From assembly GCA_021814165.1 (NCBI GenBank), contig JAKAIX010000005.1, forward strand, positions 1 through 45,324: a DNA stretch of 45,324 nt, in the 5' to 3' direction. Positions 1 through 45,324 of the stretch are shown one piece after another; positions within the stretch are counted from its first letter, which is position 1; each line of letters starts with the position of its first letter. Made by a program: the position numbers and the translations under genes. The notes under the pieces were generated by a model that did not search any database, had not been told where the DNA came from, and saw only the letters and a program-made list of their open reading frames with translations. This DNA is from a bacterium. Its GTDB lineage: Bacteria > Patescibacteriota > Minisyncoccia > UBA6257 > GWB1-50-10.

Positions 1-47
1 TTTCCGCTGCTTTAAAACAATTTATTAATTTTTCGGAGGATAGAAAA

Positions 48-608
48 TTGGGAAAGTTTTTTAAGAAGTTGAAAGGAATAAGCATATTCGCGCTTTTCCG
101 CTCTGGATTTGGTATTTCAATTCCGATTGTCCTTGTAGCGTATGGAATTTCGATGATCTCTGGAAAGATAGTGGAGATAGGAGATCTTCTTGGTTTCTCG
201 GCGAATAAGTGGATTGGTTTCTCTCTCGTGCTTGGTGGATTTGTTGTTTTAATTCTCTTAATCGGCATAATCGCTGAAGAAACGTCGCTTATTGATTTTT
301 TACAAGAGAGATCTGCAAAAAAGCCGTCCCTACTCCTTCTTGTAAATTTTATTTTTGGAAGGCGAGGGAAAAATAACGGTGCGTATGAGGTTCTCTTTTT
401 CTTCTCTCCGGAAGTAAGGGCGCGGGGGATTGTAACAGCCGAGATAGCCGACAAAGACGGAGTCTGGTGTGTGGTCCACTTCTCGGCACCCCCGACGCCT
501 TTCATGGGAAACCTTCTTGAAATAAAAAAAGAAAAGATTATCCCGACGAAGCAGGGTTCAGGAGGATATGTCGCCTACATACTCTCCTACGGAGCAAGCA
601 GGCAGTAG
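48..608 (+). CDS. DUF502-like membrane protein
   Basis: A 186-residue protein with two hydrophobic segments near the N-terminus (about residues 20-38 and 58-78), followed by a soluble region. The later part (GIVTAEIADKDG, then FSAPPTPFMGNLLEI) resembles the DUF502 family, whose members carry a V-x-TTPNPTSG-like stretch in the same place. The start is TTG, chosen because a strong Shine-Dalgarno (cggagga, 35-41) lies 6 nt upstream and no ATG is available. This is one of the few clear Shine-Dalgarno sites in the window. The molecular function of DUF502 proteins is not established. The gene converges on the flippase gene, with a hairpin terminator between them. Confidence 0.7.
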   Translation: MGKFFKKLKGISIFALFRSGFGISIPIVLVAYGISMISGKIVEIGDLLGFSANKWIGFSLVLGGFVVLILLIGIIAEETSLIDFLQERSAKKPSLLLLVNFIFGRRGKNNGAYEVLFFFSPEVRARGIVTAEIADKDGVWCVVHFSAPPTPFMGNLLEIKKEKIIPTKQGSGGYVAYILSYGASRQ

Positions 609-620
609 TAAAAGTTTCAA

Positions 621-652
621 ACCGGTTCATTATAACAATGAACCGGTCTTAT
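621..652. terminator. Bidirectional hairpin terminator
   Basis: A perfect 10-bp stem (accggttcat at 621-630 with atgaaccggt at 638-647) encloses a 7-nt loop. It lies between the convergent DUF502-like and flippase genes. The T-rich tail on the plus strand is short, so this is a moderate-strength call. Confidence 0.65.
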
Positions 653-668
653 TTTCTCGCCGTCTCTC

Positions 669-2135
669 TCACTCGCCGTTTCGTTTTCTGTAGATTCCCA
701 CCGTTTTAAGAAGAGGCTCTTTCAATATAAAGAGAAGGGCTGCATATACGGCGGCGCCGAGGATGATAGTCGGAATTACCGCCCATCCGGCCTGCATCAC
801 TCCGAATACGGTAATTCCCATGCATAGCGAAGCAAGAACGATTTTACCGAGGGAACTGATCACCGAAACGGAAACGGTTTTCTTGAATTTCCAATACACG
901 TATCCGTTTGTAAGAACCTGCGCAATAATGGTCGCGACCGCGGACCCGGCGATGCCGTAGGGAGGGATAAGAAGGAGATCGAGTATGACGTTTGAGGATG
1001 CGCCCAATCCGACGCTGATGAGAAATATCCTTTGTTGGTCGTATGCGAAGACAGCGTTTCCGATCATGTTGCCCGCGAAGATAGGGACGAGCGTGAGAAG
1101 AAGAAGCTGAAAAGTAAAAGTACCCGCAAGATATTCCGCGCCGAAAAGGAGCCGTATAAAGGGAGTCCCGACGATGATTCCACCGATCGTGAGGGGCAAC
1201 GCGACCGCGGTTACCCCTCTTACGGCATGCTCGAGAACGATCTTTGTGCGGTCGTTCCTTTTCTCATGCGCGAATTTACTCAAGAACGGAAACAAGCTCG
1301 TGTTTACGAAGCCGGGGAGCATGTAGAGAAGCTGGATCGGGCGCTGTACCGCCCCGTAAAGGCCGAGTTCGCTCGCGCTCCTGAACCACCCGATGATGAT
1401 GGTGTCGATATTTATCATAAATCCGCCGAGAAGTCCCATGACGGCGAACGGCCATGCCGAAGACAAAATCGGTTTTACGAGCGATCTGTCGAATCCTTTG
1501 AAAAAACTGCCGATACTTCTCCGGATGACAAAAAAAGCCGTAAGAAGTCCTGCGCCGCTCCCCGCGGTGTATGCGGTTGCAAGCCATTGCGCGTTTGGCA
1601 GAAGAAAAAGAGCGACGAATCCGAATATGGTAATGAATATGTCGGTTAGTACGCTTAACCCCGATTCAACCTCCATTCTGTTCTGCGATCGGGTGATTGC
1701 GAAAATAAAAACGCGCATGCTATCGAACGCGAGAAGAAGCGCGACGATGGGGAGAAGCGGCCTCACCATATCAACCTTGATAAACCACGGCGCTACGAAG
1801 AGCGTGAATGCGATGCCGAAGATGATGAACGCGAATTTAATGCGAAGCGTCGTCGCGAGATAACGTCGGGCATCCTCCGGCTTTTGTACCAGCTCGCGCG
1901 TGAGAAGCCCCGAGAGGCCGATATCGGAGAATATGGTAAAGAATGCCGCGAGGGAAAGCGCGTAAGAAAAGATGCCGTATCCTTCAGTGCCCAGGATGCG
2001 CGCCGCATAAATAATCATGAACGCCCGGATGGTTCTGCTCGCCACCGTACCGCTTGCAAGCCAGAAGGTGTTTTTGAAAAACATCTGCTTCTCGGTTTTA
2101 TTTTCGAAGAGGAAAGATTTAATTTTTGGAATCAT
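669..2135 (-). CDS. Polysaccharide flippase (Wzx/MOP superfamily)
   Basis: A 488-residue polytopic protein with roughly 12-14 hydrophobic helices spread over its whole length. The N-terminal block (NTFWLASGTVASRTIRAFMI, then ARILGTEGYGIFSYALSLAAFF) is typical of oligosaccharide flippases of the polysaccharide synthase family. Such proteins move undecaprenyl-diphosphate-linked glycans from the inner to the outer leaflet of the cytoplasmic membrane. It is transcribed leftward, downstream of the lipid-carrier sugar transferase gene, with an AT-rich hairpin between them. The pairing suggests one pathway, with sugar loading first and flipping later. Length and topology are normal for the family. 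The glycan carried cannot be told from sequence. Confidence 0.88.
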   Translation of the reverse strand: MIPKIKSFLFENKTEKQMFFKNTFWLASGTVASRTIRAFMIIYAARILGTEGYGIFSYALSLAAFFTIFSDIGLSGLLTRELVQKPEDARRYLATTLRIKFAFIIFGIAFTLFVAPWFIKVDMVRPLLPIVALLLAFDSMRVFIFAITRSQNRMEVESGLSVLTDIFITIFGFVALFLLPNAQWLATAYTAGSGAGLLTAFFVIRRSIGSFFKGFDRSLVKPILSSAWPFAVMGLLGGFMINIDTIIIGWFRSASELGLYGAVQRPIQLLYMLPGFVNTSLFPFLSKFAHEKRNDRTKIVLEHAVRGVTAVALPLTIGGIIVGTPFIRLLFGAEYLAGTFTFQLLLLTLVPIFAGNMIGNAVFAYDQQRIFLISVGLGASSNVILDLLLIPPYGIAGSAVATIIAQVLTNGYVYWKFKKTVSVSVISSLGKIVLASLCMGITVFGVMQAGWAVIPTIILGAAVYAALLFILKEPLLKTVGIYRKRNGE

Positions 2136-2137
2136 GA

Positions 2138-2282
2138 AAATTCAAATTCTAAATTCTAATACCTAAATCCTAAATAATGACCGAAATCGGAAACCCTAAT
2201 GACCAAAACGCGGGTTTTGAATTTTTGATTTTGGACATTGGGGCTTATTTAGAATTTAGGATTTTGGGTTTAGGATTTTTCG
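2138..2282. repeat. AT-rich inverted-repeat element without ORF
   Basis: The spacer between the flippase and the sugar transferase is one imperfect hairpin. The left half is built of variants of aaatcctaaat and aatgacc, the right half of their complements (ttaggattt, ggacatt). The stretch 2165-2209 is closely similar to the reverse complement of 6198-6242, in another ORF-free hairpin. It is therefore a dispersed repeat in opposite orientation. No transposase is encoded in it. Confidence 0.7.
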
Positions 2283-3605
2283 TTACTTAGGTGTTGCGAA
2301 TATCGTCTTCAGCGTTTTTAGAACGATGAGAACGTCGAATATGAATCCTCGCCGCCTGATGTAAAAGATATCATATTCGAGTTTCCGGTACGCCTCCTCC
2401 GTGTTCACGTTCGCGCGGTAGTTGATCTGCGCCCATCCCGTGAGACCCGGTTTCACGACGAGCCGAATCTCGTAGTAGGGGATCGTCGTTTTCAAAACCT
2501 CGACGAATTCGGGCCGTTCCGGTCGGGGCCCCACGAAAGAAATGTCCCCCTTCACGATATTCATAAGTTGGGGAAACTCGTCGAGATGCGAGATGCGGAG
2601 TAGCGCTCCGATTTTCGTTGCGCGCGGATCATTCACGTGGGCCCACTGCGCTCCTTCTTTTTCCGCATCCATGCGCATCGTCCTGAATTTATAGAGCGTA
2701 AAACGCCTCCCGTTTTTTCCTACGCGGACTTGTTTGTATATCGCGGGACCGCGCGAGTCGATACGGATGAGAACCCAGATAAAGATCATGATGGGAAGGA
2801 GAAAAAGGAATAGCACGAGCGCGAACAAGGTGTCGAACACAGACTTCACCGCGTTATAGAGCGGACGTTCCTCGGCGAGTTCCTCGAGGAACCAGCCGGC
2901 GCCGAGTTCCGCAAGAGGGGTAAGGCCCATCACGTCCTCATAAAACGAAGGGATATCGCGCACCTGCACTTCGCGGAGGATGCATGAGTAGATGGTGTCG
3001 TTCGCGTGAGGATCTTTTTTGAGATCAGAGGGGATGACGAGCATGGTCGCGCGTTCCGCCGCGATTCGTTCCGGGAGATCGCGCCAGCCGCTTTCCCCGA
3101 GCGCTCTTCGTTCCCAGACGGCGATGCGATAGCCGAGCTGCGGGTTTGTTTCGAGATAGTGCACGAGATCCGAGATTCCCTTCGATTCTCCCAGTACGAA
3201 AACGCGTTGCGGGGCGCTTCGGGCTACGATCGCGTTGAACGCATAGCGGGAAAGAAGCCCCCATACGGTAAGTGTCGCCGCAAAAAAGATAAGGTTCGTT
3301 TTCGGGGCGATGCCGAACGGGAATGTGTAAAAAAGGATGAGCGCGACCACGATTGTCGTACAATCGGCAACGAGGAAGGTGCGGAGAAACCGCAGATCGT
3401 TCTTTAATACGCGGAGATCATACAGGTTCGATGCGGCAAGCATGAGGAGCCACACCACAAGCACGAAAAAGAATGAAACGAAGTGCTCGCCCGCGTATCC
3501 CTGATAGTTCCGGATGCCATAGCGGAGCACGAGCGCCGAGAGAAGCGCTGCGTAGAAAAAGACGACATCGCTAAGAAGCAAAATTATTTTCTTGAGCTGG
3601 AGCAT
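2283..3605 (-). CDS. Undecaprenyl-phosphate sugar phosphotransferase (polyprenyl glycosylphosphotransferase)
   Basis: A 440-residue membrane enzyme that would transfer a sugar-1-phosphate from a nucleotide sugar to undecaprenyl phosphate, the first step of exopolysaccharide or O-antigen-like assembly. The N-terminal half has four hydrophobic segments (about residues 5-125) and a CoA-binding-like region (RVFVLGESKGISDLV). A fifth membrane segment (about 275-300) precedes the catalytic bacterial sugar transferase domain. That domain has YKQVRVGKNGRRFTLYKFRT, then SHLDEFPQLMNIVKGDISFV, GPRPERPEF and PGLTGWAQINYR, all hallmark motifs of the WbaP/WcaJ group. Length is normal. Sugar specificity is unknown. 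It is probably co-transcribed with the downstream flippase. Confidence 0.92.
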   Translation of the reverse strand: MLQLKKIILLLSDVVFFYAALLSALVLRYGIRNYQGYAGEHFVSFFFVLVVWLLMLAASNLYDLRVLKNDLRFLRTFLVADCTTIVVALILFYTFPFGIAPKTNLIFFAATLTVWGLLSRYAFNAIVARSAPQRVFVLGESKGISDLVHYLETNPQLGYRIAVWERRALGESGWRDLPERIAAERATMLVIPSDLKKDPHANDTIYSCILREVQVRDIPSFYEDVMGLTPLAELGAGWFLEELAEERPLYNAVKSVFDTLFALVLFLFLLPIMIFIWVLIRIDSRGPAIYKQVRVGKNGRRFTLYKFRTMRMDAEKEGAQWAHVNDPRATKIGALLRISHLDEFPQLMNIVKGDISFVGPRPERPEFVEVLKTTIPYYEIRLVVKPGLTGWAQINYRANVNTEEAYRKLEYDIFYIRRRGFIFDVLIVLKTLKTIFATPK

Positions 3606-3616
3606 AACTTTACAGA

Positions 3617-3634
3617 GCTTGACCCCGCACCTTT
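3617..3634. repeat. 18-bp direct repeat, copy 1 (GIY-YIG bracket)
   Basis: The sequence gcttgaccccgcaccttt is identical to 3919-3936. It abuts the stop codon of the GIY-YIG ORF directly. Confidence 0.85.
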
Positions 3635-3892
3635 TTACGACTTTAGGCTGCGGGATATCCTCCGTTTTAATTGAGTATACACTTTTCCAAACTGTTTTAT
3701 TTTTTTCTCTCTTTCCTTTGCATCCTCCCTATTGCTGTAAATCTCGCAATAGACCAATTTCCAGGGAATGTAGCGTTTTGTTGAGGGTGAAATGCCGTCA
3801 TTGTGTTCCCGCAGCCTTCGTGTGATATTTTCTGTAAACCCAATATAGAGTGTGCCGTTTTGGGAGCTTTTCAGTATATAAACAAAGTACAT
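3635..3892 (-). CDS. GIY-YIG domain nuclease, small stand-alone type
   Basis: An 85-residue protein consisting of one GIY-YIG domain. The first strand pair reads YFVYILKS and TLYIGFT, followed by the basic helix RRLREHN with the conserved Arg, and later SNREDAKEREKKIKQFG with the conserved acidic residue. Family members of this size (UPF0213/UvrC-like) are common and their cellular roles are mostly unknown. The ATG at 3892 was preferred to a TTG six codons upstream. The ORF is bracketed by identical 18-bp direct repeats (3617-3634 and 3919-3936), the left one touching the stop codon, which suggests that gene and repeats move or duplicate as a unit. Confidence 0.85.
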   Translation of the reverse strand: MYFVYILKSSQNGTLYIGFTENITRRLREHNDGISPSTKRYIPWKLVYCEIYSNREDAKEREKKIKQFGKVYTQLKRRISRSLKS

Positions 3893-3918
3893 AGGTATGA
3901 TTATGTACAATAGTAGGG

Positions 3919-3936
3919 GCTTGACCCCGCACCTTT
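3919..3936. repeat. 18-bp direct repeat, copy 2
   Basis: Second copy of gcttgaccccgcaccttt, 27 nt upstream of the GIY-YIG start. Its extension (3925-3943) also pairs perfectly with 4036-4054. Confidence 0.85.
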
Positions 3937-4059
3937 GGAGGATAACGGCTCGTTCCGTGTTTTACCCCGAGTGGGCCGGGGAATTATTTCTTTTGTTTTT
4001 GAAAGTGTATCCAGAATCACATTAGTAAGTATACAATCCTCCAAAGGTGCGGGGTTGAC
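3925..4059. repeat. 19-bp inverted repeat around a 92-nt ORF-free core
   Basis: The left arm 3925-3943 (ccccgcacctttggaggat) is the exact reverse complement of 4036-4054. The core has no ORF and contains a secondary palindrome (accccgagtgggccggggaa, about 3962-3981). The right arm runs into ttgact (4055-4060), which could act as a -35 element for the DsbA-like gene, although the matching -10 is poor. The layout resembles a small MITE or REP pair made from the repeat that brackets the GIY-YIG ORF. Confidence 0.65.
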
Positions 4060-4101
4060 TTTATCCTAGCGGTACACTACGCTTTTATCAAATCAGCCCT
4101 T

Positions 4102-4854
4102 ATGGAAGAGAAAACGAACGCAAAGCAGGGAAAAAGCCGTCAGGACTACATTCTCCCTGTTTCCATCGTTGCCGCGGCACTTATTATAGGCGTCGCGCTT
4201 GTTTACAATGCGGGGAAGCAGGGTAGCCCGGCAAAAAACCCTTCGCCGAACGAAGGATCTCAAAAGGAGCAACCCTTGGGGATCGGTTCCGCTATAAACG
4301 TGAAACCGGTATCGGCGGCCGACCATATTTTCGGCGATCCCAATGCGCCGGTGAAGATCGTGGAATTTTCCGATCTTGAGTGTCCGTTTTGCAAGCAGTT
4401 CCATCAGACGATGCGATCGGCGATGGCGCTCTACGAGGGAAAAGTTGCGTGGATCTTCAGAAATTTCCCGCTTCCGCAGTTGCACTCCAAAGCTCCCAAG
4501 GAAGCGCAGGCGGCCGAGTGCGCCGCGAAGCTCGGAGGGAACGACGCGTTCTGGCAATATATCGATACGGTGTTCGAAATCACTCCCTCCAATAACGGGC
4601 TTGATGGATCAGAGCTTCCGAAGATCGCCCAGAAGATAGGCATCAACGTGAACGACTTCAATACGTGTCTCTCGGGCGACTACGGCAAAGATACCATCCA
4701 GGCGCAGTCGGAAGACGCCGTAAATTCCGGGGCGCAGGGAACGCCGTACTCCGTGGTGATTGCACCGGACGGATCGAAATCGACAATCAACGGCGCGATG
4801 CCGCTCGAACAAGTGAAGTCGGCGATCGACGCCGCGCTTCAGAAAGCGAAATAA
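4102..4854 (+). CDS. DsbA-family thiol-disulfide oxidoreductase, membrane-anchored
   Basis: A 250-residue protein with a basic N-terminus and one membrane or signal-anchor helix (about residues 16-33). A Pro/Ser-rich linker and a thioredoxin-fold domain with inserted helices follow. The active site ECPFC (Cys94 and Cys97) follows VKIVEFSDL. The cis-proline loop is visible as AQGTPYSVVI. This is the DsbA/thioredoxin_4 group, which introduces or shuffles disulfides in exported proteins. The nearby secreted proteins with paired cysteines (cupredoxins, fibronectin protein) are plausible substrates. No DsbB-like partner is seen in the window. The ATG start fits the signal anchor. Confidence 0.88.
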   Translation: MEEKTNAKQGKSRQDYILPVSIVAAALIIGVALVYNAGKQGSPAKNPSPNEGSQKEQPLGIGSAINVKPVSAADHIFGDPNAPVKIVEFSDLECPFCKQFHQTMRSAMALYEGKVAWIFRNFPLPQLHSKAPKEAQAAECAAKLGGNDAFWQYIDTVFEITPSNNGLDGSELPKIAQKIGINVNDFNTCLSGDYGKDTIQAQSEDAVNSGAQGTPYSVVIAPDGSKSTINGAMPLEQVKSAIDAALQKAK

Positions 4855-4960
4855 TATCGTTACAGGACTACTTACGAATCGACGCGAAGGCGTGAAACCC
4901 AAGTTGTGTCTGGTTCAGGTACGTAAAATAAAGAGTCGAAGAACAAATACAAAGACCAGC

Positions 4961-5140
4961 ATGAGTTTTGATGAGAATAGAGGCGGTGGCTTTCAGCGCC
5001 AGATGTACAAGGGAGATTGGCAGTGTGCGAAGTGCGGAACTCCGATAACGGAGCTTCCCTTCGAACCGGATCCGTCCCGCTTGGACAAACTGCTCTGCCG
5101 CCAGTGTCATCAGGAACGAGTTCGCTCTTTCCGCAGATAA
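4961..5140 (+). CDS. CxxC-x(20)-CxxC zinc-ribbon protein
   Basis: A 59-residue protein with CAKC and CRQC pairs separated by 20 residues. The connecting stretch ITELPFEPDPSR is highly characteristic of the small CxxC-x17-CxxC zinc-binding family (TIGR04272-like) common in uncultivated bacteria. It should bind one zinc ion. Its partner is unknown and a nucleic-acid role is only a guess, based on the Gly/Arg-rich N-terminus (ENRGGGFQRQMYKG) and the basic C-terminal tail. The ATG at 4961 was chosen over an in-frame upstream ATG because family members begin near this point. A strong terminator follows immediately. Confidence 0.8.
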   Translation: MSFDENRGGGFQRQMYKGDWQCAKCGTPITELPFEPDPSRLDKLLCRQCHQERVRSFRR

Positions 5141-5150
5141 AGACACAAGA

Positions 5151-5190
5151 GAAGTCCGGCCTTCCTGAAGGAAGCCGGGCTTCTTTTTTT
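5151..5190 (+). terminator. Rho-independent terminator
   Basis: The sequence gaagtccggccttcc, loop tgaa, then ggaagccgggcttc is followed by a run of seven T. It lies just downstream of the zinc-ribbon gene. Its stem (ggaagcc-gggcttc) is also the core of a GC-rich palindrome seen near 6570 and 19822, so a repeat may have been recruited as a terminator. Confidence 0.85.
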
Positions 5191-5196
5191 CGCGAA

Positions 5197-5230
5197 CAAT
5201 CTATCGAGGCCGTGGCTGATTCGATTTTCT
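5197..5230 (+). repeat. Decayed REP palindrome
   Basis: It starts caatctatcgaggccg like the intact copies, but the right half is mutated (tggctgattcgatttt instead of ggcctcgataatttt). It stands immediately before an intact copy, as a tandem pair. Confidence 0.6.
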
Positions 5231-5231
5231 T

Positions 5232-5271
5232 CAATATATCGAGGCCGAGCCTCGATAATTTTGTGGATAAC
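5232..5271 (+). repeat. REP palindrome with DnaA-box-like tail
   Basis: The stem tatcgaggc (5237-5245) pairs with gcctcgata (5249-5257). A tail attttgtggataac follows, in which tgtggataa (5262-5270) is the reverse complement of the consensus DnaA box TTATCCACA. The same layout recurs at 19851, 33882, 34591 and, inverted, at 39215. Confidence 0.85.
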
Positions 5272-5311
5272 GTGATGGAAAGAATCTTTTTCAACGCGGG
5301 ATAATAATCGT

Positions 5312-5620
5312 ATGAAAGTAAAAATCGCGGACGATTCGGTGGAACAATTCCTCTTTTCTCTAGAGAAAAAAACACTCGTGAAGACATTAAGAACGGTTGA
5401 TCTTCTCGAAACGTTTGGAGAACATCTCATAATGCCTCACGCAAAGAAAATCAAAGACGGTATATTTGAGCTTCGGGTAAGGGGAGAACAGGAAGTCAGG
5501 ATTTTCTATATATTTCATAAACGAACGGCGGTTTTGCTTCACGGTTTTGTGAAGAAAGGTTCCAGAATCCCGCTTCGAGAACTCCGTGTCGCACAAAAAA
5601 AACGTTTGACATTGATATAA
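5312..5620 (+). CDS. RelE/HigB-type toxin (phage Gp49-like family)
   Basis: A 102-residue protein with the Gp49-like/HigB fold signature. It has an N-terminal helical part (VEQFLFSLEKKTLVKTLRTVDLLETFG), then KKIKDGIFELRVRGEQEVRIFYIF and AVLLHGFVKKGSRIPLRELRVA. Family members are ribosome-dependent mRNA endonucleases or their relatives. It sits 22 nt upstream of an XRE antitoxin, with the toxin first, which is the usual HigBA order. No transposase remnant is adjacent, but two REP palindromes lie just upstream. Activity cannot be inferred from sequence alone. Confidence 0.85.
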   Translation: MKVKIADDSVEQFLFSLEKKTLVKTLRTVDLLETFGEHLIMPHAKKIKDGIFELRVRGEQEVRIFYIFHKRTAVLLHGFVKKGSRIPLRELRVAQKKRLTLI

Positions 5621-5634
5621 CGTATATGTTATAT
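5606..5634 (+). promoter_or_regulatory. Possible internal antitoxin promoter and operator
   Basis: TTGACA (5606-5611), 17 nt and then TTATAT (5629-5634) form a good sigma-70-type pair in the end of the toxin gene, 8 nt before the antitoxin ATG. The arms ataac and gttat (5617-5632) form an interrupted palindrome across it, a possible autoregulatory site. Confidence 0.5.
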
Positions 5635-5642
5635 ATAAAAAT

Positions 5643-5915
5643 ATGAAGAATTATGGAACGGTAAAAAAGAAAATACTGCAGGACAAAGAAACGAAGAAAA
5701 TGTACGAAGCGCTTGAACCTCAGTTTAGGGTTATAAAGTTGATAATCCGCAAAAGGACGCAGAAAGGGATAACCCAGAAAGAACTCGCAAATCTCATCGG
5801 CACAAAACAATCGGCCATTTCGCGTTTCGAATCAGGAGACTACAATCCAACGATATCTTTCTTATATAAGCTTGCTGACGCGTTGAATGCGGAACTTACG
5901 ATATCCGTAAAATAA
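5643..5915 (+). CDS. XRE-family helix-turn-helix antitoxin (HigA-like)
   Basis: A 90-residue DNA-binding protein. The Cro/C1-type HTH covers about residues 40-88, with ITQKELANLIGTKQSAISRF as the helix-turn-helix and DYNPTISFLYKLADALN as the following helices. In HigBA systems such proteins bind the toxin and repress the operon. The gene starts at an ATG 22 nt after the toxin stop and may have its own promoter inside the toxin end. The N-terminal 35 residues are lysine-rich and helical, as in other antitoxins of this group. Confidence 0.87.
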   Translation: MKNYGTVKKKILQDKETKKMYEALEPQFRVIKLIIRKRTQKGITQKELANLIGTKQSAISRFESGDYNPTISFLYKLADALNAELTISVK

Positions 5916-5951
5916 CGGATGGATTGCCGCAGATTCATTGGTGATTTGTGG

Positions 5952-5957
5952 TATAAT
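5952..5957 (+). promoter_or_regulatory. -10 box TATAAT for the SPW gene
   Basis: TATAAT ends 6 nt before the ATG at 5964, so transcription would begin at or near the start codon and the mRNA would be leaderless. Confidence 0.6.
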
Positions 5958-5963
5958 ATGTTC

Positions 5964-6131
5964 ATGCGTTGGAATCATTGGATAATTCTGGGGTTGGGGG
6001 TATGGCTCATTCTCTCCCCGTGGATTCTCGGGTTCTCCTCCTTAAATCTCGTATCCTGGAACAACCTGCTCGTAGGAGCGCTTGCGATTATCTTCTCGTT
6101 GTGGAATCTGTCGGGAGGAAACTCTGACTAA
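5964..6131 (+). CDS. Small SPW-motif membrane protein
   Basis: A 55-residue protein that is almost entirely two membrane helices (WIILGLGVWLILSPWILGF, then NNLLVGALAIIFSLW). The SPW repeat signature (L-S-P-W, and N-N-x-L-V-G-A) is clear. Its function is not known. The start at 5964 was chosen rather than the ATG at 5958 because the TATAAT box ends at 5957 and family members begin MRWNHW-like. Confidence 0.75.
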   Translation: MRWNHWIILGLGVWLILSPWILGFSSLNLVSWNNLLVGALAIIFSLWNLSGGNSD

Positions 6132-6268
6132 AATCCTAAGCACCAAATCCTAAATTCTAAACAAATCCCAGTTACCAAAATATAAAATTCAAAAAACGTT
6201 TTGGTCATTCGGATTTCGTATTTTGGTCATTATTTAGGATTTAGAAATTAGATATTAGGATTTTGTTT
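6132..6268. repeat. AT-rich inverted-repeat element without ORF, second copy
   Basis: The left half carries aaatcctaaattctaaac and accaaaat, the right half their complements (attttggtcattatttagg, aggatttt). The segment 6198-6242 matches the reverse complement of 2165-2209 over most positions, so this and the 2138-2282 element are homologous. The glutaredoxin ATG begins right at its right edge. Confidence 0.7.
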
Positions 6269-6269
6269 T

Positions 6270-6500
6270 ATGATCATTGTCTACTCCACTCCCAATTGCG
6301 TATACTGCCGGATGCTCAAAGAGTTTCTAAGGAAACACCGCGTCGAGTATCAGGAGAAAGACGTTGCGATCGACCCGCGGGCGCGGGAAGAAATGGCCCA
6401 TAAGTCGCACCAGATGGGGGTTCCGGTCGTCGATATCGACGGGGAAATATTCGTTGGGTTTAACCGCTCGGGAATCGCGAGGAAGTTGGGAATACATTAA
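6270..6500 (+). CDS. Glutaredoxin-family protein
   Basis: A 76-residue thioredoxin-fold protein with the redox motif CVYC (Cys10 and Cys13) after IIVYSTPN, the cis-Pro motif GVPVVDIDG and the C-terminal GFNRSGIARKLG. This is the NrdH/glutaredoxin-like group, which passes electrons to ribonucleotide reductase or other disulfides. Two genes downstream lies a thioredoxin reductase, which could reduce it because NrdH-type redoxins use that enzyme. Codons start at the edge of an AT-rich hairpin and no Shine-Dalgarno is visible. Confidence 0.87.
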   Translation: MIIVYSTPNCVYCRMLKEFLRKHRVEYQEKDVAIDPRAREEMAHKSHQMGVPVVDIDGEIFVGFNRSGIARKLGIH

Positions 6501-6512
6501 TAATCTTTGATG

Positions 6513-6586
6513 CGGAGGCTCGGCCTCCGCAGGAAATTGGTAATTTTTTGGAGGCTCGGCCTCCAGCAGGAAGCCGAGCCTCTTGA
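6513..6586. repeat. GC-rich palindromes of a second REP type (three in tandem)
   Basis: Palindrome 1 is gcggaggctcggcctccgc (6513-6531) and palindrome 2 is tggaggctcggcctcca (6550-6566). A third, partial one is ggaagccgagcctc (about 6571-6584). They share the GAGGC-N-GGCCTC core with the REP family but not the TATCGA flank or the DnaA-box tail. They fill the gap between glutaredoxin and the zinc-ribbon gene. Confidence 0.7.
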
Positions 6587-6658
6587 GAATCAAAAATAAA
6601 AATTAAAAATTATTTGACACTAAAAGGCCGTCTATAAAGCAAAATAGTGCGGAATTAT

Positions 6659-6775
6659 ATGTATCAATGCCCCGATTGCGGATACACCGACGTTGATCCG
6701 GGAGAGTGCCCTACCTGCAAGGTTCCTTTGGTTTTGGTTGAGGACGAAGGGGAGAACGGCGGCGACGACAACTAA
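6659..6775 (+). CDS. Tiny zinc-ribbon protein (38 residues)
   Basis: A short reading frame beginning MYQCPDCGYTD, with a second pair in GECPTCKVPLVLV and then a very acidic tail (EDEGENGGDDN). The two CxxC pairs, 10 residues apart, form a rubredoxin/rubrerythrin-like zinc or iron knuckle. Small proteins of this kind are common in candidate-phyla genomes, and their role is unknown. Support comes from the metal motif, the codon use, and the position between glutaredoxin and thioredoxin reductase on the same strand. A TTGACA (6614-6619) and TATAAA (6633-6638) lie upstream, but their 13-nt spacing is shorter than normal. Confidence 0.7.
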   Translation: MYQCPDCGYTDVDPGECPTCKVPLVLVEDEGENGGDDN

Positions 6776-6855
6776 GTCGTCCGCAACCGCCCGGATATTT
6801 GCAAACTTCTTGGAAAAAGAGGAGAATAAACGCACGTGTAAGCGTTTTATTTTTT

Positions 6856-6861
6856 TATACT
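6856..6861 (+). promoter_or_regulatory. -10 box TATACT for thioredoxin reductase
   Basis: TATACT ends 7 nt before the ATG at 6869, again implying a leaderless or nearly leaderless transcript. Confidence 0.55.
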
Positions 6862-6868
6862 CAGTCAC

Positions 6869-7807
6869 ATGTACGATCTTATAATCATCGGCGGCGGTCC
6901 TGCGGGCGTATCCGCCGGCATCTACTCGGCGAGAAAAAAAATAAAGACCGTGATCATTACCGACACGTTCGGCGGGCAGTCGCTCGTGTCCGACAAGATC
7001 GGCAACTGGATCGGGGAAGTGGAAATATCGGGATTCGAGCTCGGACAAAAAATGGAGCAGCACTTGAAATCGCACCACGAGGGCATTGATATCGTGGAAG
7101 GGGATTTCGTGGAAAAGATAGAGCGCATTCCCGGAGATACTCCGGCGTTCAAGGCGACTACCAGGAACGGGAAGACGTTCGAGGCAAAAACCGTGCTTCT
7201 CACCGCGGGATCGCGGAGACGGAAACTCGCCGTGCCCGGCGAAAAAGAACTTGAAGGGAAAGGAGTGGTGTATTGCTCGACGTGCGACGCGCCGCTTTTC
7301 GGAGGAATGGACGTGGCGGTAGTGGGCGGCGGGAATGCGGGACTCGAAGCGGTTGAGGATCTTATTCCGTATGCGAATACAATATATCTTCTGCATCATC
7401 GCGACAGTTTGAAAGGAGACGCGGTCACCCAGGAGCGCATTAAGGCCTCGCCGAAGGTAACCGTACTTTTAAACGCGGAAACAAAACGGATTGTGGGCGA
7501 AGAATCGGTAGCGGGTTTGGAATACGAGGATCTCGCTTCGAGCGAGCGTAAAACGCTCGCGGTGCAGGGAGTGTTCGTTGAGATCGGTATTATCCCGAAC
7601 GGCGACCTCTTGAAAGGCCTCGTCGCTTTGAACGAAAGAGGGGAAGTAGTTATCGACCACAAGACCCAGCGCGCCTCGGTTCCGGGAATCTGGGCGGCGG
7701 GGGACGCGACGGACGTGCTCTATAAGCAAAACAATATCTCGGCGGGGGACGCGGTGAAGGCGGTATTGAACATCAACGATTATCTCCGCGGCGTGGAAAG
7801 GGAATAA
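6869..7807 (+). CDS. trxB: Thioredoxin reductase (NAD(P)H:disulfide oxidoreductase)
   Basis: A 312-residue two-domain flavoprotein of normal length. The FAD-binding motif GGGPAGVSAGIYSAR is at the N-terminus, the redox-active CSTC (Cys136 and Cys139) sits in YCSTCDAPLF, and the second Rossmann motif VVGGGNAGLEA binds the nicotinamide nucleotide. GIWAAGDATD near the end contacts FAD. It would reduce thioredoxin or the nearby glutaredoxin-like protein in the cytoplasm. In the nucleotide-binding domain HHRDSLKGD replaces the common HRRD/E-F-R pattern, so preference for NADPH or NADH is uncertain. Confidence 0.93.
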   Translation: MYDLIIIGGGPAGVSAGIYSARKKIKTVIITDTFGGQSLVSDKIGNWIGEVEISGFELGQKMEQHLKSHHEGIDIVEGDFVEKIERIPGDTPAFKATTRNGKTFEAKTVLLTAGSRRRKLAVPGEKELEGKGVVYCSTCDAPLFGGMDVAVVGGGNAGLEAVEDLIPYANTIYLLHHRDSLKGDAVTQERIKASPKVTVLLNAETKRIVGEESVAGLEYEDLASSERKTLAVQGVFVEIGIIPNGDLLKGLVALNERGEVVIDHKTQRASVPGIWAAGDATDVLYKQNNISAGDAVKAVLNINDYLRGVERE

Positions 7808-7930
7808 AACGGGGGGCTAGAAATCAGAGAACAGGGAATCAGGACCGGGAATCAGGAGGCAGGAAGCAGGAAACGGGGGACAAGAAGTAAGTTTCAGCCC
7901 CCGCTTTTAGGTTTTAGAAATGCCCGAGCA
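7808..7930. other. Intergenic purine-rich direct-repeat stretch
   Basis: About 120 nt after trxB hold short direct repeats of gaatcagga and caggaagcagga, bounded by complementary gggggct and agccccc. No gene or terminator with a T-run is recognised. Confidence 0.4.
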
Positions 7931-7966
7931 GTCCTCAAAAAATCACATATGTGATTTTTTGAGGAC
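7931..7966. repeat. 36-bp perfect palindrome, copy 1
   Basis: The left half gtcctcaaaaaatcacat (7931-7948) is followed directly by its exact reverse complement (7949-7966), with no spacer. The same 36 bp recurs at 8531-8566. The right end overlaps the -35 region of the Cas2-like gene, so protein binding here could control that gene. Confidence 0.95.
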
Positions 7967-7977
7967 ACTGTGCATGC

Positions 7978-7983
7978 TATAAT
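7978..7983 (+). promoter_or_regulatory. -10 box TATAAT for the PaaX/Cas2-like gene
   Basis: TATAAT ends 6 nt before the ATG at 7990. The T-run and TTGAGG at the right end of the palindrome occupy the -35 position. Confidence 0.6.
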
Positions 7984-7989
7984 GGGAAT

Positions 7990-8508
7990 ATGGCAAAAAC
8001 CTCCGGCGGTGCACAGCGGCACGTGAGAGAAATATGCGAGCTTTTCGGTGCCGTGAATGCAGTGGGGTGTGCGGTGGTAGAAGAACTCCTCGCGCGACAC
8101 GATCGAAAGAAATATCTTCGTCAGAGCCTCCAGCGTCTCCAGGTGCGTGATCTCATTTCAAAAAGCGGCGACGCATATAAACTTACCCCGAAAGGCATTC
8201 TTTTTTTCTCCCGTTATCGAAAGAGAAAAAAGATTGACGAGTCAAGAACGAAGTGGGACGGGAAATGGCGGCTAATTAGTTTTGATGTGCCCGTAAAAGA
8301 GAATGCAAAACGTTTCGTGCTTCTTCGCGCGCTTAAAGAATCCGACTTTTATCAGTTACAGAAAAGCGTGTGGATAGCGCCTTATAAAATGTCCGAGGAA
8401 TTCTGGAAGTTCGTGGTGACGAACAATCTTCATAGTTATTGCAAAGTAATGTTGATTGACGTATTGGAAGGAGACAGGGAATTGAAAAGGCATTTTCATC
8501 TCGCGTGA
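7990..8508 (+). CDS. PaaX-like protein: winged helix plus Cas2-like domain
   Basis: A 172-residue protein. Residues 1-75 look like a winged helix (LRQSLQRLQVRDLISKSG, then DAYKLTPKGILFFSRY). A basic linker RKRKKIDESRTK follows. Residues about 91-172 match the Cas2/PaaX C-terminal ferredoxin-like fold: WRLISFDVPVKENAKRF with the conserved first-strand aspartate (Asp99), then FYQLQKSVWIAPYK. Automatic annotation would probably call it Cas2, but there is no Cas1 and no CRISPR array here. The closest established architecture is the PaaX repressor family. The gene lies between two identical 36-bp palindromes and is probably transcribed without a leader. Regulator or palindrome-processing nuclease are both open. 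Confidence 0.75.
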   Translation: MAKTSGGAQRHVREICELFGAVNAVGCAVVEELLARHDRKKYLRQSLQRLQVRDLISKSGDAYKLTPKGILFFSRYRKRKKIDESRTKWDGKWRLISFDVPVKENAKRFVLLRALKESDFYQLQKSVWIAPYKMSEEFWKFVVTNNLHSYCKVMLIDVLEGDRELKRHFHLA

Positions 8509-8528
8509 TTAATAAGAAGGGGAGAGAG

Positions 8529-8568
8529 ATGTCCTCAAAAAATCACATATGTGATTTTTTGAGGACAT
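8529..8568. repeat. 40-bp perfect palindrome, copy 2
   Basis: It contains the same 36 bp as copy 1 (8531-8566), with two further paired bases on each side (at...at). It starts 20 nt after the stop codon of the PaaX/Cas2-like gene, exactly 600 nt from copy 1. No -10 box lies beside this copy, unlike copy 1. Confidence 0.95.
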
Positions 8569-8781
8569 GAGGGTTTGGAAGAAATGGGAGATTGGAGGGA
8601 GAAAAATGAAGAAAACGGAGGAAAAATGTGGAAAAGCGAGTGGCGAGGCGAGGGAAAAGAAAAGACGGGCGCGGTGTTTCGCGCCTGAAGCTCCCGGATT
8701 CCCACAAATACTCTCCCGAACGTCCCAAATGCCCATTACCACTACATTCCCTGCTCGTTCTTCTGCTATAATAAAACAAGG
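8569..8781. other. Spacer before the cupredoxin gene
   Basis: A 213-nt purine-rich stretch without a convincing gene, even though an open frame begins at 8567. The only element recognised is TATAAT (8767-8772), 9 nt before the next ATG, the likely promoter of the cupredoxin gene. Confidence 0.5.
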
Positions 8782-9288
8782 ATGACAAAAAAGCAGACTA
8801 TCATCGTGGTTGCGCTTGCGATCGTCGTTTTGGTTGGCATAGCGATAGGGTTGTTCCTGAAGAAAGAACGGGTGGCTCCCGGAGAAGAAACGGGGACTCA
8901 AAACAATCCTCCCGCGGCGACCACGACGCCGGTCTTTTCTCCCGAAGTGCCGAAGGACGCGACTTTGACTCCGCCCGTCCATGAAGCGCCCGCCGCGCCG
9001 AACGTGCCGCAGACGCTCGGCATCTTCGATATGACGGTCGCGGCAAAAGGATTCGATCCCGCCTCGATTACCGTGAAAAATAAAAATCTCGTGACGATCA
9101 ATCTCACGGCGGCGGACGGCGACTATGATTTCTCGATGCCCTACACGGGGCTCTATACGCTCGTGAAGAAAGGAGAGACGAAACAGATCAGTTTCCAAAC
9201 AACGGGCACCGGCACCTTTGTCTTCGAGTGCAGGGACCACTGCCCTTCTTCCGGGAAAATACAAGGAACCGTGGTGGTGATTCCCTAA
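8782..9288 (+). CDS. Membrane-anchored cupredoxin-fold protein
   Basis: A 168-residue protein with an N-terminal membrane anchor (about residues 5-26). A Pro/Thr-rich linker of about 50 residues and a C-terminal cupredoxin-like domain (about 85-168) follow. The domain has the typical AAKGFDPASITVKNKNLVTI and KQISFQTTGTGTFVFEC framework. The metal loop is CRDHCP (Cys150 and Cys154), a C-x3-C spacing as in the CuA site of cytochrome oxidase subunit II. The usual downstream His and Met ligands are missing from SSGKIQGTVVV. It may hold copper differently, form a disulfide or be structural. It faces outward and has two paralogues of the same kind at 16795 and 33424. Confidence 0.8.
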   Translation: MTKKQTIIVVALAIVVLVGIAIGLFLKKERVAPGEETGTQNNPPAATTTPVFSPEVPKDATLTPPVHEAPAAPNVPQTLGIFDMTVAAKGFDPASITVKNKNLVTINLTAADGDYDFSMPYTGLYTLVKKGETKQISFQTTGTGTFVFECRDHCPSSGKIQGTVVVIP

Positions 9289-9310
9289 CGGGAATTAGGA
9301 ATTAGGGAAT

Positions 9311-9770
9311 AAAAATCCAAATTACAAATGCCAAATGCCAAACCAAGCACAAAATCCAAATGACAAAAGATACGACCTCGAAGAACGTACCCAGATATTT
9401 GGAGAAGCCATTATCGAGTTTGTAAAAACACTTCCCATGACGCCTATTATTATGCCCCTTATCAATCAGATCGTACGCTCCGGTACAAGTATTGGCGCCA
9501 ACTATATGGAAGCCGACGGTGCGGAGTCAAAAAAAGATTTCGTGCACAAGATCGGCATCTGCAAAAAAGAATCAAAAGAGACGCTTCATTGGCTTCGCAT
9601 GATTGCAAAGGCAGTCCCTGAAAAGAAAGACGGATGCAGATTTCTTTGGAAGGAAGCGCACGAGTTCACTTTGATATTTTCATCCATTATTAAAAAAGCG
9701 CAGACAAAACGTGTTTGACATTTGGTCATTAATGTATTGATTTGACATTTGGCATTTGAATTTTGGCATT
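9311..9770. mobile_element. Hairpin-bounded four-helix-bundle element 1
   Basis: AT-rich arms surround the four-helix-bundle gene: about 9311-9370 on the left and 9711-9770 on the right. The best block, caaatgccaaatg (9325-9337), pairs perfectly with catttggcatttg (9746-9758). The arms overlap both ends of the gene, so the first codons and the stop lie within the stem. This is the layout of 23S rRNA intervening sequences, where the same protein family is found. Mobility is an inference. Confidence 0.6.
9335..9718 (+). CDS. Four-helix-bundle protein (23S rRNA IVP / S23 family)
   Basis: A 127-residue, mostly helical protein. Family marks are YDLEERTQIFGEAIIEFVK, then LINQIVRSGTSIGANYMEAD, KKDFVHKIGICKKESKETLHWL and a last helix ending FSSIIKKA. 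The family is named from proteins encoded in 23S rRNA intervening sequences. It is also related to the Avd accessory protein of diversity-generating retroelements, but no reverse transcriptase is present here. The first 12 residues (MPNQAQNPNDKR) are encoded by the left arm of the flanking inverted repeat and may be non-essential. The molecular function of stand-alone members is unknown. A paralogue lies at 16307, on the far side of the giant fibre gene. Confidence 0.88.
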   Translation: MPNQAQNPNDKRYDLEERTQIFGEAIIEFVKTLPMTPIIMPLINQIVRSGTSIGANYMEADGAESKKDFVHKIGICKKESKETLHWLRMIAKAVPEKKDGCRFLWKEAHEFTLIFSSIIKKAQTKRV

Positions 9771-9772
9771 CC

Positions 9773-12700
9773 ATGAAAAGTACTAGATTATTAACTTTCG
9801 CTATCCTCTTCCTCATAACGGGATTGTTTTCTATTTCCATTTCTCTTGCGTTCACCGGTCCTACCGCCGGGCAGACGCCGGGGAGCGGGTCGGGGATGAT
9901 CTCGGTTGACCCGAGCGGCAACCTCGGCTTCGGCACGAACAATCTTAACCTCGGCACGAACTTCAACACCCCGCCGGGAGGGACATTCAGTAAGATTTTC
10001 ACAATCGCTTCAAGCTCGACGCCTCCGGGCGTAAACCTCAGAAACATTGCTTCGGCTTGCGGCGCGAGCGGCTGTTCCGGATACAGTCTCTATCCCGCAA
10101 GCTACGTGATGGACATCACGCCGTGGGGCTGGCTTGAATTTTATGATGCGCAAAACAGTGCCCGCCGCGCGTTTGTGATGAATAACGGCTATTTCGGAGT
10201 GGGGTCTTCGCCTACGAACCCTTCCGCGCTCTTCATGGTGAACGGCGGCGATGCGCGATTTTCGGGAAATCTCTATTCTTCAAGCTCGTTCGTAGGAAAC
10301 CTTTCGGGGAGCATTTCTTCCGCAAATGTTTCTTCGGGCGTGTTCGGGAGCTTGCAGGGGAACGGCAACTTCGCGTTTCCCGCGAGCGTGGGAATCGCGA
10401 CTTCGTCCCAGAACGGTCTACCGCAAGCACTTTCCGTGCAGGGTAATGGGTACTTCAGTGGTTTGCTGGGGGTCGGGACGGCGAGCCCAACAGAAAAGTT
10501 GTATGTTTCTGGCGGAAACATTGCTATAGAAGGGACAATCAACGGAACGGGTTATGAACTTTTTAACACAAACGGGATTTTAAGATGGATAGCGAGAGGA
10601 GTAAATAACGAAGTCGGTAGCAATTCGGGTTTTGATTTAGATTTTGTATCAAGAGATGATCTGGGAAATGGTTTGGCAGACGTATTAACCCTAAAAAGAA
10701 CAGGCAACGTCGGCATTGGGACTATAACCCCCGCTAATCTATTGGAAATAAAAGGTTCCCCAGGTGGCGGAGGAAATCTTCGTTTGACTGGCACAAACGG
10801 TAATATGGGTTTTGAAATGGTGAACACTGCAGGAACCACATATAACTGGAGAGTCGGTGGACAGAATGCGGTATATAACGGTTTTGATATAACTCCATCA
10901 ACCGCGGCAGGAGGAACAACTTATTCAAATCCTGCGTTAGTGATTTTAAATACGGGAAGAATTGGTATTGCGACCACAACCCCCAATACTGCAGGGCTTG
11001 TCGTCGCGAACGCGGTCTCTGGGGCGGCGATTGATGTGAACAGCAACCGCATCGTGAACGTCGGTACTCCCGTGAATACCGGCGATGCGGCGAATAAGTC
11101 GTATGTCGATTCCGTCGTGGGCGGTGGGGGAAGCACGGGGAGCTTTACGACACTCACCGTTACGGGCACCTCGACACTCGCAACGACGGGAGGAAATGTG
11201 GGAATCGGGACGGCGGCGCCTGCAGAAAAATTAAGCTTGGGAGGTGGAAATATAACTCTCGGGGACGCGTCTGGCTCTTCTCAATATATTGGTCTGCTTC
11301 ATAGCAGTAATCGTTATCGGGTTAATTTCAATGGTTATAATGCTGGAAGTTATATTGGTATTGAAGCAGGTAGTAATGAGGGATTAAAGGTTTTGAACAC
11401 CGGAAATGTATTAATACCTATAGGCAATCTTGGCATCGGGACAGCGGGACCAAGAAGTAAATTAGATGTGAATGGTGGAATGGATCTAGCTTATGCGGCT
11501 TCGACTTTAGCTAATAATGCTAGCGCAATCAGATGGGAGAACGGTTCGTCAATTACTTCGGCTTTCGGTTTTGTAGTTCAGAATGGTGTTTGGTATCAGG
11601 GTTCTAACGATACAGGTAATCAGGACTTCGGAGTACGAGGAGGCACTGTCGATGGCAGCTTGGGGACGGTTAATTTTGTAGTAAAAGGAAATGGCAACGT
11701 AGGCATCGCGACCACCTCCCCCGCGTACAAACTCGATGTCGTGGGAGGCGGAAGATTCTCCCAGCCCGTGGGAGTGGGGACGCCGATCAACACAGGCGAT
11801 GCCGCGACGAAATCGTACGTCGATTCCTCGATTACCAATAACGTAAGTCAGTGGACCACTACTTCGACCGGCGTGTATTACAACGGCGGGAATGTGGGGA
11901 TAGGGACGACAAGTCCGGGGCAAAAACTCGAGGTGAATGGAAACGCTTTAGTAACTAAGTTAGGAATTGGACAGCTAGATGCGGCTAATTACGTTCTTGA
12001 TGTTGGCGGTGCCGCACGTATATCCTCTAATGGTAATGTTAATTTCAATCAGGCAGCGGGAACTGCGACATTTTCCAGAGATGTATATTTAGCGACCGTA
12101 GCTGGCAACGTCGGTATCGCGACTTCCTCTCCCGCCGACAAACTCGACGTAAAGGGGAACGGTATCTTCAGAAACAACCTCTCCGCAGACACCTTCTACG
12201 ATCAAGGCAACAGCGGGTATTATATCGACCCCGCGGCAAACATCATGCCGTACTCCGCGCTCTTCGCGGGGAATGTGGGAATCGGGACGACGGCACCGGG
12301 GGCGAAATTAGATATTAATGGTACAGCTTTTATAGAAGGTAGCGGAACTTTCACAACGACAAGTAATGCTTTGTCGTTATATTCTAACGATGTCACTGCT
12401 TACAGGATTGGTTTTGATAGCCAAGGTGGTGCTGTAGGATATATTCGAGCTAATGTTATCGCCGGTTCTGCTTCTAATACTTGGGGGACCGCGATCGGAC
12501 ATTCTATATCGACCACACCAAATACTCTGGTAACAGATTTGTTTGTAGGGGCAAGCGGCAACGTCGGCATCGGGACGACGAGTCCAAATAATAAATTACA
12601 AATAGGTTCTGTACCTAGTTACAGTGGAAATCAATTTGCAATAGGTGATGGAACTAATCAATTTGCTCTTTATGTTGCTGGTACACCATCATTTTATTCA

Positions 12701-15700
12701 AATAACAACTTTGCCTTTCTATCTAGTGGCGGAGGAACTGGTAGTGTTGGCATTGGAACTACAGGACCACAGTCAAAATTAGATTTTGGTACCAGTGTTG
12801 CCAATAATAAAATTATAATCGGAACATATATGAGTGGTAACCAGTGGACTGGAATTGGTATGGATACCACAACTGCTGGTATTAGGATTGCGGGAGATGT
12901 TTCTGGAGGGATTCAGCCATTAATGGACGTTGGGCTGTATTCAAATGATGCTAGTCATAACTGGACTAGTCGCATGATTGTTCAGGGAAACGGCAACGTC
13001 GGTATTGCCACCACCTCCCCCGCGTACAAACTCGATGTCGTGGGAGGCGGAAGATTCTCCCAACCCGTGGGAGTGGGAACACCGATCAGTGCGAGTGATG
13101 CCGCGACAAAATCCTACGTTGATTCCTCAATTACCGGCGGCTCCGGTTCCACCGTCGGCTACTGGACTGCCTCCTCCACCTCGATTTACAACTCGAATGC
13201 GGGGTATGTGGGGGTAGGAATTACAAATCCGAGCGAGAAGTTTGAGGTTGCGGGCGGTTCTTTAAGAATTGATGGACAAGCAAGTAATTTCTCATTAGGT
13301 TCTCCCGGTTTGAATTTGGACTATTCTCCTGGAGGTGGAAATATTGCCCGGATTTACACAGTACCGGGAACAAGCGGCAGTTCTTATGATTTGTCTTTAG
13401 GCGCAGGCGCCAGTGAAGCAATACGTATCAAAGTAGGCGGCAACGTTGGTATCGGCGTATCTCCCACTGCGAAACTCGACGTGAACGGAAACGTATCCGC
13501 CCCGATGTACTACGACCGCGACAATACGAACTACTATATCGACCCCGCGGCGAACGTGATGCCGTACTCGGCAACGTTTGCGGGAGCTGTGGGGATCGGG
13601 ACGACGGCGCCGGGATCTCCATTGGAAGTGTATTCGGTGGGGACAGATAACACTTTAACAACAAACATGTATTTGAGTGCGGGTCATGGAACGAATAGGC
13701 AAATTGCTTTAGGATTTGGCAGAAATGATCACTATAATGCTTATCAATCGAGGATTGTAAGTAATATGAGTTCTGTGACTACATATGGAAGCACCTTGCA
13801 ATTTCAGACAATGGGTACTTCCGCTGGCACTTGGAATACGGGTTTGTTTATCGACACAAGCGGCAGTGTCGGCATCGGGACGACGAGTCCAGGAACGATA
13901 TTAGATGTGGTTGGTGGATATATAAGAGCTAGGGATAACGCTTCCTATGGAGCCGCATTTATGCAGGGTGCAAACGGCGTTTCGTATTTTGGTAATACTG
14001 GAACTTCAAGAATTGCAATCGGTAATAGCACAAATTATGAAAGGGTAACAATTTTAGATAACGGTAACGTCGGTATTGGAACGACAGGACCAGTAAACGC
14101 TCTTGAAGTAAAAGGTGCGAACGGTTCACCGAGTTTGTCAGCAGACACGAACGGTATATTTACAATTCATAATGGGACAACAAATGAGACCTTACAATTC
14201 GGAAGTCTTTCAGCGAATCCATATTCTTCTTGGATTCAAGCAAAAGACTCAAATAACATAGGTAACTCCTATCCAATTTCGTTGAATCCACTTGGTGGCA
14301 ATGTCGGCATCGGGACCTCCACTCCTGCAGGACGGCTTGATGTGGCGAATGGAAACATTGTAAACGTCGGCGCTCCGATTAATGCGAATGATGCCGCGAC
14401 GAAGAACTATGTAGACAGCGCAGTGTCGGGCGGTAGCGGACCATGGACGCTCTCCGGCTCGAATGTGTATACCACGAATATGGGATACAGCGTTGGTATT
14501 GGAACGGCGAGTCCGTGGGCGAAGTTGGATATTTCGAGCGCTGATGCATCTACTGGTTTAGCAGGCGGGACGTTTTTGAGAGTTGTGAATACCAACCAGA
14601 GCACCAGTACAAAGGCAGGTATTGGTTTTACTGCGGAGCCGAGTAAGGGGAGTGCTCTGAGCTTGATTTGGAGTCAGGTAACAAATGCTGGCAATGGTGC
14701 TTCCACACTTAACTTTTCTACATATGATGGTGGAGTGTGGCATGATCCCGCTATGACAATAAGCGGCGGCAGCGTTGGTATTGGCACAACCTCCCCCGGC
14801 ACAAATCTCGACGTGAACGGAAATGCAGAGGCGCAAATGTACTATGATCGGGACAATACGAATTACTACATCGACCCCGCCGGAAATGTGATGAACCCAG
14901 CTGTAAATGTAGGGGGGCCAATAAAGACAAGCTATACTAACGGCGGTATCGGTCCAAGTAGCGCCCATCTTGTCTTAGAAAATCCAGCCGGCAGTCAAAC
15001 GGAACAATATTTCACTTTTGGTGGCGTACAAAAGAGTTCAATCCGCGTCGATTCAGCTGGGAATATGGTATTAAATGCTGCGAGTGGGAACCTTTATCTC
15101 AATAATGATTTTGGAGGAAATGCAAGCATTTGGAGTGGCAACACGAATACCATAACTTTGTTAAATAACGGCAACGTCGGCATCGGGACAGTGTCACCAA
15201 GTGGAAAATTGCAAGTTGGAACTTATGGAACTATTTCTGCCCCGACATACGGTGTTGGAAATGGGGACGGGTTGATATTTGATTTTTTCAATGTTGGTAA
15301 TCCATATACAAGATTTGGAAGGATAGTATCATCAGCGGGTGATGCATCTGAAGCGAGATTGAGTTTCTTCACAAAAGATTCGTCTGCAAACCCAACGGAA
15401 AAGGTCACAATATTAGGAAACGGCAACGTCGGCATCGGAACGACGAGTCCAGCCACTACCCTTCATGTAGATGCTGCTGGCGGAGGAATCATAAGAGTAA
15501 CGCGATTAGGATCGGGAGCTGGCTTTATCCAACTTGAAGCAGATGGGACCAATGGAACATTGACGACAACCAATGCTACTATTTTTCAAACAGGTGGTAG
15601 TGAGAGAATGAGAATTTTAAGCACCGGCAACGTCGGCATCGGGACGACGGGACCGTCATTTACAGGTTCAGCAATAACTAGTCCTATAGGCATCGAATTA

Positions 15701-16222
15701 TCTAATACCGCGCCCGAGTTCCGTATCACCCGTACGGGGGGAGGGGCGAGAAGTTATGGCTTAGAAGTAGACAGCAATGGAGCATTCTATATAAACGATG
15801 ATTCTGCTGGGGCTACCGCTCAACGAATATCTATACTCACTTCCGGAAACGTCGGCATCGGGACAGCTGGTCCGGATGCAAAACTCACCATAAGCGGGGA
15901 CTACTATTCTCCTCTCGTGGTAAAAGGCAACTGCACGGGAGCGGTTACCGTTGACTGGAGCGCGGGAAACAGCCAGCACTGCGTGCTTACGGGAAACACA
16001 ACATTCACCTTCACAAACGGCAAGACTGGCGGCAACTACCGTCTCATTCTGAAGCAGGGAGGAACGGGATCATACACCGCGACCTGGCCCGCGTCCGTGA
16101 GGTGGGGGAGCGGCGCCGTTCCGACGCTCACGACGACGGTGGGGAAGAGCGACTACGTGGGCTTCCTCTATAACGGAGTGGATGCGACCTACGACGGAAT
16201 TGCGTTTAATGCGAATTTCTAA
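9773..16222 (+). CDS. Giant secreted fibre/adhesin with NVGIGTTSP repeats
   Basis: A 2149-residue protein with a signal peptide (cleavage likely near SLA26-FTG). The body has about 26 copies of a GNVGIGTTSPxxKLxVxG motif separated by unlike segments of 30-60 residues. Sub-repeats are DAATKSYVDS (4 copies) and YYIDPAANVMPYS-like (3 copies). The C-terminus (TGNTTFTFTNGKTGGNYRLIL, then TWPASVRWGSGAVPTLTTT and GVDATYDGIAFNANF) is a cap domain known from phage tail and surface proteins. The self-cleaving S74 chaperone domain common on similar fibres is not seen. Beta-solenoid, possibly trimeric, attachment fibre is the likely role. Conserved motifs are GC-rich while several inter-motif segments are AT-rich, suggesting cassette exchange. 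ATG at 9773 fits the signal peptide better than the upstream TTG. Confidence 0.85.
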   Translation: MKSTRLLTFAILFLITGLFSISISLAFTGPTAGQTPGSGSGMISVDPSGNLGFGTNNLNLGTNFNTPPGGTFSKIFTIASSSTPPGVNLRNIASACGASGCSGYSLYPASYVMDITPWGWLEFYDAQNSARRAFVMNNGYFGVGSSPTNPSALFMVNGGDARFSGNLYSSSSFVGNLSGSISSANVSSGVFGSLQGNGNFAFPASVGIATSSQNGLPQALSVQGNGYFSGLLGVGTASPTEKLYVSGGNIAIEGTINGTGYELFNTNGILRWIARGVNNEVGSNSGFDLDFVSRDDLGNGLADVLTLKRTGNVGIGTITPANLLEIKGSPGGGGNLRLTGTNGNMGFEMVNTAGTTYNWRVGGQNAVYNGFDITPSTAAGGTTYSNPALVILNTGRIGIATTTPNTAGLVVANAVSGAAIDVNSNRIVNVGTPVNTGDAANKSYVDSVVGGGGSTGSFTTLTVTGTSTLATTGGNVGIGTAAPAEKLSLGGGNITLGDASGSSQYIGLLHSSNRYRVNFNGYNAGSYIGIEAGSNEGLKVLNTGNVLIPIGNLGIGTAGPRSKLDVNGGMDLAYAASTLANNASAIRWENGSSITSAFGFVVQNGVWYQGSNDTGNQDFGVRGGTVDGSLGTVNFVVKGNGNVGIATTSPAYKLDVVGGGRFSQPVGVGTPINTGDAATKSYVDSSITNNVSQWTTTSTGVYYNGGNVGIGTTSPGQKLEVNGNALVTKLGIGQLDAANYVLDVGGAARISSNGNVNFNQAAGTATFSRDVYLATVAGNVGIATSSPADKLDVKGNGIFRNNLSADTFYDQGNSGYYIDPAANIMPYSALFAGNVGIGTTAPGAKLDINGTAFIEGSGTFTTTSNALSLYSNDVTAYRIGFDSQGGAVGYIRANVIAGSASNTWGTAIGHSISTTPNTLVTDLFVGASGNVGIGTTSPNNKLQIGSVPSYSGNQFAIGDGTNQFALYVAGTPSFYSNNNFAFLSSGGGTGSVGIGTTGPQSKLDFGTSVANNKIIIGTYMSGNQWTGIGMDTTTAGIRIAGDVSGGIQPLMDVGLYSNDASHNWTSRMIVQGNGNVGIATTSPAYKLDVVGGGRFSQPVGVGTPISASDAATKSYVDSSITGGSGSTVGYWTASSTSIYNSNAGYVGVGITNPSEKFEVAGGSLRIDGQASNFSLGSPGLNLDYSPGGGNIARIYTVPGTSGSSYDLSLGAGASEAIRIKVGGNVGIGVSPTAKLDVNGNVSAPMYYDRDNTNYYIDPAANVMPYSATFAGAVGIGTTAPGSPLEVYSVGTDNTLTTNMYLSAGHGTNRQIALGFGRNDHYNAYQSRIVSNMSSVTTYGSTLQFQTMGTSAGTWNTGLFIDTSGSVGIGTTSPGTILDVVGGYIRARDNASYGAAFMQGANGVSYFGNTGTSRIAIGNSTNYERVTILDNGNVGIGTTGPVNALEVKGANGSPSLSADTNGIFTIHNGTTNETLQFGSLSANPYSSWIQAKDSNNIGNSYPISLNPLGGNVGIGTSTPAGRLDVANGNIVNVGAPINANDAATKNYVDSAVSGGSGPWTLSGSNVYTTNMGYSVGIGTASPWAKLDISSADASTGLAGGTFLRVVNTNQSTSTKAGIGFTAEPSKGSALSLIWSQVTNAGNGASTLNFSTYDGGVWHDPAMTISGGSVGIGTTSPGTNLDVNGNAEAQMYYDRDNTNYYIDPAGNVMNPAVNVGGPIKTSYTNGGIGPSSAHLVLENPAGSQTEQYFTFGGVQKSSIRVDSAGNMVLNAASGNLYLNNDFGGNASIWSGNTNTITLLNNGNVGIGTVSPSGKLQVGTYGTISAPTYGVGNGDGLIFDFFNVGNPYTRFGRIVSSAGDASEARLSFFTKDSSANPTEKVTILGNGNVGIGTTSPATTLHVDAAGGGIIRVTRLGSGAGFIQLEADGTNGTLTTTNATIFQTGGSERMRILSTGNVGIGTTGPSFTGSAITSPIGIELSNTAPEFRITRTGGGARSYGLEVDSNGAFYINDDSAGATAQRISILTSGNVGIGTAGPDAKLTISGDYYSPLVVKGNCTGAVTVDWSAGNSQHCVLTGNTTFTFTNGKTGGNYRLILKQGGTGSYTATWPASVRWGSGAVPTLTTTVGKSDYVGFLYNGVDATYDGIAFNANF
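11693..11838 (+). repeat. Long near-identical internal repeat of the fibre gene, copy 1
   Basis: The segment encoding GNVGIATTSPAYKLDVVG through AATKSYVDSSIT is nearly identical at DNA level to 12992-13137, exactly 1299 nt (433 codons) away. In-frame recombination between the copies would delete or duplicate 433 residues. Confidence 0.8.
12992..13137 (+). repeat. Long near-identical internal repeat of the fibre gene, copy 2
   Basis: Second copy of the 146-nt segment at 11693. Differences are mostly synonymous, except around GVGTPISASDAA versus GVGTPINTGDAA. Confidence 0.8.
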
Positions 16223-16246
16223 CGAAGCGAAGCTCTGTTAGAAATT
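16214..16246 (+). terminator. Hairpin at the end of the fibre gene
   Basis: A perfect 10-bp stem (aatttctaac 16214-16223 with gttagaaatt 16237-16246) overlaps the stop codon and is followed by ttcaatt. It is a weak intrinsic terminator candidate that merges into the AT-rich arm of the next element. Confidence 0.5.
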
Positions 16247-16247
16247 T

Positions 16248-16708
16248 TCAATTATCAATTTCCAATTTCCAATCAATTTTCAAAGCGGAACGAATTTTCA
16301 ACGCAGATGCAGTACGATTTAGAAGAACGCACCGCGAGGTTTAGTGAGGAAAGCATTGGTTTTGCGAGAATGATAAGGAAGGACCCAACAACTCTTCCTC
16401 TTATAACCCAGTTTGTGCGCTCTGCGACAAGTATCGGTGCAAACTACACGGAAGCCATAAACGCGAGTTCAAAGAAAGATTTCAGAAACAAAATATGCAT
16501 TTGCAAGAAAGAAGCACAGGAGACGAAATACTGGATTCGTCTATTAAAGAATACGGAAGGAGTGGAGAAAGAAACAAGGGAGAGGCTCCTTAAGGAAACA
16601 CAGGAATTGCTGCTTATTTTCCAGAAGATCATCACTTCGTGCGATGGAAAGTGAAAATTGAGTAATTCTAAAATTCATTGAAAATTGATCATTGGAAATT
16701 GATAATTA
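16248..16708. mobile_element. Hairpin-bounded four-helix-bundle element 2
   Basis: Left arm about 16248-16284, right arm about 16678-16708. The block aattatcaatttccaat (16250-16266) pairs perfectly with attggaaattgataatt (16691-16707), and atcaattttcaa pairs with ttgaaaattgat. The four-helix-bundle gene is the only cargo. The arm sequence differs from element 1, but the architecture is the same. Confidence 0.6.
16307..16654 (+). CDS. Four-helix-bundle protein (23S rRNA IVP / S23 family), second copy
   Basis: A 115-residue helical protein. YDLEERTARFSEESIGFAR, ITQFVRSATSIGANYTEA, KKDFRNKICICKKEAQETKYWI and the final ELLLIFQKIITS follow the same four-helix pattern as the 9335 gene. The two proteins are clearly related but far from identical, so this is not a recent duplication. 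Both are on the plus strand and both lie in AT-rich hairpins. Together they bracket the giant fibre gene. Function is unknown; RNA binding is suggested only by the family's link to 23S rRNA intervening sequences. Confidence 0.87.
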   Translation: MQYDLEERTARFSEESIGFARMIRKDPTTLPLITQFVRSATSIGANYTEAINASSKKDFRNKICICKKEAQETKYWIRLLKNTEGVEKETRERLLKETQELLLIFQKIITSCDGK

Positions 16709-16722
16709 ACATAGTGAATGTG

Positions 16723-16728
16723 CTATAA
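16723..16728 (+). promoter_or_regulatory. -10 box TATAAT upstream of the second cupredoxin gene
   Basis: TATAAT lies 66 nt before the ATG at 16795, with TTGATA (16698-16703) 19 nt upstream. This would give a leader of about 60 nt, unusual for this window. Confidence 0.45.
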
Positions 16729-16794
16729 TAATTAGGTAAAGGGCGCGTGGTAAACTAGGGACATACAGAGGATACACAAAGGTGCATTAAATGT

Positions 16795-17325
16795 ATGGAG
16801 CAAACTCCTCAAACAAAAGATTCGAAAAAGTCGGGGATCGCGATTTTCGTCATTCTTATAGTAGTCATAGCTGTCTTGTGGATTGCGAATTCATGGAGCG
16901 GTCCGAAAGGAACGCAAGAGAGCGCACAGATGGCGGGTGCGGGACAACCGACGTATACGAACGAGGTGTCGGCCGCGTACCGCGAGAAGGCGGTGTCGGA
17001 GCCGGTTCAGCTTCCCGGAGAGGCGGCACAGAATCCCGATCTCAAAACCCTCAAAGCGTATGAAGTGAAAATGGAAGGAGGGAAGTACAGTCCGTCCGAA
17101 CTTGTTGTCGCGAAGGGAGGCAGGGTGCAGATTTCTATGATCGCCGTGGATGCGGATTATGACGTAATGTTCGCCGCGCCCCTCGGAGTATATTTGAATG
17201 TGAAAAAAGGGCAGGAGGCCGTGTTCGGCTTCGATGCCACGAACGACAAAGTGGGAGAGTATGCATTCACTTGCAAAGATTCGTGCCCCGGAGGCGCGAT
17301 GCAAGGGAGGCTGGTGGTTAAATGA
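16795..17325 (+). CDS. Membrane-anchored cupredoxin-fold protein, second copy
   Basis: A 176-residue protein with a short charged N-terminus and one membrane helix (about residues 14-33). A flexible linker leads to a C-terminal cupredoxin-like domain (about 88-176). Framework residues are GGKYSPSELVVAKGGRVQISM and GFDATNDKVGEYAFTC. The metal loop is CKDSCPGGAMQG (Cys160 and Cys164). It keeps the C-x3-C-P pattern of its paralogues, has a Met four residues after the CPGG turn, and lacks the usual His. It may be a modified copper site or an electron-transfer or disulfide unit on the outer face of the membrane. It ends close to a bidirectional terminator shared with the plastocyanin-like gene. 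Confidence 0.8.
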   Translation: MEQTPQTKDSKKSGIAIFVILIVVIAVLWIANSWSGPKGTQESAQMAGAGQPTYTNEVSAAYREKAVSEPVQLPGEAAQNPDLKTLKAYEVKMEGGKYSPSELVVAKGGRVQISMIAVDADYDVMFAAPLGVYLNVKKGQEAVFGFDATNDKVGEYAFTCKDSCPGGAMQGRLVVK

Positions 17326-17343
17326 TTGGGAATTAGGAGTAAG

Positions 17344-17361
17344 CCTGCCTGCGCAGGCAGG
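17344..17361. repeat. 18-bp GC-rich perfect palindrome
   Basis: The sequence cctgcctgcgcaggcagg is a perfect palindrome between two gggaattagga repeats. It has no obvious gene association beyond the end of the cupredoxin gene. Confidence 0.6.
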
Positions 17362-17388
17362 GAATTAGGAATAAGGGACTGAATTTAG

Positions 17389-17425
17389 AAAAACTCATCT
17401 TCTTTTGGAAGATGAGTTTTTCTTC
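17389..17425. terminator. Bidirectional rho-independent terminator
   Basis: Perfect 14-bp stem (aaaaactcatcttc 17389-17402 with gaagatgagttttt 17408-17421) and a 5-nt loop. A-run and T-run lie on opposite sides, so it can serve both the cupredoxin gene (plus) and the plastocyanin-like gene (minus). Confidence 0.9.
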
Positions 17426-17443
17426 GTTCGTAATACCTGTTCG

Positions 17444-18004
17444 TTATCGCACCGTCATGGTTCCCGTTTCACCGCGGGCCGTGTGTCCCGGCACATCGCA
17501 GTGGAAACTGTAGGTCCCCGGCGCGGCGGGCGCATTGAAAGTGATTACGCGCGTTTGTCCGGGGCCGATGCCGATTGCAACCGCGTTCAAGGACGGATCA
17601 TTGAAGCGGAGCACATGCGTCTGATCGTCGGTCGATGTCAAGGAGAGCGTTACCGCTTTTCCGGCACTTACCGAGAAAGAGGACGGAGAGAATCCGCTTG
17701 CAGAGACCGAAAGCTTGACTGCCTGGGGCGGAACTTCTTTTGTCGAGAGCGGGGCGGACTGCTGGGGCGCGGTTTGCGATCCCGGAACGGAAGTGTTATC
17801 CGCCGGCTTTCCGCTCGGCGCAATTACTTCTCCCGATGGCGCGATCGGGCTTGTGCCCGTCACGGCAACCGTTCCTTCCGGCGTCTGCGTTCCCTGCGGC
17901 GTCTGTTGCGGCAATCCGCCGCTTACGGCGAAGTAAATCACCACCGCGGCTACCACTACTCCCACGACGATCCACACGATCATCTTCTTGTTGTTTGGTT
18001 CCAT
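17444..18004 (-). CDS. Plastocyanin-like type-1 copper protein, membrane-anchored
   Basis: A 186-residue protein with a membrane anchor (about residues 8-29) and a Pro/Thr/Ser-rich linker. A cupredoxin domain (about 98-186) follows. Unlike the other three cupredoxins in the window, it keeps a full set of candidate type-1 copper ligands: His in DQTHVLRF and the loop FHCDVPGHTARGETGTM with Cys, His and Met. It could therefore carry electrons outside the cytoplasmic membrane. No terminal oxidase or other partner is present here. The domain boundaries KLSVSASGFSPSSFSVSAGKA are typical of the family. It is transcribed away from the HicBA-like pair. Confidence 0.87.
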   Translation of the reverse strand: MEPNNKKMIVWIVVGVVVAAVVIYFAVSGGLPQQTPQGTQTPEGTVAVTGTSPIAPSGEVIAPSGKPADNTSVPGSQTAPQQSAPLSTKEVPPQAVKLSVSASGFSPSSFSVSAGKAVTLSLTSTDDQTHVLRFNDPSLNAVAIGIGPGQTRVITFNAPAAPGTYSFHCDVPGHTARGETGTMTVR

Positions 18005-18099
18005 CTTGTTCTCTATATTCTTCCCGACCTTTTTCTTTACGCTATTATTATACTAAAATCGAGCCGCTTGTTCTATGTTTGTATTTTGTTATCTAGTAG

Positions 18100-18105
18100 T
18101 ATACT
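18100..18105 (+). promoter_or_regulatory. -10 box TATACT for the HicB-like gene
   Basis: TATACT ends 10 nt before the ATG at 18116. An overlapping tataga (18105-18110) is an alternative. Confidence 0.45.
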
Positions 18106-18115
18106 ATAGAACTAT

Positions 18116-18430
18116 ATGAATCTCCCCAAGGAAATAACGGTTATTATTCATAAAACCCCAGAGGGATTGTGGGCTAAGGTGAAGGAATTTCCTCATTGCT
18201 ACACGCAAGCGGACGATTATTATGGACTTGTGCAAATGGTGAACGACGCGATTCGCAGCTATGCGGGCATTTCCAAGAAGGGAAGAAAGGTGTTTTACCT
18301 CCCCAAGTCGGTCATACAGGAGTTGGAACGGAAGGAGTGGGGAAAACTTCTTGAAGAGTTGAAAGATAGGCAGTCAATCAGCACCGGAAGAATATCGGAG
18401 AAATACGCGATTGTCGGCACCGCTTGCTAG
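18116..18430 (+). CDS. HicB-like antitoxin
   Basis: A 104-residue protein whose N-terminal half matches the HicB partial RNase H-like fold: ITVIIHKTPEGLWAKVKEFPHCYTQ, then LVQMVNDAIRSYAGI. The C-terminal half (KSVIQELERKEWGKLLEELKD) is helical and could hold the dimerisation or DNA-binding part, but no clear HTH or ribbon motif is recognised. The HicA-like gene follows after 9 nt, in the antitoxin-first order seen in many HicBA-like pairs. The pair is probably co-transcribed from the TATACT just upstream. Confidence 0.75.
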   Translation: MNLPKEITVIIHKTPEGLWAKVKEFPHCYTQADDYYGLVQMVNDAIRSYAGISKKGRKVFYLPKSVIQELERKEWGKLLEELKDRQSISTGRISEKYAIVGTAC

Positions 18431-18439
18431 CGCGCTAAT

Positions 18440-18706
18440 GTGGCTATATATAAAGGGAATAGACCAAAACTCGCGAACTGTTCGCCAAATGATGTTTTTC
18501 GCGCGTTAAGAAAAATCGGCGGCCTTATTATTAATACCACTTCGGCAAAGCATGTCACGGTTACCCATATACAAACGGGCAAGAAATCCACTATTCCTCG
18601 TTCGAATCCCGTTAATCGCCATCTCCTTAAGGATTTTATCGACGAATTCCTCGTAAAGGAACTCGGATATACAGAAGAAGAAATTTATAAGCACCTTTGG
18701 TGCTAG
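18440..18706 (+). CDS. HicA-like toxin
   Basis: An 88-residue protein with the HicA/YcfA double-stranded-RNA-binding-like pattern. NDVFRALRKIGGLIINT is followed by the strand with the putative catalytic histidine (SAKHVTVTHIQTGKKSTIP) and the final helices NRHLLKDFIDEFLVKELG and TEEEIYKHL. HicA toxins cleave mRNA. The usual G-S-H-x-x-x motif appears here as SAKHVTV, so the key His is kept while the preceding residues differ. The start is GTG at 18440, since the overlapping ATG at 18438 is out of frame. The stop codon overlaps the glycosyltransferase stop on the other strand (CTAG at 18703-18706). Confidence 0.75.
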   Translation: MAIYKGNRPKLANCSPNDVFRALRKIGGLIINTTSAKHVTVTHIQTGKKSTIPRSNPVNRHLLKDFIDEFLVKELGYTEEEIYKHLWC

Positions 18707-21700
18707 AACGGACGTATGGTTTTAATGCGCGCAAGGCGGCGGGCGATTGCGTCAGCAACCGCGGCGGGGCTTAATTTCACGATTACGTCGTTTCGCGCCT
18801 TTCCTCCTTTTCTTCCTCCGATTTCGGGATAGTCGCGGATAATGCGCATCGCCTCGGCCGCCTTTTCCACATTAGGATCCGCCCATACATTTCCCTTCTT
18901 GTACGGTCCATAATCTTTCTCGAGTGGGATGAGTGTAAAGGGAACCGGAAATCCGTTCTCTTCATTCAAAAAGTCGACGTTTCCGGAGTAGTTCGTGGCG
19001 ATGACCGGCTTCCCGAACATCATGGATTCCGCCAGGGAAAGCCCGAATCCTTCCGAACGGTGGAGCGATACGTAGGCGTCGCTCACATTCATCAAGCTCG
19101 ACACTTCTTCGCGCGCGAGATAGTCATTGAGAAGGAAAATGTTATGCCCCTTCGATTCTTTCCGAAGCGCCGCGAAGTTTTCCGGATCGATTTTGTGATT
19201 CGAGGATTTTATGACGAGTCCCGCGCGCTCGTCAGGACGAAACGCTTCTTTGAACGCCCGCACGATTGCGAGCGGGTTTTTCCGTTCGAATATGCTGTAG
19301 AAATCGAAGGCGAAGAGAAAGAGGAACATGTCATCCGGAAGTCCGAACCGTTTCCGCGGATAGGGGCATTTTCTCGTCGTTATGGCGTGCGGGATGACGG
19401 TAACGGGAATGTCTTTTTTCGCCTCTCGGATCGCCTTTGCGGAAAAAGAGCTCGGTGTCCATACCTCATCCACATTTTCAAGAAGCGCGGTCCACGAGGA
19501 GGGGAGCGAAGAGAGCTCCCACGCCCAGTAGGCGATATTGTATTTGTTTTTGAACTTCTGCTCCCCGAATGCGCGGAGTTCATTTTCAAACACATCGCCG
19601 TAGAAGACGATGATATTCACCGCATAAGGGTTTTCCGTAGAAAATTTCTTCGAAAATTCATTGTCTTTCCTGCGATGCGGACAGCGCGGGCTGTTCAGAA
19701 GCGCATAAGGAACCCCTTTTTGCATGACCGCCCGCGTGATGGTGCGCGCGGCTTCTCCCACGCCGCTTTCGGAGTCGAGAAACCCGAAGATATTGACGCC
19801 GAATTTCTGAAACGCCACGGGGGGAAGCCCGGCTTCCTCCGGAGGCCTGCCAATATATCGAGGCCGGGCCTCGATATATTCTGTGGATAACTTTTTCTCC
19901 TCAATGTATTGAGGCCGGGCCTCGATAGGAATTAATGTAGTCCCGCGTCGCTTCGCTTCTGGGATGATTGAATTTTCTTGCTCATTCTTCGCTGAGAAAA
20001 CCCAATCAGATAACTCTATCGAGGCCCGGCCTCGATAGATTGAATGTGCACGGGTCGTGAGGTATTTTAAGAGCCCGTGTTCTATATACATCCTGGAATA
20101 CAGTTTGAGGGAGAGCGGAATTGCACCCTTTTTTAATCCCTCGTACCGAAAGCGGTCTATAAGCGCGTTTTGCACGCGCGACCCGCGCCGTTTCAAATCC
20201 TCGATGATCTCCTGGGGGACAGCGGGCGCGTTTTCCGACGCGGCAATACAACGAAGATACCCGTAGAGTTGGGACGAGGCGTTCGTTTTCTCGGCAAACG
20301 CGACGGCCTCTTTCCAGTCGATCTCGGTGCGTTTCAGGCGTCGCGCGCTCGAGCGTATTTTTTTCAGCACCTTCTTGAAGCTTTTTTCATCGCGGTAGAG
20401 AGAAAGCTGGAAGAAAAATACGCAGGCGTCTATGACAAGCGCCGATTCGTTTTTAAAGAAATCCTCTTTCCGCACCCCGAAGAGACGGAAGGGAAGATTT
20501 GCAAACACGGTTCCGAAGTATGCGGCCACGATCTCGTCGTCGATGAACGGCGGGAAATCTCTCCTCCGCGCATCCCCGGGGAGTATGGAGCGCATAAGAT
20601 GCCAGTTCAGCACCTTCAGTTCGCGGGGAATCGAAGCGAGAGATTCGCGTCCCAGCCGGTTTATAAGAGGCAGCACGACTTTGTGTTTCGCCTTTTCTAC
20701 TATCGGAAGAAAAACTCTATGCGTTGCCTTCTGCCCGATTCTCCGGAACGGCGCCACGGCCCACGCCATATTCATCCGCGTCGCTTTTTTCGACGCCGGA
20801 AACTTTTCTTTCAAATGTTTCAGCCATTCCCGTACCGGAGTAAAGTCCTGCTCCGCAAGACGCGCGATCTTCTCGTCGCGCACCGTACGCTCGCGCTGTA
20901 TTTTCTTGCGGGCCCGGAACGTGCCGGGAAGATGAATTATATTCCAGAGGAGCGCGAGAAAGGGGATGCTTATGAGCCCGATTTTTTTCAGGAAGGGGAG
21001 GCGGCGTTTGTTTGTCTGGAAATAGCCGACGATCGCGAACCAGTATCCGATGAGAATATATGCGATGGAGCGAGGAAGGTTTTCTCCTTCGTAGTTTTTC
21101 AGGGCCGTGCGGAGCGCGTTTCGCTTGCAGTAATACAACTTCTTGTACGGCATCTTGTTATAGCTCGCACTGTGTTTGTGGTATACGATCGCCTTCGGTT
21201 CAAAAAGGACGCGGTATCCGTAAAGGTGCGCTCTCCAGCTCCAATCGAGATCCTCGAAATACGCGCCGAATACCTCATCGAGCAGCCCGATGCTCTCGAA
21301 CGCTTCGGAACGGATAAGCGCCGCGCCGAAACACGCTCCGATCACCTCGGCGCTTTCCTTTTTCCCTTTTCCAACCGCCATGCCGAAATTTATGTCGTAT
21401 CCGTCGCCGTTCCAATCGATTGTTCCTCCCTGGCTGTTTATGATTTCCGGATGATCGTAAAAGAGCATATTGGAAGTCACCGCGGCAACGTCTTTCCCCG
21501 TCTCCGCGCGGGAGACGAGGGCCGCGATCCATCCGGGGTCCACTCTCGTGTCGTTGTTCAGGATTGCGATGAATTCCGGGGCGTATACCTGAAGCGCGTG
21601 GCGTATGCCGGCGTTCACTGTGCGGGCGAATCCGTTGTTCTTTTCCGACCGGATCGCTTCCACCCCGGGAAAGTTCGTCCGGATGAAATCCACGCTCCCA

Positions 21701-21831
21701 TCCGTAGACGCGTCGTCGACCACGATTGTTTTTACCGGCTTATATGTCTGGTTTTCGAGCGACGCGAGACACTCGTTTATTATTTTTTTCCCGTTGTAAT
21801 TCGGGATAACGATGCATACCGCGTGTTTCAT
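18703..21831 (-). CDS. Two-domain glycosyltransferase (GT2 plus GT4) with REP palindromes in frame
   Basis: A 1042-residue protein. Residues 1-240 form a GT2 domain (CIVIPNYNGKKIINECLASL, VVDDASTDGS, ILNNDTRVDP, FEDLDWSWRA) and two hydrophobic segments lie near 250-295. A helical middle region (300-595) is not recognised. Residues about 663-1040 form a GT4 domain (FGVNIFGFLDSESGVGEAAR, RKNPLAIVRAFKEAF, SLHRSEGFGLSLAESMMFG with the E-x7-E-type pair). The linker at residues 597-661 is encoded by three REP palindromes, which appear as SIYRGRASI and two IEARPxYI blocks. They keep the frame open. It is the last gene of the ABC-exporter operon and probably extends a polysaccharide before export. 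Confidence 0.87.
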   Translation of the reverse strand: MKHAVCIVIPNYNGKKIINECLASLENQTYKPVKTIVVDDASTDGSVDFIRTNFPGVEAIRSEKNNGFARTVNAGIRHALQVYAPEFIAILNNDTRVDPGWIAALVSRAETGKDVAAVTSNMLFYDHPEIINSQGGTIDWNGDGYDINFGMAVGKGKKESAEVIGACFGAALIRSEAFESIGLLDEVFGAYFEDLDWSWRAHLYGYRVLFEPKAIVYHKHSASYNKMPYKKLYYCKRNALRTALKNYEGENLPRSIAYILIGYWFAIVGYFQTNKRRLPFLKKIGLISIPFLALLWNIIHLPGTFRARKKIQRERTVRDEKIARLAEQDFTPVREWLKHLKEKFPASKKATRMNMAWAVAPFRRIGQKATHRVFLPIVEKAKHKVVLPLINRLGRESLASIPRELKVLNWHLMRSILPGDARRRDFPPFIDDEIVAAYFGTVFANLPFRLFGVRKEDFFKNESALVIDACVFFFQLSLYRDEKSFKKVLKKIRSSARRLKRTEIDWKEAVAFAEKTNASSQLYGYLRCIAASENAPAVPQEIIEDLKRRGSRVQNALIDRFRYEGLKKGAIPLSLKLYSRMYIEHGLLKYLTTRAHSIYRGRASIELSDWVFSAKNEQENSIIPEAKRRGTTLIPIEARPQYIEEKKLSTEYIEARPRYIGRPPEEAGLPPVAFQKFGVNIFGFLDSESGVGEAARTITRAVMQKGVPYALLNSPRCPHRRKDNEFSKKFSTENPYAVNIIVFYGDVFENELRAFGEQKFKNKYNIAYWAWELSSLPSSWTALLENVDEVWTPSSFSAKAIREAKKDIPVTVIPHAITTRKCPYPRKRFGLPDDMFLFLFAFDFYSIFERKNPLAIVRAFKEAFRPDERAGLVIKSSNHKIDPENFAALRKESKGHNIFLLNDYLAREEVSSLMNVSDAYVSLHRSEGFGLSLAESMMFGKPVIATNYSGNVDFLNEENGFPVPFTLIPLEKDYGPYKKGNVWADPNVEKAAEAMRIIRDYPEIGGRKGGKARNDVIVKLSPAAVADAIARRLARIKTIRPF
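19851..19891 (+). repeat. REP palindrome with DnaA-box-like tail, inside a coding region
   Basis: Core atatcgaggccgggcctcgatat, tail ctgtggataac, with tgtggataa at 19882-19890. It lies in frame inside the glycosyltransferase gene. Confidence 0.85.
19901..19930 (+). repeat. REP palindrome without tail, inside a coding region
   Basis: The sequence tcaatgtattgaggccgggc followed by ctcgatagga, in the same orientation as the preceding copy 10 nt away, with one mismatch in the left stem. No DnaA-box-like tail follows. Confidence 0.75.
20016..20042 (-). repeat. REP palindrome, inverted orientation, inside a coding region
   Basis: It reads ctatcgaggcccggcctcg then atagattg on the plus strand, the reverse complement of the caatctatcg... 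copies at 33882 and 34591. It marks the upstream edge of the REP-derived linker in the glycosyltransferase. Confidence 0.8.
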
Positions 21832-21834
21832 GGA

Positions 21835-22590
21835 TCAGTGGGCGACATACCGCGCTATGACGTCTTTCGTATTGCCGAACGCTTCGAGTTTTCCTTCGGA
21901 GAGAAGCATCGTTTTGTGGCAGTAACTTTCGATGAGCGCCAAATTATGGCTCGCGAGAACGATCGTCTTCCCCGCTTTTTTGTACGCTTCGAGTACGGCG
22001 AAACTTTGCGGAATGAAATCCTTGTCTCCCACGGCGAATATCTCGTCCAAGAGAAGTATGTCCGAGTCGGTTTCAATCATGAGCGCGAACGCGAGGCGGC
22101 TTACCATGCCGCTTGAGAAGTTTTTCAGTTTCATGTTTCTGAACCGCTCGACATCGGCGAACCGCAGGATGTCGGACATCCTTCTCGTGATATCGCGCCG
22201 CGGGATTCCAAGGATCGCGCCGTAGAGATACAGGTTTTCTTCGGCGGTGAGTTCGTGATGAAATCCGACCCCCAAACTCAGGAAAGGAGCCACCTTCCCC
22301 CGCATCGCGAACGATCCGGAAGTCGGGGGGATCATTCCGCTCAGTATCTTGAGAAGCGTGGTTTTTCCGCTCCCGTTCTTCCCTATGAGGCCGATCGCTT
22401 CCCCCTTCGCTATGGAGAACGAAACGTCTTCGAGAGCAAAGAACGTTTCATATGACACTTTACGCATCACGTACCCGGCGAGCGTTTCAAAAAGCGTCAC
22501 TCTCCGTTCGTGCGGGATTTTGTACACTTTCGAGACATGCTCCGCGCGTATGGCGATCTCCGGGTTCATGTTTGGGCGTTTTTCATTCAT
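21835..22590 (-). CDS. Polysaccharide ABC exporter, ATP-binding subunit (Wzt/TagH type)
   Basis: A 251-residue ATPase with Walker A GKNGSGKTT (residues 70-78), Q-loop region SLGVGFHHELTAEENLYLYG, signature FSSGMVSRLAFAL, and Walker B DILLLDEIFAVGD followed by the switch His in LASHNLALI. VYKIPHERRVTLFETLAGYV before the Walker A motif is typical of exporters for O-antigen or teichoic-acid-like polymers. The C-terminal carbohydrate-binding domain of some Wzt proteins is absent. It pairs with the permease 13 nt upstream and powers export of an undecaprenyl-linked glycan. An internal Met at residue 8 (22569) is an alternative start. Confidence 0.93.
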   Translation of the reverse strand: MNEKRPNMNPEIAIRAEHVSKVYKIPHERRVTLFETLAGYVMRKVSYETFFALEDVSFSIAKGEAIGLIGKNGSGKTTLLKILSGMIPPTSGSFAMRGKVAPFLSLGVGFHHELTAEENLYLYGAILGIPRRDITRRMSDILRFADVERFRNMKLKNFSSGMVSRLAFALMIETDSDILLLDEIFAVGDKDFIPQSFAVLEAYKKAGKTIVLASHNLALIESYCHKTMLLSEGKLEAFGNTKDVIARYVAH

Positions 22591-22603
22591 ATGCGGGGGA
22601 ATA

Positions 22604-23362
22604 TTACAGTTGTTCTACGAGCGATTTATCCGATCGCTTAAATATGAATACCGCGGCGGCGCAGAGGAAAAGGACGATGCCGATCGTTATCAATATCTGC
22701 TTTGTTTCCGGAAATGCGCCGGCGAGTATCACGGTTCTCGCGTCGATGATGATGCGCGCAAGGGGATTCAGGAGATACCACTTCACGTATGCCGCGGGAA
22801 CGGCGTAATGCTGATACACGATCGGAGTGACCCAGAAAAGCATCTGGAGAAATATATCCCACATATGCTCGAAGTCCTTAAAGCGCACCGAGAGGGGAAC
22901 GATGATAAGCGAAACGGCGAACGTGAGAAGGACGGCAAGAAGCACGATGCAGGGGAAGAAGAAAAGCGCGTTCGAAGGGGCAAACCCGAACATCGATATG
23001 ATGGCGAAGAACGCGACGAGCGTGATAAGAAACGTGAAAAGCGAGTGGACGATCGAACTTACCATGACCACGATCGGTGGGGTGTTGGTGTTTTTCAGGA
23101 TGTGCGCCTTCGCGTACATGTTTTGTATGGAATCCTTGGTGGCGTCGGCGAAAAAATTCCAGAAAATAATTCCTATGAGCAAGTACCACGCATAGTGCTC
23201 TATGGTTATCTTGAGGAACGAGTAAAACACCACGTAAAGGATGGAAAGCATGATAACCGGTTTCAGGAAGCTCCACAGGAGGCCGAATACCGATCCGTAA
23301 TATTTGAGCTTGAAGTCGCCCCAGCTCAACTCCCTTATGATGGCGGCATAGTGTTTTTTCAT
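22604..23362 (-). CDS. Polysaccharide ABC exporter, permease subunit (Wzm/TagG type)
   Basis: A 252-residue ABC-2-type permease with six hydrophobic helices. The N-terminus IRELSWGDFKLKYYGSVFGLLWSFLKPVIM is diagnostic, since family members share the R-D-L-k-x-RY-x-x-S-x-LG-x-x-W pattern. It forms the membrane channel with the ATPase encoded next. Its start overlaps the stop of the upstream GT2 gene by 4 nt (ATGA type), indicating translational coupling. Length is normal. Confidence 0.92.
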   Translation of the reverse strand: MKKHYAAIIRELSWGDFKLKYYGSVFGLLWSFLKPVIMLSILYVVFYSFLKITIEHYAWYLLIGIIFWNFFADATKDSIQNMYAKAHILKNTNTPPIVVMVSSIVHSLFTFLITLVAFFAIISMFGFAPSNALFFFPCIVLLAVLLTFAVSLIIVPLSVRFKDFEHMWDIFLQMLFWVTPIVYQHYAVPAAYVKWYLLNPLARIIIDARTVILAGAFPETKQILITIGIVLFLCAAAVFIFKRSDKSLVEQL

Positions 23363-24087
23363 ACGGCGTATTGTTTTCCGAGAAGCCGGAACTTGATCCA
23401 GAACGCGTCGCGGAACGCGACCGCATAATCGGAGATCTTGAATGTGGTGTAGGTATCCTCGTTGGTCCAGACGACGGGAACTTCCCGTATCGGGTATCCC
23501 ATTTCCTTTCCAAGAACGAGCACCTCGTCGTCGAACGCCCAGCGATTCACCTTCGTTAGCGGAAAGATGGCTTCAGCGGCTTCTTCCGTCATACATTTGA
23601 AACCGCAATGCGTATCCGAAATTCCCGGAAGGAGAAGCATCCTGATGAACAGGTTTCCGGCTCTGCCGAGCAATCTCCTGTGCCACGGTTGGGGAATGCG
23701 AACGACGGAACCCGTCATGTGCCTGCTTCCTATGATGATTCCTCCCCGCGCGTTCGTGAGCGGTTCTATTTTCCGGAACTCGGAGAACGGAGTCGAGTTA
23801 TCGGCATCCATGAAAAGACGCCACGATCCGCGCGCCGCGAGCATTCCCTTTTTTACCGCATGCCCCTTTCCCATGTTTCGTTCGTTTCCGATGACTGCGA
23901 CGTTCGGCAATTCTTTCTCAAGCGTTTTCATAATTTCGAGCGTCGTATCCGAAGAGCCGTCGTCCACGAGGATAATTTCGTATGCAATCCTCATTTTTTC
24001 GATCGCGGAGGAAAGCTCCCGTATCGTCCGGGACAAACGATGTTCCTCATTGTATGCGGGGACGATAACCGAGAGGAACGGCTTCAT
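23359..24087 (-). CDS. Glycosyltransferase family 2 (dolichyl/undecaprenyl-phosphate glucosyltransferase-like)
   Basis: A 242-residue GT-A enzyme. SVIVPAYNEEHRLSRTI opens the nucleotide-binding domain, ILVDDGSSDTTLEIM and FMDADNSTPFSEF (with the metal-binding D-x-D) follow, and IIIGSRHMTGS and DTHCGFKCM are typical of ALG5/DPM-like lipid-phosphate glycosyltransferases. It would make a polyprenyl-phosphate sugar used by GT-C enzymes, which fits the divergently placed polytopic protein. The start at 24087 was chosen because the motif begins there and a -10-like TATCAT sits 7 nt upstream. The open frame extends further only as non-homologous sequence. Confidence 0.9.
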   Translation of the reverse strand: MKPFLSVIVPAYNEEHRLSRTIRELSSAIEKMRIAYEIILVDDGSSDTTLEIMKTLEKELPNVAVIGNERNMGKGHAVKKGMLAARGSWRLFMDADNSTPFSEFRKIEPLTNARGGIIIGSRHMTGSVVRIPQPWHRRLLGRAGNLFIRMLLLPGISDTHCGFKCMTEEAAEAIFPLTKVNRWAFDDEVLVLGKEMGYPIREVPVVWTNEDTYTTFKISDYAVAFRDAFWIKFRLLGKQYAV

Positions 24088-24094
24088 ACCACCT

Positions 24095-24104
24095 ATGATA
24101 TAAT
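24095..24104. promoter_or_regulatory. Overlapping divergent promoters
   Basis: Plus strand TATAAT (24099-24104) ends 7 nt before the ATG at 24112. Minus strand TATCAT (24100 to 24095) ends 7 nt before the ATG at 24087. The two -10 boxes overlap, so polymerase can occupy only one direction at a time. Confidence 0.6.
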
Positions 24105-24111
24105 GGAACAA

Positions 24112-26556
24112 ATGAAGTTGAAAGCGTCCGTAATCGAACCGTTGCTTTTCGCGGCGGTTACGGGAATCACCGCGGTAAAGCTCGCGGGACTTTTCATTTA
24201 TAAGAACGCGATTTTGCCGGGATGGGATACCGTCCCGCATTTTTACCTGTTCGAAAAGTTTCTCGAACTCCTGGGAGCGGGAAGCATAAGCGGATACGAT
24301 ACGGGACAGCTCGGGGGAGCGTCGGTTTTTCATTTCTACGGCCCGCTGCCGTACTTCATCGGCGCGGTCATCAAGTTCATCGGCGGGGGGATGATAAGCG
24401 ACGTGTTCGCCTTCCGGCTCCTTTTGTTTCTCGTTATCATCGCGTTCGCTTTGGCATTCTGGCTTTTCGTCCGGACCTTCGTGAACAAGTTTGTCGGATG
24501 GCTCGCGCTCATACTCTCTCTTTTTTATATATTCTACCCGACCGTATTCCGAGGATTCGGCATCGGCGCGCCGGCGGTTCTTTTGGGCGGGCTTTTCACT
24601 TCTTCCCTGGGAATCATATTCTCCCTTCTCTTCTTCGCTTGTCTCGAAAAATTGAGGGAAACGGGAAAGCGATCGTATATCGTGCTCAGCGTTCTTTGTT
24701 TTGCCGCGGTCCCTCTTTCGAGCCCGATGGTCACCATCTTCCTCGTGTTCTTGTGGGCACTATACGCGCTCCGTACGTGGAAGAAAAAGAACTGGATTTA
24801 CGCGCAGGGATCGCTTTTCATATACGGATGCCTTCTCTGCCTTTTTTTCATCATTCCCATAATTCTTTTCGGTTTTTACGAATCGGCGAGGCCGCAGGTT
24901 ATGGATGCCGTGCCTTTCCTTACGGCGCTCGTCACTCCCTTTGTTTCGCTCCTTGCCCAGTATAAGAACACGACCGTACCCTTCGCGAGCGTATGGAACA
25001 CCTTCCTCTTTATTGCTTCGTTCATTCTTTTCATATTTTTCATACGCGGATTTCTTGCCGCGCGAAAAAACGAGAAACATATCATTTTGAGAGACATGTT
25101 CCTCGGAGTGGTGCTCTTCCAGATTTTCTGCTCCGTTACCGCAAACGTTTTCCCGTTTATCACGGTGCATTATTACCGTTCTTCCCCGTTTGTGCTTCTC
25201 TTCTATTTTGCCATCGCTCTTTTGGGGGTATACGAGGCGCTTCGCGAGAAACACCTTTGGATTTTTTCTTCCCGGTGGGTGTATATCTCGCTCATTGTTC
25301 TTGTATTAAGTATCGGAGGATGGGTTCTGGGGATGCGTTTCGACAGGAATCCGACGTTCGTTACCCCGCTTCTGAACCGCGACGAGAACGTCACGCTTTC
25401 CCCGTATCATTTCAAATTGGATGATTACCCGGGGTATCCGGTCGCAAAACAAGTGGCCGATCGGGTGCTTCGGGAAAAAACGCAGCGGGTATTCGTGGAA
25501 GGGGACATGCATGAGGAAAACGAACTGGGAAGCCCGCACGTGATTTTTACGCTCTTGAACCTTGCGGGGCGAAGCACGCTGAACGGACTGCTCTTCGAGT
25601 CCGCGCATCAGTCGGATTATATCCTTCCCGTTTCGCACGGGGTCTCCCACTCGCTCCTTTGGGGGTTCAGCGACGACTCTCTTATCTACAATTTCAATCT
25701 CGTCACGCAATTCAAGGAGAACATCGACCGATTGCGGCTCTTCGGGGTCGACTACATAGTGGTGCATTCGGTCGACGCGATCGAGCGCCTGGGTCTTGCC
25801 GGGGACCAGATCGAAGAGGTGGCCCGCATCGGCGAAGAGAAGAAAAACGTGCCTCCAGGATTCCAATACGCGCTTCTCCAATACAGAATTTATCGCTTTA
25901 AAAATCCCGTTCCGCTTGTGAGGGAACCGGAGTATCCGGTGGGGCTTTTCGTGGATACGTCCCTTTCGAACCAGAAAAAATTCAAGGAGCTTACCACGGA
26001 ACTTTTCGTGCGACCGGATCTTTACAATATGCCGGTTGCGTTCACCAAAGATGTTTCCGCGGTTTCTCCCCAAGAACTGAAAGGATTCGATTACTTCCTC
26101 GTCACGCCCGCGGCGGCGAGTGATCGGGATCTTATGGAATCGCTGCGGCATACCGGGAAACCGATCATCTCTTTCCCGAGATTCGACGACAGCGTGTATT
26201 CGTCGCTTGTCGCGATGAAGGCGGAAAAGAAACAGGCGGTCTCGACGACGCCGATACAAGCTCTGAACGGAAAAACAATCCAGTTCGCCACCTCGGCGGA
26301 AGCGCCCACGCCGTGGATCGTGAATTTCGGGGATTTCCCGGATTGGCGCGTTTCCGGAAAAACGGTGTTCGAGGTAACTCCCGGGCAGATGCTCGTCGTT
26401 TCCTCCGGGCCGGGAGTCGTTACGATGAAGTTCGGACCGGGGACGATCGAGTACGTCGTCCGTTGGATTTCGCTCCTCGCATTGCTTTGTCTCCCGTTTT
26501 TCGCGGTATTTTTAAGAAAACGGTTTCTCGAAACTCGGCAATCCGGCGGGAATTAG
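24112..26556 (+). CDS. Large polytopic membrane protein, GT-C-like (PTPS-related type)
   Basis: An 814-residue protein with about 12 hydrophobic helices in the first 480 residues and a large soluble C-terminal part, closed by one last helix (VRWISLLALLCLPFFAVFL). The first loop has PGWDTVPHFYLFEKF and GYDTGQLGGASVFHFYGPLP, the pattern of membrane proteins related to GT-C glycosyltransferases and the 6-PTPS-related family. The acidic residue after the first helix is the usual catalytic position there. Enzymatic activity is an inference. The ATG at 24103 overlaps the TATAAT box, so 24112 is preferred. The stop overlaps that of the convergent GT4 gene by 4 nt. Confidence 0.8.
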   Translation: MKLKASVIEPLLFAAVTGITAVKLAGLFIYKNAILPGWDTVPHFYLFEKFLELLGAGSISGYDTGQLGGASVFHFYGPLPYFIGAVIKFIGGGMISDVFAFRLLLFLVIIAFALAFWLFVRTFVNKFVGWLALILSLFYIFYPTVFRGFGIGAPAVLLGGLFTSSLGIIFSLLFFACLEKLRETGKRSYIVLSVLCFAAVPLSSPMVTIFLVFLWALYALRTWKKKNWIYAQGSLFIYGCLLCLFFIIPIILFGFYESARPQVMDAVPFLTALVTPFVSLLAQYKNTTVPFASVWNTFLFIASFILFIFFIRGFLAARKNEKHIILRDMFLGVVLFQIFCSVTANVFPFITVHYYRSSPFVLLFYFAIALLGVYEALREKHLWIFSSRWVYISLIVLVLSIGGWVLGMRFDRNPTFVTPLLNRDENVTLSPYHFKLDDYPGYPVAKQVADRVLREKTQRVFVEGDMHEENELGSPHVIFTLLNLAGRSTLNGLLFESAHQSDYILPVSHGVSHSLLWGFSDDSLIYNFNLVTQFKENIDRLRLFGVDYIVVHSVDAIERLGLAGDQIEEVARIGEEKKNVPPGFQYALLQYRIYRFKNPVPLVREPEYPVGLFVDTSLSNQKKFKELTTELFVRPDLYNMPVAFTKDVSAVSPQELKGFDYFLVTPAAASDRDLMESLRHTGKPIISFPRFDDSVYSSLVAMKAEKKQAVSTTPIQALNGKTIQFATSAEAPTPWIVNFGDFPDWRVSGKTVFEVTPGQMLVVSSGPGVVTMKFGPGTIEYVVRWISLLALLCLPFFAVFLRKRFLETRQSGGN

Positions 26557-27671
26557 GAATTCAGGATTACTTCTTCAACGAGCTTTGCGCTTTTTTCCCA
26601 CGAGTGCGTTTTCGCCCACGCAATGCATTTTTCTTTTCGGCCTTCCAGCTTCCTTGTATCGAGCCACTCGATTATTTCTTTCGAAAATTTTTGAACATCG
26701 CGGCAGTCCACGAGCGCGCCGGTTTCTCCGTTTCGTATCGCTTCGCGGAGCCCTTCCGCGTCGTTTCCTATCACGAACGTCCCCGTCGCGTTCGCCTCGA
26801 TCGCGGCGATGCCGTATCCTTCGGTGCGCGAGGGCATTGCGAAAAGCCAGGAAGAGGAAAACAAGTCGCGTTTTTGTTCCTCGGAAACATATCCGGCAAA
26901 CGTAATCCCGCTCTTCGGATAGTTTTTCTCGAACGAGTCGATGATGCGTTTTAACCACCAGGGTTCTCCGAAAAGGAATCTTCTCCCCGCGATGACATAT
27001 TGTACCGACGGGATTTCTTTTTTCACGGAGGGAAATGTTTTAAGGAAGGAGTCAATTCCCTTGCGTCCCTCAAGCCGTCCGAGAAAGAGCACCGACGGAT
27101 TTCGGGAGTATGCTTTTTTCACCGAGAAAAAGGACTCGTCCACCCCGTTTAATATCTTCCGGACATTCCGGAATCCGTGCCGGAGGAGTTTCTCTTTCAT
27201 CCATTCGCTCACCACGATTACCGTCTCTTTTTTATACAGGAAGAGGAAACAGAGTTCCGCCACGTATCCGATAAGGGAAAGCGGGAAACGCTGCGAACGG
27301 AACGTATGCCGGCCGTTCCATCCGTGGATCATCGCGATTCTTTTTTGTTTTCGGAGCAAAAGCGGGGAAAAAAAAGGGATAACGCTCACGTCTTCGAAAA
27401 GAATATCGGGCGCGAAGCGTCCGGCGTATTTCCCCGCGAGAAAGAGAATAAAAATGTGGACGCGGATTACGTTCTCCGATCGCGGGCTGCCGAGCCGATA
27501 TATCCGTATATTACGATATGTTTCTTCCCTTGCCGCTCCGGGGAACATTGCGGACAAGAGCACCACTTCGTGCGTTTCTCCGATCCTCGAGAAAATCTCT
27601 AGCAGGTTCTTTTCCGCTCCTCCGGCCTTCGGATGAAGCGGGCAGAATTTGTTCAGAATGAGAATCCTCAT
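26553..27671 (-). CDS. Glycosyltransferase family 4
   Basis: A 372-residue GT-B enzyme. The N-terminal domain starts MRILILNKFCPLHPKAGGAE with the glycine-rich acceptor loop. The C-terminal domain has VLFLGRLEGRKGIDSFLK and MPSRTEGYGIAAIEANATG, with the two glutamates of the E-x7-E motif that bind the nucleotide sugar. Retaining transfer to a lipid-linked glycan at the inner membrane face is expected. The start at 27671 matches the family N-terminus exactly, and the longer open frame upstream overlaps the neighbouring gene. It lies 5 nt downstream of the GT2 gene at 28735, in one operon. Confidence 0.9.
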   Translation of the reverse strand: MRILILNKFCPLHPKAGGAEKNLLEIFSRIGETHEVVLLSAMFPGAAREETYRNIRIYRLGSPRSENVIRVHIFILFLAGKYAGRFAPDILFEDVSVIPFFSPLLLRKQKRIAMIHGWNGRHTFRSQRFPLSLIGYVAELCFLFLYKKETVIVVSEWMKEKLLRHGFRNVRKILNGVDESFFSVKKAYSRNPSVLFLGRLEGRKGIDSFLKTFPSVKKEIPSVQYVIAGRRFLFGEPWWLKRIIDSFEKNYPKSGITFAGYVSEEQKRDLFSSSWLFAMPSRTEGYGIAAIEANATGTFVIGNDAEGLREAIRNGETGALVDCRDVQKFSKEIIEWLDTRKLEGRKEKCIAWAKTHSWEKSAKLVEEVILNS

Positions 27672-27676
27672 GATGG

Positions 27677-28735
27677 TTATTTGATGGAAAGCGTCGAGAG
27701 CACCGTCGAGTTGAAGACGATCTGGACCCCGAGAATTGCGGACACAAGTATCTCGTCGAAATGCGCCGCGCCCGCGTATATCCTGACGTATACCGCCACC
27801 CCCATACAAAGGAGTCCCAGCGCGAGCGCGAAGGAAAGTCGGAATTTTGCATAGAATCTTTTGAGTGCATTGTTTGGTTCCTCGAATCTCGTCATGAGGT
27901 ATGTTTTGGCGAAGAGTCCGAGGAAAAGAATCTGCACCCCGACGACGGGAAAGAAAATTTTCACCGTCGCAAGCTCCAGAAGGGGAGAGATATCGTTTCC
28001 CCACGCGAAGCCGAGAACCCCCGCGGCGACGAGCGCGCCGCCGGAGACGAGATACCACGGAAGGGGAGTCTGCATGAGAATATATTTCACGTGAGCGAAT
28101 CCGTCCCGATAGCGCCGCAATTTCGATGTTCCCTCCCTCTTTGCGTAACGTATCGGTATCTCTTTTATCCGCATTCCCGCCTGTTTCGCTTTTATAAGCA
28201 TTTCCGTCGCAAGCTCCATGCCGTTGGTTTTAAGACGAAGATTCTCGAATGTTTTTCTTTTGAGCGCTCTGAATCCCGACTGGCTGTCGGAAATCCGTAT
28301 TCCGAAGAATAACAGCAGGAGAAAATTCAGCACGGGCGTTCCGAAGAAACGATGCGCGAGAGGCATGGCTCCCCGCTCTATGCGTCCGGCGAGCCTGCTT
28401 CCGAGGACGATATCCGCGTGTTCAAGTTCCCGCACGAGAAGAGGAATGTCCGAAAACGGATAGGTCGCATCCGCGTCGGCGTACACGATGACGTCCCCCT
28501 GCGCTTCCCCCGCTCCTTTTTTTATCGCAAGCCCGTATCCTTCCGTGTCGTGCTTCACGACTTTCACGCGTTCTTGCCGGGCAATCGCATCGGATCCGTC
28601 TTCGGAAGAGTCCGAAACGATGATTTCAACGCGCATGTGCGCGCGCTCGGACATTCTTTTTATCTCTTCGATGCAGTATCCGATCGTTTTGTTCTCGTTT
28701 CTGCAGGGAAGCACGATTGATACAAGAGGATTCAT
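27677..28735 (-). CDS. Glycosyltransferase family 2 with C-terminal membrane domain (DPM-like)
   Basis: A 352-residue protein. The GT-A domain covers residues 1-225, with SIVLPCRNENKTIGYCIEEI, IIVSDSSEDGSD, VIVYADADATYPFSD (D-x-D), VLGSRLAGRI and SDSQSGFRALKR. Four hydrophobic segments follow (about 230-350). The layout matches dolichol-phosphate mannosyltransferase-like enzymes that make polyprenyl-phosphate sugars. The gene is transcribed divergently from the GT-C-like protein at 28752 and probably supplies its donor. ADADATYPFSD in place of the more usual D-A-D-x-Q-H-P is typical of this subgroup. Confidence 0.9.
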   Translation of the reverse strand: MNPLVSIVLPCRNENKTIGYCIEEIKRMSERAHMRVEIIVSDSSEDGSDAIARQERVKVVKHDTEGYGLAIKKGAGEAQGDVIVYADADATYPFSDIPLLVRELEHADIVLGSRLAGRIERGAMPLAHRFFGTPVLNFLLLLFFGIRISDSQSGFRALKRKTFENLRLKTNGMELATEMLIKAKQAGMRIKEIPIRYAKREGTSKLRRYRDGFAHVKYILMQTPLPWYLVSGGALVAAGVLGFAWGNDISPLLELATVKIFFPVVGVQILFLGLFAKTYLMTRFEEPNNALKRFYAKFRLSFALALGLLCMGVAVYVRIYAGAAHFDEILVSAILGVQIVFNSTVLSTLSIK

Positions 28736-28739
28736 TTTT

Positions 28740-28749
28740 TATAATTATA
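28740..28749. promoter_or_regulatory. Overlapping divergent promoters
   Basis: Plus strand TATAAT (28740-28745) ends 6 nt before the ATG at 28752. Minus strand TATAAT (28749 to 28744) ends 8 nt before the ATG at 28735. The boxes overlap by two bases, the same design as at 24095-24104. Confidence 0.65.
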
Positions 28750-28751
28750 TC

Positions 28752-30539
28752 ATGGGTGTTTTTCTCATGCCGTTTTTCCTTTTTGTACCCGGATACGCGC
28801 TCACTTTCTTCTTCCGATGGATACACGGTTTTTTCGAACGGACGGCGTTCTCGATTATTCTCTCGGTTTCTTCCGGGGTTATTATGAGCGTCCTCTGCGC
28901 GGCATTCGGGCTTCCGCTCGCGCCTTCTTTTCTTATTCTTCTTCTCCTGTGTATCGCGTGCCTTTTCTTCCCGAAAAAGAAAACGGCCGTTCTTCTTTCG
29001 GAATGGGAAGCATCGCCGAAAAAGGAGAAGCGATTATTCGCTTTTTTTCTTTTCATTTCCATTCTTGCGGGCGTATTTGCCGCAACTCCCCATTTTCATT
29101 ATCCGTGGCCGATCCACGGCGACGAGTGGTGGCAGGTTGGGACGGTTCAAAATCTCATGGAAGGCAGGCCCATCAATACCCACCCGTATTTTTTTGACGA
29201 ACTGACGAACGATAAGCCCGGCTTCTCGAGCTATATCGCTGCACTTCTCGGCGCGGGAGGAATCGATCCGATAGGCGGCTGGGCGTTTCTTCCCGCCATC
29301 AACGTGTTCCTTATTTCTTTCGTCGGCTCGCTTCTTTTATATGCGATCACGAGAAAGGGATTGCTCGCGGGAGCGTTTCCCGTTCTTCTTATGGCAATCC
29401 GTTCGAATGCGTACATTCTGGGCTGGTGGTTTTTTGTTCCGTCGACGTTCGGGCTCTTTTTCGTCCTCGCGGCATTCCTTTCTCTTCCGTTCTGGAGAAA
29501 AGAGCTCTCGGGATTTCCATTCGCGTTCGTCCTCTTTGCGGCGCTCTTTCTCGTGTACGCTCCGCTCGGCATTTTTTCTCTCATTATTCTTCTCCCGTTT
29601 TCAATTCCGTATCGGTCCGTCCTCGCGTACGCGCGCAAACACGCGTTTTTATTTTCGGTTGTGTTCTTCGCAATGATTGCGATCGTTGTCGGCGGGATAT
29701 ACATCGCCACGACGATAAGTCCGTACCGCGAATACTGGATAGTAAACCCGTCGCTTCCCCCGCCCGTCATCCAGGCGTTCTTTGTTCCGCGCGCGGCGAC
29801 GCTCCATCTCTCTTCGGGAAGCGGTCTTTTCGATACCGTTCCTTTTATTCTCCTTTTCGCGGCGGCAGCGGGATGTATCGGCATGAAAAAAGAACCGTGG
29901 AAGCGAGCGATATGTTTCGGAGCGATCCTCGGAGTTCTCAACGTTCTTCTGGCGTACGTACTCGGCGTTTCTTTTCTCTTGTTTCATCAGCGGGCTTTCT
30001 ATGTTCTCGGCATTCTCGCGGCAGTACTCGCTTCTTCGGGCGTTTCCCTTCTTTTCGACGAGTTTCGGGAATCTCGGTACGCGAAACGCATCTCCTTGCC
30101 GCGGAAGAGAGCCGTCGGGGTCCTCTTTCTTCTGTGTTTCGGATTTCTCCTCTTTTCCGGGTATTTCGCTTTGCCGAACGGAACGCTTCTGTATCACCTC
30201 GTAGAACAGGAGGATCTCACCGCCATGGCGTGGCTTGTCAAGCATCACGAGGAGTTCGGGAACATGACGGTAGTCGCGAACCAGGCGGTGGGCACTCTCA
30301 TTACCCCCTTTACCCGCATGAGGTCCAAGATATCTTTCCTTACCGCGCAAAATGCGGCCGCGGCGATTAATCCGCAGGACATACTTGCCGCGGAAGAGCC
30401 GGATTGCGGGAAGAAAGAAGAATCCATCATTCACCTCAAGGGGGATCTTGTGTATGCAAAGAGCCCGCAATCCTGCCCGTTTTTGAAGGAGGTATATGCC
30501 GCGCCGCGGGTGTTTATCTACCTTTTCAGGAAGACATAA
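28752..30539 (+). CDS. Polytopic membrane protein, GT-C-like glycosyltransferase
   Basis: A 595-residue protein with about 12 membrane helices and a short soluble C-terminus. The first large outer loop contains HYPWPIHGDEWWQVGTVQNL, with an Asp-Glu pair in the position of the catalytic acidic motif of GT-C enzymes such as PMT and ArnT-like proteins. No closer family is recognised. The context (polyprenyl-phosphate sugar synthase gene in divergent orientation) supports a role in outer-face sugar transfer. The ATG at 28752 was chosen because the TATAAT box ends 6 nt before it. The reading frame continues upstream only into the neighbouring gene's antisense. Confidence 0.78.
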   Translation: MGVFLMPFFLFVPGYALTFFFRWIHGFFERTAFSIILSVSSGVIMSVLCAAFGLPLAPSFLILLLLCIACLFFPKKKTAVLLSEWEASPKKEKRLFAFFLFISILAGVFAATPHFHYPWPIHGDEWWQVGTVQNLMEGRPINTHPYFFDELTNDKPGFSSYIAALLGAGGIDPIGGWAFLPAINVFLISFVGSLLLYAITRKGLLAGAFPVLLMAIRSNAYILGWWFFVPSTFGLFFVLAAFLSLPFWRKELSGFPFAFVLFAALFLVYAPLGIFSLIILLPFSIPYRSVLAYARKHAFLFSVVFFAMIAIVVGGIYIATTISPYREYWIVNPSLPPPVIQAFFVPRAATLHLSSGSGLFDTVPFILLFAAAAGCIGMKKEPWKRAICFGAILGVLNVLLAYVLGVSFLLFHQRAFYVLGILAAVLASSGVSLLFDEFRESRYAKRISLPRKRAVGVLFLLCFGFLLFSGYFALPNGTLLYHLVEQEDLTAMAWLVKHHEEFGNMTVVANQAVGTLITPFTRMRSKISFLTAQNAAAAINPQDILAAEEPDCGKKEESIIHLKGDLVYAKSPQSCPFLKEVYAAPRVFIYLFRKT

Positions 30540-30554
30540 TTCGAGGAAATATGG

Positions 30555-30560
30555 TATACT
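30555..30560 (+). promoter_or_regulatory. -10 box TATACT for the fibronectin-type surface protein
   Basis: TATACT lies 39 nt before the ATG at 30600. The resulting leader (about 33 nt) has no strong Shine-Dalgarno. Confidence 0.5.
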
Positions 30561-30599
30561 ATAAAGTAAGCTAAGATATAAGAAACGAAGCACGGTAGT

Positions 30600-33404
30600 A
30601 TGAGGCCTCGTAACATATTTCTCTTCTTATCCTTCGTAGGAATAATCGTGGCGGGAGCCGCAAGTGTTTTGTTTTATGCAAACCTTGCCCGCGCGCTCGT
30701 CTATGGAGGGGGGCCCGGGGATTCCACATCCGTCAGTTCTCCGACTGCCACCTCGCTTTATGTGTCGTGGTCAACAAGCTATGCGGGAGTTACTAGTCAG
30801 ACCGTATACAGGAATGTAAACGGGGGAGGGTATTCGTATATCGGCAGCGTCGGATCCGGATCCGGATATGGCGATTCCGGACTATCATGCGGTAACACGT
30901 ACGGCTATTACGTATGTTCGAACTACGGATGCACGTCTTCCGGGTCGGGAGCGACAACCGCCTGCGCTCCCGCGGCACCGACCGGATTTTCCGCAACACC
31001 GGTATCGCAAAGCCAAATCAATCTGGCGTGGACCGCGTCTTCCGGCGCGAACGGGTATTACATTTATAGGAACGGATCGTACATCGGGGCAACCTCGGCG
31101 ACGAGTTATTCCGATGTGGGACTTTCCTGTAACGGCGGAGGGACATATTATGCGGTTGCATATAACGGGGGTGGGAATTCAGGAGGTTCGAATACTTCCG
31201 CGGCATCTACGGATCAGTGCACGCCCGGAACGCCGACGATCGGCACGGCGACATGTACAAGCCAGACGACAGCAACCGTTACATGGACAAGAAATACCCC
31301 TTATACGGAAAGCGGGTTCGAAATTCACAGCGGCGGCGGGCCGCTCAGAGGAACAGCAGCCGCGGCATCGACGTCGGGAACGGCGTCCGGGCTTAGTGCG
31401 GGCACGCCTTATAATTTTTATGTGAATGCATACGTGAACACGAACGGGAGGACATACTATTCTGCGAATTCCGCGAACTCGAATATATGTACAACAATTC
31501 CTCCTACTCCGACCGGTTTCGCGGGAACCGCGGCTTCTCCCATCCAAATTAATCTTTCGTGGACCGCGGCTTCGGGGGCAACTTCGTATACGTTGGCCCG
31601 CACCGGAGGCGGTACGATCTATTCGGGAGGGAGCACGAGCTACAGCGATACGGGGTTAAGTCCGAGCACGAGCTATTCTTATTCGCTTACCGCGTCGAAT
31701 GCCGCGGGAACGTCCGGAGCCGCTTCCGTGACCGTATCAACAGCCGCAGACACGACTCCGCCGAATATTTCATTCAGTCCGGCACAAACTTCCTACACGA
31801 GTCCGGACAACAATCCGACTCCGTGGGGAAGCGGGAACGTGAGCGTGACGGTGACCGCATCGGACGCGTATTCCGGAATATCCTCCACGCTGTATTGCTG
31901 GACGACGGGAGCTTCCTGTACGCCCGTTACGAGTTTCACGAATGGGACGGCGCTTTCCCAAACGGTGGAAGGCGCATGGAAATTATGCGTAAAAGCGACG
32001 GACACTTCTTCAAATACCGTAACGTCGTGCCAATCTCCGTATGATATAGACAAGACCGCTCCGGGATCGACCGATACGTGGTCTTCGGTAAGCACGAACG
32101 GATTTGTGATATTTGCCGGCGGCGATCAGGCCTATCCGGCGCTCCCGGTGAATGCGCAGACTACGGGAGCGGTGCTCTCGCCGGAGCACGTAAGCTGGTG
32201 TTCATATCGATCGGGAACGGCGTGCGATCCTACGCTCGCCAATCCATGCGTGAATAACACAAGCGGGACGTGTGCTTATGGGGCGGGACCGGCAAACCCA
32301 ACATATTTTGGCAATGTTTTTACTTGCTACGACAATAGTACGTGTTCCGGCCCTACCTATGTGAAGTATCGCGGGTATGATGATGCGGCGAATTACGAGG
32401 CAACGGTACACTCATTTATTTTTAATTATGATCGCACTCCGCCCACGACTCCTACGGTTACGCCCACGGTAAACAATTGTCACTCCATTACGTGGTCGTT
32501 GTCCGGCTCAAGTGATACGGGAGGCTCAGGGTTAGCGGCGGCTCCTTATGCGATGAATACGACATCTACTGAAACATGGAGCATCACCGACCCGACAGGC
32601 AAGTGGATGGGAGCGAGCGCGTGGACCGGATGGCAGAGTAGCAACGCATTTGTCGAGACGGGGCTCGCCGAAAATACTTCATACACTCGTTATTTCATGG
32701 CGCGAGATGCGCTCGGGAACGAGACTCCGGTCGTGTCGGCATCGGCGGTAACCGTGAATTGTCCCCCGGCCGCACCTACCGGCCTCTCCGCTACCGCAGT
32801 GTCCCAGACCCAGGTCAATCTTTCGTGGCTAGATAACGCAACGAATGAAGCGGCATACTACGTGTTTCGCGGCGGAGTGAATATCGCGCCCTTGGCGGCG
32901 AATACTACGAGCTACAGCGACACGGGGCTTTCCTGCGGAACGGGATACAGCTACTACGTGAGCGCCTCTAATAACGGCGGGAGTACGAACTCCGCCGCCG
33001 CTTCCGCGACGACCAATAGCTGTGTTGTTGCGCCGTCGAGCGCTCCGCCATCGACCACGACGCCGGATTCGGGTGTCCCATCCGCGACGGCAACCACCCA
33101 GACGGTAACGAGTACCGGTTATTACGTGGTGCGTTGTAATTCCGATGGCGTAACGGGCTGTCTTCTCGTAGCGAATAACACGACAGGAGGATCGGTTCCT
33201 CTTTCGGGCCTCACGTGTCCCAAATCGTACAAAGTATTCTACTATGCCTACAATACGGATCCGACAGTGGGTGCTCTGGATTCGAGCTGCAACGATCTGC
33301 ACAGCAGGTTGCCGTCCCTGGATCTCAGCCAGAAAAAGTGCTCGCCGCCTACTTCGGAAAATCTGGATATTCAATATTGCACGAAAGGATTTTTGCTCGA
33401 TTAA
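30600..33404 (+). CDS. Secreted surface protein with fibronectin type III domains
   Basis: A 934-residue exported protein with a signal peptide (hydrophobic residues about 6-28, cleavage near ARA-LVY). Repeated FN3 domains are visible, for instance PTGFSATPVSQSQINLAW, PTGFAGTAASPIQINLSW and PTGLSATAVSQTQVNLSW, each ending with a T-S-Y-S-D-x-G-L-S-type strand. The middle region (about 385-640) has an Ig-like segment (DTTPPNISFSPAQTSY) and many cysteine pairs. The last 40 residues are cysteine-rich (SSCNDLHSRLPSLDLSQKKC). No LPXTG or other sorting signal is seen. Adhesion or host contact is the likely role. The cysteines make it a candidate substrate for the DsbA-like protein at 4102. Confidence 0.85.
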   Translation: MRPRNIFLFLSFVGIIVAGAASVLFYANLARALVYGGGPGDSTSVSSPTATSLYVSWSTSYAGVTSQTVYRNVNGGGYSYIGSVGSGSGYGDSGLSCGNTYGYYVCSNYGCTSSGSGATTACAPAAPTGFSATPVSQSQINLAWTASSGANGYYIYRNGSYIGATSATSYSDVGLSCNGGGTYYAVAYNGGGNSGGSNTSAASTDQCTPGTPTIGTATCTSQTTATVTWTRNTPYTESGFEIHSGGGPLRGTAAAASTSGTASGLSAGTPYNFYVNAYVNTNGRTYYSANSANSNICTTIPPTPTGFAGTAASPIQINLSWTAASGATSYTLARTGGGTIYSGGSTSYSDTGLSPSTSYSYSLTASNAAGTSGAASVTVSTAADTTPPNISFSPAQTSYTSPDNNPTPWGSGNVSVTVTASDAYSGISSTLYCWTTGASCTPVTSFTNGTALSQTVEGAWKLCVKATDTSSNTVTSCQSPYDIDKTAPGSTDTWSSVSTNGFVIFAGGDQAYPALPVNAQTTGAVLSPEHVSWCSYRSGTACDPTLANPCVNNTSGTCAYGAGPANPTYFGNVFTCYDNSTCSGPTYVKYRGYDDAANYEATVHSFIFNYDRTPPTTPTVTPTVNNCHSITWSLSGSSDTGGSGLAAAPYAMNTTSTETWSITDPTGKWMGASAWTGWQSSNAFVETGLAENTSYTRYFMARDALGNETPVVSASAVTVNCPPAAPTGLSATAVSQTQVNLSWLDNATNEAAYYVFRGGVNIAPLAANTTSYSDTGLSCGTGYSYYVSASNNGGSTNSAAASATTNSCVVAPSSAPPSTTTPDSGVPSATATTQTVTSTGYYVVRCNSDGVTGCLLVANNTTGGSVPLSGLTCPKSYKVFYYAYNTDPTVGALDSSCNDLHSRLPSLDLSQKKCSPPTSENLDIQYCTKGFLLD

Positions 33405-33423
33405 TTTATTAAGGATTTTCTCC

Positions 33424-33882
33424 ATGTCAAAAAAAATAACATTAGTCCTCGTTGTTCTTATCGTGGTGATAATCCTCGCGGGCATATCTCTTCTTGTTCC
33501 CCGCGAGAAACCGGAAGAGGGGACGCAAATACAAGAACAGCAACAACCGCCAGCCCGGGAATTTACGAAGCCGATGGTTATTATCCCTTCGACGAAGGAC
33601 TCAAGCCTTTCCATCTATCCGCTCGCGATAACGGCGGAAGGATTCAATCCGCACGAGGTGGTACTACCGCGTGGGGATTTTGCACAGTTTAATATCACGA
33701 ACGCAACCAATGTTCCGGTTGACATAAAGGCGGATGTTATCGGTCTCTACGTTCCTCCGGTGCAGCCGAACGGGAAAGCGACGGTGAGTTTGGATGCGTC
33801 CAAGAATGCCGAGATCGAGGTGGTATGCGATAAGTTCTGCCCCGATGGCGTGAAGCTTCTCGGCAAATTCATCATCCAGTAA
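33424..33882 (+). CDS. Membrane-anchored cupredoxin-fold protein, third C-x3-C copy
   Basis: A 152-residue protein with a membrane anchor (about residues 5-26), a Glu/Gln/Pro linker and a cupredoxin-like domain (about 62-152). The domain has YPLAITAEGFNPHEVVLPRGD and the C-terminal loop CDKFCPDGVKLLG (Cys135 and Cys139). As in the copies at 8782 and 16795, two cysteines three residues apart are kept while the His and Met copper ligands are absent. The gene follows the fibronectin protein by 19 nt and is probably in its operon. A REP palindrome starts at its stop codon. The frame is open 60 codons further upstream only over the preceding gene. Confidence 0.78.
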   Translation: MSKKITLVLVVLIVVIILAGISLLVPREKPEEGTQIQEQQQPPAREFTKPMVIIPSTKDSSLSIYPLAITAEGFNPHEVVLPRGDFAQFNITNATNVPVDIKADVIGLYVPPVQPNGKATVSLDASKNAEIEVVCDKFCPDGVKLLGKFIIQ

Positions 33883-33920
33883 ATCTATCGAGGCCGGGCC
33901 TCGATAATTTTGGGGATAAC
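33882..33920 (+). repeat. REP palindrome with tail, upstream of the lamin-tail gene
   Basis: The sequence aatctatcgaggccgggcc then tcgataattttggggataac. The tail tggggataa (33911-33919) differs from the DnaA-box complement by one base. It is a direct repeat of 34591-34630. Confidence 0.9.
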
Positions 33921-33951
33921 TTCGGAAGGTGTTCCGGGTTACTCTGAGTAT

Positions 33952-34617
33952 ATGAAAAAGGCAGTAGGGGGAGGTATCGCAGGAATTTCTCTCCTGATAT
34001 CCGTTGCATTTTTATTCCCCGCCGCGACCGATTCTTTTTTCAATCTTCTCCGAGAAACATTCGGTTCCGGAAACGCAGTCGTTCTCGAGGTTCCGCTTGG
34101 AGAAAAGGATGAACCGATTCCCCTTGAGAACACTCCCTCGCTCGGTGGCACCCCTCAGGCATCTTACAAGAGGGTACTGATAAGCGAGGTTATGACGGGC
34201 ACTTCCGCGAGCGCCGTGGACGAGTTCGTGGAATTATATAATCCGAACGATGAGGCGGTGCCGCTTGCGGGATGGAGCATCAAGAAGCGAAGCGGCACGG
34301 GAAGCGAATCCTCATTCGTCTCCTCGGCGCGCTTCAAAGAAAGCAGCATCCCGCCGCATCGTTATTTCCTTATTGCGCACGAGGCGGGATATACGAATGC
34401 GGCCGCGTTTCCCGATGCGTTCTGGCCGAAATCGTACTCTTTGAGTCCGAAAGAGGGGACGCTCGTGCTTTATAACCCGGAAGGGGAGATTGTCGACGAG
34501 ACGAGCTGGGATTCCATCCCGAAGGACCAAAGTATCGCCCGAATTTCGTGGGAGGATTCGGCATTCTCTCTTCTCCCAACTCCCACCCCTCAATCTATCG
34601 AGGCCCGGCCTCGATAA
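33952..34617 (+). CDS. Exported lamin-tail-domain protein with REP-encoded C-terminus
   Basis: A 221-residue protein with an N-terminal signal or anchor helix (about residues 4-24). A lamin-tail domain covers about residues 76-205: RVLISEVMTGTSASAVDEFV, ELYNPNDEAVPLAGWSIK, YFLIAHEAGY and EIVDETSWDSIP, the typical beta-sandwich signature. Such domains occur in exported bacterial proteins and may mediate surface binding. The last residues (QSIEARPR) and the stop codon are encoded by a REP palindrome at 34591, so the natural end was probably replaced by REP insertion. The gene sits between two direct REP copies, followed by the RAYT gene. Confidence 0.8.
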   Translation: MKKAVGGGIAGISLLISVAFLFPAATDSFFNLLRETFGSGNAVVLEVPLGEKDEPIPLENTPSLGGTPQASYKRVLISEVMTGTSASAVDEFVELYNPNDEAVPLAGWSIKKRSGTGSESSFVSSARFKESSIPPHRYFLIAHEAGYTNAAAFPDAFWPKSYSLSPKEGTLVLYNPEGEIVDETSWDSIPKDQSIARISWEDSAFSLLPTPTPQSIEARPR

Positions 34618-34630
34618 TTTTGGGGATAAC
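34591..34630 (+). repeat. REP palindrome with tail, overlapping the lamin-tail stop and preceding RAYT
   Basis: The sequence caatctatcgaggcccggcc then tcgataattttggggataac. It encodes the last codons and the TAA of the lamin-tail gene and lies 49 nt before the RAYT start. Confidence 0.9.
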
Positions 34631-34679
34631 TTTTCTAGAGGACGATTTCTCCGATGTTACACTGAAATCATTACTCGAA

Positions 34680-35405
34680 ATGCGGAAGCTGAAGTTTGTT
34701 GAAAACGAAATATACCACGTGTATAACAGGGGAGTTGAGAAAAGAACCATCTTCAGGGACGAACATGACTGCATGAGATTCATCCATGATCTCTTTGAGT
34801 TCAACGACGAGAAGCCGGCACTTAACTTGAGCTATCGTTTCTGCAGGAAGCCGAACCGCGTTACGGAGACCGATCCGCCGTGCCTTAAAGCGAGGATGGA
34901 TATGGAACGGGAGCCGCGAAAACTTCTCGTTGAGATACTGATGTTCGCGCTTATGCCCAACCACTTTCACCTGCTGCTTCGGGAGAAGAAGAAAGGCGGG
35001 ATAAGGAAATTTATGCACAAACTGGGAACCGGCTACGCGCTCCATTTTAATCAAAGGCACGAACGGAGCGGAATACTGTTTCAGGGAAGGTTTAAAGCCG
35101 TACACGTGAATAAAGACAAGCATCTTCTCCATCTCCCTTATTACATTCACGCAAACCCGCTTGATTTGAACGAAGCGCATCCGCCGTCGATCGACTTTCT
35201 CGATTCGTACCGTTGGAGCAGTCATCTCGACTATTGCGGATGGAACAACTTTCCTTCGGTCACCCAGCGGGAGTTTCTTCTCGATTTTTTCGGCGGCGAG
35301 GACCGCTACAGGAAATCCATGAATGAGTGGCTGAAGAAGAGGGAAAATAATACAAACGGCATACGTGACGTTCTCATTGAGAAAAACAAGACGCTCGTTG
35401 CATAA
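34680..35405 (+). CDS. REP-associated tyrosine transposase (RAYT, Y1/IS200-like)
   Basis: A 241-residue protein with the Y1 transposase core. KFVENEIYHVYNRGVEKRTIF is the first strand and loop, LMPNHFHLLLRE holds the HUH pair (His95 and His97), and YALHFNQRHERSGILFQGRF follows, with Tyr119 the probable nucleophile. HLPYYIHANPLDL is also a family mark. RAYTs nick and join single-stranded DNA at REP hairpins and are domesticated rather than self-mobile. The REP palindrome immediately upstream, and about nine more in this window, make this the probable cognate enzyme. The ATG at 34680 gives the normal N-terminus; an extended -10 (TGTTACACT, 34655-34663) lies 16 nt before it. Confidence 0.9.
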   Translation: MRKLKFVENEIYHVYNRGVEKRTIFRDEHDCMRFIHDLFEFNDEKPALNLSYRFCRKPNRVTETDPPCLKARMDMEREPRKLLVEILMFALMPNHFHLLLREKKKGGIRKFMHKLGTGYALHFNQRHERSGILFQGRFKAVHVNKDKHLLHLPYYIHANPLDLNEAHPPSIDFLDSYRWSSHLDYCGWNNFPSVTQREFLLDFFGGEDRYRKSMNEWLKKRENNTNGIRDVLIEKNKTLVA

Positions 35406-35439
35406 CCTCTCGTGATTGGGTATACAACCCCTCATTTGG

Positions 35440-35445
35440 TATAAT
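35440..35445 (+). promoter_or_regulatory. Extended -10 box TGGTATAAT
   Basis: TATAAT ends 6 nt before the ATG at 35452, and TGG precedes it. A leaderless transcript is expected. Confidence 0.6.
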
Positions 35446-35451
35446 AGCAAT

Positions 35452-35787
35452 ATGAACCCCAAATACTCGCTTCGTGCCGTAGGGCTTTTCCAGGCGGCGG
35501 GACTTACGGCGTATGTAAGCATATTCGCCGTCGCGGTAGAGTTTATGGAAGGATGGATTAAGAGGGTCGGCGTGACTCCGAGCCCTGCCGCCGCAATCAT
35601 GCTCTTTCTTCTCTCATTTCTGGTATCGGCCCTTATCTGCGGCGTTATCGCGCTTCGTTATCCGACGGTCCTCTTTTTTGCGGATAAGAAACATGAAGCA
35701 TTAAAAGCGATCATCTGGACTGCCGCATGGCTTCTTTTCTTCTTCGCCATATTTCTCCTTCTCGGATTTGTTATCTTTCCTGGATAG
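35452..35787 (+). CDS. Small membrane protein, three helices, function unknown
   Basis: A 111-residue protein not recognised as a known family. Three hydrophobic segments are visible: about residues 10-31 (LFQAAGLTAYVSIFAVAVEF), 44-68 (AAAIMLFLLSFLVSALICGVI) and 85-110 (IIWTAAWLLFFFAIFLLLGF). A short charged loop (FADKKHEALKA) precedes the last helix. The start was chosen from the -10 box 6 nt upstream. The gene is separate from the rarA gene that starts 37 nt downstream, and nothing in the context points to a role. Confidence 0.65.
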   Translation: MNPKYSLRAVGLFQAAGLTAYVSIFAVAVEFMEGWIKRVGVTPSPAAAIMLFLLSFLVSALICGVIALRYPTVLFFADKKHEALKAIIWTAAWLLFFFAIFLLLGFVIFPG

Positions 35788-35824
35788 TGGCTTCCGTTCG
35801 AGATTGGCGGTAGGATGATGCCGT

Positions 35825-36970
35825 ATGGCGGAACCGTTAGCATCAAGAATCAGACCGAAAACCCTTGAGGAATTCGTGGGGCAAAAGCATCTCGTGGGTG
35901 AAGGGAAGCCTCTTCGAATTGCGGTCGAGCGCAGCCATCTTTTCTCTTTCATCCTTTGGGGTCCGCCAGGGTGCGGTAAGACGACGCTTGCAAAGATCTA
36001 TGCAAAGAGTTTGGATGCCGAACTTTACGAACTCTCGGCGGTCTCCGCGGGCAAGGATGATATAAAACAAATTGTGGCGATGAACTCGTGGGGAAAACCG
36101 AAGGTATTGTTTTTGGACGAGATTCATCGGTTCAATAAAGCGCAACAGGATTTTCTCTTGCCATTCGTTGAGAAAGGAACCCTCACGCTTATCGGCGCTA
36201 CGACCGAGAACCCGAGCTTCGAGGTTATCTCGCCGCTTCTCTCGCGCTGCCGGGTGTTTGTTTTAAACGAACTTTCGGACGAGGAGATGCGGGTAATAAT
36301 CCAACGCACCGGAGTCCCCATGGACAAAAGCGCTGAGGATTGGCTCATTGCGATGGCAAACGGAGACGCGCGGCAGGCGATTACGATGATCGAGAATGCG
36401 GAGAAATTTTACAAAGCCATCACGGTCGAGACTTTAAAGGACACACTTCAATCCAAATTTTTACGCTATGACAAGAAAGGGGAAGAGCATTACAACACGA
36501 TAAGCGCATTTATCAAGTCCATGAGGGCTTCGCAGCCGGATGCCGCGTTATACTATCTCGGACGGATGATCGATGCGGGCGAGGACCCGAAATTCATCGC
36601 GCGGAGGATGGTAATTTTCGCGAGCGAAGATATCGGCCTGATGGATCCCTTGGCGCTCGTCATTGCGAACGAGGTGTTCCGCGCGGTTGAGGAGATAGGA
36701 CTCCCCGAGTGCGGTATTAATCTGGGACACGGCGTGGTGTATCTCTCGCTTGCGAAGAAGGACAAGAGCGCCTACTACGCTTATATGGAGGCGCTTGAGG
36801 ACGCGAAGAAATTCGGTAATCTCCCGATACCTTTAAAAATCAGGAATGCGGTCACGAAGCTCATGAAAGAACTGGATTACGGGAAAGGATACGAGAAGTA
36901 TACGAAGGAAGACCTCCTCCCGGAGAAACTGATAGGAAAGAGGTATTATCGACCAGAGGAGAAAAAGTAA
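35825..36970 (+). CDS. rarA: Replication-associated recombination protein A (AAA+ ATPase)
   Basis: A 381-residue AAA+ protein of the RarA/MgsA/WRNIP1 group, which acts at stalled replication forks. The N-terminus [21 protein letters not shown] is diagnostic. Walker A GPPGCGKT is at residues 46-53 and Walker B VLFLDEI at 94-100. [37 protein letters not shown] (sensor and arginine finger) and the C-terminal tetramerisation part ([34 protein letters not shown]) follow in order. Length is slightly short, as usual in compact genomes. It is followed by an unusual long inverted repeat rather than a simple terminator. Confidence 0.95.
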
Positions 36971-37161
36971 TCCTCTTCCGCTCCCTCACGAGCAGAAACG
37001 TTCGCTTGGAGGAATCCTCCTCGCGCGTCCTTGCACACGCGGAAATTACGCAAACTCGACCTTACGGGACTCGAACAGTGCGTAATTTCTCGTGTGCGTC
37101 GTCCTTCCTCGGGGATTCCTTTCCTCGCTCACGTATGCTCGTTTGGGAGGAAAGAGGATTT
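36969..37161. repeat. Long imperfect inverted repeat with tRNA-T-loop-like centre
   Basis: The left arm 36969-37052 pairs imperfectly with the right arm 37079-37161. The innermost block aaattacgca (37043-37052) with tgcgtaattt (37079-37088) is perfect, and cacacg/cgtgtg, gtcctt and aatcctc also pair. The 26-nt loop contains, on the minus strand, gttcgagtcccg, matching the tRNA T-loop consensus GTTCGANTC. No full tRNA can be folded. The 256-nt gap between rarA and the SDR gene holds nothing else except a truncated REP. Confidence 0.6.
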
Positions 37162-37173
37162 AAGATAAGGGCG

Positions 37174-37190
37174 GCTCGATAATTTTGGGA
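37174..37190 (+). repeat. Truncated REP (right half)
   Basis: The sequence gctcgataattttggga matches the right half of the 33882 copy, then diverges before the DnaA-box-like ending. The left stem is missing. Confidence 0.55.
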
Positions 37191-37213
37191 GGTTGATGAT
37201 TGGATTGATGTTG

Positions 37214-37219
37214 TATAAT
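37214..37219 (+). promoter_or_regulatory. -10 box TATAAT for the SDR gene
   Basis: TATAAT ends 7 nt before the ATG at 37227, implying a leaderless transcript. The purine-rich taggaag lies between them and could only serve as a Shine-Dalgarno if a more distant promoter is used. Confidence 0.55.
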
Positions 37220-37226
37220 TAGGAAG

Positions 37227-37910
37227 ATGAGAAAAGTAATCCTCATTACGGGAGGAAGCGAGGGACTCGGAATGGCGATCGCGCGCGAGCTTTCGCCGAA
37301 ACACAAAGTGGTTATCCTTTCTTATAAGAAGGGAGATGTTATGCGGGTTGCCAAAAAATTGGGGTGCGCTTACGAAGTATGCGACGTATCCGACTCGTTG
37401 CAGGTGGAAATTGCGGTGCGGAGCGTGATGAAAAAGTACGGGAGGATCGACTGTTTGATAAACAATGCGGGGATTTGGATTAAGGGAGAACTCACTCAAA
37501 ATAAACCGGAGGAAATCAAGCGGATCTTCGAGGTGAATGCATTGGGGCCGGCGCTTATGTCGCGCGCGGTTATTCCTCACATGAAGAGACGAAAGAGCGG
37601 TTTTATTATAAACATCGTTTCGCAGGACGGTCTGCATCCGAAGGAAAAGAAAAGCGTATATGTCGCGTCGAAGTTTGCTTTGGCTGGCCTCACCAAATCA
37701 CTTCAGCTCGACCTTCCGCGTTACGGGATAAGGGTTACCGGCATCTATCCGGGAAGGATGAAAACAAATCTTTTCAAAAATGCCGGGTACAGAGATGAGA
37801 ATATGAACCACGCTCTCGATCCGAGAGAGGTTGCGAAGACGGTTGCTTTCATTATTGAGTCGTCCGCCGCATTCCTTGAGATAGATATAAAACATCCGAA
37901 CGGCAGGTAA
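37227..37910 (+). CDS. Short-chain dehydrogenase/reductase
   Basis: A 227-residue Rossmann-fold oxidoreductase of the classical SDR type. TGGSEGLGMAIA is the cofactor-binding glycine motif, CLINNAGIW the NNAG motif, and IINIVSQDG with YVASKFALAG supply the catalytic Ser and the Y-x3-K pair. RVTGIYPGRMKTN follows as expected. The substrate is unknown. LSYKKGDV after the second strand has a basic residue compatible with NADP(H) preference, which is only suggestive. The gene stands alone, with its own promoter. Confidence 0.9.
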   Translation: MRKVILITGGSEGLGMAIARELSPKHKVVILSYKKGDVMRVAKKLGCAYEVCDVSDSLQVEIAVRSVMKKYGRIDCLINNAGIWIKGELTQNKPEEIKRIFEVNALGPALMSRAVIPHMKRRKSGFIINIVSQDGLHPKEKKSVYVASKFALAGLTKSLQLDLPRYGIRVTGIYPGRMKTNLFKNAGYRDENMNHALDPREVAKTVAFIIESSAAFLEIDIKHPNGR

Positions 37911-37995
37911 TCTTCTTGCGTTCTCCGGCGTTCTCGGTTACCATACTTCTCACATTTTGAGGAGTTTATTTTACAAACAAATAAAGGGGTAACAA

Positions 37996-38436
37996 ATGAA
38001 GACGCTGATAGTGTTAAAGGCGACCCATGACGGAAAAGAGAGAAGGTTCTCCGAGGAGGATTTTGAAAAGGCGTTCGATATAATGAAAAAAATTGAGCAC
38101 CTCAAGGATTCCGGGATGAAAATTTTTCATTCCATGACCGTCAATTCCCGCGGAATGGCGGAGGTGATAGGAAACTCCCTCGAATTCAGCCTTTTCTATA
38201 CGCCGATTCTCAACTCTCCTCTCGACTTTTCCGATATTGAGACTTTGGTTTCAGCGCACGAAAATGAAGCGGGCACAATCGTCCTTATCGGGGATTCTAA
38301 CCTGATCTATTTTGTTGATTTTTATGCCCATCGTTTTGGAGTCAAGGGAGAAACATATCCGATAGGCAAAATCGGAGGATATATCCTTAGCGAGGAAGGG
38401 CTTGAAAGAATAAAGGGGAAGAGAGCCACCAGCTGA
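37996..38436 (+). CDS. Uncharacterised protein, possibly a degenerate histidine-phosphatase-like fold
   Basis: A 146-residue soluble protein, not confidently recognised. The layout MKTLIVLKATHDGKE...FSEEDFEKAFDIMKKI, then late TIVLIGDSNLIYFVDFYAHRFG, resembles the histidine phosphatase (phosphoglycerate mutase-like) superfamily in order and spacing. The catalytic R-H-G motif is absent (LKATHDG instead), and so is the second His (GDSN instead of T-H-G-G). If the resemblance is real, it is a non-catalytic relative. The upstream aaaggggt gives a weak Shine-Dalgarno. A good terminator follows. Confidence 0.5.
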   Translation: MKTLIVLKATHDGKERRFSEEDFEKAFDIMKKIEHLKDSGMKIFHSMTVNSRGMAEVIGNSLEFSLFYTPILNSPLDFSDIETLVSAHENEAGTIVLIGDSNLIYFVDFYAHRFGVKGETYPIGKIGGYILSEEGLERIKGKRATS

Positions 38437-38446
38437 AAGTAATTTT

Positions 38447-38482
38447 AAGGTCTCATAACCGCGCGTTATGAGACCTTTTGTT
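38447..38482 (+). terminator. Rho-independent terminator
   Basis: A perfect 13-bp stem (aaggtctcataac 38447-38459 with gttatgagacctt 38465-38477) and a 5-nt loop, followed by ttgtttt. It lies between convergent genes, with the better T-run on the plus strand. Confidence 0.88.
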
Positions 38483-38522
38483 TTGCAAACTGCAAGCGGA
38501 AAGTATGCGTGAATACCTCGCG

Positions 38523-39131
38523 TTAAAAACGTTTTGCAATCTCTTCCCAGTTTACTACATGCCACCAGTTCTCGATGTATTCGGGGCGGCGGTTCTGATA
38601 CTTGAGGTAGTATGCGTGCTCCCAGACGTCGAGACCCATCATAATTGTTACTCCGTCAGAGAGGGGAGAATTCTGGTTCGGGGTCGCAATAATCGAAAGC
38701 GATCCCGTTTTATCTTTCACGAGCCACGCCCAACCGCTTCCGAAAAGCCCCGCGGCCGTTTTCGAAAACGTTTCCTTGAATTTCTCAAAGTCGCCGAAAG
38801 CCGCGGCAATTGCGCTTCCGAGAGGACCTTGCGGACCCTTCTCATTTCTTTCCATATGCGGCCCCATGAAAGTCCAGAAGAGCGAGTGGTTATAGTGCCC
38901 TCCTCCGTGATTCCGGATCGCCGTTCGCAGGGGTTCGGAAAACTTATCAAGCGAGAGAAGAAGCTCTTCGAGCGTTTTTCCATCGAGTTCGGATGCGTTT
39001 GCGATCGCCTCGTTCAATTTTGTGACGTATGTCGCGTGATGTTTCGTATGATGGATTTCCATCGTCTTCGCGTCGATATACGGTTCGAGCGCGTCGTACG
39101 CGTAGGGAAGTAATGGCAAATCGAATTTCAT
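38523..39131 (-). CDS. sodA: Superoxide dismutase, Fe/Mn type
   Basis: A 202-residue enzyme converting superoxide to oxygen and hydrogen peroxide. The family order is complete: [18 protein letters not shown], the first ligand His in [13 protein letters not shown], then [13 protein letters not shown] with the second His, GSGWAWLV, and [19 protein letters not shown] with the Asp and His ligands. Metal preference (Fe or Mn) cannot be fixed by eye. The start at 39131 fits the family N-terminus, and an extended -10 box (TGGTATAAT on the minus strand, TATAAT 39146 to 39141) lies 9 nt upstream. With the thiol redox genes it suggests exposure to oxygen. Confidence 0.95.
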
Positions 39132-39140
39132 AATATGGGT

Positions 39141-39146
39141 ATTATA
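39141..39146 (-). promoter_or_regulatory. Extended -10 box for superoxide dismutase
   Basis: On the minus strand TGGTATAAT ends 9 nt before the ATG at 39131. Confidence 0.6.
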
Positions 39147-39189
39147 CCAGATATTTCCCTCGGACAAAACTGACGTGCCGATGTACAAT

Positions 39190-39254
39190 AATATCGAAGC
39201 TCGGCCTCGATAGGGTTATCCACAAAATTATTGAGGCCCGGCCTCGATAGATTG
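39190..39254 (-). repeat. REP pair upstream of the TrmH/SpoU gene
   Basis: The first copy is tatcgaagctcggcctcgata (39192-39212), with one stem mismatch. The second is a complete copy in minus orientation (39215-39254), with a perfect DnaA box TTATCCACA at 39216-39224 and the stem attgaggcccggcctcgata. The methyltransferase ATG is only 2 nt beyond, so the REP replaces any ordinary leader. Confidence 0.85.
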
Positions 39255-39256
39255 CC

Positions 39257-39730
39257 ATGAAAGTAGCGGTGATTCTCCATAATATACGCAGCATGCATAA
39301 TGTCGGGTCTATTTTTCGGACATCGGATGCGGCAGGCGTTTCGAAGGTATTTTTATGCGGTGTCACGCCGACGCCGTTTGATCGCTTCGGAAAAATCAGG
39401 CCCGAGCTTTCGAAAGTCGCCTTGGGCGCGGAACGAAACGTACCCTGGGAACGCGTTGTCTCGACTGCGCGATGCGTCAAGAAGCTTAAAGCAGAAGGGT
39501 ATTTGATATATTCGCTCGAACAATCGGGGAAATCGGTGCCGTATAATTCAGCGCGTCTCCGTCGCGGCAAGAAAATTGCGCTCGTCCTTGGGGATGAAGT
39601 GCGGGGGGTTTCTCCTTCTCTTTTGAATTTATCGGACGCAATCCTTGAGATTCCGATGCGAGGAAAGAAAGAGTCGTTGAATGTGAGCGTGGCGTTCGGG
39701 ATCGCGATTTTTTCGCTTGTAAGAACATGA
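39257..39730 (+). CDS. RNA 2'-O-methyltransferase, TrmH/SpoU family
   Basis: A 157-residue protein of the SPOUT class, which methylates ribose 2'-OH in tRNA or rRNA. Motif 1 is VILHNIRSMHNVGSIFRTSD, with the conserved Asn and Arg. Motif 2 is LVLGDEVRGVSPSLLNLSD, and motif 3, ILEIPMRGKKESLNVSVAFGI, forms the trefoil-knot S-adenosylmethionine site. It is a minimal single-domain form, as in TrmL-like enzymes, although the RNA target is unknown. A REP pair ends 2 nt before the ATG and no Shine-Dalgarno is seen. It overlaps the DUF192 gene by 4 nt (ATGA). Confidence 0.9.
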   Translation: MKVAVILHNIRSMHNVGSIFRTSDAAGVSKVFLCGVTPTPFDRFGKIRPELSKVALGAERNVPWERVVSTARCVKKLKAEGYLIYSLEQSGKSVPYNSARLRRGKKIALVLGDEVRGVSPSLLNLSDAILEIPMRGKKESLNVSVAFGIAIFSLVRT

Positions 39731-40206
39731 AGATATTTATCGTGGTCATGATTTTGGTGTTGGTTGCGGCGGCGTCTTGGCTCCTGTTTTTCCGCATTTC
39801 GGAAAGAGCAGTTCCGAACGATCGGGTCGAGGTGAAAATACACGATCAAACTATCGTTGCGGAGATAGCGGAAACAGCTGAACAGAAAGAGAAAGGGCTT
39901 GCGGGAAGAACGGTACTCGGGGCGAACGAGGGGATGCTGTTTCCTTTCTCCGAAAAAGGAAGTTATGGATTTTGGATGAAAGGGATGAAAATCCCGATCG
40001 ATATCGTATGGATTTCGGGAACAACCGTAGTCGGTTTTGAGGAAAACGCGCCCCCTCCTCCGGATATCTCGGCGGATGACAGCAAGCTGCCGATTTATCT
40101 TCCTCCCTCCCCCATAGACAATGTTCTCGAACTTCAGGCGGGGAGTGTCAGGACGTTAGGGCTCCGGAAAGGTGACACGGTTACTTTTATCGAGGGGGAG
40201 CGATAG
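39727..40206 (+). CDS. DUF192-domain protein, membrane-anchored
   Basis: A 159-residue protein with an N-terminal membrane or signal helix (about residues 3-21), followed by a DUF192 domain: ETAEQKEKGLAGRTVLG, GMLFPFSEKGSYGFWMKG, MKIPIDIVWISG and VLELQAGSVRTLGLRKGD. The M-x-F-x-F and W-M-K-x-M blocks are hallmarks. The family is exported and its biochemical role is not established. It is translationally coupled to the TrmH-like gene by a 4-nt overlap. Confidence 0.88.
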   Translation: MKIFIVVMILVLVAAASWLLFFRISERAVPNDRVEVKIHDQTIVAEIAETAEQKEKGLAGRTVLGANEGMLFPFSEKGSYGFWMKGMKIPIDIVWISGTTVVGFEENAPPPPDISADDSKLPIYLPPSPIDNVLELQAGSVRTLGLRKGDTVTFIEGER

Positions 40207-40226
40207 GTGAAAAAGAAATTCTGAGT

Positions 40227-40232
40227 TATACT
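40227..40232 (+). promoter_or_regulatory. -10 box TATACT for GAPDH
   Basis: TATACT ends 6 nt before the ATG at 40239, so the mRNA is expected to be leaderless. Confidence 0.55.
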
Positions 40233-40238
40233 ATTTCT

Positions 40239-41273
40239 ATGGCAAAAATAGCAATTAACGGATTCGGAAGGATCGGGAGACTATTTTTTAAACAGGCGTT
40301 TGAGAACCCCGACTTTCAAATCGTCGCGATAAACGATCTCGGCGATGCGGAAAACCTCGCATACCTTCTCCGATACGACACGGTGTACGGTGTGACGCAA
40401 GGAAAATTCAAGGCAGAAGTAGTAATCGAAGGAGAAAAAAAATATTTTCTCGTGAGAGATAAAAAAATACCCTTTTTGCAGGAGAAAGATTCATCAGCGC
40501 TTCCTTGGAAAGAACTCGGCATCGATATTGTTGTCGAGTCGACGGGCGTGTACGAATCATTCGAGAAGGCGAAGGTGCACCTTACGCAAGGAGCGAAACG
40601 TGTGGTAATCACCGCACCGGCAAAAGATGAAGACGGCGCGGAATGGAAAACGGTGCTTATGGGGGTGAACGAGGGAGAGCTCAAAACGGTGGTTATGAGC
40701 TCGAACGGATCCTGCACGACGAATGCCGCTTCTCCCGTAATCCAGATCATGTCGGAGAATCCGGGGATTGAAAAGGCAATTTTGAGTACGGTACACGGCT
40801 ACACCGCGACGCAGAGCATCGTCGACGGGCCTGTCAGAGGGAAAGATCTGCGACGCGGACGCGCTGCGGCGCAGAACATCGTTCCTTCGACGACAGGCGC
40901 GGCGATCGCCGTCACGCGTGCCATCTCCTCCCTTCAGGGGAAGTTCGACGGGATTTCCATGCGCGTTCCCGTGGTCGCGGGATCGATTGCGGACATCACA
41001 TTCGTTGCAAAGCGGAACACCACGGTTGAGGAGGTAAACGGGATATTCAAGACCGCGGCCGAATCGCCGCGCTGGAAGGGGATTTTGAAGGTTACGGAAG
41101 ACCAAATCGTCTCGTCGGATATCTTGGGAGAACCGTATGGCGCGATCGTGGATCTCGGATTTACGAAAGTGGTGGACGGAAATCTCGTGAAGGTGCTCTC
41201 TTGGTATGACAACGAAGCCGGATATGTTTCGACGTTGGTGAAGCACGTGGAGCGCGTTGCGACGCTCGTGTAA
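40239..41273 (+). CDS. gap: Glyceraldehyde-3-phosphate dehydrogenase
   Basis: A 344-residue glycolytic enzyme producing 1,3-bisphosphoglycerate. The N-terminal INGFGRIGRLFFKQAF binds NAD(P). The catalytic loop SSNGSCTTNAASPV has the nucleophile Cys159. STVHGYTATQSIVDGP supplies the catalytic His, followed by RAAAQNIVPSTTGAA and SWYDNEAGYVSTLV at the end. In the loop, Gly replaces the more common Ala of S-N-A-S-C-T-T-N. Length is normal. It is expressed from its own promoter, with no other glycolytic gene adjacent. Confidence 0.96.
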   Translation: MAKIAINGFGRIGRLFFKQAFENPDFQIVAINDLGDAENLAYLLRYDTVYGVTQGKFKAEVVIEGEKKYFLVRDKKIPFLQEKDSSALPWKELGIDIVVESTGVYESFEKAKVHLTQGAKRVVITAPAKDEDGAEWKTVLMGVNEGELKTVVMSSNGSCTTNAASPVIQIMSENPGIEKAILSTVHGYTATQSIVDGPVRGKDLRRGRAAAQNIVPSTTGAAIAVTRAISSLQGKFDGISMRVPVVAGSIADITFVAKRNTTVEEVNGIFKTAAESPRWKGILKVTEDQIVSSDILGEPYGAIVDLGFTKVVDGNLVKVLSWYDNEAGYVSTLVKHVERVATLV

Positions 41274-41278
41274 CAATT

Positions 41279-42298
41279 TTGGGGGTATTACGAAAAGCAT
41301 CCGTTCTTATTTTCATTCTTCTTAATGTCGGGATGGGCGTCTTTTTGCGCTCACTCTCTTCTTCGGATATTCTTCCTCTTCAGGAATCAACGGTCAAAGC
41401 GCCGCTTTCCGTTTCCTCCTCGACCGAAGTCTCCGAAAAAGTCCACACGTTCTTATTTGCCGGGGATATCATGCTTTCGAGAAGCGTCGGGCAGAACATC
41501 CGCACATCCGGCGATTTTCGTTTTCCGTTTTTACTTATCGCTTCCACGACGCAAGCGGCCGATCTCGCGTTCGCAAATCTCGAAGGGCCGATTTCGGATC
41601 GCGGAGCGAATCAAGGAAGCATCTACTCGTTTCGCGCCGACCCCCGGGTCGTAGAAGGACTTTCATATGCCGGCTTCGATGTGCTCTCGCTTGCAAACAA
41701 TCACGCGCTTGATTGGGGTCCCGATGCGCTTTCTCAAACCGCCGATCTTTTGCATGCCGCGGGCATTCATACCGCAGGCGCAGGCAGGAACGAAACTGAA
41801 GCGAATATGCCGGTGATTCTTGATCTTGGCGATATGAAGATCGGGATCCTTGCCTACACCACGCTTGTGCCCGAATCGTTTGAAGCGCGCGGAGAGACTC
41901 CCGGGATAAGCCATGAAGAAACCGCGCTCATGGAATCCGCGGTACGGGCGCTCAAAAGCAACGTTGATTTCCTCGCGGTTTCCCTGCACTGGGGGAATGA
42001 ATATGAAACGAATCCGAATGAGGAACAGCGTTTCATCGGGCGCGCTCTTATCGATGCGGGCGCCGACCTCGTTATAGGGCATCATCCCCACGTTATTCAG
42101 GAAGTGGAACGGTATAAAAACGGATGGATCGCGTATAGTTTAGGGAACTTTATATTCGATCAGGGATTCAGCGAAGAAACCATGAAGGGGTCTCTGCTCC
42201 GGGTAGATGTGCGGCGCGCGCACATAGAGAACGTGGCCACGGACACGGTATATCTCGATAACTATTTCAGGCCGTCCCTTACTCTTCAGGCGCGGTAG
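41279..42298 (+). CDS. CapA-family protein (metallophosphatase-like, PGA_cap domain)
   Basis: A 339-residue exported protein. A membrane helix (about residues 6-26) is followed by the PGA_cap domain: FLFAGDIMLSRSVGQNI (metal-binding Asp), AFANLEGPISDRG, VLSLANNHALDWG (Asn-His), VSLHWGNEYETNP, DLVIGHHPHVIQEVE and YSLGNFIFDQGF. This is the calcineurin-like fold of CapA/PgsA, involved in poly-gamma-glutamate or other surface polymers. The exact polymer is unknown. A TTG start at 41279 is used because it restores a normal positively charged N-terminus before the helix; the next Met (residue 19) would cut into the helix. Confidence 0.87.
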   Translation: MGVLRKASVLIFILLNVGMGVFLRSLSSSDILPLQESTVKAPLSVSSSTEVSEKVHTFLFAGDIMLSRSVGQNIRTSGDFRFPFLLIASTTQAADLAFANLEGPISDRGANQGSIYSFRADPRVVEGLSYAGFDVLSLANNHALDWGPDALSQTADLLHAAGIHTAGAGRNETEANMPVILDLGDMKIGILAYTTLVPESFEARGETPGISHEETALMESAVRALKSNVDFLAVSLHWGNEYETNPNEEQRFIGRALIDAGADLVIGHHPHVIQEVERYKNGWIAYSLGNFIFDQGFSEETMKGSLLRVDVRRAHIENVATDTVYLDNYFRPSLTLQAR

Positions 42299-42351
42299 CT
42301 GTCTATTGCGAATTGAGAGAGCGGATTCTTTGGAGTACGCGAGAAATGGGG

Positions 42352-42357
42352 TACAAT
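42352..42357 (+). promoter_or_regulatory. -10 box TACAAT for rpiB
   Basis: TACAAT ends 7 nt before the ATG at 42365. The intervening aaaggag resembles a Shine-Dalgarno but would lie upstream of the expected transcription start. Confidence 0.45.
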
Positions 42358-42364
42358 AAAGGAG

Positions 42365-42913
42365 ATGTTGATTTATATCGCCGCAGACCATAGGGGATTC
42401 GCGCTCAAGGAGCAGCTGAAAAGTTTTTTGCGCGAGAGCGGTTATTCCGTAACCGATCTCGGAAACGAGAAGCTCGATGAGAACGACGATTATCCCGATT
42501 TTGCGGCGGCGGTGGGAAAACGCGTAAGTCAGGAATTTGAAACCGCCCGCGGAATCGTAATCTGTTCTTCCGGGGTGGGGGTTGATATTGTGGTGAACAA
42601 ATTTCCGCGTATCCGGTCCGTTCTCGCAATGACGTCGGATCAAGCGTACGATTCAAGAAATGACGACGATACGAACGTCCTTGCGCTTGGCGCCGAATAT
42701 CTCGACATTCCTACCACAAAGAAAATTCTCATTACGTGGCTTGAAACGCCGTTCGGCGACGAGCCGCGCTTCCGGAGGCGCATCGAGAAGATCTCGCGAT
42801 TGGAACAAGAGCTGTATGGCGGTGATTCTCTGCGGAACGGTGAAGAAAAAACATCTCCCGGCCGCCGTATGAAGACGGAGGAGCAATCACCCCGCGGGGA
42901 AATCCGCTGGTGA
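42365..42913 (+). CDS. rpiB: Ribose-5-phosphate isomerase B / sugar-phosphate isomerase (RpiB/LacAB family)
   Basis: A 182-residue enzyme that interconverts ribose-5-phosphate and ribulose-5-phosphate. IYIAADHRGFALKEQLKSFL contains the phosphate-contact Asp-His, DYPDFAAAVGKRV the next motif, and IVICSSGVGVDIVVNKF the loop with the catalytic Cys. SRNDDDTNVLALGAEYLD closes the core. The last 30 residues are a hydrophilic tail (GEEKTSPGRRMKTEEQ) absent from typical members. It overlaps the rpe start by 4 nt (GTGA), so the two pentose-phosphate steps are coupled. Confidence 0.92.
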   Translation: MLIYIAADHRGFALKEQLKSFLRESGYSVTDLGNEKLDENDDYPDFAAAVGKRVSQEFETARGIVICSSGVGVDIVVNKFPRIRSVLAMTSDQAYDSRNDDDTNVLALGAEYLDIPTTKKILITWLETPFGDEPRFRRRIEKISRLEQELYGGDSLRNGEEKTSPGRRMKTEEQSPRGEIRW

Positions 42914-43572
42914 ATAACTATATGAGAGTCGTTCCAGTCATTAATTGTTCCGACGAAGCGTGCCTCCGTGCGAGATGGAAGCAATCCGGGGAGATCGGCG
43001 CGCAGGAAGTGCATCTCGACATCTCGGACGGCATTTTTTCTCCCGCGGTGACGGCATGCACGCCTGATTTGCTTCGGGAGCTTCTTAAAGAAAATCCTAA
43101 TTTGCAGGTAGAAGTGCATCTTATGGTTCAGAATCCGGGATCGGTTGTGGATTCGTGGATCCGCGCGGGCGCAAAGAAAGTCATCGTGCACATAGAAGCG
43201 GTTCGCGACGCGCAGCTGCCGGAAGATCGCATCCGGGCCTTGGGCGCCGGACTTGTTCTTGGCATTGCCATGAATACTGATATAAAAGAGCTCGCTTCAT
43301 GCCTTCAAAACCATCCCGTACAGGCGGTACATCTTCTCGAAGTTCCGATAGGACCTTCGGGGGGAGTCATGAATCCGGGCGCTCTGGATAGAATACGATT
43401 TGTACGGACCATCTCGTCAGGTGTTACGATATCGGTGGACGGAGGGATTACGGACGAGACAGCGAGACGAGTGAAGGAAGCCGGCGCGGACAGAGTCGTA
43501 TCCTCCTCTTTTATTTGGAACAGCGCCTCTCCGAAAGAAGCGTATGAGCTCCTCCTCAAAATAGGATCTTAA
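42910..43572 (+). CDS. rpe: Ribulose-phosphate 3-epimerase
   Basis: A 220-residue TIM-barrel enzyme converting ribulose-5-phosphate to xylulose-5-phosphate. Metal and catalytic motifs are EVHLDISDGIFSP (His-x-Asp), VEVHLMVQNPGSVVD, VIVHIEAV, and ISVDGGITDETA with the catalytic Asp. Some positions differ from the classical pattern: the N-terminal PVINCSDE replaces P-S-I-L-S-A-D, so a related sugar-phosphate epimerase is possible. The GTG at 42910 overlaps the rpiB stop; ATG at 42922 is an alternative. It ends in a 4-nt overlap with the convergent pyrG stop. Confidence 0.9.
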   Translation: MNNYMRVVPVINCSDEACLRARWKQSGEIGAQEVHLDISDGIFSPAVTACTPDLLRELLKENPNLQVEVHLMVQNPGSVVDSWIRAGAKKVIVHIEAVRDAQLPEDRIRALGAGLVLGIAMNTDIKELASCLQNHPVQAVHLLEVPIGPSGGVMNPGALDRIRFVRTISSGVTISVDGGITDETARRVKEAGADRVVSSSFIWNSASPKEAYELLLKIGS

Positions 43573-45203
43573 CGTCCCGCCCTATGTGCGGCGGCTTTCA
43601 TAAAGCTTACGAACAGGGGATGCGGGCGCAGAGGCCTTGATTTGAATTCCGGATGGAATTGCGTTCCAAGGAAGAAAGGATGAACCTTTCTCGATAACTC
43701 GAATATCTCCATAAGGCGCCGATCGGGAGAAATACCGGAAAATACTCCTCCCTTCTTTTTGATTTTTTCGATGTAGTCCGGATTTACCTCGTATCGGTGC
43801 CGATGCCGTTCGGATATTTTTTTCGTTCCGTATGCGCTTGCGGCGATTGTGCCGGATGTAAGAAGCGCAGGATATGCGCCGAGGCGCATCGTGCCTCCGT
43901 AATCATTCCGAGCGAGTTTTTCTTTTTGCTCGGGAAGAATGTCGATCACGGGGTGCGGAGTTTTGGGATTAATTTCCGTCGTATGCGCGTTTTTAAGATG
44001 CAATACGTTTCGTGCATACTCCACAACAGCAAGTTGCATGCCATAACACAAGCCGAAGTAGGGAACTCCGTGAGTGCGCGCGTACTGTATTGCCTTGATT
44101 TTTCCCTCTACTCCGCGTGAGCCGAATCCTCCCGGGATAACGATGCCGTCGTACTCCAGGAGTTTCTTCAGTTGTTTCGGATCCCGTTCGAATTCCTCGC
44201 TGCCGATCCACTCTATTTGCGGTTTCACCCTCACATTGCAGCTGGCATGCTTTATCGCTTCCAGGACGGAAATGTACGAGTCGGTCAACGTAAACGCTCC
44301 GGAACCGAAATACTTTCCAACCACCCCTATTCGCACCGTTTTCTTCGATGAGTTCATTATTCTCACCATTCTCCGCCATTCTCCCAGATCCCGTTTTCTC
44401 GATTTCAGGTTGAGCTTTTTCATGATGCGATCGGCAAGATGGTCTTTTTCAAAGTTGAGCGCAACTTCGTAGATGTTCCCGGTATTGGGAGCGGAGATAA
44501 TATCTTTTGCCTGAAGACTTACGTTCAACACCAACCGATTTTTTCTTTCCGCGTCGAGGGCGGTTCGCGCGCGAGCTATCAGCATATCCGGCTGAAGTCC
44601 CGCCGCGTTCAGAGTGCGCACCGCATACTGCGTCGGCTTTGTTTTTATTTCCGTACCGCCCGCCTCAAGCGTCGGCATCAGGCTTACGAGTACGAGCGCG
44701 ACGTCCGAAGGGTTTTTTATCTTGAGCATCCGGACGGCTTCGAGAAAAAGAATATTCTGATATTCGCCGACCGTTCCGCCGATCTCGACGATCACGATGT
44801 CCGCCTTGTTATGACGAGCCGCCTTGTTGATCTGTTCGATAACGGCGAGCGGAATATGAGGAACCACCTCGACCTGCTTGCCTTTATATTCGAGGTTGCG
44901 CTCCCGCGTGATGACGCTCAGATAAATGCTTCCCGTGGTGATATAGTTGATTTTTGAAAGATCGCGATTCAGGAACCGTTCGTAATTTCCCATATCCTGG
45001 TCGCACTCCATACCGTCGTCCAAAACGAACACCTCCCCGTGCTCCGTTGGATTCATCGTTCCCGCATCCACATTTACGTACGGGTCGATTTTGACCGCCG
45101 TTACCTCAAACCCGCGAGCCTGAAGAATTTTTCCGATAGATGCGCTTGCGATCCCTTTTCCCACTCCCGAGATGACCCCTCCCGCTACAAATATGTATTT
45201 CAT
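43569..45203 (-). CDS. pyrG: CTP synthase
   Basis: A 544-residue enzyme forming CTP from UTP, ATP and glutamine. The N-terminal amidoligase domain has KYIFVAGGVISGVGKGIASA (P-loop) and KIDPYVNVDAGTMNPTEHGE. The C-terminal glutaminase domain has GIVIPGGFGSRGVEGK, the nucleophile Cys386 in YFGLCYGMQLAVVEYARN, and QFHPEFKSRPLRPHP with the His-Glu pair. Tyr replaces the common Leu in the G-I-C-L-G-M-Q motif. The length is standard. The 5' leader (45204-45245) may contain a CTP-sensing attenuator. Confidence 0.97.
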   Translation of the reverse strand: MKYIFVAGGVISGVGKGIASASIGKILQARGFEVTAVKIDPYVNVDAGTMNPTEHGEVFVLDDGMECDQDMGNYERFLNRDLSKINYITTGSIYLSVITRERNLEYKGKQVEVVPHIPLAVIEQINKAARHNKADIVIVEIGGTVGEYQNILFLEAVRMLKIKNPSDVALVLVSLMPTLEAGGTEIKTKPTQYAVRTLNAAGLQPDMLIARARTALDAERKNRLVLNVSLQAKDIISAPNTGNIYEVALNFEKDHLADRIMKKLNLKSRKRDLGEWRRMVRIMNSSKKTVRIGVVGKYFGSGAFTLTDSYISVLEAIKHASCNVRVKPQIEWIGSEEFERDPKQLKKLLEYDGIVIPGGFGSRGVEGKIKAIQYARTHGVPYFGLCYGMQLAVVEYARNVLHLKNAHTTEINPKTPHPVIDILPEQKEKLARNDYGGTMRLGAYPALLTSGTIAASAYGTKKISERHRHRYEVNPDYIEKIKKKGGVFSGISPDRRLMEIFELSRKVHPFFLGTQFHPEFKSRPLRPHPLFVSFMKAAAHRAGR

Positions 45204-45217
45204 AGTTTTTTGAAAAT

Positions 45218-45257
45218 AGAAAACCCCGACTTTCCGGGGGTGCCCTTCATCATTATA
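45218..45257 (-). promoter_or_regulatory. pyrG promoter and candidate reiterative-transcription attenuator
   Basis: On the minus strand TATAAT (45257 to 45252) is followed by gatgaa and then GGGCA, so transcription should start with GGG at 45245. Right after comes CCCCG (45239 to 45235), loop gaaagt and CGGGG, then TTTTCTATTTT, a small terminator-like hairpin. In Bacillus subtilis pyrG, low CTP stalls polymerase at the C of GGGC, extra G residues are added, and these pair with the C-rich stem strand to prevent termination. The same parts in the same order are present here. Confidence 0.5.
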
Positions 45258-45291
45258 CCCGCCCCGCTTCTCTTTGCACTATGTTGCGCTG

Positions 45292-45318
45292 TGGACAAGA
45301 AGGGAAGTCTGTTATAAT
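45292..45318 (+). promoter_or_regulatory. Promoter for a plus-strand gene beyond the window
   Basis: TATAAT (45313-45318) is preceded by TGGACA (45292-45297) at 15 nt. A gene would start to the right of the window edge. It stands back to back with the pyrG promoter. Confidence 0.5.
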
Positions 45319-45324
45319 AGTCAC

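Follow-up and report, generated by a model that had tools for sequence, protein, structure and literature searches.

A small PaaX/Cas2-like gene bracketed by cognate palindromes in Patescibacteria and its possible role in a REP-like dispersal system

A small gene lying between two copies of one long palindrome is not a local oddity of the contig on which it was noticed. Bracketing by cognate palindromes is a trait of its protein family in the Patescibacteria: a matching pair of upstream and downstream palindromes was found at 92 of 143 distinct family genes, as compared to 37 of 851 mismatched pairings in which the upstream sequence of one gene was combined with the downstream sequence of another. 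Very probably, the palindrome is at once the cognate site of the protein and a sequence that disperses. We consider it somewhat probable that gene and palindromes together form an autoregulated, REP-like dispersal system whose master unit would be palindrome-gene-palindrome and which would be built on a Cas2-like protein devoid of the HUH motif. That the protein itself catalyses the dispersal is a more tentative proposition, which we are slightly inclined to doubt.

The window, i.e. the whole stretch of 45,324 nucleotides that was analysed, is one of the 11 contigs of a 786-kb genome carrying a single member of the family. This genome is labeled G000 and that of its sister species G001; other G and L numbers designate genomes and loci of relatives. 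The features of the locus are the following.

7931..7966, no strand: upstream palindrome GTCCTCAAAAAATCACATATGTGATTTTTTGAGGAC, 36 bp, perfect (18-bp arms, zero loop, zero mismatch), overlapping the -35 region of the gene and matched in homologues
7975..7983, + strand: extended -10-like promoter element TGCTATAAT, just outside the upstream palindrome, identified by sequence inspection and unscored by the consensus scan
7990..8508, + strand: 172-aa mini-PaaX gene, with a winged helix at about residues 1-80 and a Cas2-like domain at 87-157, without the ligand-binding PaaX_C
8248..8460, + strand: PaaX_M/Cas2-like domain with the Cas2 signature (FDVP D99, R108, QKSVW S126)
8529..8568, no strand: downstream palindrome, 40 bp, perfect, 20-bp arms, with the identical 36-bp core at 8531-8566

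Re-derivation of the coordinates confirmed the original prediction of a gene bracketed by two identical loop-free palindromes 600 bp apart, as measured from core start to core start. The reading frame begins 23 nt past the first copy and ends 20 nt before the second, and is indeed the sole gene between them, the remaining frames being short or antisense. The first copy had also been placed over the -35 region. This overlap is real and could be refined: the -35 hexamer is poor (TTTTTT) and the promoter resembles the extended -10 type, its -10 element lying outside the palindrome. A sigma-70 consensus scan of the locus returned nothing over threshold, and no separate promoter lies close to the downstream palindrome. 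For the Nomurabacteria group, a -10 box, TATAAT, is part of the right arm of the upstream palindrome, and upstream palindromes are less symmetric than downstream ones. Because the upstream copy overlaps the promoter, autoregulation through it is likely. This overlap, together with the -10 box located in a palindrome arm in the related group, also makes an operator function likely. The arrangement fits autorepression, by analogy with insertion sequences that have the transposase promoter inside one (left) end. Such elements likewise hold a gene between matching ends, with a promoter over the upstream end and the downstream end near the stop codon; in contrast, each end here is a complete palindrome, with no known transposase domain in the protein and no target duplication seen.

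The window protein matches the Cas2-like PaaX_M model PF20803 (6e-16) and, weakly, HTH_45 and CRISPR_Cas2. The Cas2 cut-offs are missed (16.8 bits vs 23.8 for Pfam, 13.7 vs 24.5 for NCBIfam), and the PaaX equivalog TIGR02277 scores 25 bits for a cut-off of 264.55. In a domain search of family members, 30/30 matched PaaX_M; PaaX_N and PaaX_C matched neither these nor the window protein, and no Y1 transposase family or any other transposase domain was found among the 30. Judged by family models, such a gene resembles a PaaX regulator or Cas2 and is easily overlooked. Residues F98, D99, P101, R108 and S126 are invariant across 30 homologues, whereas E. coli PaaX lacks the Asp equivalent to D99. 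The full-length PDB folds closest to an AlphaFold2 model of the 172-aa protein (mean pLDDT 85) are those of E. coli PaaX (8a39, E 1.7e-5) and Rv0674 (3kfw), with VapD and Cas2 chains as weaker matches. When sequence profiles are compared to the PDB, Cas2 chains come out best by virtue of the FDxP...R...QKSV[FW] signature. The signature residues hint at a possible cleavage or hairpin processing of the palindrome by the protein; the Cas2-type Asp may be structural, and we know of no catalytic activity in PaaX_M domains. An HUH motif was considered and rejected, since conservation does not extend to the C-terminal HFH of the window protein and alignment A2 contains no conserved H-x-H. A defence system was discarded as well, PADLOC models giving weak partial matches at most.

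PF20803 is present in 97 of 286 sampled Patescibacteria genomes, with up to 11 copies in a genome of about 1 Mb. The relatives named by the homologue scan (alignment A3) belong to Candidatus Jorgensenbacteria and other Patescibacteria lineages. The cognate-pair test given above used 143 distinct genes; palindromes were also scored around 82 focal genes and in a set of named genomes, these two sets overlapping in part. Scores of at least 10 were obtained in 40 upstream and 43 downstream windows of the 82 focal genes. Such palindromes appeared in 0% of the dinucleotide shuffles for the upstream side and in 0.5% for the downstream side and were absent from a shuffled half genome, so that chance is excluded as their origin. 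In the named-genome set, a score of at least 9 was reached at 40/82 upstream and 39/80 downstream sites of family genes, vs 10/133 and 15/157 at other genes of the same loci. The original prediction depended on homologues carrying palindromes: cognate ones are carried across the Patescibacteria, and they flank both sides in homologues down to about 25% identity. Every subfamily has a palindrome sequence of its own, drawn on a common plan of outer box, free spacer and palindromic centre (CATATG, CGATCG, CGGCCG, CCATGG, CTATAG, GGTC and others). A clear pair is missing in about a third of the family genes, in particular among members of 240-270 aa, most of which are without palindromes, and E. 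coli paaX is devoid of paired flanking palindromes. Viral carriage was rejected as the main route; a single IMG/VR match was obtained, without a clear palindrome pair, and phages are unlikely to be the main carriers.

Among 28 palindromes with a CATATG centre, 94% of the cells pair. Symmetric double changes account for 88 cells vs 27.7 in shuffled sets, an excess that is partly inflated by the selection of these sets for palindromicity, and G-U type cells for 2 of 476. The comparison across subfamilies is confounded by differing protein specificity and was hence repeated within genomes, where symmetric changes amounted to 180 vs 35 shuffled in G008 (p<0.001) and to 8 vs 2.2 in G001 (p=0.046); these sets were likewise selected for palindromicity, with some inflation of the symmetry. 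The symmetry thus outlasts the sequence; together with the scarcity of G-U intermediates, this speaks against an RNA stem. Between the upstream and downstream copies of one element, 43 changes are symmetric, 44 one-sided and 6 of other kinds, the symmetric ones being clustered 8-11 nt from the centre. The palindrome extends by at least 3 bases into locus-specific sequence in 11 of 84 copies (2.0 expected), and in L008 into a coding end; such extensions are expected from replication template switching as well as from a hairpin-copying step.

The palindrome had been expected to recur away from the gene and without any ORF, and does so both in the window's genome and in relatives. Solo palindromes were surveyed by reading about half of two genomes in stretches and by pattern searches. 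At least seven ORF-less solos are present in the window's genome: one decayed copy of the window's type (type A), located between ligA and gatC, and six of a second type (type B) having no cognate gene in that genome. Symmetric changes in this orphan type are not above shuffles (11 vs 6, p=0.12), and it looks decayed. Five solos of the window's type occur in G001 and many solos in G007, G008, G021 and G025, and G003 contains solos without a cognate gene. The spaced pattern CTCA-CATATG-TGAG, searched in the window's genome and 58 relatives, is found in 17 of the 35 genomes of the window's taxonomic family and in 0 of 24 from other families, the reversed control being 0 everywhere. Its presence goes with that of the close protein subfamily (11/12 genomes vs 6/23, p=3e-4), with mean copy numbers of 5.1 in the presence and 0.5 in the absence of this subfamily, flanking copies included. 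The gene flank closest to a solo belongs to its own genome or genus in 29 of 49 cases (plus 5 ties), as compared to 6.0 and a maximum of 15 in label shuffles. One pattern reaches a maximum of about 13 copies per genome, which is few in comparison with classical REPs.

In G007, three solos are identical and a fourth is nearly so, and one asymmetric (hybrid) variant is found at three places in G025, all in unrelated flanks. We read these copies as pointing to a palindrome copied as a unit. With respect to gene calls made by a simple ORF picker, and therefore approximate, 17 of 38 solos lie between convergent genes, which represent 20% of the intergenic length (p=6e-4), a preference that is hard to reconcile with operators. 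Some solos precede a start by about 60 nt or less; many palindromes sit just past stop codons, and A/T tracts adjoin some of them. In the G025 solos (L287-L293) and L195, the left and right arms belong to two different types, as though an exchange of halves had occurred at the centre CATATG. In G024, two solos are embedded in a stretch of about 177 bp that is 85% identical between them and located near secA and alaS (L072:1840-2090 and L073), these two copies representing a possible larger non-autonomous repeat. A further dispersed perfect palindrome is present in G008, where half a genome contains four copies and none is known to have a family gene as neighbour.

L188:510-533, L191:5909-5936, L192:68-91 and L199:12625-12648 (G008): copies of GGTGGTATACTTAAGTATACCACC

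The element is syntenic in G000 and in the sister species G001, and is therefore vertically inherited there. In the window's lineage, movement of the gene is thus rare and turnover of the solo palindromes fast. A search for empty sites in close relatives had been suggested; orthologous sites do differ in content. The site at the trxB 3' end carries a solo of another type in G018 and a different element of the family in G027, but neither of the two in G002, while in G024 the element lies further from trxB in the opposite orientation. The ligA-gatC gap is occupied by type A in G000 and by two other types in G003, and is empty in the majority of the other genomes. In G009, the gene next after ligA is a family member. 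The orthologous gap at argS 3' also contains different elements, solos or nothing. Homology may be limited to the element: in the pairs L227/L236, L254/L267, L220/L245 and L205/L284, identity reaches 72-77% over the gene alone and the flanks are unrelated. Homologues in L242 and L257 are 98% identical, their DNA identity stops at the downstream palindrome and about 0.9 kb is extra in one genome; the palindrome thus marks a rearrangement boundary there. In the comparison of G000, G001, G002 and G003, intergenic DNA did not align and was too diverged between species for an exact empty site or a target duplication to be defined; at the solos inspected by eye, exact empty sites being lacking for comparison, no target duplication was visible.

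The proposed mechanism starts with recognition of the cognate palindrome as a twofold-symmetric site by mini-PaaX, through its winged helix and Cas2-like dimer domain. Bound upstream, the protein would repress its own promoter. It would also act on palindromes, probably via a hairpin, cruciform or centre-cut intermediate, and the 34-40 bp palindrome would be copied to other intergenic sites, where solo copies would be left. The whole gene unit would move or be transferred more rarely than the solos. Cognate pairing, solos matching the resident gene, symmetry persisting beyond sequence, unrelated flanks and element-limited homology can be read from the sequences; from there we infer binding, autorepression and a copying driven by the protein and not by the host. 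Among the counterpoints to such a system, the repressor PaaX is the nearest full-length fold, copy numbers are low, no exact empty site could be drawn, type B solos of G000 have no gene and about one gene in three has no clear pair. A broader reading, which we hold to be slightly less likely than not, is that of a phylum-wide class of selfish DNA: a Cas2-type protein fused to a winged helix would recognise its own palindromic ends, cut them and copy them, thereby spreading both unit and solos. To our knowledge, proteins of the Cas2-like/PaaX_M type do not drive self-spreading repeats, and no account of such a system was found in the open-access papers searched, which does not prove that none exists.

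An operator and a mobile or hairpin-processing unit had been opposed in the original prediction, which preferred the unit. The tests favour the unit, and the operator reading is also likely, the two being compatible. The main rival is a pure repressor with dispersed operators. The gene would then encode a small autoregulated transcription factor, the downstream palindrome would help by looping, the solos would be the operators of a regulon, and the symmetry would be that of a homodimer site polished by quasi-palindrome correction in replication. This explanation agrees with the winged helix and PaaX-like fold, with the upstream palindrome over the promoter and the TATAAT in its right arm in the Nomurabacteria group, with the co-variation of palindrome and protein and with those solos close to starts. 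We nevertheless regard it as unlikely: nearly half of the located solos are placed between converging genes, a position in which promoters are not expected, the same asymmetric variant occurs in three unrelated flanks of G025, orthologous gaps have, lack or change palindrome type, the spacer is symmetric though its sequence is free, and a matching downstream palindrome, away from the promoter of the gene, recurs phylum-wide.

Less probable still is a dispersal of the palindromes by another activity, such as a transposase of the host or of another element or recombination, mini-PaaX being a resident binder that silences, protects or rides on them. The absence of a known-transposase catalytic motif, the weak full-length similarity to repressors and the palindromes without cognate gene (type B in G000, solos in G003) would be accounted for, but the solos match and co-occur with the resident gene, the gene-less type B looks decayed and one architecture recurs with many unrelated palindrome sequences. 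Bidirectional terminators or RNA hairpins unrelated to the activity of the protein are very improbable. The frequent location just after stop codons and the occasional A/T tracts are in their favour, against which stand the rarity of G-U cells beside the many double changes, a palindrome sequence specific to the adjacent protein subfamily and the existence of an upstream copy at the promoter. Rfam returned no match near the gathering score, the sub-threshold ones being mostly microRNA models. An RNA hairpin or terminator as sole function was rejected on the basis of near-absent G-U intermediates and protein-specific sequence.

The preferred reading, an autoregulated dispersal system, has its closest parallel in RAYT/REP, where a small gene is bracketed by two cognate palindromes with ORF-less intergenic copies, compensatory changes preserve the palindrome and the palindrome type follows the gene (PMC2817692, PMC8266576). 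TnpA-REP has an HUH/Tyr centre, and GTAG is needed in E. coli (PMC8266576). Cognate bracketing, intergenic solos, compensatory symmetry and a gene-linked palindrome type are shared with this RAYT/TnpA-REP system (REPtron, IS200/IS605-related). In contrast, the present protein combines a winged helix with a Cas2-like domain and has neither HUH motif nor catalytic Tyr; its palindromes, lacking both a loop and a GTAG/GTGG head, are twofold symmetric, whereas REP is a looped hairpin with such a head; copy number is much lower, and the hosts are Patescibacteria instead of gammaproteobacteria. The system is best viewed as a functional analogue and not as a RAYT, because HUH/Tyr and GTAG are both absent. 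With the PaaX repressors (8a39, 3kfw), it shares the succession of winged helix and PaaX_M Cas2-like domain and a likely repression of its own promoter. It is not a canonical PaaX, since PaaX_N and PaaX_C are not matched; the locus has no paa operon or link to phenylacetate degradation, and the family differs from E. coli PaaX by its invariant Cas2-type FDxP/R/S and by paired palindromes on both sides. The FD(I/V)P...R...QKSV[FW] signature is common to the present protein and to Cas2 of CRISPR adaptation and VapD-type ferredoxin-fold nucleases, from which it differs by a fused winged helix and by a gene standing alone between two palindromes; neither a CRISPR-type repeat array nor cas1 was seen among the neighbours examined.

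If correct, the dispersal reading would provide a second, independent REP-type system, using a protein unrelated to RAYT, and would extend the Cas2-like domains to a DNA-mobility role outside CRISPR. Repeats dispersed by these genes would constitute natural families useful in strain typing and in following gene exchange among uncultured bacteria. Should the proteins be repressors only, a long palindromic site changing with each paralogue would still offer a rich set for the study of protein-DNA co-evolution.

The neighbours of the element in the window include a TrxB-like reductase and a cupredoxin. Near it, an ORF of 2157 aa (9749-16222, +) contains many NVGIGT-type repeats and resembles a tail-fibre or surface protein. 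A Gp49-like (HigB/RelE-type) gene followed by an HTH_3 gene (5312-5915, +) is a likely toxin-antitoxin pair, and a small stand-alone GIY-YIG nuclease gene (Pfam 5e-18) is present at 3635-3910 (-). A protein of the 23S rRNA intervening sequence family is encoded at 9335-9718 (+), here beside ordinary protein genes.
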